Assembly: GCF_040802235.1 (NCBI RefSeq)
Contig: NC_133158.1
Span: 153,710,401-153,774,400, forward strand
Reading direction: 5' to 3'
Length of the DNA stretch: 64,000 nt
DNA from: Manis javanica
Taxonomy: Eukaryota > Chordata > Mammalia > Pholidota > Manidae
Positions 1-64,000 of the stretch are shown piece after piece. The position numbers and the translations under genes are program-made. Under the pieces are notes generated by a model. That model was not told the DNA's origin. It saw only the letters and a list, made by a program, of their open reading frames with translations, and did no database searches. The number at the start of each line of letters is the position of its first letter. The first letter of the stretch is position 1.

Positions 1-3000
1 TTCAAATATTGGTTTCAGTGATGTAGGGCTGCCATACATACTGTCTTATGTATGGATTGTTCACAAATTAACCTGCACACCTCATTTAATTCTCTCAAAC
101 TCTCCAAGGTAGGTATTTATCCATTTATCCCCATTTTTCATAGGGGGAAACAAGCAGCTTAGAGGGCTAAATAAATAGCTCAAGGTCAAATGCCTCAGGT
201 ATGTATGACAGTTGCATTTCAGCCCAGACATGTCTGACTCCATTGTCTGTAATGATTATGCATGAGATATGCTAAGATATAATTAAACTCACCATTTATT
301 TTGATAAAGAGCCCCCCACCCCCCGCTTTTTTTTTTTGCTGTCTTTTTAAAGGCTAGGTAGATCACATGCCAAGGAAGAATTTGTTTCGGTTTAATTTAT
401 AAAACCATTTAGTAAAACTGAATTCTAGTTCTACTTTAGGAACTACTAGGCATTAAAACTTTGCTTTGGGTATCTTTCACCAAAGATTGAACAATTTACT
501 TGTGTAATAATGAGGAAGGATAACCTAGAAGATTAAAAATAACATTTAAAATACACTAGCATTATTTACAAGAACTGACACATTAATTACAGTTTCTCAC
601 GTATATCAATATTCTTTAGTCAAACTTTAGTGAAAGCTTATGGGAAAAGGCTTTAAGTAATTTAACATCAGACTTATTTGTCTTGCCTGCTCTGATTAGT
701 ATAAATTAGCAAGACATTTATTAATAGTCTATGTTTTTGGTGAACCCATTAAAATTATCAACTCAATGATATGCAGAATTTTCATATAACCATCAAATAT
801 CAATTTATAACTGAAAGGATGAGAGTTCATTCTCTTTAACAGGTATTACCTTGGGTACAAAGAAATAAAACTAATTACTTAAATCTGATTTTGGGCTTCA
901 AACTAGAAAAATAAGCATTCCAGAATGAGTAACATAGATGAAACTTAATTCGCCAGATTTAAAAGTATAAATTATGCACATATTCTTGGAGATAAAGCAG
1001 ATAGTCAATATACCTTTAATATTACCAGCCAAATTTGAAGTGCATACATTAAAATATATTATGAAAGTCATGTAGTGATGTATAACAATGACAAATTGGC
1101 TACTGTTCCTAAATCTTTATAGAGGAATCCCAATTTTTGCCCCAAATAATGCCAGATTATGAATATAACAAATACTGAGTAATCTGTTATGCTCAGGAAT
1201 TACTGTGGAAAAGACCAAAATTATACCAATGATTCAGGTATGCAGATTCTTTGTGGATGCACTAATTTGTATTATATCATGTAGAAGAGCTGCCTCAAAT
1301 CACAAGTCCACTAGTTTAATATAAAGAAAAACCAAACTTAAAAGGACTTATTTCAATTCAGGAATTTTGCTATACATACCCGTTAAATTTTGTTGGCTAC
1401 TAAGATTTATTAAAAATCTGCTCTTCCCATTCATAAAAAATCACTTAGGAAACAGCACCATTCAGGCTACACTGAACTAGACAGATGTGTTTCTGTAAAG
1501 TCTCTCTTCCTCAAACTTAAGTATTTAGAGAGTAATGCAATTAAAAAACAAACAGTATCTGTTCAGAAAAGGAAATCTGTTTAGATATACTGGCCTAAAA
1601 ACAATTATTAAAAGAAGGAATTAGACCACTGTTTCTCACTAGTAACCATTTGTGTTCCTATTCCTTTTGAGACCACATTTTGTCATTCACTATATATGGT
1701 CTTGGTTATTTGTGATCACTGTCTACTCCCACTCCCCCAACTTCTGCCATTTTAGTAAAGAAAAGTCAAGATCCTTTTATAATTCCCTATCAACCATTCC
1801 TCAGGAAAGAGATTCATTTTGGTTTCTTCACAATCTCATTGGTTCTGTTAACTGAAGGACCCTAGAAAACATGATTGCTTTCAATCTCTTTTGATGCACA
1901 GAAAGACTAAATTCCATTCCAAATTAGCAAGTATCAGATCCATAAATCCAGTATCATGTTTTACTGTTCCCAAATTAGTGCTATCCGAATTACTGAAGAA
2001 TACAATGGTATTGTATTTATTCTCAGGAAGTAGAAAACATATGCTTCATTATGAGTACTGTAAAAAATGACTTCTCATAAAGGCACTTTAGTCCAAGATA
2101 CCCTCCTTTTTCCTGACAAGGAAAAAACAAGGATTTACTAAATTAGTTAGAGTGCCTTATCCACATACATCCAAGCTCCCATATTTTCTAAAAAGTTAAC
2201 TAGTGTTCAGCATCTATAATTTAGTTCACACAAAATTCTGAACAATGTATGTGTCAATGGGAATAAAAAAAAAGCCATACACCTACTGATACAATGCTTA
2301 GTTTTGGAAATTTTAGGCACTTCTAGACATTGGTCTTTCTGGAATTCTGAGATAATTTCCTTTACTTAGAGCTGTTTGTGACTAGAATGTATTTTAGTAA
2401 TCAGCACAGTACTTTGATGAATGCAGTTATAACTCTTTATACTAAACAATGTCACTCATACACAAGATTTTACACTTTGACTGCAAAATCCTTGTTAAGA
2501 GTACTTACTTAGATAGGCATAAGATGGTATCCAATGTGTGATTTAAACATCAGGTGAAAAACTGGAAGGGCAAAACTACCTCTATAATTCAATTTAGATA
2601 AGGGAACGTAAGCTCCCAAGAAACACAGATCCGAGTAAACAGCTTTTGTTTTTAAAGACTAAATGCAGTAAGATTTCGAGAGCTCTAAGAAGTAACAAAA
2701 GTAAGAGTGACAGCTCTTTCTCCTGATATTATACATTTACATACTTCTTTCACTTAAAAAACCCATTAAAAATGTGTGTGTACATATATGATACACATAT
2801 ATCGTATCTAATATGAACAAAACTTTTTATAGCACATACCAGGACAGACCACTTAATATTGACAATTTATAATACTTCATAGGTAGTCATTAACAAATTA
2901 CACAAATAAAATCAATAACAAGATAATAGACATATTTTTCACTAAGGGATCCTTACAATCAGGTTTTCAACAGTCTTTTGGTTGCAGTTGACAGTTCACA

Positions 3001-6000
3001 ATTGCAGCCATTCATAATAGTTCCTGGAATGTGGCCTACAAGGTTCACATTGGTCAGCTATCTATGGAAAATGATCAGTATTGTGTTCCTCTTCCAAAAG
3101 GGCCAGTAATATTTTGTATCCCTTCCCCCTTACAAAAAGAAGTCTGTTAGGTGTAGGTAGTTTGAACAAATTTTTTTAACTTTCACTGTAAAAGTGACTA
3201 CTCATTTTTTTATGAACTATATTTTCAACCATTATTATATCTTCCAGTTGACACAAAATCAACTTTAAGAATCTCAGTAACTATGAGTCCTTCTAATGAG
3301 ATGACAAGCTAGAATGATATATGAACTTTATGGTAATTAATAATAGTCAAAAGGCAATGTTAACTGAGAACTTTTAGAACATTTTCTTACTTTGTATATA
3401 CAACCATTAGCCCTTTGAAAGGTCTGGCTCTTTAAAACAAATGAGCAAATATAGAATCTTGTATTAGGTAACAGAACCAAAAATCACAAGATAAGAGTTT
3501 TCAATGTCAGCCTAAATGTCAATCATTTTTGTTCATCTTCCATTTTCCTTCCTTTTCTCAAAGAGGATGTGTTTACTAACATCTTCACATTTTTTAAAAG
3601 AGCAAACATGTTATTTACAAATTTTTTCTTAGGATATGAAATTTCATCCTATTCACAAAGTTTAAGTCATAATTATTCAAGACTTCTCACTCCAATGTTT
3701 TATTTTACATTTGAATGACTGCAAATAAAACTGTATGCAGATTTTAATTTAGAAGGGCAACCCCAAATCACCATATTAAAATTATGGTTTTGTTAGTACT
3801 GTCTCCTCAAAATACTCATGTCAATAATTTAAACAAACGCCTGGAAAAACTGTTATTTAATTTCAAGCATTCAAGTTCAAAATGCCCTTTCTTTTACAAT
3901 GATTTTCCATTAAAAAACAAAAACAAAAATCTATTTCTACTTAATGGATTTATTCCTTCACCAGGTGTGTTGGTCTAGTGACAATATAGTCAAATGTGTA
4001 AGATTACATCTTGGAAACTAGCATGTTAAATTAGAAACGAACAAAAGACTAACAAAAATTAGAAATGTACATTTGATAAGCAATGCAGATTTTAAAAGAC
4101 GGGGTGGGAGAGGGAAGTGCCACATTTAAAATAGGACTGCACACACATCAAAACCCCTGCACTGGATTAACTGTTGCAATTGATAAGAACACTGATACAG
4201 TAGTATCTGTAGTTCAAATATTCACAGGTTTGGAAATGAGATTCTTGAAATTATCGACTCTTCTAATAAAGTAAGAGGAGAAATAAATGCATCTTTGAGG
4301 TCACAGCCTGAAGAATACATCCCAGAGTTTCCACTTGATCTCTACTTCATGCCATATCATCACATTAAAGTTCTGGGGAATATAATTACATATGCTGTAA
4401 ACTGAGAGAGATGTTAAGAGAGAAAATATATTCTTCATTCATAGGTGTGCATGTGTTTCTTTTTTGGGGGTGGGGGAAGGAGACTGGGAAATCAGCCGTA
4501 ATTTCTTGAAGAGATACGGGAGAATGTAGAAGAGCAACAGAATTGTAAGTAAACGGTTATTTACCAACATGTCAGAAAAAAATTGGCTTCTGACAGCTAG
4601 ATAAGGAAGATACCTCTTGATTTATTACCTAAAATGAACAAATAAGCACAATCTGGATTTCAGGTGTGCCCTTATGTGTGAAAGGTGAAATATGGGAGCA
4701 CATGTAAAGGATTTTTCTTGAGTGGCTTGTGGAATCAGTTTCTTTCCTTGTCTCCCATCCATATAAATTTGCTTAATAACTAGCTAGCTTAGCTGACTTA
4801 TGGACATGTGGTATTCTCTAGTGAGTTTTCAGATGGAAGAAATACTCCCACAAACAAGTCACCTACAAAAAAATATGAACTTTGAATTACAAAAAGCAGA
4901 GAAGATGAATTTCAGTGAGCATTTGTTAAACCAACAGAAGTATATAAGAAAAATACAAAGCTAATTAGAAATGAAAAGTTAAGAAAGGAATGTGAAGAAC
5001 TCAGATGAAACATAGGAAGAAAAAGTTTTAGCAAATCTCATTGTATTCTACATACCAATTATGGTAGAAATCCATAAAAATAGTTTTCATCTTTTAACTC
5101 ATCTAAAATTAACCTCTCTCAAAAACCCCAGCAAATAAATGGTTAACTGACACTCTGTAATCTTTAAATGTAATTTTAAAGTGATGTAACATCAGTTTTT
5201 AAAAATTTGCATTACATACCGTATCTCAAATTTTCATGACATTTCCTCAAAACCACTTAAAATCCTCACTGAACCATACATAACCAAGCATCAATTTTTG
5301 TAGAATTGATGTGGCAATACACCAATTTTCACTTAAGCTATTAAAAAAGCATCCCTTAAATACAGGGAGCTAATTGTTGACATTCATACTTTTAGTAAAA
5401 ATTAAACTAACTTCAAGAACTAGAGCTTTTACTTCTGTCAAATATCTCATACCTCCCTTTCCTATAGTAAAAAGACCAACAGATGATAAGAACATCTTTT
5501 CAACACACTTAACTGCTTAAAAAAAAAAATCTTAGACAAGTTACTGGGAAGCCTTCTGACATCTATCCTTTTTTATTAAAAGGTTGAATGAAGATATGAT
5601 CTTCAAAGCCGGATTTGACACCTCACCATTAGTCTACCCAGCTTCTCCAGATACACTGGAGAAGGTATCTTACTTGGATCTTTCTCTACTAGAGGGCCTC
5701 CAGAATGGGAAACTGCTAACTTTATGTCTCAGTCTCAAAACACACTGAACAAAGCTGTCTGCCTAGGTGTTCAAGTGTGATTGTTATCTAAGAAAGGGAC
5801 AATCCTGTATCTCATAACCTTCTAGCTACAGATGCTAAATTGAGAGGATTAAGCTAAAATCTGCCTTTTTGAAAAAAACAATGTTGCATCTCTACCCATT
5901 TTAGTGCTTTTAAAACTGTGACAAGACCAATTCTCTTATCACACACCTTTATATCAACAATCTAAAACTAATGTCTTTTCAAGAACTGATAAAACAATTT

Positions 6001-6134
6001 TACTAAACACAAATTTTTGTATTTAAAAATGCTAAGGGTCTCAAGCTGAAAAGAGAATTCTCCCAAAGTTGTATCCGAAACTACAATGTTTGGCCAAGCA
6101 TGCCTATCAAATATTTTAAGTAAGATTTCCATAC
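1..6134 (-). other. TSC22D2: TSC22D2 intron 1 (5' part; continues beyond the left edge)
   Basis: Everything left of the exon 1 donor is AT-rich noncoding sequence in the direction of TSC22D2 transcription. I saw no exon resembling the C-terminal TSC-box/leucine-zipper coding region that must follow exon 1, so the remaining exons should lie beyond position 1. Apart from one MIR near 58-262 and short homopolymers (for example C/T-rich near 313-340) no repeat is obvious. Open frames here are short and lack coding character. The intron call follows from the donor site and the known gene structure of a large first exon; conserved regulatory elements cannot be judged from one sequence. Confidence 0.85.
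58..262 (-). repeat. MIR SINE fragment in TSC22D2 intron 1
   Basis: The plus strand shows the reverse-complement MIR core: a tcatttaattctctcaa-like part, then 'ccatttttcatagggggaaacaag', followed by the 'ctcaaggtcaaatgcctcag' and 'catgtctgactccattgt' parts that match the tRNA-related end. It is heavily diverged, as expected for this ancient family. Boundaries are approximate. Confidence 0.65.
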
Positions 6135-6138
6135 CTGT
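6129..6138 (-). other. TSC22D2: Splice donor of TSC22D2 exon 1
   Basis: On the minus strand the exon ends GAAGACAG and the intron begins GTATGG, a good U2-type donor. It splits the Arg codon after two bases (phase 2), in agreement with the family's exon structure. Read-through gives only YGNLT and a stop at 6116-6118, so intron retention would produce a 661-residue protein without the leucine zipper. Confidence 0.85.
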
Positions 6139-8101
6139 CTTCATCACCATCAACAGGAATAGCTATGCTGAATACAGAAGTGGCGAGACTGTTCATAGGT
6201 GTCAACTGAATGGGGTTTGCCAGGGCATCTGCAACAGGCTTCACAACAGGCTTATTTTCAGCAATGAGAGAAAGTGGTGGTTGAGGTAGGGGTTCTGATT
6301 TTCTTCTAGTATCGTCAACTTGCCCGACTAAAGGCTGGGTCTGGGTCTGAAACTGGCTTAGATCAGACTGTGGTAGACTTGTTGGTGCACTGGGTGTGCC
6401 CTGCGCCAAGGGCAGCCCAACTTGCTGGATTATGCTGCCGCTCCTGCTGACTGGCGTATGGCTGCTCAGCTGCTGCGACTGGATCAGAGGCGCGGGTACA
6501 TTTGGCATAGCAACAGAAGTGGTAGACATACTAGGCACGCTGGGAGCGGGCATGGCTGCAGGCACATTTGAAACTCCGGGCACCATGGCGTGGGAGCCAA
6601 CAGGCACGGCTGATGGCGCACTAGTGCCACCCAGCTGTGGTGGAGGCACGGTCTGGGGCTGCCCAGCCCCGGTAGGAACCAGGCCCGGCTGCACCGAGCC
6701 TCCCATTGTAGCCGGGGACACTCCAGCCGGCTGGCAAGGCACGGCCTGTACGCCTTGCGCGGGTCCCGGCCCCGGGGCCACAGCTTCACCGGGCAGGGAA
6801 GACGTGCCCATTATCTGCACGCCCACTGAGACGGCATTCTGGCCGGTGACCACGGGAAGGCTGGCAGCCGCGGCGGGGCTTGCTCCAACGCCGGTGGACG
6901 ACGGTTGCGCGGGGCTTGGTGGCTGCAAGCCGACCACGTGCTGCTGCAGGTACTCACTCTGACCAGAGGGCAACAGATGCGCCGGCGGTAGCTGAGTCTG
7001 GTGATACGCGAACTGCTGGGGCTGCTGCGTTGCAGAAGTGCCGACCGCTGTGCCCGGCTGCGGAGGCAGAACCATGCCGGGCTGCGCCAAGTTTACATTC
7101 GTCAGCGGCAGACCCTGTCCACTGGGCGTCTGGGGACCGACGCCGGGCCCGGTTCCCTGGGGCTGGGTTGGCTGCGCGACTGCCATCATTTGCGGCGACC
7201 CGGCCACGGCTCCAGGGAACGGCGGCGTTGGAACCGAGCTTTGAGCCACAGCCCCACCTACGGGCGGCGGCGGAGGCAGTGGCTGCCCAACGCCAAAACT
7301 CTGCGGCTGGGCCGGAGCGGGCTGGCTCATTTTCTCCGACGGGGGTAGCTGTGACACAGCAGTCAAGGAACTGTCAGTTCCCGAGTCGGGCCCGTGCGCC
7401 CCCTGCATGGAGGCCACTACCACCACCACAGATCCTCCGGTGGCGCCCAAACCGCTGTCCCGCTCTGCAGTATGGTCAAAAGTACTGCTGTGCCTAATGC
7501 AATCCCCGGACCTGGTCAGAACGCTGCTGTCTGAATCTCGTTCATAGTATTCCATACACGTCCATCGGCCGCGTCTATAGGGCTCCCCGCTCCCATGGTC
7601 CAGTTTGATCACACGAAAACGGGAACTACAAGTGGTGGGGGGCTGCGACGGGGCTGCAGTCCCTGGCCCGGCAGATGAGCCCGCGACCGGGGGGGTGCCG
7701 GGTGCCCCCGAGGAAGGGGCCGAGGCGGCGGCCGCTGCCAAAGTATTAGCCAGCGCCCCAGGCCCGCTCCGTGCCGAAACGGCTCCTCCTCCGTTGGCTG
7801 GAGCAGCCGCTGCGGCCGCCAGCTGCCCGTCCAGGAGGAGGTTTGGGGAGACGGTCCCGGGAGTCTCCGCATCTCCCACATTGTTGAGCGTCTCTTCGGA
7901 GGAGCTGCGCTCGCATACCTCCTCAGGGCCATAATCCGTAGCCCGAGAAACGTCGAATATCTCGGAGGAGACGTCCTCTGTGCGTGACTCGTCCGGGTCG
8001 TCCAGACTCTCGGTGTCCTCCGTGATGCTAGTGGCCACCTGGGCGGTGGTGACACTGGTGATCTGGAAGCAGCTCTTCTTCTTGGCCGGCATCTTGGACA
8101 T
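6135..8101 (-). CDS. TSC22D2: TSC22D2 exon 1 coding sequence (655 complete codons plus 2 nt of a split codon)
   Basis: This is the long first coding exon of TSC22 domain family member 2. It starts with [17 protein letters not shown] and the acidic stretch up to about residue 75 (conserved TSC-box 1 of long TSC22D proteins). A second conserved block at about 157-190 contains [20 protein letters not shown]; its RFRV at 161-164 fits the RFxV/I docking motif of the SPAK/OSR1 conserved C-terminal domain. Between the blocks are Ala runs (95-100, 122-126); afterwards there is a Val run (225-229), a Pro run near 273-278 and a long disordered Pro/Gln/Ser-rich region. The last ~60 residues ([20 protein letters not shown] to VDGDEDR) are the conserved lead-in to the C-terminal leucine zipper, which is encoded by exons outside the window. 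Family members dimerise through that zipper and act with NRBP1/WNK kinases in osmotic and growth control; TSC22D2 has also been reported to bind PKM2. The start ATG has A at -3; a second in-frame ATG is codon 4. No frameshift or early stop is present. Confidence 0.96.
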
Positions 8102-8232
8102 GGTGAAGAAGGCTGGAGGGCAGAAGCACGCCAGCTCCTCTGTGATCTCGCTGGAAACCAGAAGGGCAGAGCACGGGCCCCTAAAGACAAAGTCCGAGTC
8201 TGCGCTGGGGTCTGAGGCCCGCCGCTGTTAAG

Positions 8233-8271
8233 TCACTGGCAGATCCGGACGCGGGCCGCTCTGTGAGACAT
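8233..8271 (-). other. Upstream ORF 1 in the TSC22D2 leader (12 codons plus stop)
   Basis: ATG at 8271-8269 opens a frame of 12 codons and stops with TGA at 8235-8233, 131 nt before the main ATG. It exists only if transcription starts upstream of it, which is likely. Such a uORF could modulate translation of TSC22D2; function is inference. Confidence 0.4.
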
Positions 8272-8749
8272 CCTCCTCGCCGTTTCCTTCTGTGTGTCCG
8301 TCTCCTCGGCTCTACCCGCCTCACTCGTGCGGCGGCTCCTCCTCCCTTTTCGCCTCCCGCAGTTGCGGCGCCTCAATTCAACCCCCTCAGAGGCGGCGAG
8401 GGCGCGATCTCAGGCGCGGGCCGGCTGCTTCCTCCTGCCTCCTCCGAGCCGCCGTGGTCAGTCCAGCTCGGCGCAGCGCGCGGCCAGCAGGCCTTAGCTG
8501 GGGGTGGGAGTGGGAGGGCGAAGGGGAGGTGGCGACGGCGGGAGGGGCGGTGCTGCCCCGCTCGGGCTTCTCAGGCCGGTGCCGCCGTCAGCTTCGGGCT
8601 CCCGGACGCTGAGGAAAGAAGGGGAAGGAGTGGAGAGTCTGGAGCCGGGGATTCCTGATTAAGTCAGGAGCCGTGGGGCTGGGGCTGACTGAAGGTCCGC
8701 GGGCGGGCGACGGAGCCAAGGCGCGGGCGGGAGGCCCTTCCTCTCGGCT

Positions 8750-8776
8750 CTAGCCGGAGCTCAGCCCCAGAGACAT
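8750..8776 (-). other. Upstream ORF 2 in the TSC22D2 leader (8 codons plus stop)
   Basis: ATG at 8776-8774 opens a frame that ends with TAG at 8752-8750. It lies about 650 nt before the main ATG. It is transcribed only if the start site lies to the right of 8776. Confidence 0.35.
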
Positions 8777-9207
8777 GTCGACAGTCTCTGACGGAAACCC
8801 GCTCCGGGGGAGGGGAAAGCCGCCTCGGTCCTCCCCTCAGAGGGGGAGCCGCCCCCGCGGGCGGGCGGCGGCGACGACGGTCTCGGCCTCCCCGCGCGGC
8901 TCCTGAGCGAGTGAGGGGCGGCGGCGGCGGCGGCCGGCTTGGCCGGAGAGCAGAGGCGCTCCGGCTGTGTGAGAGACCAGTGGTCGCTTCTTCGGCTCCT
9001 CCTCGGTGCGCCTGGTTCGCAGACCCTGGAGAAACAAATTCAAACTGCTGAAGCGGCGGCTGGAGCTCCCTCCCCTCGGCCAAGATGGGGCTGAAATGGC
9101 CGCGCCAGGGATGCTGGGAAGAGCAGCAGCGCCGCCACTGCCGCCGCTGCCGACTAAAATGCCGCCGCAGCCGCAGCTACCGCCAGCGCCGCAGCGGCCG
9201 CCGTTCC

Positions 9208-9233
9208 GTGACGCACCTGCGTCGTGGCGTCAC
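9208..9233. promoter_or_regulatory. Inverted pair of CRE-like half-sites (GTGACGC...GCGTCAC)
   Basis: GTGACGC at 9208-9214 and its exact reverse complement GCGTCAC at 9227-9233 flank a 12-bp GC-rich centre. TGACG/CGTCA are CREB/ATF half-sites. The position at the upstream edge of the island fits a core or proximal promoter element of TSC22D2. Confidence 0.5.
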
Positions 9234-9289
9234 CGCCCCGCCTCCTCCGGTTTCCTGCAGTTTCGCGTGGAGTTCTGAGGGGGAGGCGG

Positions 9290-9299
9290 TGGGCGGGGC
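9290..9299. promoter_or_regulatory. GC box (Sp1/KLF type)
   Basis: GGGCGGGGC at the distal edge of the CpG island, just before the sequence turns AT-rich. It matches the Sp1/KLF consensus. Other C/G-rich boxes occur between 9230 and 9290. Confidence 0.5.
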
Positions 9300-9310
9300 T
9301 AAAGATTAAA

Positions 9311-11129
9311 AAAGATGAGTTTTTTTAAATTTAAAAATTTAAAAACTTTAATTGTGCGCTGTAGATTTTTAACAGTTGAAAAGCTAAACACTTAAATTCC
9401 AAGCCTAGAAGAGTTTATAATCTCAATCGAATGTTTTTATATCGGTTCTGAAACACTAGAAGGCTGGAGGTCATGTGCCGTCTCTACTGTTAAGCAAAAT
9501 CTTAAGTGAAACAAGGCGATAGGAATGGGAGTCGGGGAATTAGCTAGGATAAAAAGGGAGACGGCTGGAGCAACCGAAATCACTTAAGAAGCCTTTCCTG
9601 AAAACAAATGTTGACCACTGTAGTCAGAGTGAAATGTTGAGAGAAATAGTGATGATTAGCTAACAATAGCAAGCCAGATTGAGGCAGAAAAATGATGTTT
9701 CAGCCAGAAATTTTGTCTCCAAGAATGGCATCAGGAGATGGTTATTTGCCCAGGGTGAGGTCAGTTTAAAAAAAGATTAGAGGTTACCAGCATAATCCTA
9801 ATTTTCCTGAATTTGTTGTGATTCCAGCTTCGATCATTTAAACTCTTGAGGCTGTTTTTACTTTTAGCACGAAATCAGCTTATGGGCTCCATGTAGAAGC
9901 TACTGCGTTAGTTACAGTTATTTCATTAGTTTATTCTAAAACTTTGAGTTTGGAGCCAGAGTGTTAAAAGGTTTGGTTTGGTCCAGAACCAAACAACCAG
10001 AAAGAGTCAGAAAGCACTCATTCCTGTCCCAGTGAAGAGTGCAGATATGAAGATACTAATGAATTTATTATCTTTTAGCTACTTTCTGGCAAAAAAAGGT
10101 AAAAAATGGTAAGGCATTCTTTTAAACAGTTAAAAAATGGAGAAGGTGGCTCGAAGTTTGATATACCAATACACCATTTAGGTAAAATCTAAGAAGTCCT
10201 GCTGGAAATCAAGATTTCATATCTATTACAGCTTTAGCAATCATATCATGATGACTTATATAAATAAATTAATCATTATACTCAGTTCTCTAATCTTTGA
10301 AGAGTGAAAATACTTTTATCCCAAAGGATGTTACAATAATTAAAATTTATAATTTTTTAGATCCTTACTGTAAATAATATGCAGAAGTATGTCTTTTAAC
10401 CTTAGTAGAAACCATGTCCTCCAAATCCAAGTGACTGAGGTTAGGATGTGAAATAAGACCATATAATAATATCCCTGTTTCTTAGGGGGTGGGAGAAAGT
10501 AAAAGAACAAAGTATAACATTATGCTGTTGTGGCAAAGATAGCTAATGGACTGTTTTGTTTCTAAATCTGTAATTTCCATTATTGTTACAGTTTTTCATC
10601 AGTAAATTAGATCAGCAGGTTAAATCCTATATGAATTTATAAGAGCTTAATTTAATTTTGGGTTGATTTACCATATTTTTAAAAGTGATGGCCTATGGGT
10701 GATGTTGAGCAGGTGGCTTTTGGAAAAATAAGTATCGGATGCCTGCTTGTCCTATTATATTACTTTCTTACATAAACTTTTTGATTACTTGTTATGATTC
10801 TCTTAGGTCACACATTTAAAGGAGAAAACCTTAATCCATAATACCATTGCTCCTTGAAGAACATGTGAAGTATTTATTATGAAGTGAAAGTGTTGTTAAA
10901 TATAATTTGGAAGAGATCAGTAAGTGGGCTCTATTTCTGGTAAAGATAGGGTTAACAATATTAAAAGATATCTTAGCAAAAAATAAGATTTATATGGTTA
11001 AAATGTTTTATTTATATACTTAAGGGTTTATGTATATATAAACTAATACAGTGGTTATTTCGAAAGTTTTCCAAAAGTTTTAAAGGCCCTAACTTCTTTT
11101 GTACATTTGCTCTTTTAAAACATAGAAAG
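9311..11129. other. Intergenic, AT-rich, no gene seen
   Basis: Upstream flank of TSC22D2. The composition drops sharply to AT-rich directly after the promoter. I see no coding frame with support, no RNA gene and no clearly assignable repeat. Confidence 0.6.
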
Positions 11130-11770
11130 TTTATTGCATAAAAAACTGAAGGAACAAAATGGCAGCAGACTCAGAGACTCCAAGAATGAACTAGTGGTTA
11201 CCAAAGGGGATGGGTGTGGGAGGGCGGGTGGGAAGGGAGGGAGAAGGGGACTGAGGGGTATATGTTTAGTACACATGGTGTGGGGGATCACGGGGAGAGC
11301 AGTGTATTGCAGAGAAAGGACATAGTGGATCTCTGGCAACTTGCTGCACTGATGGATAGTGACTGCATTGGGGTATGGGTGGGGAGTTGATAATATGGGT
11401 AAATGTAGTAACCACATTGTTTTTTCATGTGAAACCTTCATGGAAAATGATAACACATGTGACAGTGTTTTGGCATCTTGAGAAGAAAAGATAGCATGTC
11501 AACGTGATACTATTGGCAGTAAAATTGTCAAATACCATTTGTTAATTAAAAAATAAAGTTACTGGGTATACATGATTTTTATGAAGCAGTCATATTCTGT
11601 TGTAGATGAGCTAGTTGTTTACAGACATTTAATGGAATATTCTTTGGTAAGATGAATCATCACCATCTATTCTTTCTTTCTTGTATATATGAATTTGGTG
11701 TATGCACAGGTATAATTATGTATATCAATCATACCTTAATAAAAAATTAAAAAAAATTTATTGCATAAAA
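11130..11770 (+). mobile_element. 5'-truncated L1 3' end with 14-bp target-site duplications
   Basis: TTTATTGCATAAAA occurs at 11130-11143 and again at 11757-11770, bracketing a plus-strand L1 3' UTR. It begins 'aactgaaggaacaaaat', continues through 'gtggttaccaaaggggat' and a G-rich tract (11209-11258), and ends 'tatatcaatcatacctt' with AATAAA and an A-rich tail. The intact duplications mark a fairly recent insertion. The L1 3' UTR is interrupted at 11445-11723 by foreign sequence that is duplicated 2.15 kb away. Confidence 0.9.
11445..11723 (+). repeat. 279-bp duplication, copy inserted in the L1 3' end
   Basis: Identical at every position I compared to 13599-13877 (offset 2154). On its left the L1 reads 'gtgaaaccttcat' and on its right 'atatcaatcatacctt', parts that are contiguous in L1 3' ends. 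The segment is therefore an insertion into the L1, and this copy is the derived one. It has no poly(A) of its own and no target-site duplication. Confidence 0.92.
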
Positions 11771-13598
11771 CTGCTATGAAGAAATTCTGATTGTTGCGAA
11801 TAGGTTTGAAATCACTTTATAAAGGACAGAAAAATCATATTCCTATCATCAAATTACCAAAAGCTATGTAATTCATAGTTGGTCCACAGAGGATTAAAAG
11901 CCTTCACATAATTGATTAAGATGATAGAAAGCAGGATATATGTGCAAGTATGTGTGCACCACGTGTAGAGAGTTGCTAGTAAATAAAATGGTAGCCTAAT
12001 TCCCTAGAACTGGGGAGATCCCTGGAGTTCCAAACCTCAAGATTAGGGGTCTTAATTCAGCTACCCAGTCTCCATGCCTGCCCCTAGAAACCATATGTGG
12101 AAACTGTGGAAATCCTGGATTAATGCTTCAGAACCCCCAACTTGACTGTCCTACACCTAGTACTGCCCTCAAAGACTTAATGTTAAGCAATGTACAGGAA
12201 GTACATTTAGGAGGAACAATGGGGTGGGATGAGGAGGACAACTAAGAGACTAAGGACTAGTTTTACTGATGAAAAACAGAAAACAAACACAAAAAGAACA
12301 ACTACTGCAGTAAGACCTTTTCATCATTTGAGAGCATCATACTCCCAAATTCTGCTAGGTTATCATCTAACTGTGTCAAGAGGATTAACTGAAGGTCATT
12401 TGTTTCATAGTCATGAGATCCTGGAATGTGAACTGTAGATACTCAGGAAAACCTGACGTTTTTTTTTTCAATGAATGCGTATTATATTTAGTAATGGTAT
12501 ATTAATCTAAACACTGGCACAGAGAAAAGAAAATCATACTTTCAGTAAAAATTAAGCCAACTGGCCTAGGCTAAGAGAAGTAACCCTTTAGAATTAATGC
12601 TATGAGATAATGACATTTATTGAGCCCTCCCTGTGTGCATCAGGAATTCGATAGCTTGTATCCCAGCCAAGTTTTTCTGGGATTTAGAAATGTTTATTTT
12701 CTGTTTTTATGACCAAATTATTAGAAAAATATAAAATCGAAGACTAGTTTTCAGGTTCCAAAAAACATTTGCTAGAAATAAGTATCAGTTGTCTAAACAA
12801 GTAGTACTTGATTTATTACTATTATTTTTTATATAAACCATAGTTACTATATGATTTTTCTGTGGTTCCATATCTGGAACAATGTCATATTAATAACTCC
12901 TTGCAGTGTGCCCAATGTGTAATATTATCTAAAAAGGAAAAAAAAATGTAATGGAAGAGGACTTAGGCTAATGAAATTCCATTAATACTTTTATAAATAT
13001 GAATATAATCTGTTTGAGATGCACAATCGTTTTCATCATCTGAAAGTAAATGATGAGAATGAAGTGAGTAAAAGTTTCACATTTAAAAAGAGATATTTTT
13101 CCAGAGTTTGATATACTATGAAACAATGATGTCTTTTTTTAATAGTGAAGATTTCCTTGAATCACAAAGACTTTTGAAGTTCAGGCAAAATGTAGCAATT
13201 TAGTAGAAGAAAGGGTGCATTTTAAACTAATAATAAATTTAATGTCCTAGTAAATCTATTTTCTTTTATTATGGAACTTAATTTAGAATCTAAAATACTA
13301 ATTCTGTGGTTCTAAAATATAGTTTAAATGCTGCAATGTAAGGCAACTTCAACAGAAAATGTACTGACGACTGTATTACTTTTTTTTTTAAACATTATGT
13401 ATGACCACGTGGGATATAATTAAAGAAATTTACACTAATTGGAGAAAATGAGATGAAGTGTAAGCTCCAGTTTTGCTGGAAACTTGTGTTGTGACAGCTG
13501 ACAAGTCTATTAATCCCTCAATTTTCTTATTGTTAAGAAGAAGCAAGATTGTGGTGAAAAGGTGTTAAACTACCAATCCCACTGAAAGAGTGGATGGG
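11771..13598. other. Intergenic, no gene seen
   Basis: AT-rich unique-looking sequence between the truncated L1 and the second copy of the 279-bp duplication. Only short chance frames are present and no repeat could be assigned with confidence. Confidence 0.55.
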
Positions 13599-13877
13599 AA
13601 ATGATAACACATGTGACAGTGTTTTGGCATCTTGAGAAGAAAAGATAGCATGTCAACGTGATACTATTGGCAGTAAAATTGTCAAATACCATTTGTTAAT
13701 TAAAAAATAAAGTTACTGGGTATACATGATTTTTATGAAGCAGTCATATTCTGTTGTAGATGAGCTAGTTGTTTACAGACATTTAATGGAATATTCTTTG
13801 GTAAGATGAATCATCACCATCTATTCTTTCTTTCTTGTATATATGAATTTGGTGTATGCACAGGTATAATTATGTAT
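13599..13877 (+). repeat. 279-bp duplication, presumed source copy
   Basis: Direct repeat of 11445-11723 with no mismatch. Here it continues smoothly into flanking unique DNA with no element boundary. The outer flanks diverge at once (aaatgat preceded by G here and A there; tatgtat followed by T here and A there), so the junctions are sharp. Confidence 0.92.
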
Positions 13878-15490
13878 TGCTTCAAGTGGCAATATACCTG
13901 TAATTTTAAGTTGTAACTAACACAAAGAACATTGAAAGATACTGCCAATTTCTAGATGTCTGGGTTATAGTCCCTTCTGTATGTTACTATTGTTGGCTTA
14001 TAAATTTCAAAAAAATGTGTATAGAAACTTGTCTAAACAAGTTTATAAACTGGGTTTAGACCTGAAGGATGGTATAAATGTTGACTGGTTATCTGAAGGT
14101 CATTCTAACATGGCAGATTGGGCTTTTAATTCATAGGAACCAAAGGTTGAAAGGCACAGATAAAATCTCGACTACTTTGCATTCACAGTTCTGTTTTAAT
14201 TCCAAAATAACTAGTTCCTTAGTCACTGGAAACAAAACACTTTTAGCATTTAACTTTAGAATACTTGAAACCCTACTTTGACAGCATTCACACACATTAA
14301 AAGCTCAACCCAAGATCCATGTTTGCACAAGGATTTGGGAATTACTTAAAATGGCCATTTAATGAGCTACTTTTCTGCAAATTAATACTTGCTTCCCTCC
14401 CTCATCGGGGAGGGGATTTTTGGAGAAGAAGGAAGCTCTTAAGAAGTAAAGAATAGGGGGAAAATGCAAAATCAAGATAAAACGTTAACCATAGGGCTAT
14501 TCCAATTTTGGCTATCAAATCTCTAATGAATAATTGCAGTATTGCCATGACACCACTTTGTGAGATTTACCTATGTTTTAACTAATTGACTAAATACAAA
14601 TATATTTTCATCTTTGAATCTTTAGAACATTTTCTCCATCTTTAGGCCATTTTTTTCTGGATTTTGATACTAATTCTTTTTCACATATTGCAAATGTTTA
14701 TTCAACAACTGATAACATTTTAGATTTGTAGTTTATTCTAGTAGAATTAATCTTATATTTTGAACAAATACTTCATTCTTACTTTTTTAATAGGTTTTCC
14801 ATCAATACAGTGGTTCTACCACCTTAGAAAAATAAAAAGCAGCCATTTTCACAAAAATGCATATTTTCAAGAAAGATAAATGTGGTAATGATTCATTCAC
14901 ATTGTCCAAGTATTCTCCACTGAATTTCTTTAAGCGTAACTACTGTGTTTAAAATAAATTTATTTATTAATATTTATTTTGAAACAATTTACTTTGGTGT
15001 AAGAAAAAACCCTAGTAGAATCAAGCTTATCTTTTGAACAAATATCTACAAATATCTGCTTAATCATTCATTCAACATATATTTAGAAGACTTACGTGTT
15101 TTTGTCTTTGCTAGCCTTGGGGAAATGAGTTGTAAAATAGACAAGAAAAGAAAAGTCCGTGCTGTAATGTGTCTTATATTTTAATAGGGCAACAGAGACC
15201 AAAGAAATAAACACATAAATGTGGTAATTTAAAAGATTCATAAGGGTTAAGAAGAAATAAAGTAACAATGGAAGGTGGAGGCAACAGCATCTTAGGTGTC
15301 TGGCAGGTGGTCCTGAGGAAAGACTCTGCCAAGTGCAAGCTTCTTGTTAAGAGCCAGCATTTAAGGAAGAAAGACAGGTATGGACAATGACCCTGTGGTA
15401 GAAGCTAAGTGTGGTGGGGAGGGAGCTGAGGGCATCTGAGAAGCAGGCAGGTGCCAGATCTTACGGATCTTGTTGGCCAAGGGGAGGAAC
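13878..15490. other. Intergenic, with an old unclassified repeat at about 15110-15485
   Basis: No gene is seen. The stretch 15110-15485 ('taatagggcaacagagacc', 'tggtcctgaggaaagactc', 'ggtgccagatcttacggat') resembles a widespread ancient mammalian interspersed repeat that recurs at 35320-35780, 45030-45440, 53740-54020 and 55230-55720. I cannot name its class with certainty. Confidence 0.45.
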
Positions 15491-15526
15491 TTTTATTTTT
15501 TATTTTTTATTTATTTTTTTTTTTTT

Positions 15527-15775
15527 AACTGTTCACATCCCATATCTTCTTTTAATAGTAGATAGTCTATAGTCACAAGATTTTGGAGCGCTGCAACTTG
15601 CACTTCTCCTAATTCTTGGTTGAGTTCCGACAGTATAGATCCAGTCAAATTTGTTGTTTTACTGTATGCACAGGCCAGCTTAGATAGCTCCTTCTTCATT
15701 CCAATGGCAAGTCCAGGAACCGGTGGGATGAATGCAGCTACAACTGCAACAGCGTCAGGATCTTTGTTGAAGTTT
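15527..15775 (-). pseudogene. ERV env transmembrane-subunit fragment (short copy)
   Basis: An open frame on the minus strand reads through a hydrophobic Ala/Val/Pro-rich segment resembling a fusion peptide region. It continues into the TM ectodomain with KLACAYSKTTNLTGS, the LQN-type immunosuppressive-region neighbourhood (ALQNLVTIDYLLLKE) and the first cysteine of the disulphide loop (MGCEQ). The poly(A) tail cuts it there. The retroviral env assignment rests on this ordered set of motifs. The surface subunit and the membrane anchor are absent, so it cannot encode an envelope protein. Confidence 0.7.
15551..15556 (-). terminator. ATTAAA polyadenylation signal of the short chimera
   Basis: ATTAAA at 15556-15551 lies about 25 nt before the start of the A-rich tail at 15526, the usual spacing. 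The long copy reads GTTAAA at the corresponding place and continues without a tail, which explains why the two copies end differently. Confidence 0.6.
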
Positions 15776-16021
15776 TTTGATGATCATCTTCTGGAATGAC
15801 TCTTCCAGAGAATGTTGACATTGGAAGTTCTTCTTCATATCGTATCTTAATTCGTTTTCTGGGTAGCCAAATTAGGCTTTGATCCTCTGTTAGTCTATTC
15901 TTGGGTTCTGTGATTCTGTTGCTGTTGTGTTCCTCCAGTTTTTCCTTTGTTCTTATACTCCACAGATGAGTGAAATCATTTGGTATTTCTCTTCCTCCGC
16001 TTGGCTTATTTCACTGATCTT

Positions 16022-16538
16022 GCTCAGTGATTTTACAACCTCAAAAGTAAGAGAAAGTAGACAGTTTTTGTTGTCTATCTAATAAAAAAGTTACTTTTTA
16101 TTTCTGGAAATAAGCAAATCATACAATTTCTGGACCTGAAAGTAGACTTATCATAGCAAAGTGATTTGTTTACATGGGTTGTTATGTTTTTATTATGGAT
16201 TATTTTGTTCTTAAGTTGGATTCTATGTTTTTGCTTGATTTTACTTTAAAATATGAAGGAAAATCAGAATAGTGAGGAGTTTGCTTGGTAACATAATTTC
16301 TTAAGCAATGTCGAAAATACGACAGTAATGTACTGAGTGGCCAAGCAGATATGAGTCATTTTGCTAAGTTAGTCCAGTGTTAATGGACTAAATAATTTCA
16401 AAGACGCCAAAAAGGGTTTTGTGCCATTATCATTATCATGAGGAATGTTTTAAAGTACTCATTTGTTTGATGTACTTGCTAAGCACTTTTTAAAGGAAGC
16501 TAAATGAATATAGTTCTTGTTCTCTAAACAAGTGGTAA
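16022..16538. other. Host sequence between the two chimeric elements
   Basis: About 0.5 kb of AT-rich DNA with no gene or recognised repeat. It separates two independent insertions of related L1-ERV elements. Confidence 0.55.
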
Positions 16539-16572
16539 TTTTTTTTTTTTTTTTGAGAGGGCATCTCTCATA

Positions 16573-16578
16573 TTTATT
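16573..16578 (-). terminator. AATAAA polyadenylation signal of the long chimera
   Basis: AATAAA on the minus strand (16578-16573), 18 nt before the poly(A) tail that starts at 16554. It serves as the end of the whole composite transcript. Confidence 0.8.
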
Positions 16579-16701
16579 GATCAAATGGTTGTTAACAACA
16601 ATAAAATTCAGTATAGGGGGGTCAATGCTCAATGTACAATCATTAATCCATCTCAAGCCTAATTCTCGTCAGTCTCCAATCTTCTGAAGCATAACGAACA
16701 A

Positions 16702-16758
16702 GTTCTTACATGGTGAACGAATTCTTACAGAGTGAATAAATTCTTACATGGTGAACAG
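16702..16758. repeat. Three tandem 19-bp units within the LTR
   Basis: gttcttacatggtgaacga, attcttacagagtgaataa and attcttacatggtgaacag follow each other without gaps. Short tandem repeats in U3 often act as enhancer repeats; that role is inferred. Confidence 0.75.
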
Positions 16759-16877
16759 TACAAGGGCAGTCATCACAGAAACTTTCGGTTTTGATCATGC
16801 AATATGACCTATAAACCATCAGGTCAAATATGAATATTCATTTGATTTTTGTACTTGATTTATATGTTGATCCCACA

Positions 16878-16885
16878 TTTCTCCT
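16878..16885 (-). other. Polypurine tract preceding the LTR
   Basis: AGGAGAAA immediately before TGTGGGATC on the minus strand, preceded by a TAA-rich stretch. This is the plus-strand primer position in retroviruses and supports the LTR boundary at 16877. Confidence 0.55.
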
Positions 16886-17514
16886 ATTATTATTATTATT
16901 TTTGTTTTTAATAAAATGCTGAAGTGGTAGGTAGATGCAAGATAAAGGTAGAAAACATAGTTTAGTGCTGTAAGAAGGCAAATGTAGATGATCAGATGAT
17001 CAGGTGTGTGCCTATGGACTAAGTATTAATCCAGGCTAGACAAGGGCAGCAAGACATCCACGGATGCAGAAGATTTCTCTCAAAGCAGGGGGGGTGAGGT
17101 TCTGAGCCTCACCTCTGTTGATCCCCAAATTCTCACCTGATGGCCCCCCTGCGACTGTGCCTGTCTTAGGTTGTTCCTCCCTTGAGGAATCTTACCCGTC
17201 TCTGGCTAACCAGTCATCTTCCGGGGCCATACAGGGAAATGTAAAGTTGGTAAGTGAGAGAGAAGCCATATTGTTTGCAAAGGTTAGCTTTTTACTTCTT
17301 TGCAGATTTATGCCCTGTGGCTTCTATGCCCAGCACTTGTCTCGAGGTATCTTTACCACCTGGAGGAATTATGATACTCGGTAAATTCGATATGAGGCAC
17401 GAATTCTATTTAAAGTTTGTAATTAGGAAGGAAGAAGAAAAGCTATAGATGTAGCATATGAAGGAAACTTGGGAGGATTGATTATTTCTTTGACATATCT
17501 TCTTGTATAGTACC

Positions 17515-17990
17515 TTAAGTATGTATAGGTTTTAAACTACTAACTAATTTGCACACACATATTGACATAATAGGAATACGGTGACATAAACAAAGCAAAT
17601 CTATAATTACCAGCCATCTCCAGTGAAGCCAAGAAAACCATTTAGGCACCCTAGGCATTTGTGAAAATTTATCTATGATATGATGGATATTTTCCAACTG
17701 TACTTGAACCATCAGACAAATTAAAGCAGCCCATTTCTGGGATCTGTTCACATCCCATATGTTCTTTTAACCATAGATAGTCTATAGTCATGAGATTTTG
17801 GGGTGCTACAACTTGCACCCCTCCCAACTCCTGGTTGAGTTCCAACAGTACAGATCCAGTCAAATTCGTTGTCTCACTGTATGCACATGCCAGCCTAGAC
17901 ATCTCCCTCCTCCTTCTCATGGCAAGTCCAGGAGATGGTGGGCTGGATGCAGCCACAACCGCAGCATCGTCCGGATCCCTGTGGAGGCTT
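17515..17990 (-). pseudogene. ERV env transmembrane-subunit fragment (long copy), broken
   Basis: A frame from about 17990 to 17669 contains SRLACAYSETTNLTGS, QNLMTIDYLWLKEH and GCEQIPEMGCFNLSD, the ordered hallmarks of a retroviral TM ectodomain. In place of the usual CX6CC the first of the paired cysteines reads Gly. The frame ends after about 95 residues at 17669; hydrophobic, membrane-anchor-like residues continue in another frame down to about 17515. The surface subunit is absent and the upstream ~150 nt resembles protein-coding sequence in a different frame. It is a relic, not a functional envelope gene. Confidence 0.7.
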
Positions 17991-18101
17991 TTTGATGATC
18001 ATCCCCCGGCACGAGTCCTCCAGAGAGTGCTGATGCCGGAAGCTCCTCCTCATATCGTATCTTAGTTCATTTTCTGGGTATCCAAGCTAGGCCTTGATCT
18101 T

Positions 18102-18654
18102 CTGCGTAGAAACAAACAGACCCTTTGCCCACACTTTGACATGCCCTCTATACCACTGTGCAGAACTCATTGGAGGTCAGCACACAGGAACTGCTTTTTT
18201 TTTTTTTTTTTAATTAAGAGAAAGGAATATTATCAGAAAAGAGTACCTCCATAGCTGATCATCTGACACCCTTTAAGTGATCAACATTAAGGATATTTAA
18301 AGCATGCGTTGATCTTTGATTTACCAATAGTTTTATCCTGTTAAGGAGTAATCCCCCTTTTCTTTCTTTCTTTCTTTTTTTTTTTTTAAATTTTTAATCT
18401 ACACTTACCTGAAGAATACTATGTTTACTATGCTCTCCCCTATATCAGGTCCCCCCTAACAACCACATTACGGTTACTGTCCATCAGCTTAGCAAAATGT
18501 TGTAGAGTCACTACTTGTCCTCTCTGTGTTGTGCAGCCCACCCTCCCCTTTCTCCCTCCCCCCCATGCATGCTAATCTTAATACCCCCCTTCTTCTTCCC
18601 CCCCCTTATCCCTCCCTGCCCACCCATCCTCCCCAGTTCCTTTCCCTTTGGTAC
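18102..18654 (-). other. 553-nt intron-like segment between L1 3' UTR and ERV
   Basis: Starts GTACCAAAGG after CAG (donor at 18655/18654) and ends GTTTGTTTCTACGCAG before AAGATC (acceptor at 18102/18101), with a pyrimidine-rich run before the AG. A CTGAC branch-point candidate lies about 70 nt upstream of the acceptor. The short chimera at 15491-16021 lacks precisely this segment. It contains most of the L1 3' UTR, two A-rich runs and ~150 bp of unassigned sequence. Confidence 0.75.
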
Positions 18655-18729
18655 CTGTTAGTCCATTTTTGGGTTCTGTAATTCTGCTGCTGTTTTGTTC
18701 CTTCAGTTTTTCCTTTGTTCCTATACTCC
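18390..18729 (-). other. L1 3' UTR with G-rich tract
   Basis: Runs from the ORF2 stop to an A-rich stretch at 18389-18362. On the minus strand it carries repeated G-runs between about 18640 and 18535 (GGGGAGG, GGGTGGG, AGGGAGGG, GGGGGGGG), a potential G-quadruplex region as is usual for mammalian L1 3' UTRs. A related G-rich tract appears in the truncated L1 at 11209-11258. Confidence 0.8.
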
Positions 18730-21700
18730 TCAGATGAGTGAAATCATTTGGTATTTCTCTTTCTCCGCTTGGCTTATTTCACTGAGCATAATACTCTCCA
18801 GCTCCATCCATGTTGCTGCAAATGGTTGGATTTTTCCACTTCTTATGGCTGAGTAGTATTCCATTGTGTATATGTACCACATCTTCTTTATCCATTCATC
18901 TACAGATGGACATTTAGGTTGCTTCCAATTCTTGGCTATTGTAAATAGTGCTGCGATAAACATAGGAGTGCATCTGTCTTTCTCAAACTTGATTGCTGCG
19001 TTCTTAGGGTAAATTCCTAGGAGTGGAATTCCTGGGTCAAATGGTAGGTCTGTTTTGAGCATTTTGATGCACCTCCATACTGCTTTCCACAATGGTTGAA
19101 CTAATTTACATTCCCACCAGCAGTGTAGGAGGGTTCCCCTTTCTCCACAGCCTCGCCAACATTTGTTGTTGTTTGTCTTTTGGATGGCAGCTATCCTTAC
19201 TGGTGTGAGGTGATACCTCATTGTAGTTTTAATTTGCATTTCTCTGATAATTAGCGATGTGGAGCATCTTTTCATGTGTCTCTTGGCCATCTGTATTTCT
19301 TTTTTGGAGAACTGTCTGTTCAGTTCCTCTGCCCATTTTTTAATTGGGTTATTTGTTTTTTGTTTGTTGAGGCGTGTGAGCTCTTTATATATTCTGGACG
19401 TCAAGCCTTTATCAGATCTGTCATTTTCAAATATATTCTCCCATACTGTAGGGTTCCTTTTTGTTCTATTGATGGTGTCTTTCGCTGTACAGAAGCTTTT
19501 CAGCTTAATGTAGTCCCACTTGCTCATTTTTGCTGTTGTTTTCCTTGCCCGGGGAGATATGTTCAAGAAGAGATCACTCATGTTTATGTCTAAGAGGTTT
19601 TTGCCTATGTTTTTTTCCAAGAGTTTAATGGTTTCGTGACTTACATTCAGGTCTTTGATCCATTTTGAGTTTACCTTTGTATATGGGGTTAGACAATGGT
19701 CCAGTTTCATTCTCCTACATGTAGCTGTCCAGTTTTGCCAGCACCATCTGTTGAAGAGACTGTCATTTTGCCATTGTATGTCCATGGCTCCTTTATCAAA
19801 TATTAATTGACCATATATGTTTGGGTTAATTTCTGGAGTCTCTAATCTGTTCCACTGGTCTGTGGCTCTGTTCTTGTGCCAGTACCAAATTGTCTTGATT
19901 ACTATGGCTTTGTAGTAGAGCTTGAAGTTGGGGAGTGAGATCCCCCCTACTTTATTCTTCTTTTTCAGGATTGCTTTGGCTATTCGGGGTCTTTGGTGTT
20001 TCCATATGAATTTTTGAATTATTTGTTCCAATTCATTGAAGAATGTTGCTGGTAATTTGAGAGGGATTGCATCAAATTTGTATATTGCTTTCGGCAGGAT
20101 GGCCATTTTGACGATATTAATTCTTCCTAGCCATGAGCATGGGATGAGTTTCCATTTATTAGTGTCCCCTTTAATTTCTCTTAAGAGTGACTTGTAGTTT
20201 TCAGAGTATAAGTCTTTCACTTCCTTGGTTAGGTTTATTCCTAGGTATTTTATTCTTTTTGATGCAATGGTGAATGGAATTGTTTTCCTGATTTCTCTTT
20301 CTATTGATTCGTTGTTAGTGTATAGGAAAGCTACAGATTTCTGTGTGTTGATTTTGTATCCTGCAACTTTGCTGTATTCCGATATCAGTTCTAGTAGTTT
20401 TGGAGTGGAGTCTTTAGGGTTTTTTATGTACAGTATCATATCATCTGCAAATAGTGACAGTTTAACTTCTTCTTTACCAATCTGGATTCCTTGTATTTCT
20501 TTGTTTTGTCTGATTGCCGTGGCTAGGACCTCCAGTACTATGTTAAATAACAGTGGGGAGAGTGGGCATCCCTGTCTGGTTCCCGATCTCAGTGGAAATG
20601 CTTTCAGCTTCTCGCTGTTCAGTATAATGCTGGCTGTGGGTTTATCATATATGGCCTTTATTATGTTGAGGTACTTGCCCTCTATTCCCATTTTGCTGAG
20701 AGTTTTTATCATGAATGGATGTTGAATTTTGTCAAATGCTTTTTCAGCATCTATGGAGATGATCATGTGGTTTTTGTCTTTCTTTTTGTTGATGTGGTGG
20801 ATGATGTTGATGGATTTTCGAATGTTGTACCATCCTTGCATCCCTGGGATGAACCCCACTTGGTCATGGTGTATGATCCTTTTGATATACTGTTGAATTC
20901 TGTTTGCTAATATTTTATTGAGTATTTTTGCATCTACGTTCATCAGGGATATTGGTCTGTAATTTTCTTTTTTGGTGGGGTCTTTGCCTGGTTTTGGTAT
21001 TAGGGTGATGTTGGCTTCATAGAATGAGTTTGGGAGTATTCCCTCTTCTTCTATTTTGTGGAACACTTTAAGGAGAATGGGTATTATGTCTTCTCTGTGT
21101 GTCTGATAAAATTCCGAGGTAAATCCGTCCGGCCCCGGGGTTTTGTTCTTGGGTAGTTTTTTGATTACTGTTTCAATTTCTTTGCTTGTAATTGGTTTGT
21201 TTAACTTTTGTGTTTCTTCCTTGGTCAGTCTTGGGAGGTTGTATTTTTCTAGGAAGTTGTCCATTTCTTCTAGGTTTTCCAGCTTGTTGGCATATAGGTT
21301 TTCATAGTAGTCTTTAATAATTCTTTGTATTTCTGTGGAGTCTGTCGTGATTTTTCCATTCTCATTTCTGATTATGTTGATTTGTGTTGACTCTCTTTTT
21401 CTCTTAATAAGTTGGGCTAGAGGCTTATCTATTTTGTTTATTTTCTCAAAGAACCAGCTCTTGGTTTCGTTGATTTTTGCTATTGTTTTATTCTTCTCAA
21501 TTTTGTTTATTTCTTCTCTGATCTTTATTATGTCCCTCCTTCTGCTGACTTTAGGCCTCATTTGTTCTTCTTTTTCCAGTTTTAATAATTGTGATGTTAG
21601 ACTATTCATTTGGGATTGTTCTTCCTTCTTCAAGTGTGCCTGGATTGCTATATACTTTCCTCTTAAGACTGCTTTCGCTGCATCCCACAGAAGTTGGGGC

Positions 21701-22545
21701 TTAGTGTTGTTGTTGTCATTTGTTTCTATATATTCCTTGATCTCTATTTTGATTTGTTCATTGATCCATTGATTATTTAGTAGCATGTTGTTAAGCCTCC
21801 ATGTGTTTGTGAGCCTTTTTGTTTTCTTTGTAGAATTTATTTCTACTTTCATACCTTTGTGGTCTGAAAAATTGGTTGGTAGAATTTCAATATTGTGGAA
21901 TTTACTGAGGCTCTTTTTGTGAGCTAGTATGTGGTCTATTCTAGAGAATGTTCCATGTGCACTTGAGAAGAATGTATATCCTGTTGCTTTTGGATGTAAA
22001 GTTCTATAGATGTCTATTAGGTCCATCTGTTCTAGTGTGTTGTTCAGTGCCTGTGTGTCTTTACTTATTTTCTGCCCGGTGGATCTATCCTTTGGGGTGA
22101 GTGGTGTGTTGAAGTCTCCTACAATGAATGCATTGCAGTCTATTTCCCTCTTTAGTTCTGTTAGTATTTGCTTCACATATGCTGGTGCTCCTGTATTGGG
22201 TGCATATATATTTAGAATGGTTATATCCTCTTGTTGGACTAAGCCCTTTATCATTATGTAGTGGCCTTCTTTATCTCTTGTTACTTTCTTTGTTTTGAAG
22301 TCTATTTTGTCTGATATTAGTACTGCAACCCCTGCTTTCTTCTCACTGTTGTTTGCCTGAAATATGTTTTTCCATCCCTTGACTTTTAGTCTATGCTTAT
22401 CTTTGGGTTTAAGGTGAGTTTCTTGTAAGCAGCATATAGATGGGTCTTGCTTTTTTATCCATTCTATTACTCTATGTCTTTTGATTGGTGCATTAAGTCC
22501 ATTTACATTTAGGGTGACTATTGAAAGATATGTACTTATTGCCAT
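18730..22545 (-). CDS. LINE-1 ORF2 protein, endonuclease and reverse transcriptase, full length (1271 aa)
   Basis: The start is the ATG at 22545, nine codons inside the longest open frame, since that frame begins with TTG. The apurinic-like endonuclease domain occupies about 1-235, with LNVNGLN near residue 13, the catalytic Glu in LQETHL (about 42), GDFNTPL (about 145) and NFSDHKG (about 230). The reverse transcriptase follows with [17 protein letters not shown] and the catalytic LFADDMILY near residue 700. The C-terminal Cys-His cluster [18 protein letters not shown] is intact. Length and all motifs match active mammalian L1 ORF2 (about 1275 aa), and there is no stop or frameshift. The enzyme nicks target DNA and primes reverse transcription of L1 RNA, and also acts in trans on other polyadenylated RNAs. 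Confidence 0.95.
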
Positions 22546-22740
22546 TGCAGGCTTTAGATTCGTGGTTACCAAAGGTTCAAGGTTAGCTTCTTTAGTATCT
22601 TACTGCCTAACTTAGCTTGCTTATTGAGCTGTTATATACACTGTCTGGAGAGTCTTTTCTTCTCTCCCTTCTTATTCCTCCTCCTCCCTTCTTCATATGT
22701 TGTGTGTTTTGTTCTGTGCTCTTTTTAGGGGTGCTCCCAT

Positions 22741-23664
22741 CTAGAGCAGTCCCTGTAGGATGCCCTGTAGAGGTGGTTTGTGGGAAGCAAATTCCCTCAG
22801 CTTTTGCTTGTCTGGGAATTGTTTGATCCCACCATCATATTTAAATGATAGTCGTGCTGGATACAGTATCCTTGGTTCAAGGCCCTTCTGTTTCATTGCA
22901 TTAAGTATATCATGCCATTCTCTTCTGGCCTGTAGGGTTTCTGTTGAGAAGTCTGATGTTAGCCTGATTGGTTTTCCTTTATAGGTGACCTTTTTCTCTC
23001 TAGCTGCCTTTAAAACTCTTTCCTTGTCCTTGATCCTTGCCATTTTAATTATTATGTGTCTTGGTGTTGTCCTCCTTGGATCCTTTCTGTTGGGGGTTCT
23101 GTATAATTCCATGGTCTGTTCGATTATTTCCTCCCCCAGTTTGGGGAAGTTTTCAGCAATTATTTCTTCAAAGACACTTTCTATCCCTTTTCCTCTTTCT
23201 TCCTCTTCTGGTATCCCTATAATACGAATGTTTTTCCTTTTGTATTGGTCACATATTTCTCTTAGTGTTGTTTCATTCCTGGAGATCCTTTTATCTCTCT
23301 CTATGTCAGCTTCTATACGTTCCTGTTCTCTGGCTTCTATTCCTTCAATGGCCTCTTGCATCTTATCCATTCTGCTTATAAATCCTTCCAGGGATTGTTT
23401 CACTTCTGTGATCTCTTTCCTGACATCTGTGATCTCCTTCCGGACTTCATCCCACTGCTCTTGCATTTTTCTCTGCATCTCATCCCACTGCTCTTGCATT
23501 TTTCTCTGCATCTCATCCCATTGCTCTTGCATTTTTTTCTGCATCTCTGTCAGCATGTTCATGATTTTTATTTTGAATTCTTTTTCAGGAGGACTAGTTA
23601 GGTCTGTCTCCTTCTCAGGTGTTGTCTCTGTGATCTTTGTCTGCCTGTAGTTTTGCCTTTTCAT
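22741..23664 (-). CDS. LINE-1 ORF1 protein, RNA-binding nucleic-acid chaperone (307 aa)
   Basis: Starts at an ATG (23664) with MKRQNYRQTKITE. A Glu/Lys/Gln-rich coiled coil covers about residues 30-130 and contains three near-perfect 11-residue units (MQEQWDEMQRK). The RRM-like domain starts at KNIRIIGIPEEEE (about 145) and the C-terminal domain runs through RRTTPRHIIIKMARIKDKE to the end (PDKQKLREFASHKPP). The protein is somewhat shorter than human ORF1p (338 aa). It trimerises via the coiled coil and coats L1 RNA. ORF2 begins after an unusually long spacer of 195 nt. No internal stop or frameshift is present. Confidence 0.95.
   Translation of the reverse strand: MKRQNYRQTKITETTPEKETDLTSPPEKEFKIKIMNMLTEMQKKMQEQWDEMQRKMQEQWDEMQRKMQEQWDEVRKEITDVRKEITEVKQSLEGFISRMDKMQEAIEGIEAREQERIEADIERDKRISRNETTLREICDQYKRKNIRIIGIPEEEERGKGIESVFEEIIAENFPKLGEEIIEQTMELYRTPNRKDPRRTTPRHIIIKMARIKDKERVLKAAREKKVTYKGKPIRLTSDFSTETLQARREWHDILNAMKQKGLEPRILYPARLSFKYDGGIKQFPDKQKLREFASHKPPLQGILQGLL
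23451..23560 (-). repeat. 33-bp tandem repeat, three copies, in the ORF1 coiled coil
   Basis: The 33-bp unit around 'tgctcttgcatttttctctg' occurs three times with only a few substitutions. Because 33 is divisible by three, each unit adds 11 residues in frame. Copy-number change here would lengthen or shorten the coiled coil. Confidence 0.85.
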
Positions 23665-24030
23665 GGTGATAGAGATAGTCTGCAGAGCTGGTACAAGTGA
23701 CCGCTGGAAGAGCTTCCCTTCTTGTTGGTTTGTAGCCTTTTCCTGGGAGAATAGCGACCTCTAGTGGCTTGTGCTGGGCAGCTGTGCGCAGACAGGGCTT
23801 CTGCTTCCTGCCCAGTTGCTTTGGGGTTTATCTCCACTGTTGCTGTGGGCTTGGCCTGGCTGGGGCTGTTCCTCCAAAATGGTGGAGCCCCGTTAGAGGG
23901 GGAGCAGCCAGGAGACTATTTATCTCCGTAAGGGGCCTCTGTGCTCCCTGCTGCCCAGGGGGTTAGAGTGCCCAGAGATCCCCAGATTCCCTGCTTCTGG
24001 TCTAAGTGACCTGTCCTGCCCCTTTAAGAT

Positions 24031-25010
24031 TTCCAAAAAGCACTCTCCAAACCAAAACAACAACAGCAACAATGAGAGAGGGAACAGAAAGGAAAAAAAA
24101 AAAAGAAAAAACACGCGATTTTTTTTTTTTCCTCAGGTGCCGGTCCCAGGCACCCGCGCACTGGTCCTGCTGCCCTGTCTCCCTAGCTTTCAAGGCTTCC
24201 AAAAAGCACCCACCCACCGGTCCCGCAGGGAAGGAACGCTCAATATTCTTTGTCCTCAGGCACTGGTCCCACGCACCCGCTCACCAGTCCTGCCGCCCTG
24301 CCTCCCTAGCACCGGGGTCCCTGTCCCTTCAAGGCTTCCAAAAAGCACTTGGCAAAAAGAGAGAAAAAAAAGGGGAAAAACGCGCGATTTCTTCCGTCCT
24401 CAGGTGCTGGTCTCAGGCACCCACCCACCGGTCCCACAGGGAAAAATGCGGGATATTCTTTGTCCTCAGGTGCCGGTCCCAGGCACCCGCTCACCAGTCC
24501 CGCCGCCCTGCCTCCCTAGCACCGGGGTCCCTGTCCCTTTTAGGCTTCCAAAAAGCACTCGCAGAAAAGAGAAAAAAAAAAGGGGGAAAAACGCGCGATT
24601 TCCTCTGTCCTCAAGTGCCGGTCTCAGGCACCCGCCCACCGGTCCCGCAGGGAAAAACGGGGGATATTCTTTGTCCTCAGGCGCCGGTCCCAGCCACCCG
24701 CTCACCAGTCCCGCCACCGTGCCTCCCTAGCACTGGGGTCCCCGTCCCTTCAAGGCTTCCAAAAAGCGCTTGCCAAAAAGAGAAAAAAAAAAAAAGGGGA
24801 AAAACGCGTGACCTCCTCCGTCCTCAGGCACCGGTCTCAGGCACCCGCCCCCAGGTCTCGCAGGGAGAAACGCGGGATATTCTTTGTCCTCCGGCGCTGT
24901 TCCCAGGCACCTCCTCACCGGTCCCGCCACCCTGCCTCCCCAGCAACGGGGGCCCGTCCCTCTAAGGCTTCCAAAAAGCGCTCGCCAAAAAAAAAACTGC
25001 TCCGGTTTCT
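24031..25010 (-). repeat. Tandem monomers (~211 bp) in the L1 5' UTR
   Basis: The anchor ttccaaaaagc recurs at 24031, 24197, 24336, 24546, 24757 and 24969. The last three intervals are 210, 211 and 212 bp; the first two (166 and 139 bp) are shortened units. Each full unit itself has two related halves with cctcaggtgccggtc-type sequence. The architecture parallels the monomeric promoters of mouse L1, but I see no sequence relation. Confidence 0.9.
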
Positions 25011-25225
25011 CTCCACCCGCCGGGAGCCGGGGGGAGGGGCGCTCGGGTCCCGCCGGGCTGGGGCTTGTATCTTACCCCCTTCACAAGGCGCTGGGTTCTT
25101 GCAGGTGTGGATGTGGTCTGGATGTTGTCCTGTGTCCTGTGGTTTCTATTTTAGGAAGATTTTTCTTTGTTATATTTTCATAGCTCTATGTGTTTTTGGG
25201 AGGAGATTTCCACTGCTCTACTCAC

Positions 25226-25243
25226 GCCGCCATCTTGGCTCCC
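25226..25243 (-). promoter_or_regulatory. YY1-type motif at the L1 5' end
   Basis: GGAGCCAAGATGGCGGC at the start of the element matches the conserved CAAGATGG (YY1) site at the 5' end of mammalian L1s, which directs accurate start-site choice. Its presence supports a complete 5' end. Confidence 0.8.
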
Positions 25244-25247
25244 GCCT

Positions 25248-25786
25248 CTATATGACATTTTTATACAGAGATTTAGTAACTTTGTAGCAAAAAACTAATT
25301 AAAGACCTGTAAGAGGGAAATCTTTTTATTAATGAAACCCTAACAAATTTACCCTCAGTGATTTTGTTTACTCAAGAAGAATTTGAAATGCCCCACTTGA
25401 AAAACAACTGTGAAAAGCAGTGAAAAAGAAACCATTTTGTTTAAATGTAATTATTAGGTAAGTGTGATAGAACCACCTGATGAGGAGAACTTCTAACAAG
25501 TAGAGCTAATTTTAGGGAGGCTCAAAGGGCTGAGCCTCATTTTTCCAGTGAGATAGAACTATACATAGATAAATCTAGGGCCACTTTGAACATCATAAAA
25601 GAGCCACAGAAGAGGGACCTTTATGGAAGAGGTAGGAGGCAAGACCATACATTTTGGTATTGGTGGGTTACTTTTCTTTTAGAGATAATTTAAAATTCCC
25701 TTATAAGGTACAATTGAACCATGGGTTAGTTTTATTCTATTTCATGGGCTATTTCTTTATTAGCAAAAGAATGCTAAGATAGCCTT
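25248..25786. other. Intergenic, no gene seen
   Basis: AT-rich host flank of the composite element; nothing assignable. Confidence 0.5.
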
Positions 25787-25868
25787 CTTTTTTTTTATTA
25801 AGGTATCATTGATATACAGTCTTATGCTCAGGTTTCACATGAGCAATGTTGTGGTTATTACATTCACC
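25787..25868 (-). mobile_element. Very short L1 3' end (truncated)
   Basis: A T-run followed by attaaggtatcattgatata and cattcacccatatt is the reverse complement of an L1 3' terminus with tail. Only about 80 bp is present, so it is extremely 5'-truncated. A short tandem (taagattgcattct, 18-bp period) follows at 25877-25912. Confidence 0.75.
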
Positions 25869-27125
25869 CATATTTAAGATTGCATTCTCTAATAAGATTG
25901 CATTCTTGTGCACTGATAGTGACTATTGGCCAGACCACATTCTTTGCTCCTTCCTTTAATTTTCCCAGTTCCAGGTCTGTGTGTATGAAGGTTACATTTG
26001 TTCTTACCATGGTAAACTCCAAAGCAGGGTCACCATATCTGAGAGCTTTAGCAAAGATAGATATATAGGCCATTGCTTTTCCTCTGGAGCATGTAAAGTT
26101 CATCTATTTTCCTCGTGGAACATGGGAGAAGAAACACCTAGATGTTTTGTACCATAGGCCCCAGTGTAAATGTGAATGATCTTGAATAAATTTCCAAACA
26201 AAAAGGAAAAGGAAGTTTGCTTATGTTATCCAATATTTTTGAAACATTATTATTTAATGGAATTTAGTGTTTTAAGTATAGTTATAGAGCATTAACACTA
26301 AAAAGAGGAAGGGTAGCATGCCAAGGCCATTGTGAAATTGTTTAAAACACACGTTCCAGTGCTGTATTTTTATTAAATGTCATTCTAAAACTCTTAAATT
26401 ACTTTATAACTTAATTATGAAGCTTACTTGTTATGAGTAGAAAAATACTACCCAAGCTTTTATAGCTCCTCTTATTAATGAAATTTACTTCTAATCAAAA
26501 ATCAAAATCATTTTGAAGATGAACATTTATCATCCTTTGATGATATTTTTAAAAACGTCAAATACAGTAGAATATCAAGTTAGAAAACATTAAACAAAGT
26601 TGATTCATATCTGAAGGAAAACTACATGTATGTAATTACAGGAAAACAATTTTGGAGAAAATACATCAGAATTTATATATATAGTGGCTATCTTAGGGTA
26701 GCGGCAATCTCATATGGATGAGATTATAGGCTTTTTTTCCATGTCTTTAAAAATATTTTCTGAATTTTCTACAATGATCACACATAATTTTTATTTGAAT
26801 GTATTACTTTTTTATAAAAAAGAGTACCCCCACACACCACCTACCCAAAAGTAACTTTGTAAAAGTAAACAACACATGAGACTATAATTGTAGTCCTGTG
26901 ATAGATGACTCTTCATAATTGTTATCCAAAGATAAATTGCCCCCAAGGTTAGTATGCATTTAAATACCATCTCAAGATAGTACTAGGAATGATGAGTGCT
27001 TTTTCACTTGAATCAAATTAATGCAAAGACACTTTAAAGAGTTAATTTATGAAATTAAAAAAAGGAATTAGGAGGAGATAAAGGACAGAAAAATAATTAA
27101 AATAAGAGAAGTAAAGTTGAAAGAA
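25869..27125. other. Intergenic, with an old repeat relic near 26630-26830
   Basis: No gene is supported. A 79-codon frame on the minus strand (26103-25864) begins with ATG but shows no recognisable domain. The 26630-26830 part ('gtggctatcttagggtagc', 'tttctacaatgatcacaca') resembles the tail of an old interspersed repeat that recurs near 60360-60540. Confidence 0.4.
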
Positions 27126-27129
27126 AATG

Positions 27130-27330
27130 GGGTGTGAGGAAACCTTTGTTCTGTTACAGGCTCTGCAGCATTCTAACCATATGTCCTTGAATAGGTCATT
27201 ACCTTCCTGGGGTCTCGTATTCTTTATCTGTAAAATAAGAAGGTTGTCTAAGAAGACGACTGTTTTTGTTCTAAGATTTTATGAATCTAGACTCCTTAAG
27301 GACAAGTTTGGAGTCTTGATTTTGCATGCA
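27130..27330 (+). repeat. MIR SINE
   Basis: Forward-oriented MIR: ttctgttacaggctctgcag, 'catatgtccttgaataggtc', 'tctttatctgtaaaataaga'. These match the tRNA-like part and core of the family; it is diverged. Confidence 0.7.
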
Positions 27331-27399
27331 ACAACCAACATATAAATGGATCTACAAAGTGTTTTTGCTTCAGCTATGGTAACTCTCAAATTTGCTAGT

Positions 27400-27800
27400 T
27401 ATTGCCTGATACCCCAAGCTACCCTTCTGCTTCAGGACATTTTTCACTTACTGTACCTTCTGCTTATTCCCTGAGATATTTGCATGCCTAATTCCTTCGC
27501 TCACTTCAAGTCTTTTGTTCAAATGTCACCTTTTCAGTGAGTCTTACTCTGACTACATTATTTAAAACTGCAAACCTTTCCCACTCCCATCCCTCTTTTC
27601 TGCTCTGTTTTTCTCTGTAGCATTTATTATCTTCTAATATATTATGTTATTTGTTTATTTTGTTGTCTGTCTTGGTACACTAAGACGGATTGCTCCAAGG
27701 AGGGCAAGGGCTTTCATCTGACTTGTTTATTCTTCTATTCTCAAGGTCTATACTAGAACCTGGCCATATTAGAGTCTCAATAAATATTGTATAAATGAAT
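27400..27800 (+). repeat. LINE-2 3' end
   Basis: Ordered L2 landmarks: 'gtcttttgttcaaatgtcac', gtagcatttattatcttcta, 'gagggcaagggctttcatct' and the terminal 'ctcaataaatattgtataaa'. Forward orientation. Confidence 0.8.
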
Positions 27801-29340
27801 TTTCCACTTTTATAACATCCTACAACAGTTTCATTCAATATTATGGAAGAAAACCAGTAAATGTGCCTAAAAACATGGAACATTGGTACAGTGGAAAAAT
27901 CCCTTCAAAAACAGGTACTTTTATAAACATGTATCTCTAAGTGGAAACAAAACATTTAAATTATTAGGCAAACATTTTTAAACTTTTTAATTGAAGCAGT
28001 TCTGTAGAAATCTCAGAAAATATGCAGGTATACAAAAGCATATGCAGAAGTCCTTGAAAATACATCAACTGTAGTATTCTGTAGAAAACATTAGACTGAA
28101 GTTTTGCTAAAAAATACGCATTGCTTTGACAATAAGTACTTTTAATCATATTTAAGACACATTGAAATATTTTTAGTGATTGGTACTGTAGTCTAGTTTA
28201 AATAACACTTCTTTTACATAAGAATATTTAATAAATACAACTGTAGGAGTAAAAAGTTCTTATCATTTAGTTTATTAAATGTAGGTCTAGAAATATGTTA
28301 CCATAGTAGCAAACTACTGGGAAAAAAAGGCTCTTTTAAATTCACAGGGTCTAAATGCTATGGATTAATGAATACCTAGGCTAAAAAACATGTTTTTAAT
28401 AGAGTCCTTGGGCTTTGTTTTCTTCATCTGTTTGGTTTGACTGCTCTCATTTACATATTTGTTCTCATTAGGGTTTGAATTTCAGATCTGGCCTCACACT
28501 GCAATGGGAACAAATGTCTTGCCATGTGATACTAACTTTCCATTACATACTGAAACATTTGCAATCCCAGAGGCAAGGAATTTATGGTTGGTACATGAGA
28601 GATTGGAGCCGTCACATAAAAGAAGCAAAATTTGAAAATATATTTTCTTTATGCCAATACAGATGCAAGATAATGAGAACTCAGAATAATCAGCTAATGA
28701 CCAAAAATGAATCATTGTTAAAACAGTTTTTTGGCATAAAATAGTGAATGTTTCTAGTTGGTTGATAATTTTCATAGCAACCATGGTATTTGGCATGTCC
28801 TAAACACCTTTCATTAAAGTCTTCAGACCCCTTTGAAGCAGCTCATTACCCTCTGAAACAGTTCTGAGAATAAGGTTAGAATAATACACAAGTTTTGCTG
28901 ATATCTTGTAGCTGTGTAGAGAGCATCATGCAGAAAGTACTTAGAATGCAATACAAGATCTCTTAATAATTCTCCAGCCAAGTAGGAAAATGAGTAGATG
29001 CAGCAAGAGAGATTCAGAAGTGCTTGAGTCAATCCCCACGTTAGAGTTTGCTCAGAATTCCAAGCTTAGCTTTATTCTTAAAAAAAAAAAAAAGAAGAAT
29101 CATGATGGCTATTTCAATAGCAGGGTCACTATTAATATCCATACAAATAGCACGGCACTGTATTTTCAAAGATTTCTGTTTATTTCCCAACTTTTCCTTA
29201 TTCCTCACTAGGCTCTGTGAGAGTTTTTGGTGGTATTATTTTCGTTTGGGTGAGAAAGTCAAGGGAAAATAGTATTAAGAATAGCAGTCAATAACTGCAA
29301 GAAGTCATCACAGATCTGATCATACCTCTGGTCATAACTT
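27801..29340. other. Intergenic, no gene seen
   Basis: AT-rich sequence with short chance frames only; an A-run lies at 29080-29092. Confidence 0.5.
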
Positions 29341-29344
29341 GCAT

Positions 29345-29465
29345 TCATATATCACTTTATGGTAGTCAAACTCTTGCTATGTGTTATATCATTTGATCTT
29401 TATAACTCTCTATCTGTGTGACCTTGGGCAAGGCACTCAGTCCATGGCTGTGGTTCTCATTTGGA
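29345..29465 (+). repeat. MIR fragment
   Basis: 'ctgtgtgaccttgggcaagg' is the diagnostic MIR core phrase, followed by the region before the 'tcat' turn. Short and diverged. Confidence 0.55.
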
Positions 29466-30420
29466 AGCTACATTTAATAGATGCCCTCTACTAAGTCTTT
29501 AGGAATGCTTCAGAATTAATAACAGAGTAGTCCAACACATTATGAATTCTTTAAAAGAATGTGTTATTGAAAATGTAAGGTTTTATTATTCATCTAACTT
29601 GGTAAACTGAAATTTAGACCAAATGTGTTGGCCCTAAGAATTTATTCATATTGTTCACAAGAAACACATAGAACCATGGATTAAAAGATGCATATTTTAT
29701 AGTTGAGACAGAAAAAGCATGAGATTTTATCAAAAAGGGAAAAATGTTGCCTCTTAAGTGGATAACAGTATTTTCTAAAAAATATAAAGTTATTCGTTCT
29801 GAACCATGAGCTCACTGATTTTAATTAAATGCATCAAACTGAATATTTCATCAGTTTCTGATCAACATTGAACTACATATGACAACTGATGATAAACCAA
29901 TTTGCTTGAAAAAATACCCAATTTGAGGGTAATTAATCCCATAATCATTATGAATTACATAAACTGAAAGGAGAAATAGGTAATATTCTTAATAAAAATA
30001 TATTTTCTAAATATGTATAATCAGAATAATATTTCATAGGCAATAGTTAAGGTGGTCAGCTGCTACAGTCTTGTCATATAACTTGCGTATTAGAATAAAA
30101 CTTCCTTAAGAACTTTCGCTATTTGAAAGTTGTCTCAGTTTGAATGAAATGTATTCTCTAGCTTCTAAATTATCGATTGTTCTTTTTAAAAAATGTTATT
30201 TGCGAAATCTATACAAGCAAAAGATTATTTGTATGTACTAAGCATTGCTAATATCAGAAAAGGATCATCTTTAATTATTTCATTAAAATGTATTTTCATT
30301 GGAAATTCAAATATATATATAAAAGTAGAGAGAATTGTATAACAAATGACAATACTTGAATATTCAAGTGGGTTCCTAGAAAATGGAGAAAAAGTGAGCA
30401 GCAGAGAGAGACAGAAAAGA
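29466..30420. other. Intergenic, no gene seen
   Basis: Nothing assignable. Confidence 0.5.
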
Positions 30421-30424
30421 ATGA

Positions 30425-30600
30425 GTTTTAGCATGTGCCAGGCGTTGTGGTAGATGCTTAGGTATGTCTTCATTTAATCTCTACAACAATTTATGGGATA
30501 AGCACTAATCATAACCAGTTTAGAGATAATGAAATTGAGCCTCAGAGAGACTGAGGATTTCCTGAAGAGTTCAGAATTAGTCACATTTGAGCTGGATATG
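30425..30600 (-). repeat. MIR SINE
   Basis: Reverse MIR: 'gcatgtgccaggcgttgtgg', 'tcatttaatctctacaacaa', 'gagataatgaaattgagcct'. Confidence 0.8.
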
Positions 30601-31190
30601 AGCGCTCGCCAAGTCCATGTTCTCTTCATTATTCCATTATATAATATATGAACCACCAGATTAGATGGTCCCAAACTTGTGAAGAGGAACTACTTTCTGG
30701 ATTTTTGTTTTGTTTTGCGATCTCATGATGGTGAAAGAGGGGCCCGTAGAAAGAGGTTAAAGCATTATGGATGGATTTGAGAAGGGCTGCTGCTAAGGAG
30801 ATATGTGAGTGGGGAAGGAAGTGGGCAAGAGGTCGCTGCTCACCCTGTGAAAGAAGCAAGGAACCAGTGCAGGCTTTGGGCGCAGCAGTTTCTTACACTG
30901 GTGTGTTGGGAACTGCTGCTGGTTGGATGAGGCTCTCTGGAGGACTTTCTGGTCACTTATATTAAGAAACAGAGCCTTTATAATATGAGATAAACAGTTT
31001 TATTTTTCTATTCTTAAAAAAAAAATTGGAGGTGTTGGTCTGTCATTCTATTTCAATTAAAATGAAGATGCATCTTTAGCTGGAATGCATGTGTAACTGT
31101 CTTGGAATTAGATTCTCCAGGGTCAGACTATCTCCATACCGCAGACAAGCAAATTCCCTGGATACCAGGCAATGTTTTCAGCAGGCTTCT
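30601..31190. other. Intergenic, no gene seen
   Basis: Contains an A-run at 31016-31025. No gene or clear repeat. Confidence 0.5.
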
Positions 31191-31194
31191 GCTG

Positions 31195-31345
31195 CTTCCT
31201 GTCCCAGAGAAGAGGAGACTAGGACCTAGTCCCAGCTCTGCAACTGGCAAATCATTTCATCTTTCTGGGCCTCTGTTTTTCCGCCTCTGAAAAATAAGGG
31301 GGATGAACCAGACAATTCCTAGAGCTCCTTACAACCCTTTCTGCT
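31195..31345 (+). repeat. MIR SINE
   Basis: Forward MIR: 'cccagctctgcaactggcaa', 'ctttctgggcctctgttttt', then aaaataagggggatgaacca. Confidence 0.75.
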
Positions 31346-32115
31346 CTGTGGTTCCATTACAGAAATCACAGCTTATCCCTTAGGCCCTCTGGGGGAATAA
31401 AACCAAACAATTACTTTCATGGTGAAACTCTATGTCTGCTATACAAATTTTAGTGTCCAAAGATTTAAAGTCCTGTAGACTTCCTGGGAAGTAGGTCAGT
31501 TAATATTTCCATATACTTATTGAATGTATTTTAGTATTGTTAGAAAAGTTTTCTGTAGGATGAAACTTCTGTTGCCTGGGAGCTAATTCAAATTTTTCTT
31601 TTTCTTTCTTTGTTTTATGTTTCAGTTGGAAATTTAAAGTGATTGACTTGTTTTGGGTATCCTATTAGGTGCTTTTTAAATCTCAAATTTGTCAGACACT
31701 CCAAAAACCACACCTTGACCTCAGAGATTATTTTAGGGACAATTACTTGATATATGAAATGGGATAGATGAGAATTTAAGTGTTACAGTATTTCAGTTAT
31801 TCAAACATATGCACCTTAATGATGAAGACATGCTAAATGGAAATATTTTACTATAGTATGAAATTATGCTTTTCTACTTCATAAGGTTCATTTGTTCACA
31901 AATGGGTGGACAATCTTGGTAATAAAATGAAGACTTCTAATTATATGAAAATATAGATTCACTGTATTTTGGAATTGTCGCTTGCTCAGCACAGATGTTA
32001 AGTTCCTGCTAACTTGACAAGCACTGCCTACCTGAGGTTATGCAGGTCAGAGATTCTCGCTGCCCCTGGAAAATCAAAGCTAGTAGAAGATGCTTGTATT
32101 TCATCTGGAAGAAAG
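31346..32115. other. Intergenic, no gene seen
   Basis: Nothing assignable. Confidence 0.5.
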
Positions 32116-32119
32116 AGCT

Positions 32120-32230
32120 TATTAAGTGTCTTATTACATTACCTCATCGGAACTGATGAGGTGGTATTATTTTCTTTATTTTACTCATGAGGAAACTGAG
32201 TCTCATAGAGATTAAGTTATTGTAATGATC
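32120..32230 (-). repeat. MIR fragment
   Basis: Reverse MIR core with 'ctcatgaggaaactgagtct' followed by catagagattaagttatt. Confidence 0.7.
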
Positions 32231-32264
32231 AACTTGTTTTTACTTGCCTAGTATCTGTTGGCCT

Positions 32265-32390
32265 ATTTAACAAGGGCTGGAGCCATGTCTGTCCTTTTCA
32301 CTCTGTAACCTCAGTGCCTAGCACAGTGCCTGGAACATAATAGATGCTAAATATATATTTGGTGGATTAATGAATATTGGATTATATTCA
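32265..32390 (+). repeat. LINE-2 3' end fragment
   Basis: 'cagtgcctagcacagtgcct' then ggaacataatagatgctaaa and 'ttggtggattaatgaa' match the extreme 3' end of L2. Confidence 0.75.
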
Positions 32391-34335
32391 TCAGCAAATA
32401 TTGGACCATGAATAATCATTAGGAACATTAGTCTTCTCTCATCCTTTAAACAAGTGCTCTTTCACTATTCCTTGCTGCTTCTTTAATTATATCTGTTTAG
32501 TATTAACAGAATGGATGCTTGAGGTCTGGAAAAAGAATTATGTGCTGCCTGATTTTTTAAATAAGGGGAGAGATTGCCTTTGAAAAGCAGAAGCTGAAAA
32601 TTTTTGCAAAAACACCAGGATAAAGCCACTGGAACTTGCATCTTGAAACTCAATCATCAAAATATGGTTTTCTTTATGAAGAAACAATTATGTCATATGT
32701 ATCAAGCTTCCCCATTATTTAATGGTTTGGAATAGTTTTGAATCAGCCAGTAGATGAGATGGCAGCAAGTTGGAGTGTGTATAAGTACTTTGTATGCTTT
32801 ATTAGTAATTTTGATGGTATTTATGGTGCTCGGTTTATGACTGATACTAAAATACAGGGTTATTAGCACTTCAGAATATAAGAATGGAATTCAGAATGAC
32901 CTTGGCAAAACTGAGAGTTGTTAATCCTAAATAGGAACACATGTAGGCAGTAAGCAAGTGTACAATAACTGCAATACACAACTGTGGCAGAAAGGAATTT
33001 AGAACACCAAATTCAGTCATACAATTCAATACAAAATAATTCTTGTATTGCATTCTTCAGACTGTTACTGGAATACTCTGGAGAGTTGTGGGCCTATCAG
33101 CTTAAGAGATTTGTAACAAACTCTGAGATTCAGAGGATTTAGAAAATAAAGGGAGTCTGGAAATTTGGGAACATGAAAACATAGAAAATAATTTTAAATT
33201 CAGTTATGTAATGTCTCAAAAACTTATGCCTCTTATACACCATTCTCAGAAGCTACTCCAGGATGTGCTCCAACAAAACTAGGAAATAAAGTAAGACAGA
33301 GGAAGACAATGGGCACAGGCAAAGGGAGATCCCAGGAGATAAGGAAGGGAGAGCCCAGGGGGCAGGTGAGCCCCTGGTGTCTAGAACCATACATTTGGTG
33401 GATGCATGTTACAAGGTGTGAGGAAAACACTTATTTAAGAAGATGAAAATGAAACAATCCTGAATTGTTTAAGCATTTTTAAAGGTTAAACAATTGATGG
33501 AAAGTTTGGGGAAAAACAAAACAAACAAAAACCAACTCCAGGGAAACAAAAGTTTGAACCAAAAGAAAAGGAGATTATAGCTATAAATAGCATTTATAGT
33601 CCTACTATGATATAAACACTAATATAAATCTAACCAAAATTGTGATCTGATGATATTGAGTGAAGAGATGAGAGGAGAGGCATGTTTGATGAGGAAGTAG
33701 AGGGTGAAGAAAGAGAGCTATGTCTTTATATTCCACAGTGAGAAGTCAGGGCAAATGCCTACACATGAATCAAATTAGCAATATAAGCACATATAGCCTA
33801 CTTAGAGTTGTGGAAGTAAACACCAAAAACAGCAATTGACCAATTAATCAAACAAACAGCACAAAACCGCTAAAAACATTGACTATGGTTGCATTAGGAG
33901 TGGGGAGAAAGATATTGAAGAAAGACACAAGGGACTGTTATTTTTACAACAAACCCCATATAAATTGGATTCTTTAAACTTTATGCATGATAACTTTGAT
34001 TGAAACAAATTATTTAACTACATAAAAATATAGTTAAGAGGTGACCTATTAATACCCAAATATGGGGAACTTTATGTTTTTTCAGGGTGAGAACTAACTG
34101 CTTACTGTGTTTGTGAAGTCAAGATTTTTGTTAATGCTGTGTCCTAATGAGGGTTGGTCTATAGGTGTTTCAAAATAGATGAGGTGGCTCCTTTCCTGGA
34201 GCTGTGTGGGACTAATAATCCACACTCAGCAGTCCGGCATGGCTTATATGCAGTTATGGAGTAAGGCCAGAGTACATTGCCCTGGCTCATCTTCTGGGTT
34301 CCTTATACCTCTGCAGGTCTCTGGCAGAGTTGGGG
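32391..34335. other. Intergenic, possibly with an old LINE-derived relic near 33220-34010
   Basis: No gene. The A-rich plus-strand sequence between about 33220 and 34010 looks like an old retroelement remnant, perhaps L1-derived, but I cannot place it in a named family. Confidence 0.35.
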
Positions 34336-34339
34336 TGTG

Positions 34340-34545
34340 CACAGAGTGCTGGCTTTGTAGACACACAGCCTCAGGTCACTATTTATGTGACCTCAGAAAA
34401 GTTACCTCACTTCTGTGAACCACAATCTCCTCATCTGTAGAATGGGGCTATGTGATACCCACCTAATAACAATGCTGAGGGGTAAAGTGAAATTATGTTT
34501 ATAAAGCACTTGGCAGATGCTCAAAAAATATCAGTTCCCTCTGCT
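34340..34545 (+). repeat. MIR SINE
   Basis: Forward MIR over nearly its full length: 'gtgacctcagaaaagttacc', 'ctcatctgtagaatggggct', and 'aaagcacttggcagatgctc' at the 3' part. Confidence 0.85.
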
Positions 34546-37145
34546 TTGATAATCTCACAGGTTCAGAGATTCTTATAGACACAACTTAGGTGTTTACTTG
34601 CTGTTTATGGCCTAGTGCCCTGAGAAGGCTTCAGAAATGCTCAAGGCCTGGAATAGCCAAAATATGCCCCATCCAACCAGTCTCCCAAATTGCTACATAA
34701 TCCCTTGAGACCCTGTAAATCATAGTTTGTAAACAACTATTCATAGATCCAGGTATTTCCCCTAGGGTATTATTTATGTGAGGCTGTTGAAGAACAACTT
34801 TCTTTTTCTGCTTTTTTTTTTGCCTTGCTAAGTATTAAATCTTAACACCTGGCTCACAAAAGTAAAGGGGTGGAAGGGTGGAGAAGAATCTACATAGGAA
34901 GAAAGGTTAAAGAGATCCCTTACAAAGAGATGATGGGAAAGATAAGTCAGCCTTTGAAGAATAGTCTTTCCAAAGAACAAGGACCATGTGGTCCTGTGGT
35001 CCTCCACAATGCAGATCCCAAGAATAAATGATCCTGGCTGATGAACAGCAACCTACCACTTACTTAGCTTTGTGATTCTACCTGAAATGAAATTCCAGAT
35101 GCCTATTTTCACACTGGAGTTCATTCAATCAATAAAAATATTTTCATCTTATATACTTCTAAGAAAAGCAGCCAGAAACCATTTTTATTTTTCCAGAATT
35201 GGCTCAGAATAAAATAGATTTCTCACTGATCTAGGCCAAAGAGCATTGAGTTCCTTCTTTGTATTATTCCATTTTCTCTACCTCAAACAGCAATGAAAAT
35301 CCTTTCAATCATTCATCAGTTGAATTAATCAGTTTCTTGAATTGAAACTGCTAGACTCTGGGGATACCCAATGGCTATGACAGAGTAGCTGGCCTGGAGG
35401 AGCTTATTTTCTATTCAGGGATGATGGTGGAGGGAGAGGAACAAAGATTTGGAAATAGACAGCAATGAAAGATGATAACAAAATATGTACAAAGGATAGG
35501 AGATCACTGAAGCTAGTCAGGCAAAGGGGCCACTGAGGACATTTCTAAAGGATGGCAAAGGAATGGTATATGGTAAAGGAATAGAGTTCAGAACCAAATG
35601 GTATGTTTGGGAATGATGTGAGGTTCCACATGGCTAGAGTCCTTTATGAGAAGGTGGTGGGAGGTGGGAAACAAAAGGTAACACACCCCATAAATAGGTA
35701 CCAGGAGTGACAGGCTCCAAGACACATTGTTAAGAGAACACGGCTGACAGTGAGGAGAGGCTGGACTTAGGTGAGAGGCTCATTAAGAGTGGTCCTGGTG
35801 AGAGATACGGGGTTCCCCTGCTAGTAAGCACGTCAAACAGGGGACTTCTTAGAAGTCATTAAAAAATGTAAAGTACTATGTAAAATCATAAAAAGGTATT
35901 ATTGGTATTATCTGCGGTAACTTGGAGTGTGTTGTGACAACCCAGCCCCAGTTTAATAAATATTTGCTGGGGCCAATGCCATCCACAGTGGTTATGTGCT
36001 ACCCTCAAACAGATCCCTCATGACTTTCCAGAATTTATATGAAGGCTATTGTGGAACAAGCTCATTTTAGGCTCTTTAAACATCATAAAATAGACTTAAA
36101 TTGCCCATTTGATTTTCTTTAAGTATCCTGCAGGAGATGATTAACTTTGCTTCTAGCACAGAGATAATGTCAATGTAACTTTTATAGAATTGGTAAGATG
36201 GTGAAGTTAAAGGATGTGGCTAAGATGCCTTTGATTTAATAGGCTTCTCACTTAGATGAATGAAGTGATGGCTTTGCCATAGCATTTTCGGTATTCCAGA
36301 CTTGTGATAAAATGGAACCCAGTTCAAGTTTATTTTAACCTTCATTTTAAGGAAGCAAGTGGCCTTTGTGACTAGATACGTAAACATTTGTAAATATACA
36401 GGTCTGGGTTTGACAGTGATTTAACATTTTGACGGAATATCTATGCTAAATGCATCAATAAGATAGCTGAGGAAATAATTTCTGGAAGAGTTTTTACTGT
36501 TTTGCAGTGTTCCTCAGGCAGGAAGCCACAGGAAATAATGTATTGTGGTGCATATTTCCCTGCAGGATTTGGTGTGTCATTCACTGTGTAGAATTTTGCT
36601 TTCCAGCTGCCTGTAGTTCACATTTTTGTACTTGCCTTTCCCGCCAGGATAATTTGATGAAGTCAGTTCCTCAGAGATAGAAAATGTCTTTTTAGTTTTT
36701 TAAGGTCAGTGTTTTTTTTTTCCCATTGAGAGATAAACTTGATGAAACAGAAAAGATTTAAGTAGCCAAAATGAATTATTTTGACATATGAAATAACCAT
36801 GATTGCAATATGAAATAGTCATTAGACAATTTAATAATCTCATAGGATAAATGTTTTTGGTTAAATGAAAATAAGGTCTGTCAAAAACAGAGCAGTTTAA
36901 GATGTGGTAAATTAGAACCTGGAATATGGAAATGAAAACCACCCATTTCTGAGAGAACATCACTCTTATGTTATTAGGTGTGGTTTTCACCTTAAAGGTT
37001 CTCTGCATTTTTCTTCTTCCTTCCCTGCACCCTTTCTTTACTGGAGAGTGAAGCATTTCCCTCACTCTTAGATGGAAAAGTAGTAGAATAGTGTGCTTGT
37101 AAGTCAGAACTAATATTCTCATGTGAAGCATCTATGTCTTTGCAC
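34546..37145. other. Intergenic, with old unclassified repeat near 35320-35780
   Basis: No gene. 35320-35780 ('gactctggggatacccaatg', 'tggcctggaggagcttattt') belongs to the same ancient unclassified family noted at 15110-15485. Confidence 0.4.
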
Positions 37146-37153
37146 ACCTACAC

Positions 37154-37336
37154 CAGTGGTTTTTCAACCTTGTCTGCACAATAGAATCACCTGGAAAACT
37201 TAAAAAAAAAAAATCCCAATGCACAGACTCCACTTCCAGAATTAGTAATTTGATTGGTATGGAGTGGGGCCTGGGTGTTTACACTTCTTACAACCTCCCA
37301 GGCTGACACTAATGTACAGCAGGGTTGAGACCACTG
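37154..37336 (+). mobile_element. MER5A-type hAT-Charlie DNA transposon relic
   Basis: Terminal inverted repeats cagtggtttttcaac (left) and gttgagaccactg (right) enclose the familiar 'aatagaatcacctggaaaac' and 'gagtggggcctgggtgttta' blocks. Flanks acctacac (37146-37153) and acctctac (37337-37344) are an 8-bp target-site duplication with one mismatch, as expected for hAT elements. It is a non-autonomous fossil. Confidence 0.88.
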
Positions 37337-37585
37337 ACCTCTACTGTTCTTTGTACAGGTATTCCCAGGCTCATTTTCACCTTGCCAGATTTGACTGCCC
37401 CTTATCATCCACTTAAAGACTGCTCTTGGGATACCTGTGACAATCAAGGGCAGTGGTCTCCAAGGGAGGGGCCCAAGATGACTTTTTTAGGGTGTGGGAA
37501 AAAATGACAAGTTCTATATTTTTAAACCTCATCCTCTAATGATACCTGTTTTTGAAATATTTTATGATGCACATATTATATATAT

Positions 37586-38031
37586 TGTAGATGGGGAGTG
37601 TGGATAAAATGAGAGTTCCTATGGCCAGGATTCTCACCTGGCCGTGGTTGACTAGCTCACTGCACACCTGTGGGCAATACATGGCTGTTGACTCTATTCC
37701 ATATAAAGAGCTCTGCCCAGTGCTCTGGGCGCGACACGGTGGCAGGGCTGCAGGAGTGCAGAGCAGAGGCTGAAGTGGTGGCAGTGCTGAGGACAGAGGC
37801 CTAGAGGATGGTTGTGCAGACAGAGGGGCCCGAAGGCAGAGACCGGCTTGCTGCATGCAGACTTGCTCTGAATGAACGGGATTTTAGTGATTGACCTGCC
37901 ACCATGGAAATAAAGTTGGGTATAACCGTTTCAGCCCAAGAACGTTCTACTGTTATTTCTTTGGTCACATTGAATCCATAGTGAACTTGCCTGGGGCTGA
38001 AACCCATTGGCAAGACAGGGGGGTACCAACA
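37586..38031 (+). mobile_element. Solo LTR of an endogenous retrovirus
   Basis: Starts TGTAGATGGGG and can end ACCAACA. U3 holds 'ggccaggattctcacctggc' and a TATA box (atataaag, 37701-37708). An AATAAA lies at 37909-37914, followed by a U5-like segment ('ggtcacattgaatccatag'). No coding interior or second LTR is nearby. Exact ends are uncertain because I could not find a target-site duplication. Regulatory motifs are intact, so it could still act as a promoter or polyadenylation site. Confidence 0.65.
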
Positions 38032-40515
38032 AAATGCTCACAGTCTTTTAGGTATTTAGAACAGAAAACATTCTTTTCCCCATTACTTAGATCTCTTAAT
38101 TCTTTGCTGTCACGAAGAACAGGTCAAATGTTGGCTTTTGGTGTCTGCTGAATGCTGCAGAGTCTTCTAGTTATGTATGGAGTCTTATAAGATGTCTCTC
38201 TTCCGCTCCACTGCTGTATCATATGGCAGACTATAGAACACAGTCTGCCCTTCTCCGAGTTCTTGATACAGCTTCATCTCTTGGGCTCACCTCTTAGAAA
38301 ACTTTCACACTTCTAAACTCTCCTTAAATGCACAAGCACTTTTGGGTACAGTGACAGAAGGAGAAGCTTTAATGTAGAGATGCCTTCAAAATATTTACTG
38401 ACATTAGAAAATTATTTTAAAGGTATAATAATGATATTGTGGTTATTTAAAAAGAATAAAAAGAATCCTTAGCTTTTAGAGACACATAATATTTATGGAT
38501 GATATTAAATAGTATCTGGAAGGTGCTTTAATATGAGCATATATTTAGTGACACAATTTAAAAAATTGATATGATAATTAGGGAATAGATGGAGGTTGGA
38601 TGAAGCAATATTGGCTGGGATTTGACAATTATTGATTCAGAGTAATGGAATACAAAAGACGTCATTATATTCTGCTTGCTTTTTTGCATGTTCAATTTTC
38701 TATAATAAAAAGTTTAAAAAACTCATTTGGATCATTTATGGTTCAGTTATTTAAAAAGAAAATCCTCAGCCCAAGATAATAAGGGCCCCCCAAACGACAG
38801 CTCTCAGGCCTGAACCATTTCAGATGTGGGTCTCAGATTGTGTTCTGCTGTGAATTCTACTCCTTCTGGGAGTAGAGTTTTTCCTCCTTCCCCTATCCTT
38901 TCCCACTGTCCTTTTCCCTGATGCCTATCTCTCAGCCTGCTGACCATCACTTTCCTGCAGTGAATGGAGTAATGTACCATAGGGGCTACTCTCTTCTCTC
39001 TTGTCTCTTTCCTCTGCCTTCATGGATTTCCTATCAAATCATTTTGTTCTTCCTGACCTCAAATTCCCTGCAGACACAGTCAGACCTTGTCAGTGCCTTC
39101 CTATCCCTTGCTCACCCCACCAGGCAGTGGGGCCACAGCACCTTCTTCCTCTGCTGTGTTGTTGTTCCTGGGGGCTGGTGTGCCAGTAGGGCCAGAAAAG
39201 CGGCTCCCCTCATTTCTTCCGTGGGCCAATTCTTGATCTCCTGGCTCCAGCCTGGGCTCTCAGCCTGTGTGCTCTGAGTTCTTCCAGCCTCAAATCACAT
39301 TCCTGCCTGCGGGGATTTCAGGTATTTGCAGACTGGGAGGAGGTGACCTTTTTGCTCCCTTCTGCTAGGCCCAGTGGAAACCACCCCCCTTCCTTGTCCC
39401 CGTGAAATGGAAAGTTCAGATGCAGGTTTCAGAGTTTCTGTTGGGGGAATTTCTAAGATGCCTATTAATTTTCCTGAGTTTTTGTACTCTTTTTCAATAT
39501 ATGAGTTGCTCTGAAAGTCCCTAAAGCATTTACCTTAATGACTGTAATTAGTCCCTGATATTTGGAGAATTTCAGCATTTTCAAATAACTTGGATATACA
39601 TACATTCTTATTTGTACAATGATTTATTGTTCTTCTGTGATGTGCTCAGCACCTACTCTGCACGTTCTGTGACTATGGTGAGAAAGGCCTCTCTCAGCAG
39701 CTTGGATGCAAGCTCCATTCCTCCGTCCAGATATTGTTTTTTTCCTTTCTGGTTCCCCCTCCCCAGCACGGCTATTAGATACTGCATCATCACTTCCCTT
39801 TTCCTAACTGCTCTGTGACCTACCATGTGAAAAGTGTTGGTCATTGTGACCAAGGCAGCATCATGGTGCTGGCAGCTGCATTCATCCTGACCTATAGCTG
39901 GGCCTGGACTGGGGAACTGAGGGAGAGGAGCTGGAGCTGGGAAAAGGGAGAAGAAACTGATAATTGTACACTTTCTCTTCTCTCTTTGCACTTCCAATTC
40001 TACAGTGACTAGAGGCAAATCTCCCATCTTCAGCTGGTGTTTCAAGCACACTAGGAGAACTAAGCTTCCAACTTTGCAGGACTGAGACCAAATAGGGGAA
40101 GGGAGTAATAAGAAGGCACCTAGGCAGTGCAAGGCAGTGCTAGGAAGAGAGGGGAGGAAGGGAGAGAGAAGTGGGAGAAGACAGCAAAGAGGGAGAGGAA
40201 GAGAGAGGGCAAGAGGAGGGAACATTTACTCTTCCATCAATTTTTCTGTTAGAATAAAGCTGGATTATTCTGCGTCCATTTCATTAAAATGCATTTCACT
40301 TGATTTATGATACAGAATTTAAAATATCCAAATGGCAGGTGAGCTATTGCTGTGCTAGGATTTAGGCGGCAAAATGAGGCAATTTTTCAGATACTTCCTG
40401 ACATTGAAGAGAAAGTCATTTGCTGACCATATTTTCCAAATTTACTTCACAGCTCCTCAATAATGTATATCATATAATATATGTTGCCATCAGGTTGATG
40501 TTTTGACTCAATTTT
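38032..40515. other. Intergenic, no gene seen
   Basis: The part 38580-38720 ends 'ttttctataataaaaagttt', like the 3' terminus of an old mammalian LINE-type repeat. The 38900-40230 stretch is pyrimidine/purine-biased and gives long but biased open frames with no recognisable domain. Confidence 0.4.
40137..40222. repeat. GA-rich polypurine tract
   Basis: About 85 bp consisting almost entirely of A and G on the plus strand (gggaggaagggagagagaag and similar), with few pyrimidine interruptions. Such tracts can form triplex structures. Confidence 0.7.
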
Positions 40516-40655
40516 CCAGGCCATTGAAGGTAATTGCTTAAAATTATTTCTTTTGCCTATACAGGCAAGGCCTATATGTTGATGTTTGGTTTATTCTTTT
40601 TGTATAAATTCTGGCCGGAGAATTCAGATAACATTTATCTTTTATTGCAATGGTG
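40516..40655 (+). repeat. Diverged direct repeat, copy A
   Basis: Similar to 41651-41775: shared landmarks are ccaggcc/ccaggac, taattgctt, tcttttgcct/tcttttacct, and attctttttgtataaa followed by atttatctttt/cattcatcttt. Copy A has about 24 extra bases (near 40570-40590). The pair could be two copies of one old dispersed repeat or a local duplication. Confidence 0.6.
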
Positions 40656-40889
40656 ATATGTTAAGGACATCCAGGAAATCCAGAAAAAGTACAAAGTGGA
40701 AAAGTAAAAGGTTTTAACATCAGAGACTGTTGATGTTAATTTTTGATGTCTATCCATTCCAGTCAGGCTGCTCTATGTACATCCATTTCTCCTTTCCTCT
40801 TTCTCTCCCAGTAGGGACAATGGTGTTCACCTACTCTGAATCCTTCTTCTTCATTTAGCACTGTACCATAGACAAGTTCTTATGTATAC

Positions 40890-42400
40890 AACAATATTTT
40901 AAAAGTGTAAATTTTATTGCAGTGTAACATACAGAAAGTGGACGAATTGTGAGTGCGCAGCTTGATGAATGTTCACAAAGTGAACACGCCATGCAACCAA
41001 CAGAACAGGAAACCCGGAAACAACATACCAGCGTCCCAAGAACCTCCCTCATGTTCTCTGTCAGGCACTGTGCTCCATCTTAAGTGTTGCCACTATCCTG
41101 ATTTCTAAAACATAGATTTCTGCCTCTCCCACACAGTGGTTTAGAACTTTATATAAATGGTATACTTATAAAACATATTTTAAAATATATTATAAAATAC
41201 TTATAAAAACTATAGTCTGTAGGGGTCTTTTTTGTTTTGTCTAGCTTCTCTCATGACTGTGGGACTCATTCAGTTTGTGTGTGTGGCTGTAGTTTCTTCA
41301 TTCTCGTTGTTTAGTCTTCCACTGTATTACTTTTATGACACATTTATTACTACAATTTATGTAACCATCCTATTTCTGATGGACATTTGTGTTGTTTGCC
41401 CCTTCTGACCTGCTATGAATAGTGTTACTAGGAACATCTTTGTATGTATCTTCTAGTGGACATATGTACTCTCTTTCTCTCCTAGAAAATGGATTGTTGG
41501 TTTATATGGTAGGCGTATTTTAGCTTTACTAGATAATGCCAGACAGTTTTCCAAAGTGGCTGTATCAGTTTTACACTCTTGCCAGTGATGTATCAGAGTT
41601 CCACTTGTTTCACATTCTTGCCAATGCTTGCTATTTTCAATTTAAAAAGGCCAGGACATCAAAGATAATTGCTTGAAACTCTTCTTTTACCTGGACAGAT
41701 AAGCCATTCTTTTTGTATAAACTCTACAGGAGCATGTAAATCACATTCATCTTTTTTTATTATCATGGAATTATGTTCACTTAGAGAAATCTAAGAGAAT
41801 TTTTATTATTTGGATGGGTGGGTAGTGGTATCTCATTGTGGTTTTAATTTTTATTTCATATGTTTATCAACATTTGATATCCTATTTTGTGTAATGCTTG
41901 TTAAGTCTTTTGCCTATTTTTCTCTTGGGTTGTCTGCTTTTTCATATTGATGGTAGGAGTTTTTTTGTATATTTGGGTGAATCCTTTGTCAGATATATAG
42001 TAACAGATTATCTTCTCCTGCCTTTGCCTTTTCAGTCTTAATGGTGACTTACTTTTTATGGCATAGAAGTTTTTATCAATATTGCCTTTTACTGTTAGTG
42101 CTTTCGGTGTCCTATTTGAGAAATCTTGGCCTATTTTCAGGTCATGAAAGTATTCTCTTAATTTTTTTTCTAAAAGTCATGTATTTTACCTTTCACATTT
42201 AGATCTACAATACACCTAAAATTGATTTTTATGTATAGTTTAAGGTAGAGGATCAAGGTGTTTTTGTATATGTATCTAATTGACCCAATATTATTTATTG
42301 AAAAGACTTCTTTTCAGACAACATGAGTTTTACATGGGTCCATGGTATTCTGTCATACAGATGTGCCATTAAACTAGTTGAGAATGTGTTTTAATTGATT
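40890..42400 (-). mobile_element. Old L1 (L1M class), 3' UTR and end of ORF2, degenerate
   Basis: The plus strand shows the reverse complement of an old L1: 'ttttattgcagtgtaacata', 'cgccatgcaaccaacagaac', then ORF2-derived 'ttccaaagtggctgtatcag', 'gtggtatctcattgtggttt' and 'aatcttggcctattttcagg'. It has many stops and is inactive. About 125-170 bp near 41645-41812 are foreign to the L1. Confidence 0.8.
41651..41775 (+). repeat. Diverged direct repeat, copy B, inside the old L1
   Basis: Interrupts the L1 between 'tgcttgctattttcaattt' and 'gatgggtgggtagtggtatc', parts that adjoin in intact L1s. It resembles 40516-40655, about 1.13 kb to the left. Confidence 0.6.
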
Positions 42401-43736
42401 ATTTTTTTTCTTGTATATTCTTCCTTGATATTTGGCCTAAGTGACTTCCAAAGACAAAAAATTACTGGAATGAATGCTAAAGAAATTTATTCTGTAAGAG
42501 ATGCTGAAAACAGCCAAGCATTGTTAAAATATGATAAAAATTCTTAGTTATAATTCTGAATTGCCTGTTATAAGACAAATAAAAGGTAAACTTTAAAAAG
42601 GGAATCTTGACTGTTGGCTTATATCAGTCAGTATTTCTGAGGGCTTAGGTTAATTCTAGTTAACAATGATACCATTCTTATTTGATTAGATGTACATTAA
42701 TCAGTGAATAATTAAGCTATTATTTCATACTTCAAAGACCAGTTTTAAGAGTATAACAAATTATTTTATATTTACTAGAGGAAACTTGGTTAGACAATAA
42801 ATGATGCTATTAACATTTATTGTTATTATGCCACTCATTCATCCTCTCAGTGGTTTACATCGATGTCACTTTATTTGAGATGACTTGTAATTTTAAAGGT
42901 ATTAGATACATGGAAACATGTGAAGAGTTATTTGACAAAGATGTCTATAATCAAAGCTTAACTAGGGTGGGTTTTGTATATTCTGATGATATATATATGA
43001 ACATTATGATTGAAATTTAACATTTTCATATGGTCACAACAGCCATTTTGCATGGTTTATTAGAAGTAAACTCAATCAGAAAACATAAAGTTGTTTTCCC
43101 AAATGTACTTTAAATGTATTATAACAGAGCCTGGTAGGCAGACTCTCCCCCTGGCGGGTGGTTTGTGTTGAGTGCCCTGAGCAGGGGTGGGGCGTTTGGG
43201 AGTTACAGCCTTTAGTAGGCACTAGGGGGTTCTAAACGTGTTAGTCTGTGGTTAATAAAAAGGGCGTCTGGATTTCTTTTAAGCACATTTTCACTTACCG
43301 CAGTGTGGGAATTTATAAAATAAAAATGTGCCTGGGTTTAAAAAATAATAATATAGCCTGATATTGGAGGAATGTGTGACTAGTCTTATTTTTTAGCTAC
43401 TGGGAGACTGTCAGTAGTATTATATAGCCTTTACATGGATTTTTTCCCTCTTTAGTAAGTATCTCTATGATATGAAGCCTAATGTATTTGATTTTTAGAA
43501 ATTAATCTTAAAGTGCTTAATAGTTCTGCTATTTAAAATAGTTGCCATCAAAATAAGCAAGGTGGGTTTGTGATGAGTAAACAATTTTTTTGCACTTGCT
43601 TGAGCAGCAAATTATTAAAAATTAATAAAATTATTAATTTTAATTTAGAAATGCAGTGGATAACAGTGCATTTGAATTGGATTTTAACTTTTAGTCATTT
43701 TACTTATTTTTCACAGAACTTATATAAATGTCTATT
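42401..43736. other. Intergenic, no gene seen
   Basis: A GC-richer island of about 130 bp at 43130-43260 stands out in AT-rich DNA (ctccccctggcgggtggttt). I cannot assign it. Confidence 0.4.
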
Positions 43737-43905
43737 TATAAATGTATATATATTTATTTATTTATTTATAATGTATATAAATGTCTATTTATAAATGTAT
43801 ATATATTTATTTATGTATTTATAAATGTATATACATATATTTATAAATGTATATATATTATAAATATATATAAATGTATATATATTTATAAATGTATGTA
43901 AATGT
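43737..43905. repeat. AT-rich minisatellite (tttataaatgtatatata type)
   Basis: Irregular tandem units built from tttataaatgtatata and taaatgtctatttataaatg, almost wholly A/T. A 36-40-bp higher unit is repeated at 43730-43770 and 43777-43815. Confidence 0.8.
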
Positions 43906-44639
43906 TTATTTATCCTTACATGTGTCAACCATTTTTAATTTTGCTGAAATTATCTTAAGGTGAACACACGTGGAAAATTAGATTTCTTGAGATTCTTGCA
44001 CTCTTTACTTTCACACCTCAAACCAAACTATCTTTTGTGTCTTTTCAAAAATCGTATCACCTTATTTAATTCTTCCACTGAACTAAACAGAACTGGAAGC
44101 TAGAAATTACCACAGAAGGGCTTGTGGAGTGTGGAGAGTGATTTAGACCAGAACTTCTCAAAGTGTGTTTCACAAAAAGTGGGCTTACAGGATTTCAGCA
44201 GTGTTGTATTCAACCAAAATAAAACACGAACAGCAGTCAGAGTAACTTGGGAAATAGAGTTAACCAGGTTTTCCAAATGCTTACTTGTTCAGAGCCTTTA
44301 CTATGCATTTTGATGTGCATAATGAGTGCCCAGGTGGTGGTGGGGCAAGGAGCAGTGTTTCCCAAACTGAGACTTCAGGGTGACTCCAGGGTCTAGGCCA
44401 GCATTTCTGGAACATTCTTTAAGAAATGTTGGTCTACAGAAACCTGTTTCACCCTGTGAGCACCAGTTGTAAGCCTAGCACCTGACCACTCCCCACAGCT
44501 CCCCAAAGGCTCCAAGTCTAAAATGGACCTGATAGTTTTGGTGCTTCTCTCTGTCTTATGTTACTGGACCGAAAAGTAAGTATATCCTAATTTCTATACA
44601 GGAGAGGTTTGATTCTCCTTTACAATCTTGAACTAGATC
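43906..44639. other. Intergenic, possibly old DNA-transposon relics at 44145-44460
   Basis: 'gaacttctcaaagtgtgttt' and 'cagtgtttcccaaactgaga' look like termini of MER-type hAT relics, but the interior cannot be matched with confidence. Confidence 0.35.
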
Positions 44640-45010
44640 CCAGCCAGTCACTTCCTTCCTTCAACAAACACTTAAAGTTCTCAGTCTTTCCTCAGCTTGG
44701 AACAACCTTGCCCTTAATATTCCCAGGCATGACTGGCTCCTCATCAGTTAATTTGCTCTAACATCATAATCAGACCATTTCACCTTATGTTCTCATTCCC
44801 CTCTCTTGCTACTCTTTGCACCTTAAGTCATTTTATTATCTTCATATCACTTATCACTATCTGAAGATTTTTATTTATGCGTTACCTGTATGTTAGTTGT
44901 CTGATGTCTCCCACTGAACTTTGAACTCCAAGACATTGGGACCTTTCTCTCTGTTGTTCTTTGTATTCCCAATTCCTACAACTGTGCCTGAAACATGGTG
45001 GGCCTTCGAA
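44640..45010 (+). repeat. LINE-2 3' end
   Basis: Forward L2: 'catttcaccttatgttctca', 'catatcacttatcactatct', 'caactgtgcctgaaacatgg'. Confidence 0.8.
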
Positions 45011-45819
45011 AGGGCCCAGCCTCTGCCATTAGACAATGCACATCCTAAAGTGAGAGAGATACAGACGTGGAATCTCATGCATTTCCAGCTGTGCTTGAGG
45101 GAAACAGGCTGCTCCAGGAGCTCCAGGGAGGGACTCTGCTCTTGGGTAGAAGTGGTGGGTATGGGTAAAGGATGTCATGGCAGACTTCCTGCAGGTAACC
45201 TCTGAATTGAGTTTTGAAGGCCAAGTAGGACATATGTTTTTGGTCAAGGAAACAGCCCATGCTAAGTGCTGAAGGTGAATTAGATGAGTGAGATTAGTGC
45301 AAGTGGTTCGTGGTGAGGCTGAGGGGGGCGGTAGTTGGCAGAGTGGAGGCATTGTGGCTGGCAAAGACTGGAAATTTGTGCTAAGGAGTTGAAATTTATT
45401 CTGAACTTTATGGGGAGCAGTAAAGTCGGAAGGACTCTAATCATGTTCAAATTAGTATTTTATATCCAGCAGCAGCAAGGACTATGGATAGAAGAACATG
45501 AGACTATTCATTGTCTTATTTGAGGGCTTTGAAACCAAACAGAATTAATAAATGTTTAAGAGACCTGCCACATACTTTGCCCTTTCTCTACTCTGCTTAT
45601 AGCTGTTGCTTTGGTGCAAAACATCTTTTCTTCTATTTATACACTCTCTAATGCTACTTATTATTTAAGGGCCCAGCTTGAATGAATGAATGATGAACCA
45701 GGCATATAACCCTGGATCTGTTTCTGAGGATACATGGTAGGACATTATCCTGATTATTCATCCATTTGTTCTAGGAACTTGGGACTATATAAAACTATTC
45801 AATGTTTTGTTGTTTCCTA
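45011..45819. other. Intergenic, old unclassified repeat at about 45030-45440
   Basis: 'gctgaaggtgaattagatga' to 'ttattctgaactttatgggg' is another copy of the ancient family described at 15110-15485. No gene. Confidence 0.4.
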
Positions 45820-46260
45820 CATGCCAGACATTTCATACAACATAGTGTGAAATGCCATATTTACAAGGATTATCTATTTAATCTTCACAGCTATCTGTAC
45901 ACTAGGTATTCTGATTAGCTTTATATTGTAGATTAATCCACTGAAGTTCAGTTTTATAAATAAGTTGTTCAAAGTCCCACCACCACTAGTAAAGATTAAA
46001 AATGGAATCTTGGAAGATTGGCACTCCAACCATAATAACTGGCATTATCTTGTAAAGAGCATTAGACTAAAAGTCAATTAAGCTGGATTCTAGTTAATAA
46101 TTAATAGTGACAATAATCCAGTAAGATAGATGTTATCACCCCATTTTCATTGTAAGGCTACTATGGATTGGAGCACTTAAATAACTATTCAAGACCAGTT
46201 TGAACCCAGGTCTGTATGATTCCAAAGTCAATGATTTTAACCACTTGGAAATGCTCTTCC
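45820..46260 (-). repeat. Two MIR SINEs in reverse orientation
   Basis: First copy about 45820-46015 ('tatttaatcttcacagctat', caaagtcccaccaccactag). Second about 46090-46260 ('gatgttatcaccccattttc', 'gtttgaacccaggtctgtat', 'ttttaaccacttggaaatgc'). Confidence 0.7.
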
Positions 46261-46289
46261 TGGCAGCTCTGGTGCCGATTTGTCTGAAT

Positions 46290-46400
46290 GGTCTGTCACT
46301 TTAGATGCGGAGGTCTCAGCTCTGCTCTGTCATCTGTAAAATGGCAGAATTAGACTAGAAGGTATCAAGGCTCCCTCCTGCTCTGTGATGTATGATCCAA
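46290..46400 (+). repeat. MIR fragment
   Basis: 'gtcatctgtaaaatggcaga' with the flanking family sequence; forward orientation. Confidence 0.6.
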
Positions 46401-48110
46401 GGGCCTCCTGGAGCCCCCACTGATTTCTTCCCCTGTTAGTGATCTTCACTGCCTTGAGTTGCATTTATGCCTTTGAATAATGAGAGAAATATGAATAAAG
46501 ATGGCCTGGAGAGGTAGTTTGCCAGGTGAGCAGGAGGTAGAGAGCAGAGGGCTGGCTCCCAGCCAATTGGAAAATTAAAAAAGGAATTGAGGTGGTGACA
46601 AACCTGAAGCCAAGCTCTGTACAGCAAAGTTTTGGAAAAGAACATGGAAGTGATTACGGAGTTTTCAAGGTGGTTCACAGGCCCTGTGAGAATCATGAGG
46701 GAATAGCAAAAGGTATGTTAGCAACTACTGCATGTGGCAGGTGTGGTATAGAAATGGAGCTGAGAATGGAATGCAGTGAAGAAAAACCGGGGCTTAGTGG
46801 ATGGTGTGTTGAGACAACATTGTGCAGAGAATAAAGGTGGAGAAAAGCAGGTCAGTTGGGTGACACCCGATCAAGGCAGCTTGTCTAAAATGGAAAGATC
46901 ACATGCCATCTGGGGACAATTCCTAGGAAATGTGTTTGTAGAAAATCCAAGCTTTAGTAGACAAATTGCTGGGAAAGCTTTTGGGGGGAAGATGCAGGTC
47001 GTGTGTATGTGGCTAATTATATCATATTTATTTGGGGCTTTGAGATCTATAATTAGCAAAATTTGCCTGCTTAGAGTTTTCATGTTAGGGAAACAAAAGC
47101 ATAAAGGATGAGAAAGGATGAGGTTTTAAGGGAATGAAGAAAAAAAAGGTCATAAATGGCACATGATAAATTTAAAAGAAAATAGGAAAATAGAAACTTC
47201 TGTTGTGCAATCCATGTGCAATACAACTGCAGTAGATCATTAGGAAGGGTGGCCCCATTCCCAAGTCTTGCAGGCTTCTCTACAATTGCTCAACTGTCTC
47301 TGACTGAAAAACTGAGGCAAAGTTATAAAGGGAACAAGTTGTCATAGACCCAGAAACTTTCTTGTGCTGGAATGCTTTTCTGTGTTACAAATTTGATGAG
47401 ACAAGTTCTCTTTAGAAGGGTAAACCTAGTCAAATTTTCAAAACTAGGCCCCAGTAATTAGAGATATTCATTTCATTATCTTTCTACCTAATTTTCTCCA
47501 CATTTAGTAAGGTTCCTTTAAATAAAACATGCTCAATATATATTAGAGAGACTGATTACACACCAATTAATCTAAAACATAAAGATGGGAGACATCTTGA
47601 CATGTAGATGAAGAGACAGAAAAACGTATTTTACGTTTCTAGGGTCCCAAATGCTATGAGGTTCTGAAAATGCGACCTGTGGTAATGACATAACCAACCA
47701 GACTTCTATGTCACAGCTAGGAGTTTGTGAAGATAAAAACAGGAATAAAGAAGCTTTTTGGTAGTGAATGATGATATAACATAAGATAGCTCTCAAGAGG
47801 CAAATGCATTAATAAGGTGGAAACTTGAGACTTCACAGATGTTTAAGTGTTTGGAAAAATACGGAGCCTTCCTTAAGCAAAGTAACATGTAATTTAGTAC
47901 TTGATACTCTTGCAGATCCTCAGTAAGTCTTCCTTTTACGCCCTTCCTCTACTTGTAACTAGTGAACATGAGCAGAGAGACTGTGAGATTCCTTATTCTT
48001 CTAACACTTTTGTTGGACTAAAATCAGGTTTATGTGAAGTGACTGCAGGGAAGAGAATGAATGTCTATGGAACCAGGACAAATCCTTTTAGAAATGGAGT
48101 AAGCAAATTA
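46401..48110. other. Intergenic, no gene seen
   Basis: Nothing assignable. Confidence 0.5.
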
Positions 48111-48114
48111 GCAT

Positions 48115-48290
48115 ATACTACTTACTGAGCACCTGCTTTACTCCTGGCACTTTACAGTGTGTCAGTGATTTCATTTTATGCCCACACAATCCACCCTCTG
48201 CTTTGAAAATGAGAACCAGAGAATCAAAAATGTAAAAACTGTCATAGAGTCACAAAGCTGCTAATGAGGTAAAATTGGAGATTGTCTCCA
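48115..48290 (-). repeat. MIR SINE
   Basis: Reverse MIR: 'ctgagcacctgctttactcc', 'gtgatttcattttatgccca', 'tcatagagtcacaaagctgc'. Confidence 0.75.
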
Positions 48291-50375
48291 ACCCAAACTG
48301 CACTCTTTCTTAAGCTACCCAACCCTTAAAATCATCATGTAAGCCATTGAAGGGCAACTATGATGCAAGAGGTAGATGGTGGTACAGGAAGTTCACCTGG
48401 CTGCTATGCTCTAGGGTTGCTGTAGAGACCACTTGCTCCCACCCCTACATGCCTTTAAGTAAAACAATAATATTGTGTTTCTTCATTAAAGATAATACAA
48501 GCTTTCAAACTTATGGAAAAGTCAAAAGAAGAAAGCAATACTCACCCCAATCCTGCAACCTAGAGATAAGCAGGGTTAATATGTTTATTATATTTCTCTA
48601 ATGCTTTTTTCTATGCATAAGTATTTATAAATGTTATGTTTATACAAATATATATTCTACAAAAACTGATCCTAAGTACATACTTAATTTGTGAACTGAT
48701 TTTTGCTTATTTAAACAGATGGCATGTGAAAGAAAATTTTCTACTTTTAAGTTATTTGGACTGGGTATTATAACAGTATTTTGATAAGCAATCCATTTGC
48801 ATTGATGAGAGTTATAAGATTTATTAAATTTATTGAGAGTGCTAGAGGTGAAGTAAAACTAATATGAGTCTTAATGCTATTTGTGTCTACTAATTTAATA
48901 TTCATTATATGAAGCATAATAGCATAATTGCACACAGATTTGATGTCCAGTGTGAATATCAGTGCTGAAAGGCCTGGGTCCACAAAGTCTAACTATATTT
49001 CCTTTAAAACTTCACTTTTTATATACCTTCAATCAGCAATAAAGAGCACCAGAATGGCTTCTTTTCTGACATTGTTAAACCTCAAATTATGTTATCATTT
49101 TAGACTGGCTAAGAGGAGTAATATTCAGAGAACACTAAGTGACATACTATTTGTCTTATCTTCTAGGATACTCTAAGTTCTAGCCTTGGATCAAATAGGG
49201 TCTTTACGCTGTAATGTATTTATTAAACTTGAAACCTTTCTTTGACTTTAGTGAGGATCCCTGTAAGAAGCAGGTACGTGAAAAATACTCCTACATTTGC
49301 TGTAGAAATGCTTTTGGTTTCAGAGCCTACCACACCCTTTACTTCTGCCAATGTTAAACTTTTTGAGAAAATTTGTTTTCTATTTCAGTGCCAGAAAAAT
49401 GTCTTGCTGAGAGACTCATATATTCCTTCCTTCATCATAAATAACTGCAATTTGAATGATTGCTATTCTTAATCTCCCTATCACCAACCAGGAAGCTTAG
49501 AGCCAACTTTGATGCTAAAGCAAATAAATTTCATTAATAATGTTAGTATGTTTGCATTTTCCTCTTTTGTGATATTGTTTTCTATTTCCATTTTTATTAT
49601 ATTTGTATGTAAAGGACACTTCTTCTGTATTTCTTTTTCTGTCTTCACTTAGAAAGTTAAAGCAGATATCTTTTTGTTAAAGGAATTTAATATTATAAAT
49701 ATTGTGTTTTACAATCTTATTTTGTTTCATTTCAATTTGCTGAGTGTGTGTAACCTCATGGGATTTTTCTCTTGATCCTTGGAATTTAGGAAGTGCATAC
49801 ATACTTAGTTGGCTCTGGCTCTCTTTTCAATAATCTTGTGTGGGCATTAGTTACAATGCTCTTGACCCAAAGATTAAAATCACTTTTTAGTTTAGAGAAA
49901 TTTTCTTCTCTTATTTCTTTGATGATTGCTTTGACTTCTAGTCTCTCATGGAACTGACTTTTTCTTCGAATTAAACACTTATAAGGTGGCCAGTGGTTTG
50001 CCTGGGACTTTGCCAGTTTTAGCACAAACTAGGACAGTTGGTTATTCTACACTTAGCTAAAGCTATTGTGTCCCTGAAAATGGTAATTTTCAAACTGTTT
50101 ATAGTGACAGAGTTTTTCATTTCCAATCCACTGTGGACTGGGTTTTTGAAAATAGGATAAAAATAAATCAACAAAAATGAAATAAGGAAGGCAAATAACA
50201 TACAGGTCCAATTTAAAAAATTACTATTAGATTTGAAAGACATACAATTACTCTGTCAAATTACTCCAAAAGTTTAAAATGCTTTTTCTTGGTTTCTGTA
50301 GGCAGCTTGTAAGATCCGGTGTCACCTCGAGGACTACATGGGGCAGTGTGCTCTAGTATTTCTCTATCTGCTCTG
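48291..50375. other. Intergenic, no gene supported
   Basis: 48450-48660 and 62100-62270 share an old repeat character ('aatcctgcaacctagagata'; 'gatcccaccacctggaggta'). A 79-codon minus-strand frame at 50025-49786 is rich in charged residues but matches nothing I know. Confidence 0.4.
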
Positions 50376-50379
50376 AAAA

Positions 50380-50560
50380 TCCCTTCCATCTCCTCCACTC
50401 CACATGCTGTTCTCTCCAGCCTGCGCTAAATGCCTCTTTTGTGTTCAGATACCCCATTACATTAAGCTGTGCACTTCTTAAGGGAGAGGGTTGGAATCTT
50501 ATTCATCTTTGTACGCCCTGCATCCACCACACTGCCAGGCAAGGAGTTTGTTAGGCTGTT
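50380..50560 (+). repeat. LINE-2 3' fragment
   Basis: 'gtgcacttcttaagggagag', 'cttattcatctttgtacgcc' and 'caccacactgccaggcaagg' follow the L2 3' end order; forward. Confidence 0.65.
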
Positions 50561-51890
50561 GTGTTCATTCTTTTCTTGCTGGAAGAAATTTACAAAGAAT
50601 TACCTAAGGTTGTTTTGGAGAGAGTGAGATTGTGAGGGCTTTCCTCCCTTTTTTGTTCTTTTGAGTATTCCTTAAAATTTTTCTAACACACATGTACTAT
50701 TTAAATGGGAAAATTTAAGCATTATTTTAACAACTGATTTGTGAAATAAGTGACATCTACCTTATGGCTGGTAGTCAGTAAAAAGTCCCTTTTCACAGTG
50801 TAGTTGGATTGTAGGACAGAGGCTAACTTGTGTAAGAAAAAGAAAACAATGCTAAATAACCCCGTGTTCATTGAGGAGCAGGATCTTATTCTTATCCTAT
50901 TTGAATCTGAAAAATCATCAGGAGGCTGAAATGACTAATTTTAGGATACAGCCAAGGAAATGTACAAATTTTCCCCTAAAAATTGAGAACAGAAAGCATT
51001 TCCTTTTTACACTGTGTCTGTTTTCAAGTGGCCTATGATGTTATGAAGTTCAATAACTGCCTCATTTGCATTATTCAGACACTGGAATGACTGGATGTGA
51101 CCATATAAACTATGACTGATGGGGCCCTGACTTCCCTAACTAGACAATAGTGCTGTTTGAACTGGCAGTTAATCACATTTTAAAAGTGACTTATCGGTAA
51201 TGTACAATATGACTAATTTAGCAGCTAAGCAGTTTCATTGTGATCTCGGTGTCAGTGGAATTCCTGTCACCTATCCAACAGTTAAGTCATATTGCATAAC
51301 TGTTGGGTGACATCACCATGCTACAAGATTACTGGCTGAAGAAATGAAAAAAAAAGTTTCCTGGACTGTCCGCCTTTCCGGTATCTGAACGACTTGTACT
51401 GTTACTGCAGTACAGCCAGAAAGCAAAGGAAAAATGTGAGTTGAAGTGGCTGGCTTTTGGTGTGTCATTGAAAACCATGGTCTGCAACATCCAGGGAGAT
51501 TCTCCAGCATGCCTAATCATGCGATCTCTTCCCTGTATGTGGGAGTCCATGGTGCCAGTCACTAGGGTGTAGGGTGAGACAGCAGAGACAATGGCTCTCT
51601 CCTGAAAGGAGGGCATTTCATTTTTCTGAGAACTTTACAGTCTTCTCTTTAGAGGGAAAAGTGCAAAGAGTGCTGCTCACCGTTTGCTATACATATAGAT
51701 ACTGATGAGGTGGTCAGCTGGGGCCCCTGAGAACATTCCGTGGTTAAACGTCTGCTGTATTTCTGAGGGAACTGGTAATTCAGGTCAGTCACCACAGAAT
51801 ACATAAACTTAAGTCTGTTTAATTGTACAAAATATCAGCTTTAAAATACCCACAGAAACACATGAAAACTGGAACTATGGCTGATTGGAA
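50561..51890. other. Intergenic, no gene seen
   Basis: Nothing assignable. Confidence 0.5.
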
Positions 51891-51894
51891 TTTA

Positions 51895-52110
51895 TGATAA
51901 TAATGACTAACACTGTTTACTATACACAAGCACGAAGTAGGGTACATATCTGAATTTATTTAATCTTATGACATAGATACTGTTATTATCCTTAACTTAC
52001 AGATGAGGGAATAGAGACTCTGAGATCGTACAGATGGTAAAGAGTAGAACCAGGATGTGAACTTGGGATGTGAGCACTGGATTACACTGTCTAAACTGTT
52101 GCCATCCACT
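51895..52110 (-). repeat. MIR SINE
   Basis: Reverse MIR: gatactgttattatccttaa, 'cagatgagggaatagagact', 'accaggatgtgaacttggga'. Confidence 0.8.
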
Positions 52111-52131
52111 GCATATTTTATAATGATGATG

Positions 52132-52171
<40 letters not shown>
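52132..52171. repeat. (AAT)n microsatellite
   Basis: About 13 perfect ATA/AAT triplets, preceded by gatgatgat. It sits between two MIR copies and is likely polymorphic. Confidence 0.95.
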
Positions 52172-52172
<1 letters not shown>

Positions 52173-52184
52173 CAAAACTGACAT

Positions 52185-52420
52185 CTACTACTACTTCTGT
52201 CTACTGGATGCTTTTTATATGACAGGCACTATATTAAAATCATTGTATCCTTTCATCAAGTCTGTGAGATAGAACATATTATTATTATCCCCATTTGATA
52301 GATTAGGAAAGTGAGTTACAGAAGAAATAAGCCATATAGAGAGCAGGTAATGAAACAAGAAGTCAAACCCAGATGGTTTAGACCTAAACTCTATACTTTT
52401 AACTACCATGCTATACCACT
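52185..52420 (-). repeat. MIR SINE
   Basis: Reverse MIR: 'atatgacaggcactatatta', 'attatccccatttgatagat', 'gaagtcaaacccagatggtt'. Confidence 0.8.
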
Positions 52421-52429
52421 TTTTACAGC

Positions 52430-52930
52430 TACTATTTATTGAGTACCTACTAATGTGTAATCCTCACGACAATCCTGTGATACTTGGGGTCCCCAATAAT
52501 AGCTGCACTGTAGAGTTTTTTTAATTGGAAAATAGTTGATTTATAATATTATATAGTTTCAGATGTACAGCCTAGTGATTCAATAATTATATACATTACT
52601 GAATGCTCACCACGGTAAGTGTAGTTACCCCCTGTTACCATACCAAGAAATTGTAATGTTGGTTATATTCTCTCTGCTGTTCTTCCATTCCTGTGGCTCT
52701 TTTATTTTACAATTTGAAGTTTGTACTTCTTTATCCTTTCACTTCACTCATCTCCCCACACACCCTCCCTTACGGTAACCAACATCTGTTGTCAGTATTT
52801 ATGGGTCTGCATTGTAGGTAGTATTTTCCCCAATGTATAGATGAGAAAACTGAGCCTATATGAGGTTAGGTAACTATTGCCAGCTTCTGAGTAGCAGAGC
52901 CAGAATTCTTCCAAGAACCAGAACTCTACC
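52430..52930 (-). repeat. MIR SINE split by an L1 insertion
   Basis: The left half (ttgagtacctactaatgtgt, cctcacgacaatcctgtga) and right half ('cccaatgtatagatgagaaa', 'gagtagcagagccagaattc') make one reverse MIR. They are separated by the L1 fragment at 52514-52806. Confidence 0.75.
52514..52806 (-). mobile_element. L1 3' end (L1MA-like) inserted in a MIR
   Basis: The reverse complement of an L1 3' UTR ('aattggaaaatagttgattt', tttcagatgtacagcctagt, 'gttaccccctgttaccatac') is bracketed by ctgcactgtag (52503-52513) and ctgcattgtag (52807-52817). These form an 11-bp target-site duplication with one mismatch. Confidence 0.85.
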
Positions 52931-54640
52931 ATACAACATTCTGAGGCTCAAAAATCCAAGGCTACAATCTGATGCTGGGTAACAAAACAAATGTCAGGTA
53001 AAGAGCAGGAATCTCAGGAGTTACTGAGTGGAAGAACTGATATCTTGGTCTATGTAGGTATTTATATTTATATTTTAATATTTTGGTATCCCTAAAGGGT
53101 GGGGCCTGGTAAAGAGATGCCAGAAGGGTCTGGGATGTCAGCAGTGTTCTGGTTAAGATGTGCCTTTCCACGAATGCTCCTCTCCCTTTGTGAATTCTGG
53201 GTGATCTCCTAAATGTAGTAAGATTTCCCTTTCCCCCTTTTTTCTTTTTACTCCCCCTGGTATTTCCAAAACTGCACTTCTCTGGCCTCCTTCGGTTTGC
53301 ACAGAGTCCCGCACATGCTCAGTTCTCTTGCCTTGTAAGGATTTCCTCCCTACCCCCAGGCCTCCTTTCCCTTCATAGAACATATTCACTCTTCTGGAAT
53401 GTGGCCACCCATAAGCATGACACACATTTTCAAAGGGCTTCAGAAATGAATGTGATTAGTGAGTTTAATTTTGTTAAAGGAGAAGCATATCAACATTGCA
53501 CATGAGTAACCTGTTAATTTTACTGTATTGGTGTTCTGCCTTCAAGGGCGTAATAATTTAAAAAATCTGAAATCATGAAAAAAGCAAAAACAAACTAAAA
53601 AACAAGCAAAATATTGAAAAATAGTTTGACTATTACAAAAGTATTTAGTTTGAATTTTTAAGAGAAAAGAGCCCTTATAAAGTGTTATTCTGTTAAAAGA
53701 TATGAAATGTATCAATTTACTCATTTAAGGAATGTTTATTTGGGGGAAGCAGAGGATAAAAGTATGCATGACATGTCCTTCATACCTAAATGCTTAAAAA
53801 ACAAATTCAAATGCTATAGGGGTGAAGCAAATTGTGAGATAGGGTTGGTTCAATAAGGAAGCAAACTCTCTGAAGGGAATGATTGGGGAAACTTCTTGAA
53901 GGAGCAGAGACTTAGCTGGAACTAGAAGAGCTGGTAGAATTATAATAGTTTGATACTAGAAGTTAAGGAAAGAACAGTCCATATGGGGAACTAGTGTGAG
54001 ACACAAAGACAAGATGAAGGTATAATTTCATGAATCCTTCTCTAGGGTATGCAGCTATTAAATAATGTGAGCATCTCTCATAAAAATCTGAGGAGATGGC
54101 CAGTTATTTGTTCAGCTTTATAGCAGAGATTAGGATGTAGTGGAAAAGTGTGTCTCATCCCAAAATTGGCAAAGGGAAAATCTTAACATATTGAAGTGCT
54201 ATGAGCTAGCCATCCCCTGGACCCATAAATTTCCCTGTGCTGAAGACAAGAGAAGACTCAGCACAGAAGCACCCAGATGATATGCTCATCTAAAACTCAC
54301 TCTGGTAATTCCAAGTACACAGGGAGTCTCCTACTGGGTCGTCTGACTTGCTCAGTGACCTCAGGTCAGTCACCCCATTTTCCCTGGTCTGAGTCTATAT
54401 TCCTAAAATATGATAAGGTCCTTAAACTCAGATAGTGGGTGAATAATGAAGGGGAACCTCTCTCAAGTGCTGTTTGTGGTCCTAATTTGTGTCTGGGGAT
54501 GACTTTAATGCAGCTAAGACTGTTTTAAGATAAACAAGGTCATTTTGGTTCTTTGATCACTGAATGCTTTGGGATATGGTCCAGAGAAGGGCACTTCACT
54601 CATTCATTCATTGCTTCATCCACTTAGACACTGAATAAGT
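52931..54640. other. Intergenic, old unclassified repeat near 53740-54020
   Basis: No gene. 53153-53425 gives an open minus-strand frame without recognisable domains. 53740-54020 resembles the ancient family of 15110-15485. Confidence 0.4.
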
Positions 54641-54649
54641 GCCTATCAT

Positions 54650-55180
54650 GGTTTTCAGCCTCTGGAATTTTTCCCAGAGATCCCTGCCTCCTGGTATGCA
54701 TGCTCCTTCACATTTACCAGGGTTGTTCTGTGTGACCAGAATACGGCAGAAATGATGGCGTGTCACTTGTGAGATAAATTATAAAAAATTGTGGCCTCTC
54801 CCTTGCTTTCTCTCTTGGACCACTTGCCCTGGAGGAAGCCAGCTGCCATGTGGTGAGGGTAGTCAGTGGCTCACAGAGAGATCCTGTTGTACAGAACTGA
54901 AGCTCTCTACCAGCTGAAGGAGAACTGAGACCTGTTGTCAACAGTTAAGTTGAATAAGCCTTCTTGGGAGCAGATTCCACAGCCCTGGTCAACCCTTTGG
55001 ATGACTGCAGCCCTGTCTGACTCCTTGACTTGAGCCTTGTGAGACCCTGACCCAGGGCACATCTTCTAAGCTCCTCTTGGACTCCTGACCCTCAAAAACT
55101 GTACAAGATAGTAAACATTTGTTGCTTTAAAAGGCTAATTTCGGGGGTATTTTTTACATAACAATAAATGTCTAATATGC
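54650..55180 (+). repeat. MLT1-type (MaLR) LTR
   Basis: Forward LTR with the typical 3' half: tgagccttgtgagaccctga, 'ggactcctgaccctcaaaaa', 'agtaaacatttgttgcttta', 'aacaataaatgtctaatatg'. It is diverged. No internal retroviral sequence is attached. Confidence 0.7.
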
Positions 55181-55834
55181 CTACCCCATTTATTTGTTCC
55201 TGTGCCAATTGTGGGAATGAATAAAGCTTAAATTTTGCCCTCTAAAAGGTAGCAGTTCTCAGAAAAACAACAGATATATTACCCCTACTTATAACACAAT
55301 ACAACAGATGCAACAAGGGAGATTCCTTACCAAATGCCACAGAAGGCAGGAGATAAAATAATTAACTCTATTTGGAGAGAAAAAGAGTCCAAAAAGGCTT
55401 TACAAACAGACATCTAGAGACTAATTTCCAAGAAAAATCAAGACTTTTCTAGCAAAGAAGAGGGAAAAGCATATGCAAAGACCAGGAGGCGGGAGACCTA
55501 TGGCATATCTTAGCGAATGTGTTTAATTCCATATAGTTATGGCCAAGGATTACTGTGAGGATTCCTTGCTAGGAAAGCTGGCTTTATTCTCAGGTGACAG
55601 GGCTAAAGCAGGAGATTGACATGATCAGAACATGTTTGGGGCAGGCAGTTGTTGTGGGCTTCACCAGGAGGCCCTACCCAGTAGGAAGAGAAGCAGGGAG
55701 GGATGGAGGCCAAGTAGAAAACTACCGTAGTTCTCAGTAGCTACTCCTTTTAGAGACTAGTGAGTTTTGATGTGAGTATTACTATATCACTCATTTTTTT
55801 CATTGATCCTTTAATCAAGATATATATATATTTT
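55181..55834. other. Intergenic, old unclassified repeat near 55230-55720
   Basis: 'gcaaagaccaggaggcggga' and 'ggctttattctcaggtgaca' belong to the ancient family described at 15110-15485. No gene. Confidence 0.4.
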
Positions 55835-56530
55835 TAGTAATTTTTACTTTTGTTCTCATTTTGAAATGACTTCAGATTTACCAAAAAGTTGCAAAACTAG
55901 AAGAAGGAATTCCTACATACTATTCACCCATCTTCCTCAAATGTTAACATTCTGCATAAGTACAGTATAATTATTAAAATCAGAACATTAACATGAATAC
56001 ACCACTTTAAACTAGTCTACCAACCTTATTCAAATTTCACCAGTTGTCTGATTAGTGTACTTCCTCTGGTTCAAGATCACCCTATTTTTAGTTATGTCCC
56101 CTTAGTCCTCTTTAATTTGGGACAATTTCCCAGCCTTTCTTTGTCTTTCATGACCCTGATACAATTGAACTACCCAGTTATTTCACAGAACGTTCATCAA
56201 GTTGGGTTTAGCTTATCTGTTTCCTCATGACTAAATTTAAGTTCTGTATTTTTGGCAAGAATACCATAGAAATGATGTTATGTGTCTTCAGTGCATCATA
56301 TTAGAAGTCACATGATACATTTTGTTATTGGTGAGGTTGATAACTTTGTCAAGGTCGTGTTTGCTAAGTTTTCCATTATAAAGTGATCAAGATTACCTTG
56401 CAGTTAGTAATAGAAGACTCTGAGATTATGCACATTTCTTTTTTTTTTAATCAAACTTTTGTCCAGGCATTTTAACATCCATTGCCATTGATGCCTGAAA
56501 TAATAATTACTGTGGTGCTTGCCAAATGGT
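55835..56530. mobile_element. Old L1M-class fragment
   Basis: 'tgacttcagatttaccaaaa', 'ttcacccatcttcctcaaat', 'caaatttcaccagttgtctg' and 'tttctttgtctttcatgacc' follow the order of an old mammalian L1 3' region. Orientation is not assigned with confidence. Confidence 0.6.
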
Positions 56531-56569
56531 GAAAATTAGGAGATTTTGAATTGTATTGTGTGGTGGTTG

Positions 56570-57055
56570 TAAAGCATGTTGATAAGTTCTTTGGTATTCC
56601 ATTCTTTGAGAAATGGAGATTAACTCCCTTCTCCTTGCGTACAGGCTACACTTAGTGCCTCCTTTCTAATGAACAGAATATGGTAGAAGTGACTTCCAAC
56701 ACTAGGTCCTAAAAGGCATTGTGATTTCCTCTTTGCTCTCTCGGATCACTCACTTTGGGCAAAGCCAGCTGCCCTTACACATGAAGACATTCAAGCAGCT
56801 CTATGAAGGCTCTGTGTGGAGAGGTACTGAGGCCTCCTGCCAAAGACCAGCGCCAACTTGCAAGGCAAAAGAATCCTCTGGCCTGGTAAACACCTTGACT
56901 GCAACCTCATGAGGGGCACTGATCCAGAACCACTCGGCTAGGGCACCCCTGGATTCCTGGCCTACACAAAAGAGTATGTGAGATAATAAATGTTTGATGT
57001 TTTAAGCCACTAATTTTTTGATGTAATTTGCTACACAGCAATAGATAATGAATTT
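56570..57055 (+). repeat. MLT1-type (MaLR) LTR
   Basis: Forward LTR with 'gtgagataataaatgtttga', 'tttaagccactaatttttt' and 'acacagcaatagataatgaa' at its 3' end. It includes 'tggtagaagtgacttccaac' and a diverged middle part. Confidence 0.8.
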
Positions 57056-57099
57056 ATGCTGGTAAGTAGGAAAGAAGTCACCAGAAAAATGTTAAAGAA

Positions 57100-57660
57100 G
57101 AGAAATACTAGGGAAAAAAGTGTACCCCCAGAAAAGAAGGGAGTAAGGATACATATTCAAATGATGAAATCCTGCTTCTCACCAGATCAGCTAAAATGAA
57201 GCACTCTGACAGTACCAAGTATTGGGAATGCTCAAACAACTGGTAAAAATGTGCAGTGATAGTCATTTCAGAAAGTAGTTTGACATTATCTAATAAAGGT
57301 GAAGATACACTCATCACCAGATAAGTTATCAGAATCCTACTCCTAGACATATGCACAACAGAAATAGGTGTACATCAAAAGGCCTGTACATGAATGTTCA
57401 TAGCAGTATTTCTTAAAATAGCCTGAAACTGGGAACAGTCCAAGTATCCATCAACAGTAGAATGTGTAAACAAATTGTGCACTGTTCATTCACTAGAATA
57501 CTATATATAAGCAAAAATCAACAAACTACAGCTACAAGCAATAATGTGGATGAATTGTAAAAACAATGCTGAATGGACGAGACCCAGCACAGAGGAATAT
57601 ATATTGTATGATTCTATTCATGGAAAGTTAAAAAACAGACAAAAATAAACTTTTTTTTTA
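57100..57660 (+). mobile_element. Old L1M 3' ORF2/3' UTR fragment
   Basis: Forward L1: 'gttcatagcagtatttctta', 'gtccaagtatccatcaacag', 'gctgaatggacgagacccag', 'gattctattcatggaaagtt'. Stops interrupt every frame. Confidence 0.8.
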
Positions 57661-59155
57661 AAGATGCGTACTTTGATGGTAAACCATTAAGAAAAGCAAG
57701 AATAATGAATACCATGAAAGTCAGAATAATGGTTTCTTTAGGGAAGAATGTAGGAATTGTGATTGAAAGGGAACATAGATGGGGACTATCAGATGTGTTT
57801 GTGATATATCTTTTTTTGTTTTTTCCTGTTGAGGTTTAAATTAGATACAATAAAATTAACATAGTATTATATATATATATATAATATATATGGATGTAAT
57901 GTATAATAAAACCTGCATATAAGTTACATAGATGTTCATTTTGACTTTAGAATTCATTACACTGTACATTTATATTCTGTGTACTATATGTATTGTATTT
58001 TATAGCTTAAAAGTTAAATATAGAATTTGAATAGGAGGATCGTGGAAATAAGACTGGATCAAAGATGAATGCGAGTTAGCAATTAGAGTTCTCTTAAAAA
58101 AATTAACACTCTGGGAAATAAGAATGAAGGCAGCACACAGTAGATAGCAAACTATCCTACTAATTCATATGTAGAAAGGTCACTCCGTGGGCTGTGGTCA
58201 CATTTTGAATGTCAAGGTAGGTCCAAACCAGGCAGTATGGCTTATGACCTTTCTATCTTGAGAGCAGGAAGCAGATGGGCCCAGAGAAGGTAGGCTTGAA
58301 TCCAGCAAAATTATGAAGGTGAATGCTTAAACACCTTATGCTGTTTCTGCAAGTCTCTGCTTGTTCTCCTCTTCTCCACACCTCCTTTGGGCACTCCGCA
58401 GCCTGTGTACTTATCCCTCTTCCCTTCCTGTCCTAAAATCTAAAATCCATATCTAAAATCAAGGCAGGTCTGAGGCCAACTTTGTTGACTCCTGGTCTAG
58501 TCAATAGTGTTTCTATCATATCACACTGGCTGAAGATATTTGTACCTTAACTTTATCTGGGGTGTGAAAAATTATGATGAAAGGTTGTATCCTATTAAAG
58601 AAATTTCTGTCATCAGTGACTGGTTGTATGAGGTGTATTTGGGTGAAGTGGACTCTGGTATGGTATCAGGCACCTTGAAAAAAATCTCCCCAGGTGATTC
58701 AGGTTATGATAACCTGTATCCTGTATGACAACCTGCCTTCTCTCCACACCCCTTCCCTCACTGAGAACCACCCATTTACAGGAAAGCCACTCACTGAGCA
58801 GACATCATGTCTATCCATTCATTCATTCATTAAACAATTACTTCTTGAGCTCTAACTATGTGTCTGGCTCTGGGCTAGCACTGGTGATTTAGGGGTTGAA
58901 CAAATCAGGCATGGGCCCTGCTTTCCTGGAATGGTTAAGTACAAGACACAAATTAGAGAAATCAAGCAGATAAATGTAAAATCATCGGTCAGGTACGTAT
59001 TATTAATCCGGGTTTATTCATCAAGGAAAGAAGTGAACTGAGGAGTAGCTTAGTAATTATGATTTTCAAATATAAGATGAAATTACGTGGAGGAGAATGG
59101 TTAGCTATTTAACATTGAAAATAGACTTAAAAAAATGAAAAGGAGGTTTGCTGTA
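57661..59155. other. Intergenic, no gene seen
   Basis: Short AT-dinucleotide tract at 57869-57892. 58830-58960 ('tatgtgtctggctctgggct') is another old repeat fragment. No gene. Confidence 0.45.
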
Positions 59156-59159
59156 ACAG

Positions 59160-59222
59160 AATTTTACGTAATAACTATCATTATCAGAGGGCCTGCTCTG
59201 TGCCTGGCATAGTGTTAAGTGA

Positions 59223-59272
<50 letters not shown>

Positions 59273-59505
59273 TATATGTAGTGAAATATATATAACCATT
59301 TAAAATAGTGATTATGTGTATATATATCAGTAATTACATGTATATATTATGTATATTATCAGTGATTGTGTATATAATACTGATTATATATCAATTTTAT
59401 TAAACATATATATTAATAAACCCTATATATTAATAAACACAGAACCCTATAGAGATAAGAAATTAAGACCCAGAAATATTAAATAACCTAAGGTCACACA
59501 GCTAA
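59160..59505 (-). repeat. MIR SINE disrupted by an AT-repeat expansion
   Basis: Left part 'atcagagggcctgctctgtg' and 'cctggcatagtgttaag'; right part 'aaattaagacccagaaatat' and 'aaggtcacacagctaatata'. Between them lie about 220 bp of (TA)n-derived sequence where a MIR has only a few tens of bases. Confidence 0.7.
59226..59271. repeat. (TA)n microsatellite
   Basis: About 19 uninterrupted AT dinucleotides followed by (AC)4. It is a likely polymorphic, cruciform-prone tract. Confidence 0.95.
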
Positions 59506-59514
59506 TATATATAT

Positions 59515-60310
59515 TTTAATAACACTTTATTGATAGGTGATTCAAATAGCATAAAATTCACTCTTTTAAAGTGCACAATTCATTGGTCTTTAGTGTATTC
59601 ACAGAGTTGTGAATTACTGCTATCTAATTTTAGATCATTTTCACCATCCTAAAAAGAAACCCTGTGTGCATTATCTTTTACTCCTCATTCTTCTTCATCC
59701 CAGGCCCTGGTAATCAACCGCTAATCTCTATTGTCTTTCTGTATGAATTTGCCTATCCTGGACATTTCATATAAATGGAAGCATATAATAGGCAGCCTTT
59801 TGTGATTTGCTTCTCAACATTTTCAGTATATAATGTTTTCAATTGCTATTCATGTTGCAGCATATATCAGTACTTCATTTCTTTTTATTACCAAATAATG
59901 TTCCACTATATGGTATGCCATGTTTTACTTATCCATTTATCAGTTGATGGACTTTTGGGTTGCTTCTACCTTTTGACTATTATGAATAATGCTTCTAACA
60001 TTTGGTGTACAAGTTTTGTGTGGACATATGTTTTCATTTCTCTTAGGTGTAATTTAGCGGTGGAATTTCTGAGTCATATGACAACTCTATATCAACCTCT
60101 TGAGGAACTACCAGACTATTTTCCACAGTGGATGTACCCTTGACCTTCCTACCAGCAGTGTGTAAGGGTTCTAATTTCTCTGTATTCTTCCTCTTACTTA
60201 TTATAATCTGACTTTTTGATAATAGCCATTCCTGTGGGTTTGAAGTGGTATTTCACTGTGATTGTGATTCCCTATTGGCTAATGATGTTGAATATCTTTT
60301 TATGTACTTA
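59515..60310 (-). mobile_element. Old L1M 3' UTR and ORF2 end
   Basis: Reverse-complement L1: 'aataacactttattgatagg', 'tttaaagtgcacaattcatt', 'cttctttttattacc' region with 'aataatgttccactatatgg', and 'gtggtatttcactgtgattg'. The 122-codon plus-strand frame here (59775-60143) is an antisense artefact. Confidence 0.8.
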
Positions 60311-62769
60311 CTGGCAGAACACTATGCATGATACGATAGAATTTTTAATATGCAAGCTAGCAATACTCATAAACAAATACATAAAAGCCTAAGAAGACTA
60401 TGTACCAGACTGTTAGCAGTGGCTATAGCTGAAGAATAGGATCATGGGAGATGTTTACTTCTTAATTTCTATAAAAATTGCTTATTTTTATAGCAACATA
60501 TATTTCTTTTATAATTAGAAGGAAAAAAACACAAAGTTAATTAACCAACAAAACAAAACAACAAAATAAATCAGCAAATAGAGAGAGGCAGACCACCCTT
60601 AACCCTGGAGTGACAGAAGCATTTATCCAGGCACTGGTTTCTTTCTTCTTGCATGCAAAAGTGCAGAGGGAAGGTGGTTAAATGACTTTCTGAGCTATGT
60701 TTTGGAATGTATTTTCTTATGGTAACAATATGATAAACAGTGGTGAGTTTCTAAGGCAAGCCCATTCTGCTGTAGGTTAGGTGTAAGTTTCTGAGGCTAC
60801 CTTGTAAATGCAACCAAATTTACTATCAGCTCCAAGGATATAGGTGTTCTAATGTCCAGATGCCCAGCCTTGGGTTCATCCTTCCAATCAGTAGAGAATT
60901 GCCTAGACAATATAATGAATAAATATAAGATTTTGAGTGTGAATGTGAGATGTTATGAGATGTGTTCAACGTTTTTAATTCTCTTTCACTATGGAATGTG
61001 TCTTTGATTTCTCATTTGTTATCTGGGTAACTCATGAAGGCAATTATATTTACATTTGAATATTGTGAGAAACTAAATTGATAGCAGAATGCATAAACCT
61101 TCTGAATGTATGATACTTATTTTGGAACAAGATCAGTTTTTCAAAATATAGAGAAAATAACCAGTTCTTGTGGGAATGAACTCTTTTTCCCAGACATTTA
61201 TCCTGGAGTGAATATTATGATCTAGATAGAATCCCCTGAAAATAGAAATGTTGTCACATTCTTGTTTATATGTAACACTTATTCATTACAAATAGCAAGA
61301 AATGCTAATTTAAAACTAACTCTTAAAAATGGGTTCAGAAAAGCTTAGTTTAGAATTAATTTATAGTTTGAATACTGAGGGAATATTTGGGTCAATTTAT
61401 TATTACTGAGATTGAAATTTATATGATGATTATGCTGATTCCATCTTTAAGTACAAGGTTACTCTCAGAGGGAAAAAACCAACAATATCTAAGGTTATTG
61501 AAATGCCATGCATATAAGCATCCGGGCTCCATTTGAAATTTGCATATGTATGTGGGGTATGGTGTGTGTACCCAGACACCCACCCAAATAATCCTTAAAA
61601 TTACCTAGAATATTAACAAATAATATCTTTCCCTTCCATGTTAGTGCAGTAAGATCAGTTAGCTAGATGGTTGTTCTGTGAGGCCTTGCAAACATCTTGC
61701 TAATGACTAAGTTGTACAGCCTGCCTCCACTGTTTGGAGTCCGCAGCAGTTTGCCCACGTTCGGACAATGAACTAGTGACAGGCTCTAAGGGGAACAGAG
61801 CACTTCTCTGTCCACAGAATTCTGGCACCGGGATGAACACATATGCACTGTATACTCTGAGTATTTTTATATGACTCAGTATAAATGTATATATTCATAA
61901 CCTTATGAGCACATGTCTGTAATATGGAGGTCTAAATAGTTTCATGCATATTCCTCACTAGCCAGTGAGTTCTCTGGTGTATTTTATAAATCCTCTACTA
62001 TTTCTGGATAGGAAGTACTAACTTTCTGAGGTTTTAACAAATATCATGTTTCACTTAAATAGTGTAGAAATTATCCCAGTGAAAGTACATTTTAAAAAAT
62101 GTTTTTGATTTTGTTTTATTTAAAAATAACATATGTAATACATGTTCATAGTGGAAACATATAAAATATAGGTAAGCAAAAAGGAAAATATCACACCTGA
62201 TCCCACCACCTGGAGGTAATAACAACTACAAGAAATTGAATGTATACCTCTTTAGATTTTTTTCTATGTACTTTTATTCATGTGTACCATTTTTTACAAA
62301 AATAGATTATCACACAGATGTCTTAAAACCATGGATAACTTTCTACTTCCAACACTGTATTTAATGGCTGTGAGTCAAAGGGTTCTAGTTACATGGGACC
62401 AGAGTTTCCTTGCCCCAAAGACCTCAGTCACTCCAGGGCCTAGCCTCTTGAGGAAAGGGGCTGTACCACTGGGCATCAAAAGGTAGCCAAGGGACAGCTG
62501 TCTCAGGTGTCCAGATGTCCATGTGAGTGTGAGTGTGTGTGTATGTGTAGCACTTCACAGTATGGAACTGAGCTGGGGGAACAAAGAGGTATGGATTAAA
62601 GGCCAGCGGCCAGGGACCCAGAGCCAGGATCTGGGGTTGGATATCCCCATACTACCAATGAGAATCCCAAATTCAATCCTGCTTTCCAAATACTTTTGAA
62701 GCTGTATTTTTCAAGGCAAAAGGTAAAATATATTTAATAAATAGTTTGTTAGATTGCTTTTATATCTTC
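60311..62769. other. Intergenic, old repeat relics, no gene seen
   Basis: 60360-60540 ('gactgttagcagtggctata') resembles the relic at 26630-26830. A short (TG)n tract lies at 62524-62548. Nothing coding is supported. Confidence 0.45.
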
Positions 62770-63363
62770 AAAATATTTTGCATATATGCACCCCTATGTT
62801 TATTGCTGCATTACTTAAAATAACCAAGGTATGGAAGCAACCAGAGTGTCCACCAATGGATGAATGGATAAAGAAGATGTGGTATATACACAATGGTCTA
62901 TTACTCAGCCATAAAAAAGAAAGAACTCCTGACATTTGTGACAACATGGATAGACCTAGAGGGTATTATACTAAGTGAAATAATCCAGGTAAAGAAATAC
63001 AAATACCATGTGATTTCCTTATTTGTGTAATCTAAAAACAAAACAAAACAAAATTAATAAAATAGCAGTAGACTCAGAGACACTGAGAAGTAGCTGGTGG
63101 TTACCATGGAGGAGGGCTTGGAACAAGTAGGTGGAGAGGTGGAGGGGGAATAAAGGGACACAAAATTCTCAATCATGGGGATGGTAGCACACCATGGAGA
63201 ATATAGCCAATAATTCTATAACATTTTTCTATGTTGACAGATAGTACCTGCTCTAGTTGGGATGAGGATTTAATAATGTGGGTAACTGTTGAACCACTGT
63301 GTTGTATAGTTGAAACTAATATAAGACTATATATCAATTATATTTCAATAAAAAATATTTTGC
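62770..63363 (+). mobile_element. 5'-truncated L1 with 12-bp target-site duplications
   Basis: aaaatattttgc occurs at 62770-62781 and 63352-63363. In between lies a plus-strand L1 end: ORF2-like 'tgtttattgctgcattactt' and 'gtccaccaatggatgaatgg', then a 3' UTR with 'gctggtggttaccatggagg' and a terminal 'tatttcaataaaaaatattt'. The ORF2 part is broken by stops. Confidence 0.9.
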
Positions 63364-64000
63364 TTATGGTAGATATGTGGTCCTCCGTTTATACTTAAGG
63401 TGGGCCCCAAAAATGTTAGGAGCTGGCCTGAATATGCATAATCTATGACTTCTAAGTTTCTAGAATATATATTTTGTTTTGCTTAATAATTGATCTGTTC
63501 CTTAGGGATGAAAGGGAGAAGTACATAAAAATGCTCATTTATTGACTAGTTAAGATTCAGCTTAATGGTATTTATTGAAGCTTTATCATATTCCACATTC
63601 CATTGGTTATAGGGACAAGAGGTAAAAATACATAGCCAGATCCTTACGGAGCTCACAGTCTCCTAGGGATCTCAGGAATGCGAAACTGCATATGGAGTCA
63701 TAAGTGTATCAGTCAAGTGTGCACATGGGTACAGAAGCCACAGAGAGAAAGGAGGAAAAACCCAGGCAACTATAACCTCACAGAAATCTTCAAAAAAAGT
63801 GTAGAAACTGTCCCATACAAGATGAATTGCTGTATATTTCTAAGTAGTTTAAAAATTTTAAAGTTTGTGATAAATTTGGTAAATTGGCCATTTGACGAAG
63901 TAATCACTCAGGAATTCATTCTCAGCAACCTATTTTTAACTAACTCATTTTCTTCCTTAAGGGGTCTGAAAAATGCATAGGAGTTTGAGTGGAAAGGAAC
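63364..64000. other. Intergenic to the right edge, no gene seen
   Basis: 63560-63680 ('gtatttattgaagctttatc', 'acggagctcacagtctccta') is an old repeat fragment. No gene. Confidence 0.45.

Follow-up and report, generated by a model that had tools for sequence, protein, structure and literature searches.

The window, the whole 64,000-nt stretch of Manis javanica DNA that was analysed, carries two related minus-strand elements in which LINE-1 (L1) sequence continues into sequence of an endogenous retrovirus (ERV). The best overall explanation for them, to which we give a probability of roughly 0.84, is an L1-ERV fusion unit with a GT-AG intron that has been moved both unspliced and spliced. The splice-like join is real and is not limited to the window locus; judging from the DNA copies, it appears to be a product of splicing.

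A long and a short L1-ERV copy in the window

Self-comparison of the window paired 15529-15889 with 17744-18104 (361 nt, 81.7% identity, ERV part) and 15877-16017 with 18646-18785 (141 nt, 91.5%, L1 3' UTR), the two matches agreeing in order and strand. In the long copy the shared parts are separated by 553 nt running from GTACC to CGCAG, with the edges GACTAACAG/GTACC (18655/18654) and TTTCTACGCAG/AAGATC (18102/18101), while in the short copy the same two edges are joined directly (GACTAACAG/AGGATC, 15887/15886). The initial annotation had described this arrangement, and both self-comparison and alignment agree with it. It had also taken the edges for splice sites: they are GT and AG with a pyrimidine tract, and CAG stands at both; however, the donor CAG/GTACCA is only a moderate one. 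The features of both copies are collected in Table 1.

Table 1. Features of the two L1-ERV copies in the window
Feature	Positions	Strand	Basis
Long copy, full-length unspliced L1-ERV unit, about 8.7 kb	16539..25247	-	5' start and 3' end common to 6/6 other copies with fetched ends
Long copy, L1 5' UTR with repeats of about 211 bp near 24206-24991	23665..25247	-	self-comparison and copy comparison
Long copy, L1 ORF1, open, 307 aa	22741..23664	-	Pfam Transposase_22 and Tnp_22_dsRBD
Long copy, L1 ORF2, open	18730..22572	-	Pfam endonuclease and RVT_1
Long copy, first part of L1 3' UTR (exon side), ending at donor CAG/GTACC	18655..18729	-	read and alignment
GT-AG segment of 553 nt (putative intron), absent from spliced copies	18102..18654	-	alignment, pattern counts; present in L071
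Remaining L1 3' UTR, inside the intron	18388..18654	-	read directly; 84.9% in L071
Segment X, about 148 nt, inside the intron	18212..18359	-	read directly; 87.0% in L071
End of pol-like frame with acceptor TTTGTTTCTACGCAG/A, about 93 nt	18102..18194	-	single frame runs through the acceptor
ERV exon, with the pol-like end followed by the env TM fragment	17669..18101	-	TM match to ASLV TM
ERV 3' part ending AATAAATATGAGAGATGCCCTCTC, putatively LTR-like	16555..17745	-	same end in 16/20 spliced and 6/6 long copies
Long copy, A-tail	16539..16554	-	read directly
Short copy, L1 part, 5' truncated, ending at the join	15887..16017	-	self-comparison, alignment
Short copy, ERV exon, old type, cut short after ATTAAA	15527..15886	-	alignment, sister comparison
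Short copy, A-rich tail	15491..15526	-	read directly

The ORF2 frame of the long copy is listed as 1280 aa from a TTG and measures 1271 aa from the ATG at 22545. Downstream of it, the L1 3' UTR is followed in turn by an A-rich run (about 18358-18387), segment X, a run of 17 A (18195-18211), the pol-like piece of about 93 nt, the env TM fragment, the ERV 3' part and the terminal A's. Segment X is probably an older 3' transduction, and the A-runs suggest that two nested read-through events lie behind the long copy.

The frame at 18102-18194 we take to be the end of pol; for this piece Pfam gave no match and PDB two weak, unrelated ones, which lend the assignment no support. The TM fragment, a 95-aa open piece (17669-17956), matches the TM of avian sarcoma/leukosis virus (ASLV; E 9.8e-07), with no match in Pfam and no relative among the viral contigs searched; a search of Rfam gave no match. 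As the frame is read here, the acceptor, previously assigned to env, lies instead at the end of the pol-like frame, upstream of TM. In neither type, old or young, does SU stand between the pol-like end and TM. A provirus would have two LTRs enclosing gag, pol and env; the analysis covers the 3' piece of the ERV, and the sequences retrieved include no provirus free of L1. In public assemblies, 25 relatives of the TM piece were seen on short contigs (at most 1336 bases), in old-like, young-like and mixed forms.

The ATTAAA of the short copy stands at 15553-15558, with the A-rich tail about 25 nt downstream, as had been reported. This motif occurs in none of the 16 sister copies that could be read (20 tried), so that its presence with an A-tail here speaks for a polyadenylated RNA at the window locus, and for early polyadenylation at this ATTAAA. 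Among the 40 scored matches of a genome search, the 39 besides the window start at the edge of the L1 part of this copy or no more than 2 nt away. Target-site duplications were looked for at both window copies and none was found. Since the short copy is of an old spliced type and the long copy of a young type (see below), the latter is not the parent of the former.

Elsewhere in the window, a 284-bp direct repeat (11440-11723 and 13594-13877) is 99.6% identical over a distance of 2.2 kb, and 6001-10000 forms a block of 58-61% GC, the rest of the window being mostly at 30-48%.

The splice-like join recurs across the genome

The genome searched comprises 2.56 Gb in 63 contigs. The old-type join was found at 90 places (51 exact and 39 with one mismatch, the window short copy included) and the young-type join at 99 (69 exact and 30 with one mismatch), the backward control pattern giving 0 for each; these searches reach the exact join with at most one mismatch in the pattern, other joins lying outside them. 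With 189 places in two sequence types and a control of 0, the join is more than chance. A join existing at a single locus, which the initial annotation had named as favouring a chance deletion, is excluded by this count. A short join pattern also matched viral contigs at seven loci (L009-L015).

Twenty of 40 scored matches, picked by similarity to the join, were fetched, and the exact join is present in all 20. Eight carry L1 from the 5' UTR onward, some with internal gaps; 16 share the common ERV 3' end (poly(A) site), which was not found in four. Target-site duplications exceeded ten shifted-flank controls in 10 of the 18 copies tested, the other eight giving none above the controls or none that was clear. 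No intact ORF2 was found in the 20 copies, where the longest open piece is 750 aa. Staggered deletion ends, also named beforehand as a sign of deletion, were seen in none of the 20, a weak result because the copies were picked by join similarity and the patterns find the exact join only.

Young spliced copies were set against the window long copy. Three of them show 97.6-99.9% identity to it in ORF2 and 96.1-99.2% over the env piece, and eight more 94.0-99.9% in the ERV part, two of these over less than 600 nt. For the young spliced copy L049, the upstream part (L069) contains both ORF1 (307 aa) and ORF2 (1271 aa) as open frames; another, L062, breaks off some 20 nt short of the join (L070).

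The earlier proposal that an L1-ERV transcript was spliced and retrotransposed is supported in its core: at many loci with tails and flanks of their own, a donor from the L1 3' UTR is joined to an acceptor of the ERV, followed by polyadenylation and retrotransposition of the L1 type, as indicated by the join in 20/20 copies and duplications in 10/18. Its other part, a chance read-through at this place, does not hold, the L1 and ERV together being themselves a mobile unit.

The unspliced unit is a young mobile family

A 561-nt query running from the L1 3' UTR to the ERV exon gave 604 candidates, and the best 40, which were scored, were all at 99-100% identity. When up to one mismatch is allowed, the 28-nt young-type unspliced acceptor occurs at 7363 places (control 0), upstream L1 being established among these for the 40 scored and the fetched copies. 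Thus spliced copies make up about 1% of the counted places of the young type (99 vs 7363). All six long copies with fetched ends have the same 5' start and the same 3' end, at the ERV poly(A) site; duplications of 13-16 nt were found in four, and none was clear in two, as in the window long copy. When 1.4 kb of the ERV part is compared, ten long copies agree with that of the window at 99.5-99.9% identity. The 8.7-kb L1-ERV unit is a young mobile family, and the fusion is a standing one.

As expected of an L1, the unit has an ORF1 with L1 RNA-binding domains and an ORF2 with endonuclease and reverse transcriptase, and at family level it has an A-tail and target-site duplications (10/18 spliced, 4/6 long). 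It ends not in its own 3' UTR but at the ERV poly(A) site, and we file it as an L1 variant. The repeats of about 211 bp (24206-24991) belong to the young L1 5' UTR; old spliced copies match there only in pieces.

Ancestry of the intron and alternative origins of the join

The old-type unspliced acceptor was found at one place, L071. The three intron parts of this copy are 84-87% identical to those of the window, with the same donor and the acceptor GTGTCTATGCAG/AGGATC. Because an old-type unspliced copy survives, the 553-nt segment is ancestral. Near the end of the young L1 3' UTR there is a second, consensus-like donor, CAG/GTAAGT (18403-18411), where L071 reads CATGTAATTG.

A tree was built that comprises 31 copies (every fetched long copy, every fetched young spliced copy and 8 of the 20 old spliced ones), with bootstrap values that had not settled. 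L071 groups with three old spliced copies at a supported fork (99/97), the young spliced L067 pairs with the unspliced L059 (99/89; one shared variant, 42% of columns), and the spliced L061 and L062 stand in the youngest clade among unspliced copies. The spliced or unspliced label changes four times on the tree, three of these changes being forced by starred branches, against a mean of 9.9 when shuffled. The label is thus strongly clustered, and most spliced copies inherit the spliced state. If a lost intron never returns, we count, by our own reading of the tree, at least seven losses over the starred branches.

The presence of spliced and unspliced copies together in old and in young branches favours repeated splicing over one deletion. 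A single microhomology deletion in a source copy, later spread by ordinary L1 amplification, would account for the CAG at both edges and for the clustering of the spliced state; however, GT and AG edges with a pyrimidine tract speak against it, and unspliced copies lie inside both the young and the old branches, where one loss misfits the starred branches unless the intron was regained. We consider this origin improbable. Regain itself, in which a lineage mostly spliced through its history had its intron recently restored by recombination with a surviving unspliced copy, is to us just as improbable. The trunk between the old and the youngest clade (middle branches L063, L065 and L050) is indeed represented in the sample by spliced copies only, but the unspliced young sample is biased to the youngest copies because its members came from among the 40 best-scoring matches to the window, and the original splicing event would still be required.

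The join could also have been made by template switching between L1 RNA and ERV RNA during reverse transcription, and L1 reverse transcriptase does make U6/L1 chimeras (PMC13174262); however, the same GT and AG edges are not expected of such a process and a contiguous unspliced template exists, which leaves this the least credible of the alternatives, with very little probability.

The preferred reading, an intron-bearing fusion unit moved in both forms, sits less easily with the ratio of spliced to unspliced places, which differs sharply between the old type (90:1) and the young type (99:7363). Old unspliced copies are undercounted because the acceptor pattern holds a decaying CpG, and L071 has exactly that change, but a 90-fold undercount seems unlikely. 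In our view, most old spliced copies trace back to a source that was itself spliced.

A separate observation concerns 17746-18101, the 355 nt of ERV sequence that follow the join. A comparison of this piece with L016-L035 and L048-L068 gave 59 fixed differences between old and young types, of which 31 are A to G and 4 G to A when counted from old to young as the direction of comparison. The bias is confined to this piece, the remaining ERV part being without such a pattern, and the oldest young-type copy, L063, already carries 52 of the 59 young differences. Editing, deamination or replacement by a related ERV copy could have produced the cluster.

Proposed mechanism

We propose that an L1 carrying X as a short 3' transduction was brought, in sense orientation, to the end of pol in an alpha-like ERV, the simplest route being insertion, and that transcripts running past the L1's own end were polyadenylated at the ERV signal. 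The fused RNA would have become a new mobile unit that combines an L1 promoter, ORF1 and ORF2 with a retroviral 3' end and that L1 proteins copy by target-primed reverse transcription. Its intron would use a donor in the L1 3' UTR and an acceptor in the ERV, perhaps the ERV's own env acceptor. The young family keeps the intron in most copies, a minority presumably arising from spliced RNA, and the old spliced subfamily was probably amplified from spliced sources. Splicing spares the promoter, the ORFs and the poly(A) signal that is used, so that a spliced copy could itself act as a source. The structures, counts, exact joins, tails, duplications, the tree and the one spliced copy with open ORFs are observed directly; from them we infer that the spliceosome removed the segment, that the ERV env acceptor was used, in what order the fusion was assembled, and that spliced copies are active.

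Comparison with known systems

The comparisons made here draw on parts of the cited papers. SpIREs of human L1 arise by splicing within the 5' UTR or from the 5' UTR to ORF1, lose promoter function and are generally dead on arrival (PMC5860796). They resemble the present case in that a spliced L1 mRNA is retrotransposed by target-primed reverse transcription, leaving an exact intron-lacking copy with GT-AG edges, a course that here is read from DNA; in contrast, the donor here is in the 3' UTR, the acceptor is in an ERV, and promoter and ORFs are kept. With regard to being dead on arrival, one spliced copy (L049/L069) has both ORFs open. SVA and SINE-R elements likewise have an ERV-derived 3' end (HERV-K in SVA) and are moved by L1 proteins, but SVA is non-autonomous with Alu-like and VNTR parts, whereas the L1-ERV unit carries ORF1 and ORF2 (PMC7353768). 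In L1/mRNA chimeras formed by splicing or 5' transduction, joins between L1 and other RNAs are also fixed by retrotransposition; there host exons lie 5' of L1, while here the ERV partner lies 3' of L1 and the family is large (PMC13174262). Mouse L1 lineages, too, gain new UTR sequence and then amplify, although by 5' UTR recruitment and swaps between L1 families and not through a retroviral 3' end with an intron (PMC3600994).

For Manis pentadactyla, a 2025 paper describes an alpha-like lineage of ERVs, and a single LINE-1 located inside a gamma ERV; the parts of it that were covered make no mention of the L1-ERV family (PMC12584738). Searches of PMC full text showed, in the parts covered, no L1 family that had acquired a retroviral 3' end by such a route. 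The repeat may already be in a repeat library under some name.

Significance for L1 biology

For an L1, splicing normally comes at a cost, and its 3' UTR and poly(A) site are as a rule its own. Here a lineage with open ORFs, at thousands of places, carries a retroviral 3' end and a retained intron. We hold it somewhat more probable than its opposite that the youngest high-copy L1 of this genome is an intron-bearing L1-retrovirus fusion moving unspliced and spliced, that its splicing recurs, that spliced copies are autonomous and founded a subfamily of their own, and that a retrovirus gave an L1 lineage both a new 3' end and a working intron. The family offers natural variants of different age for studying how far an L1 needs its native 3' end, how it escapes from its own end, and how splicing is balanced against the copying of unspliced L1 RNA, and the unit is an L1-encoded counterpart of the retroviral 3' end of SVA.
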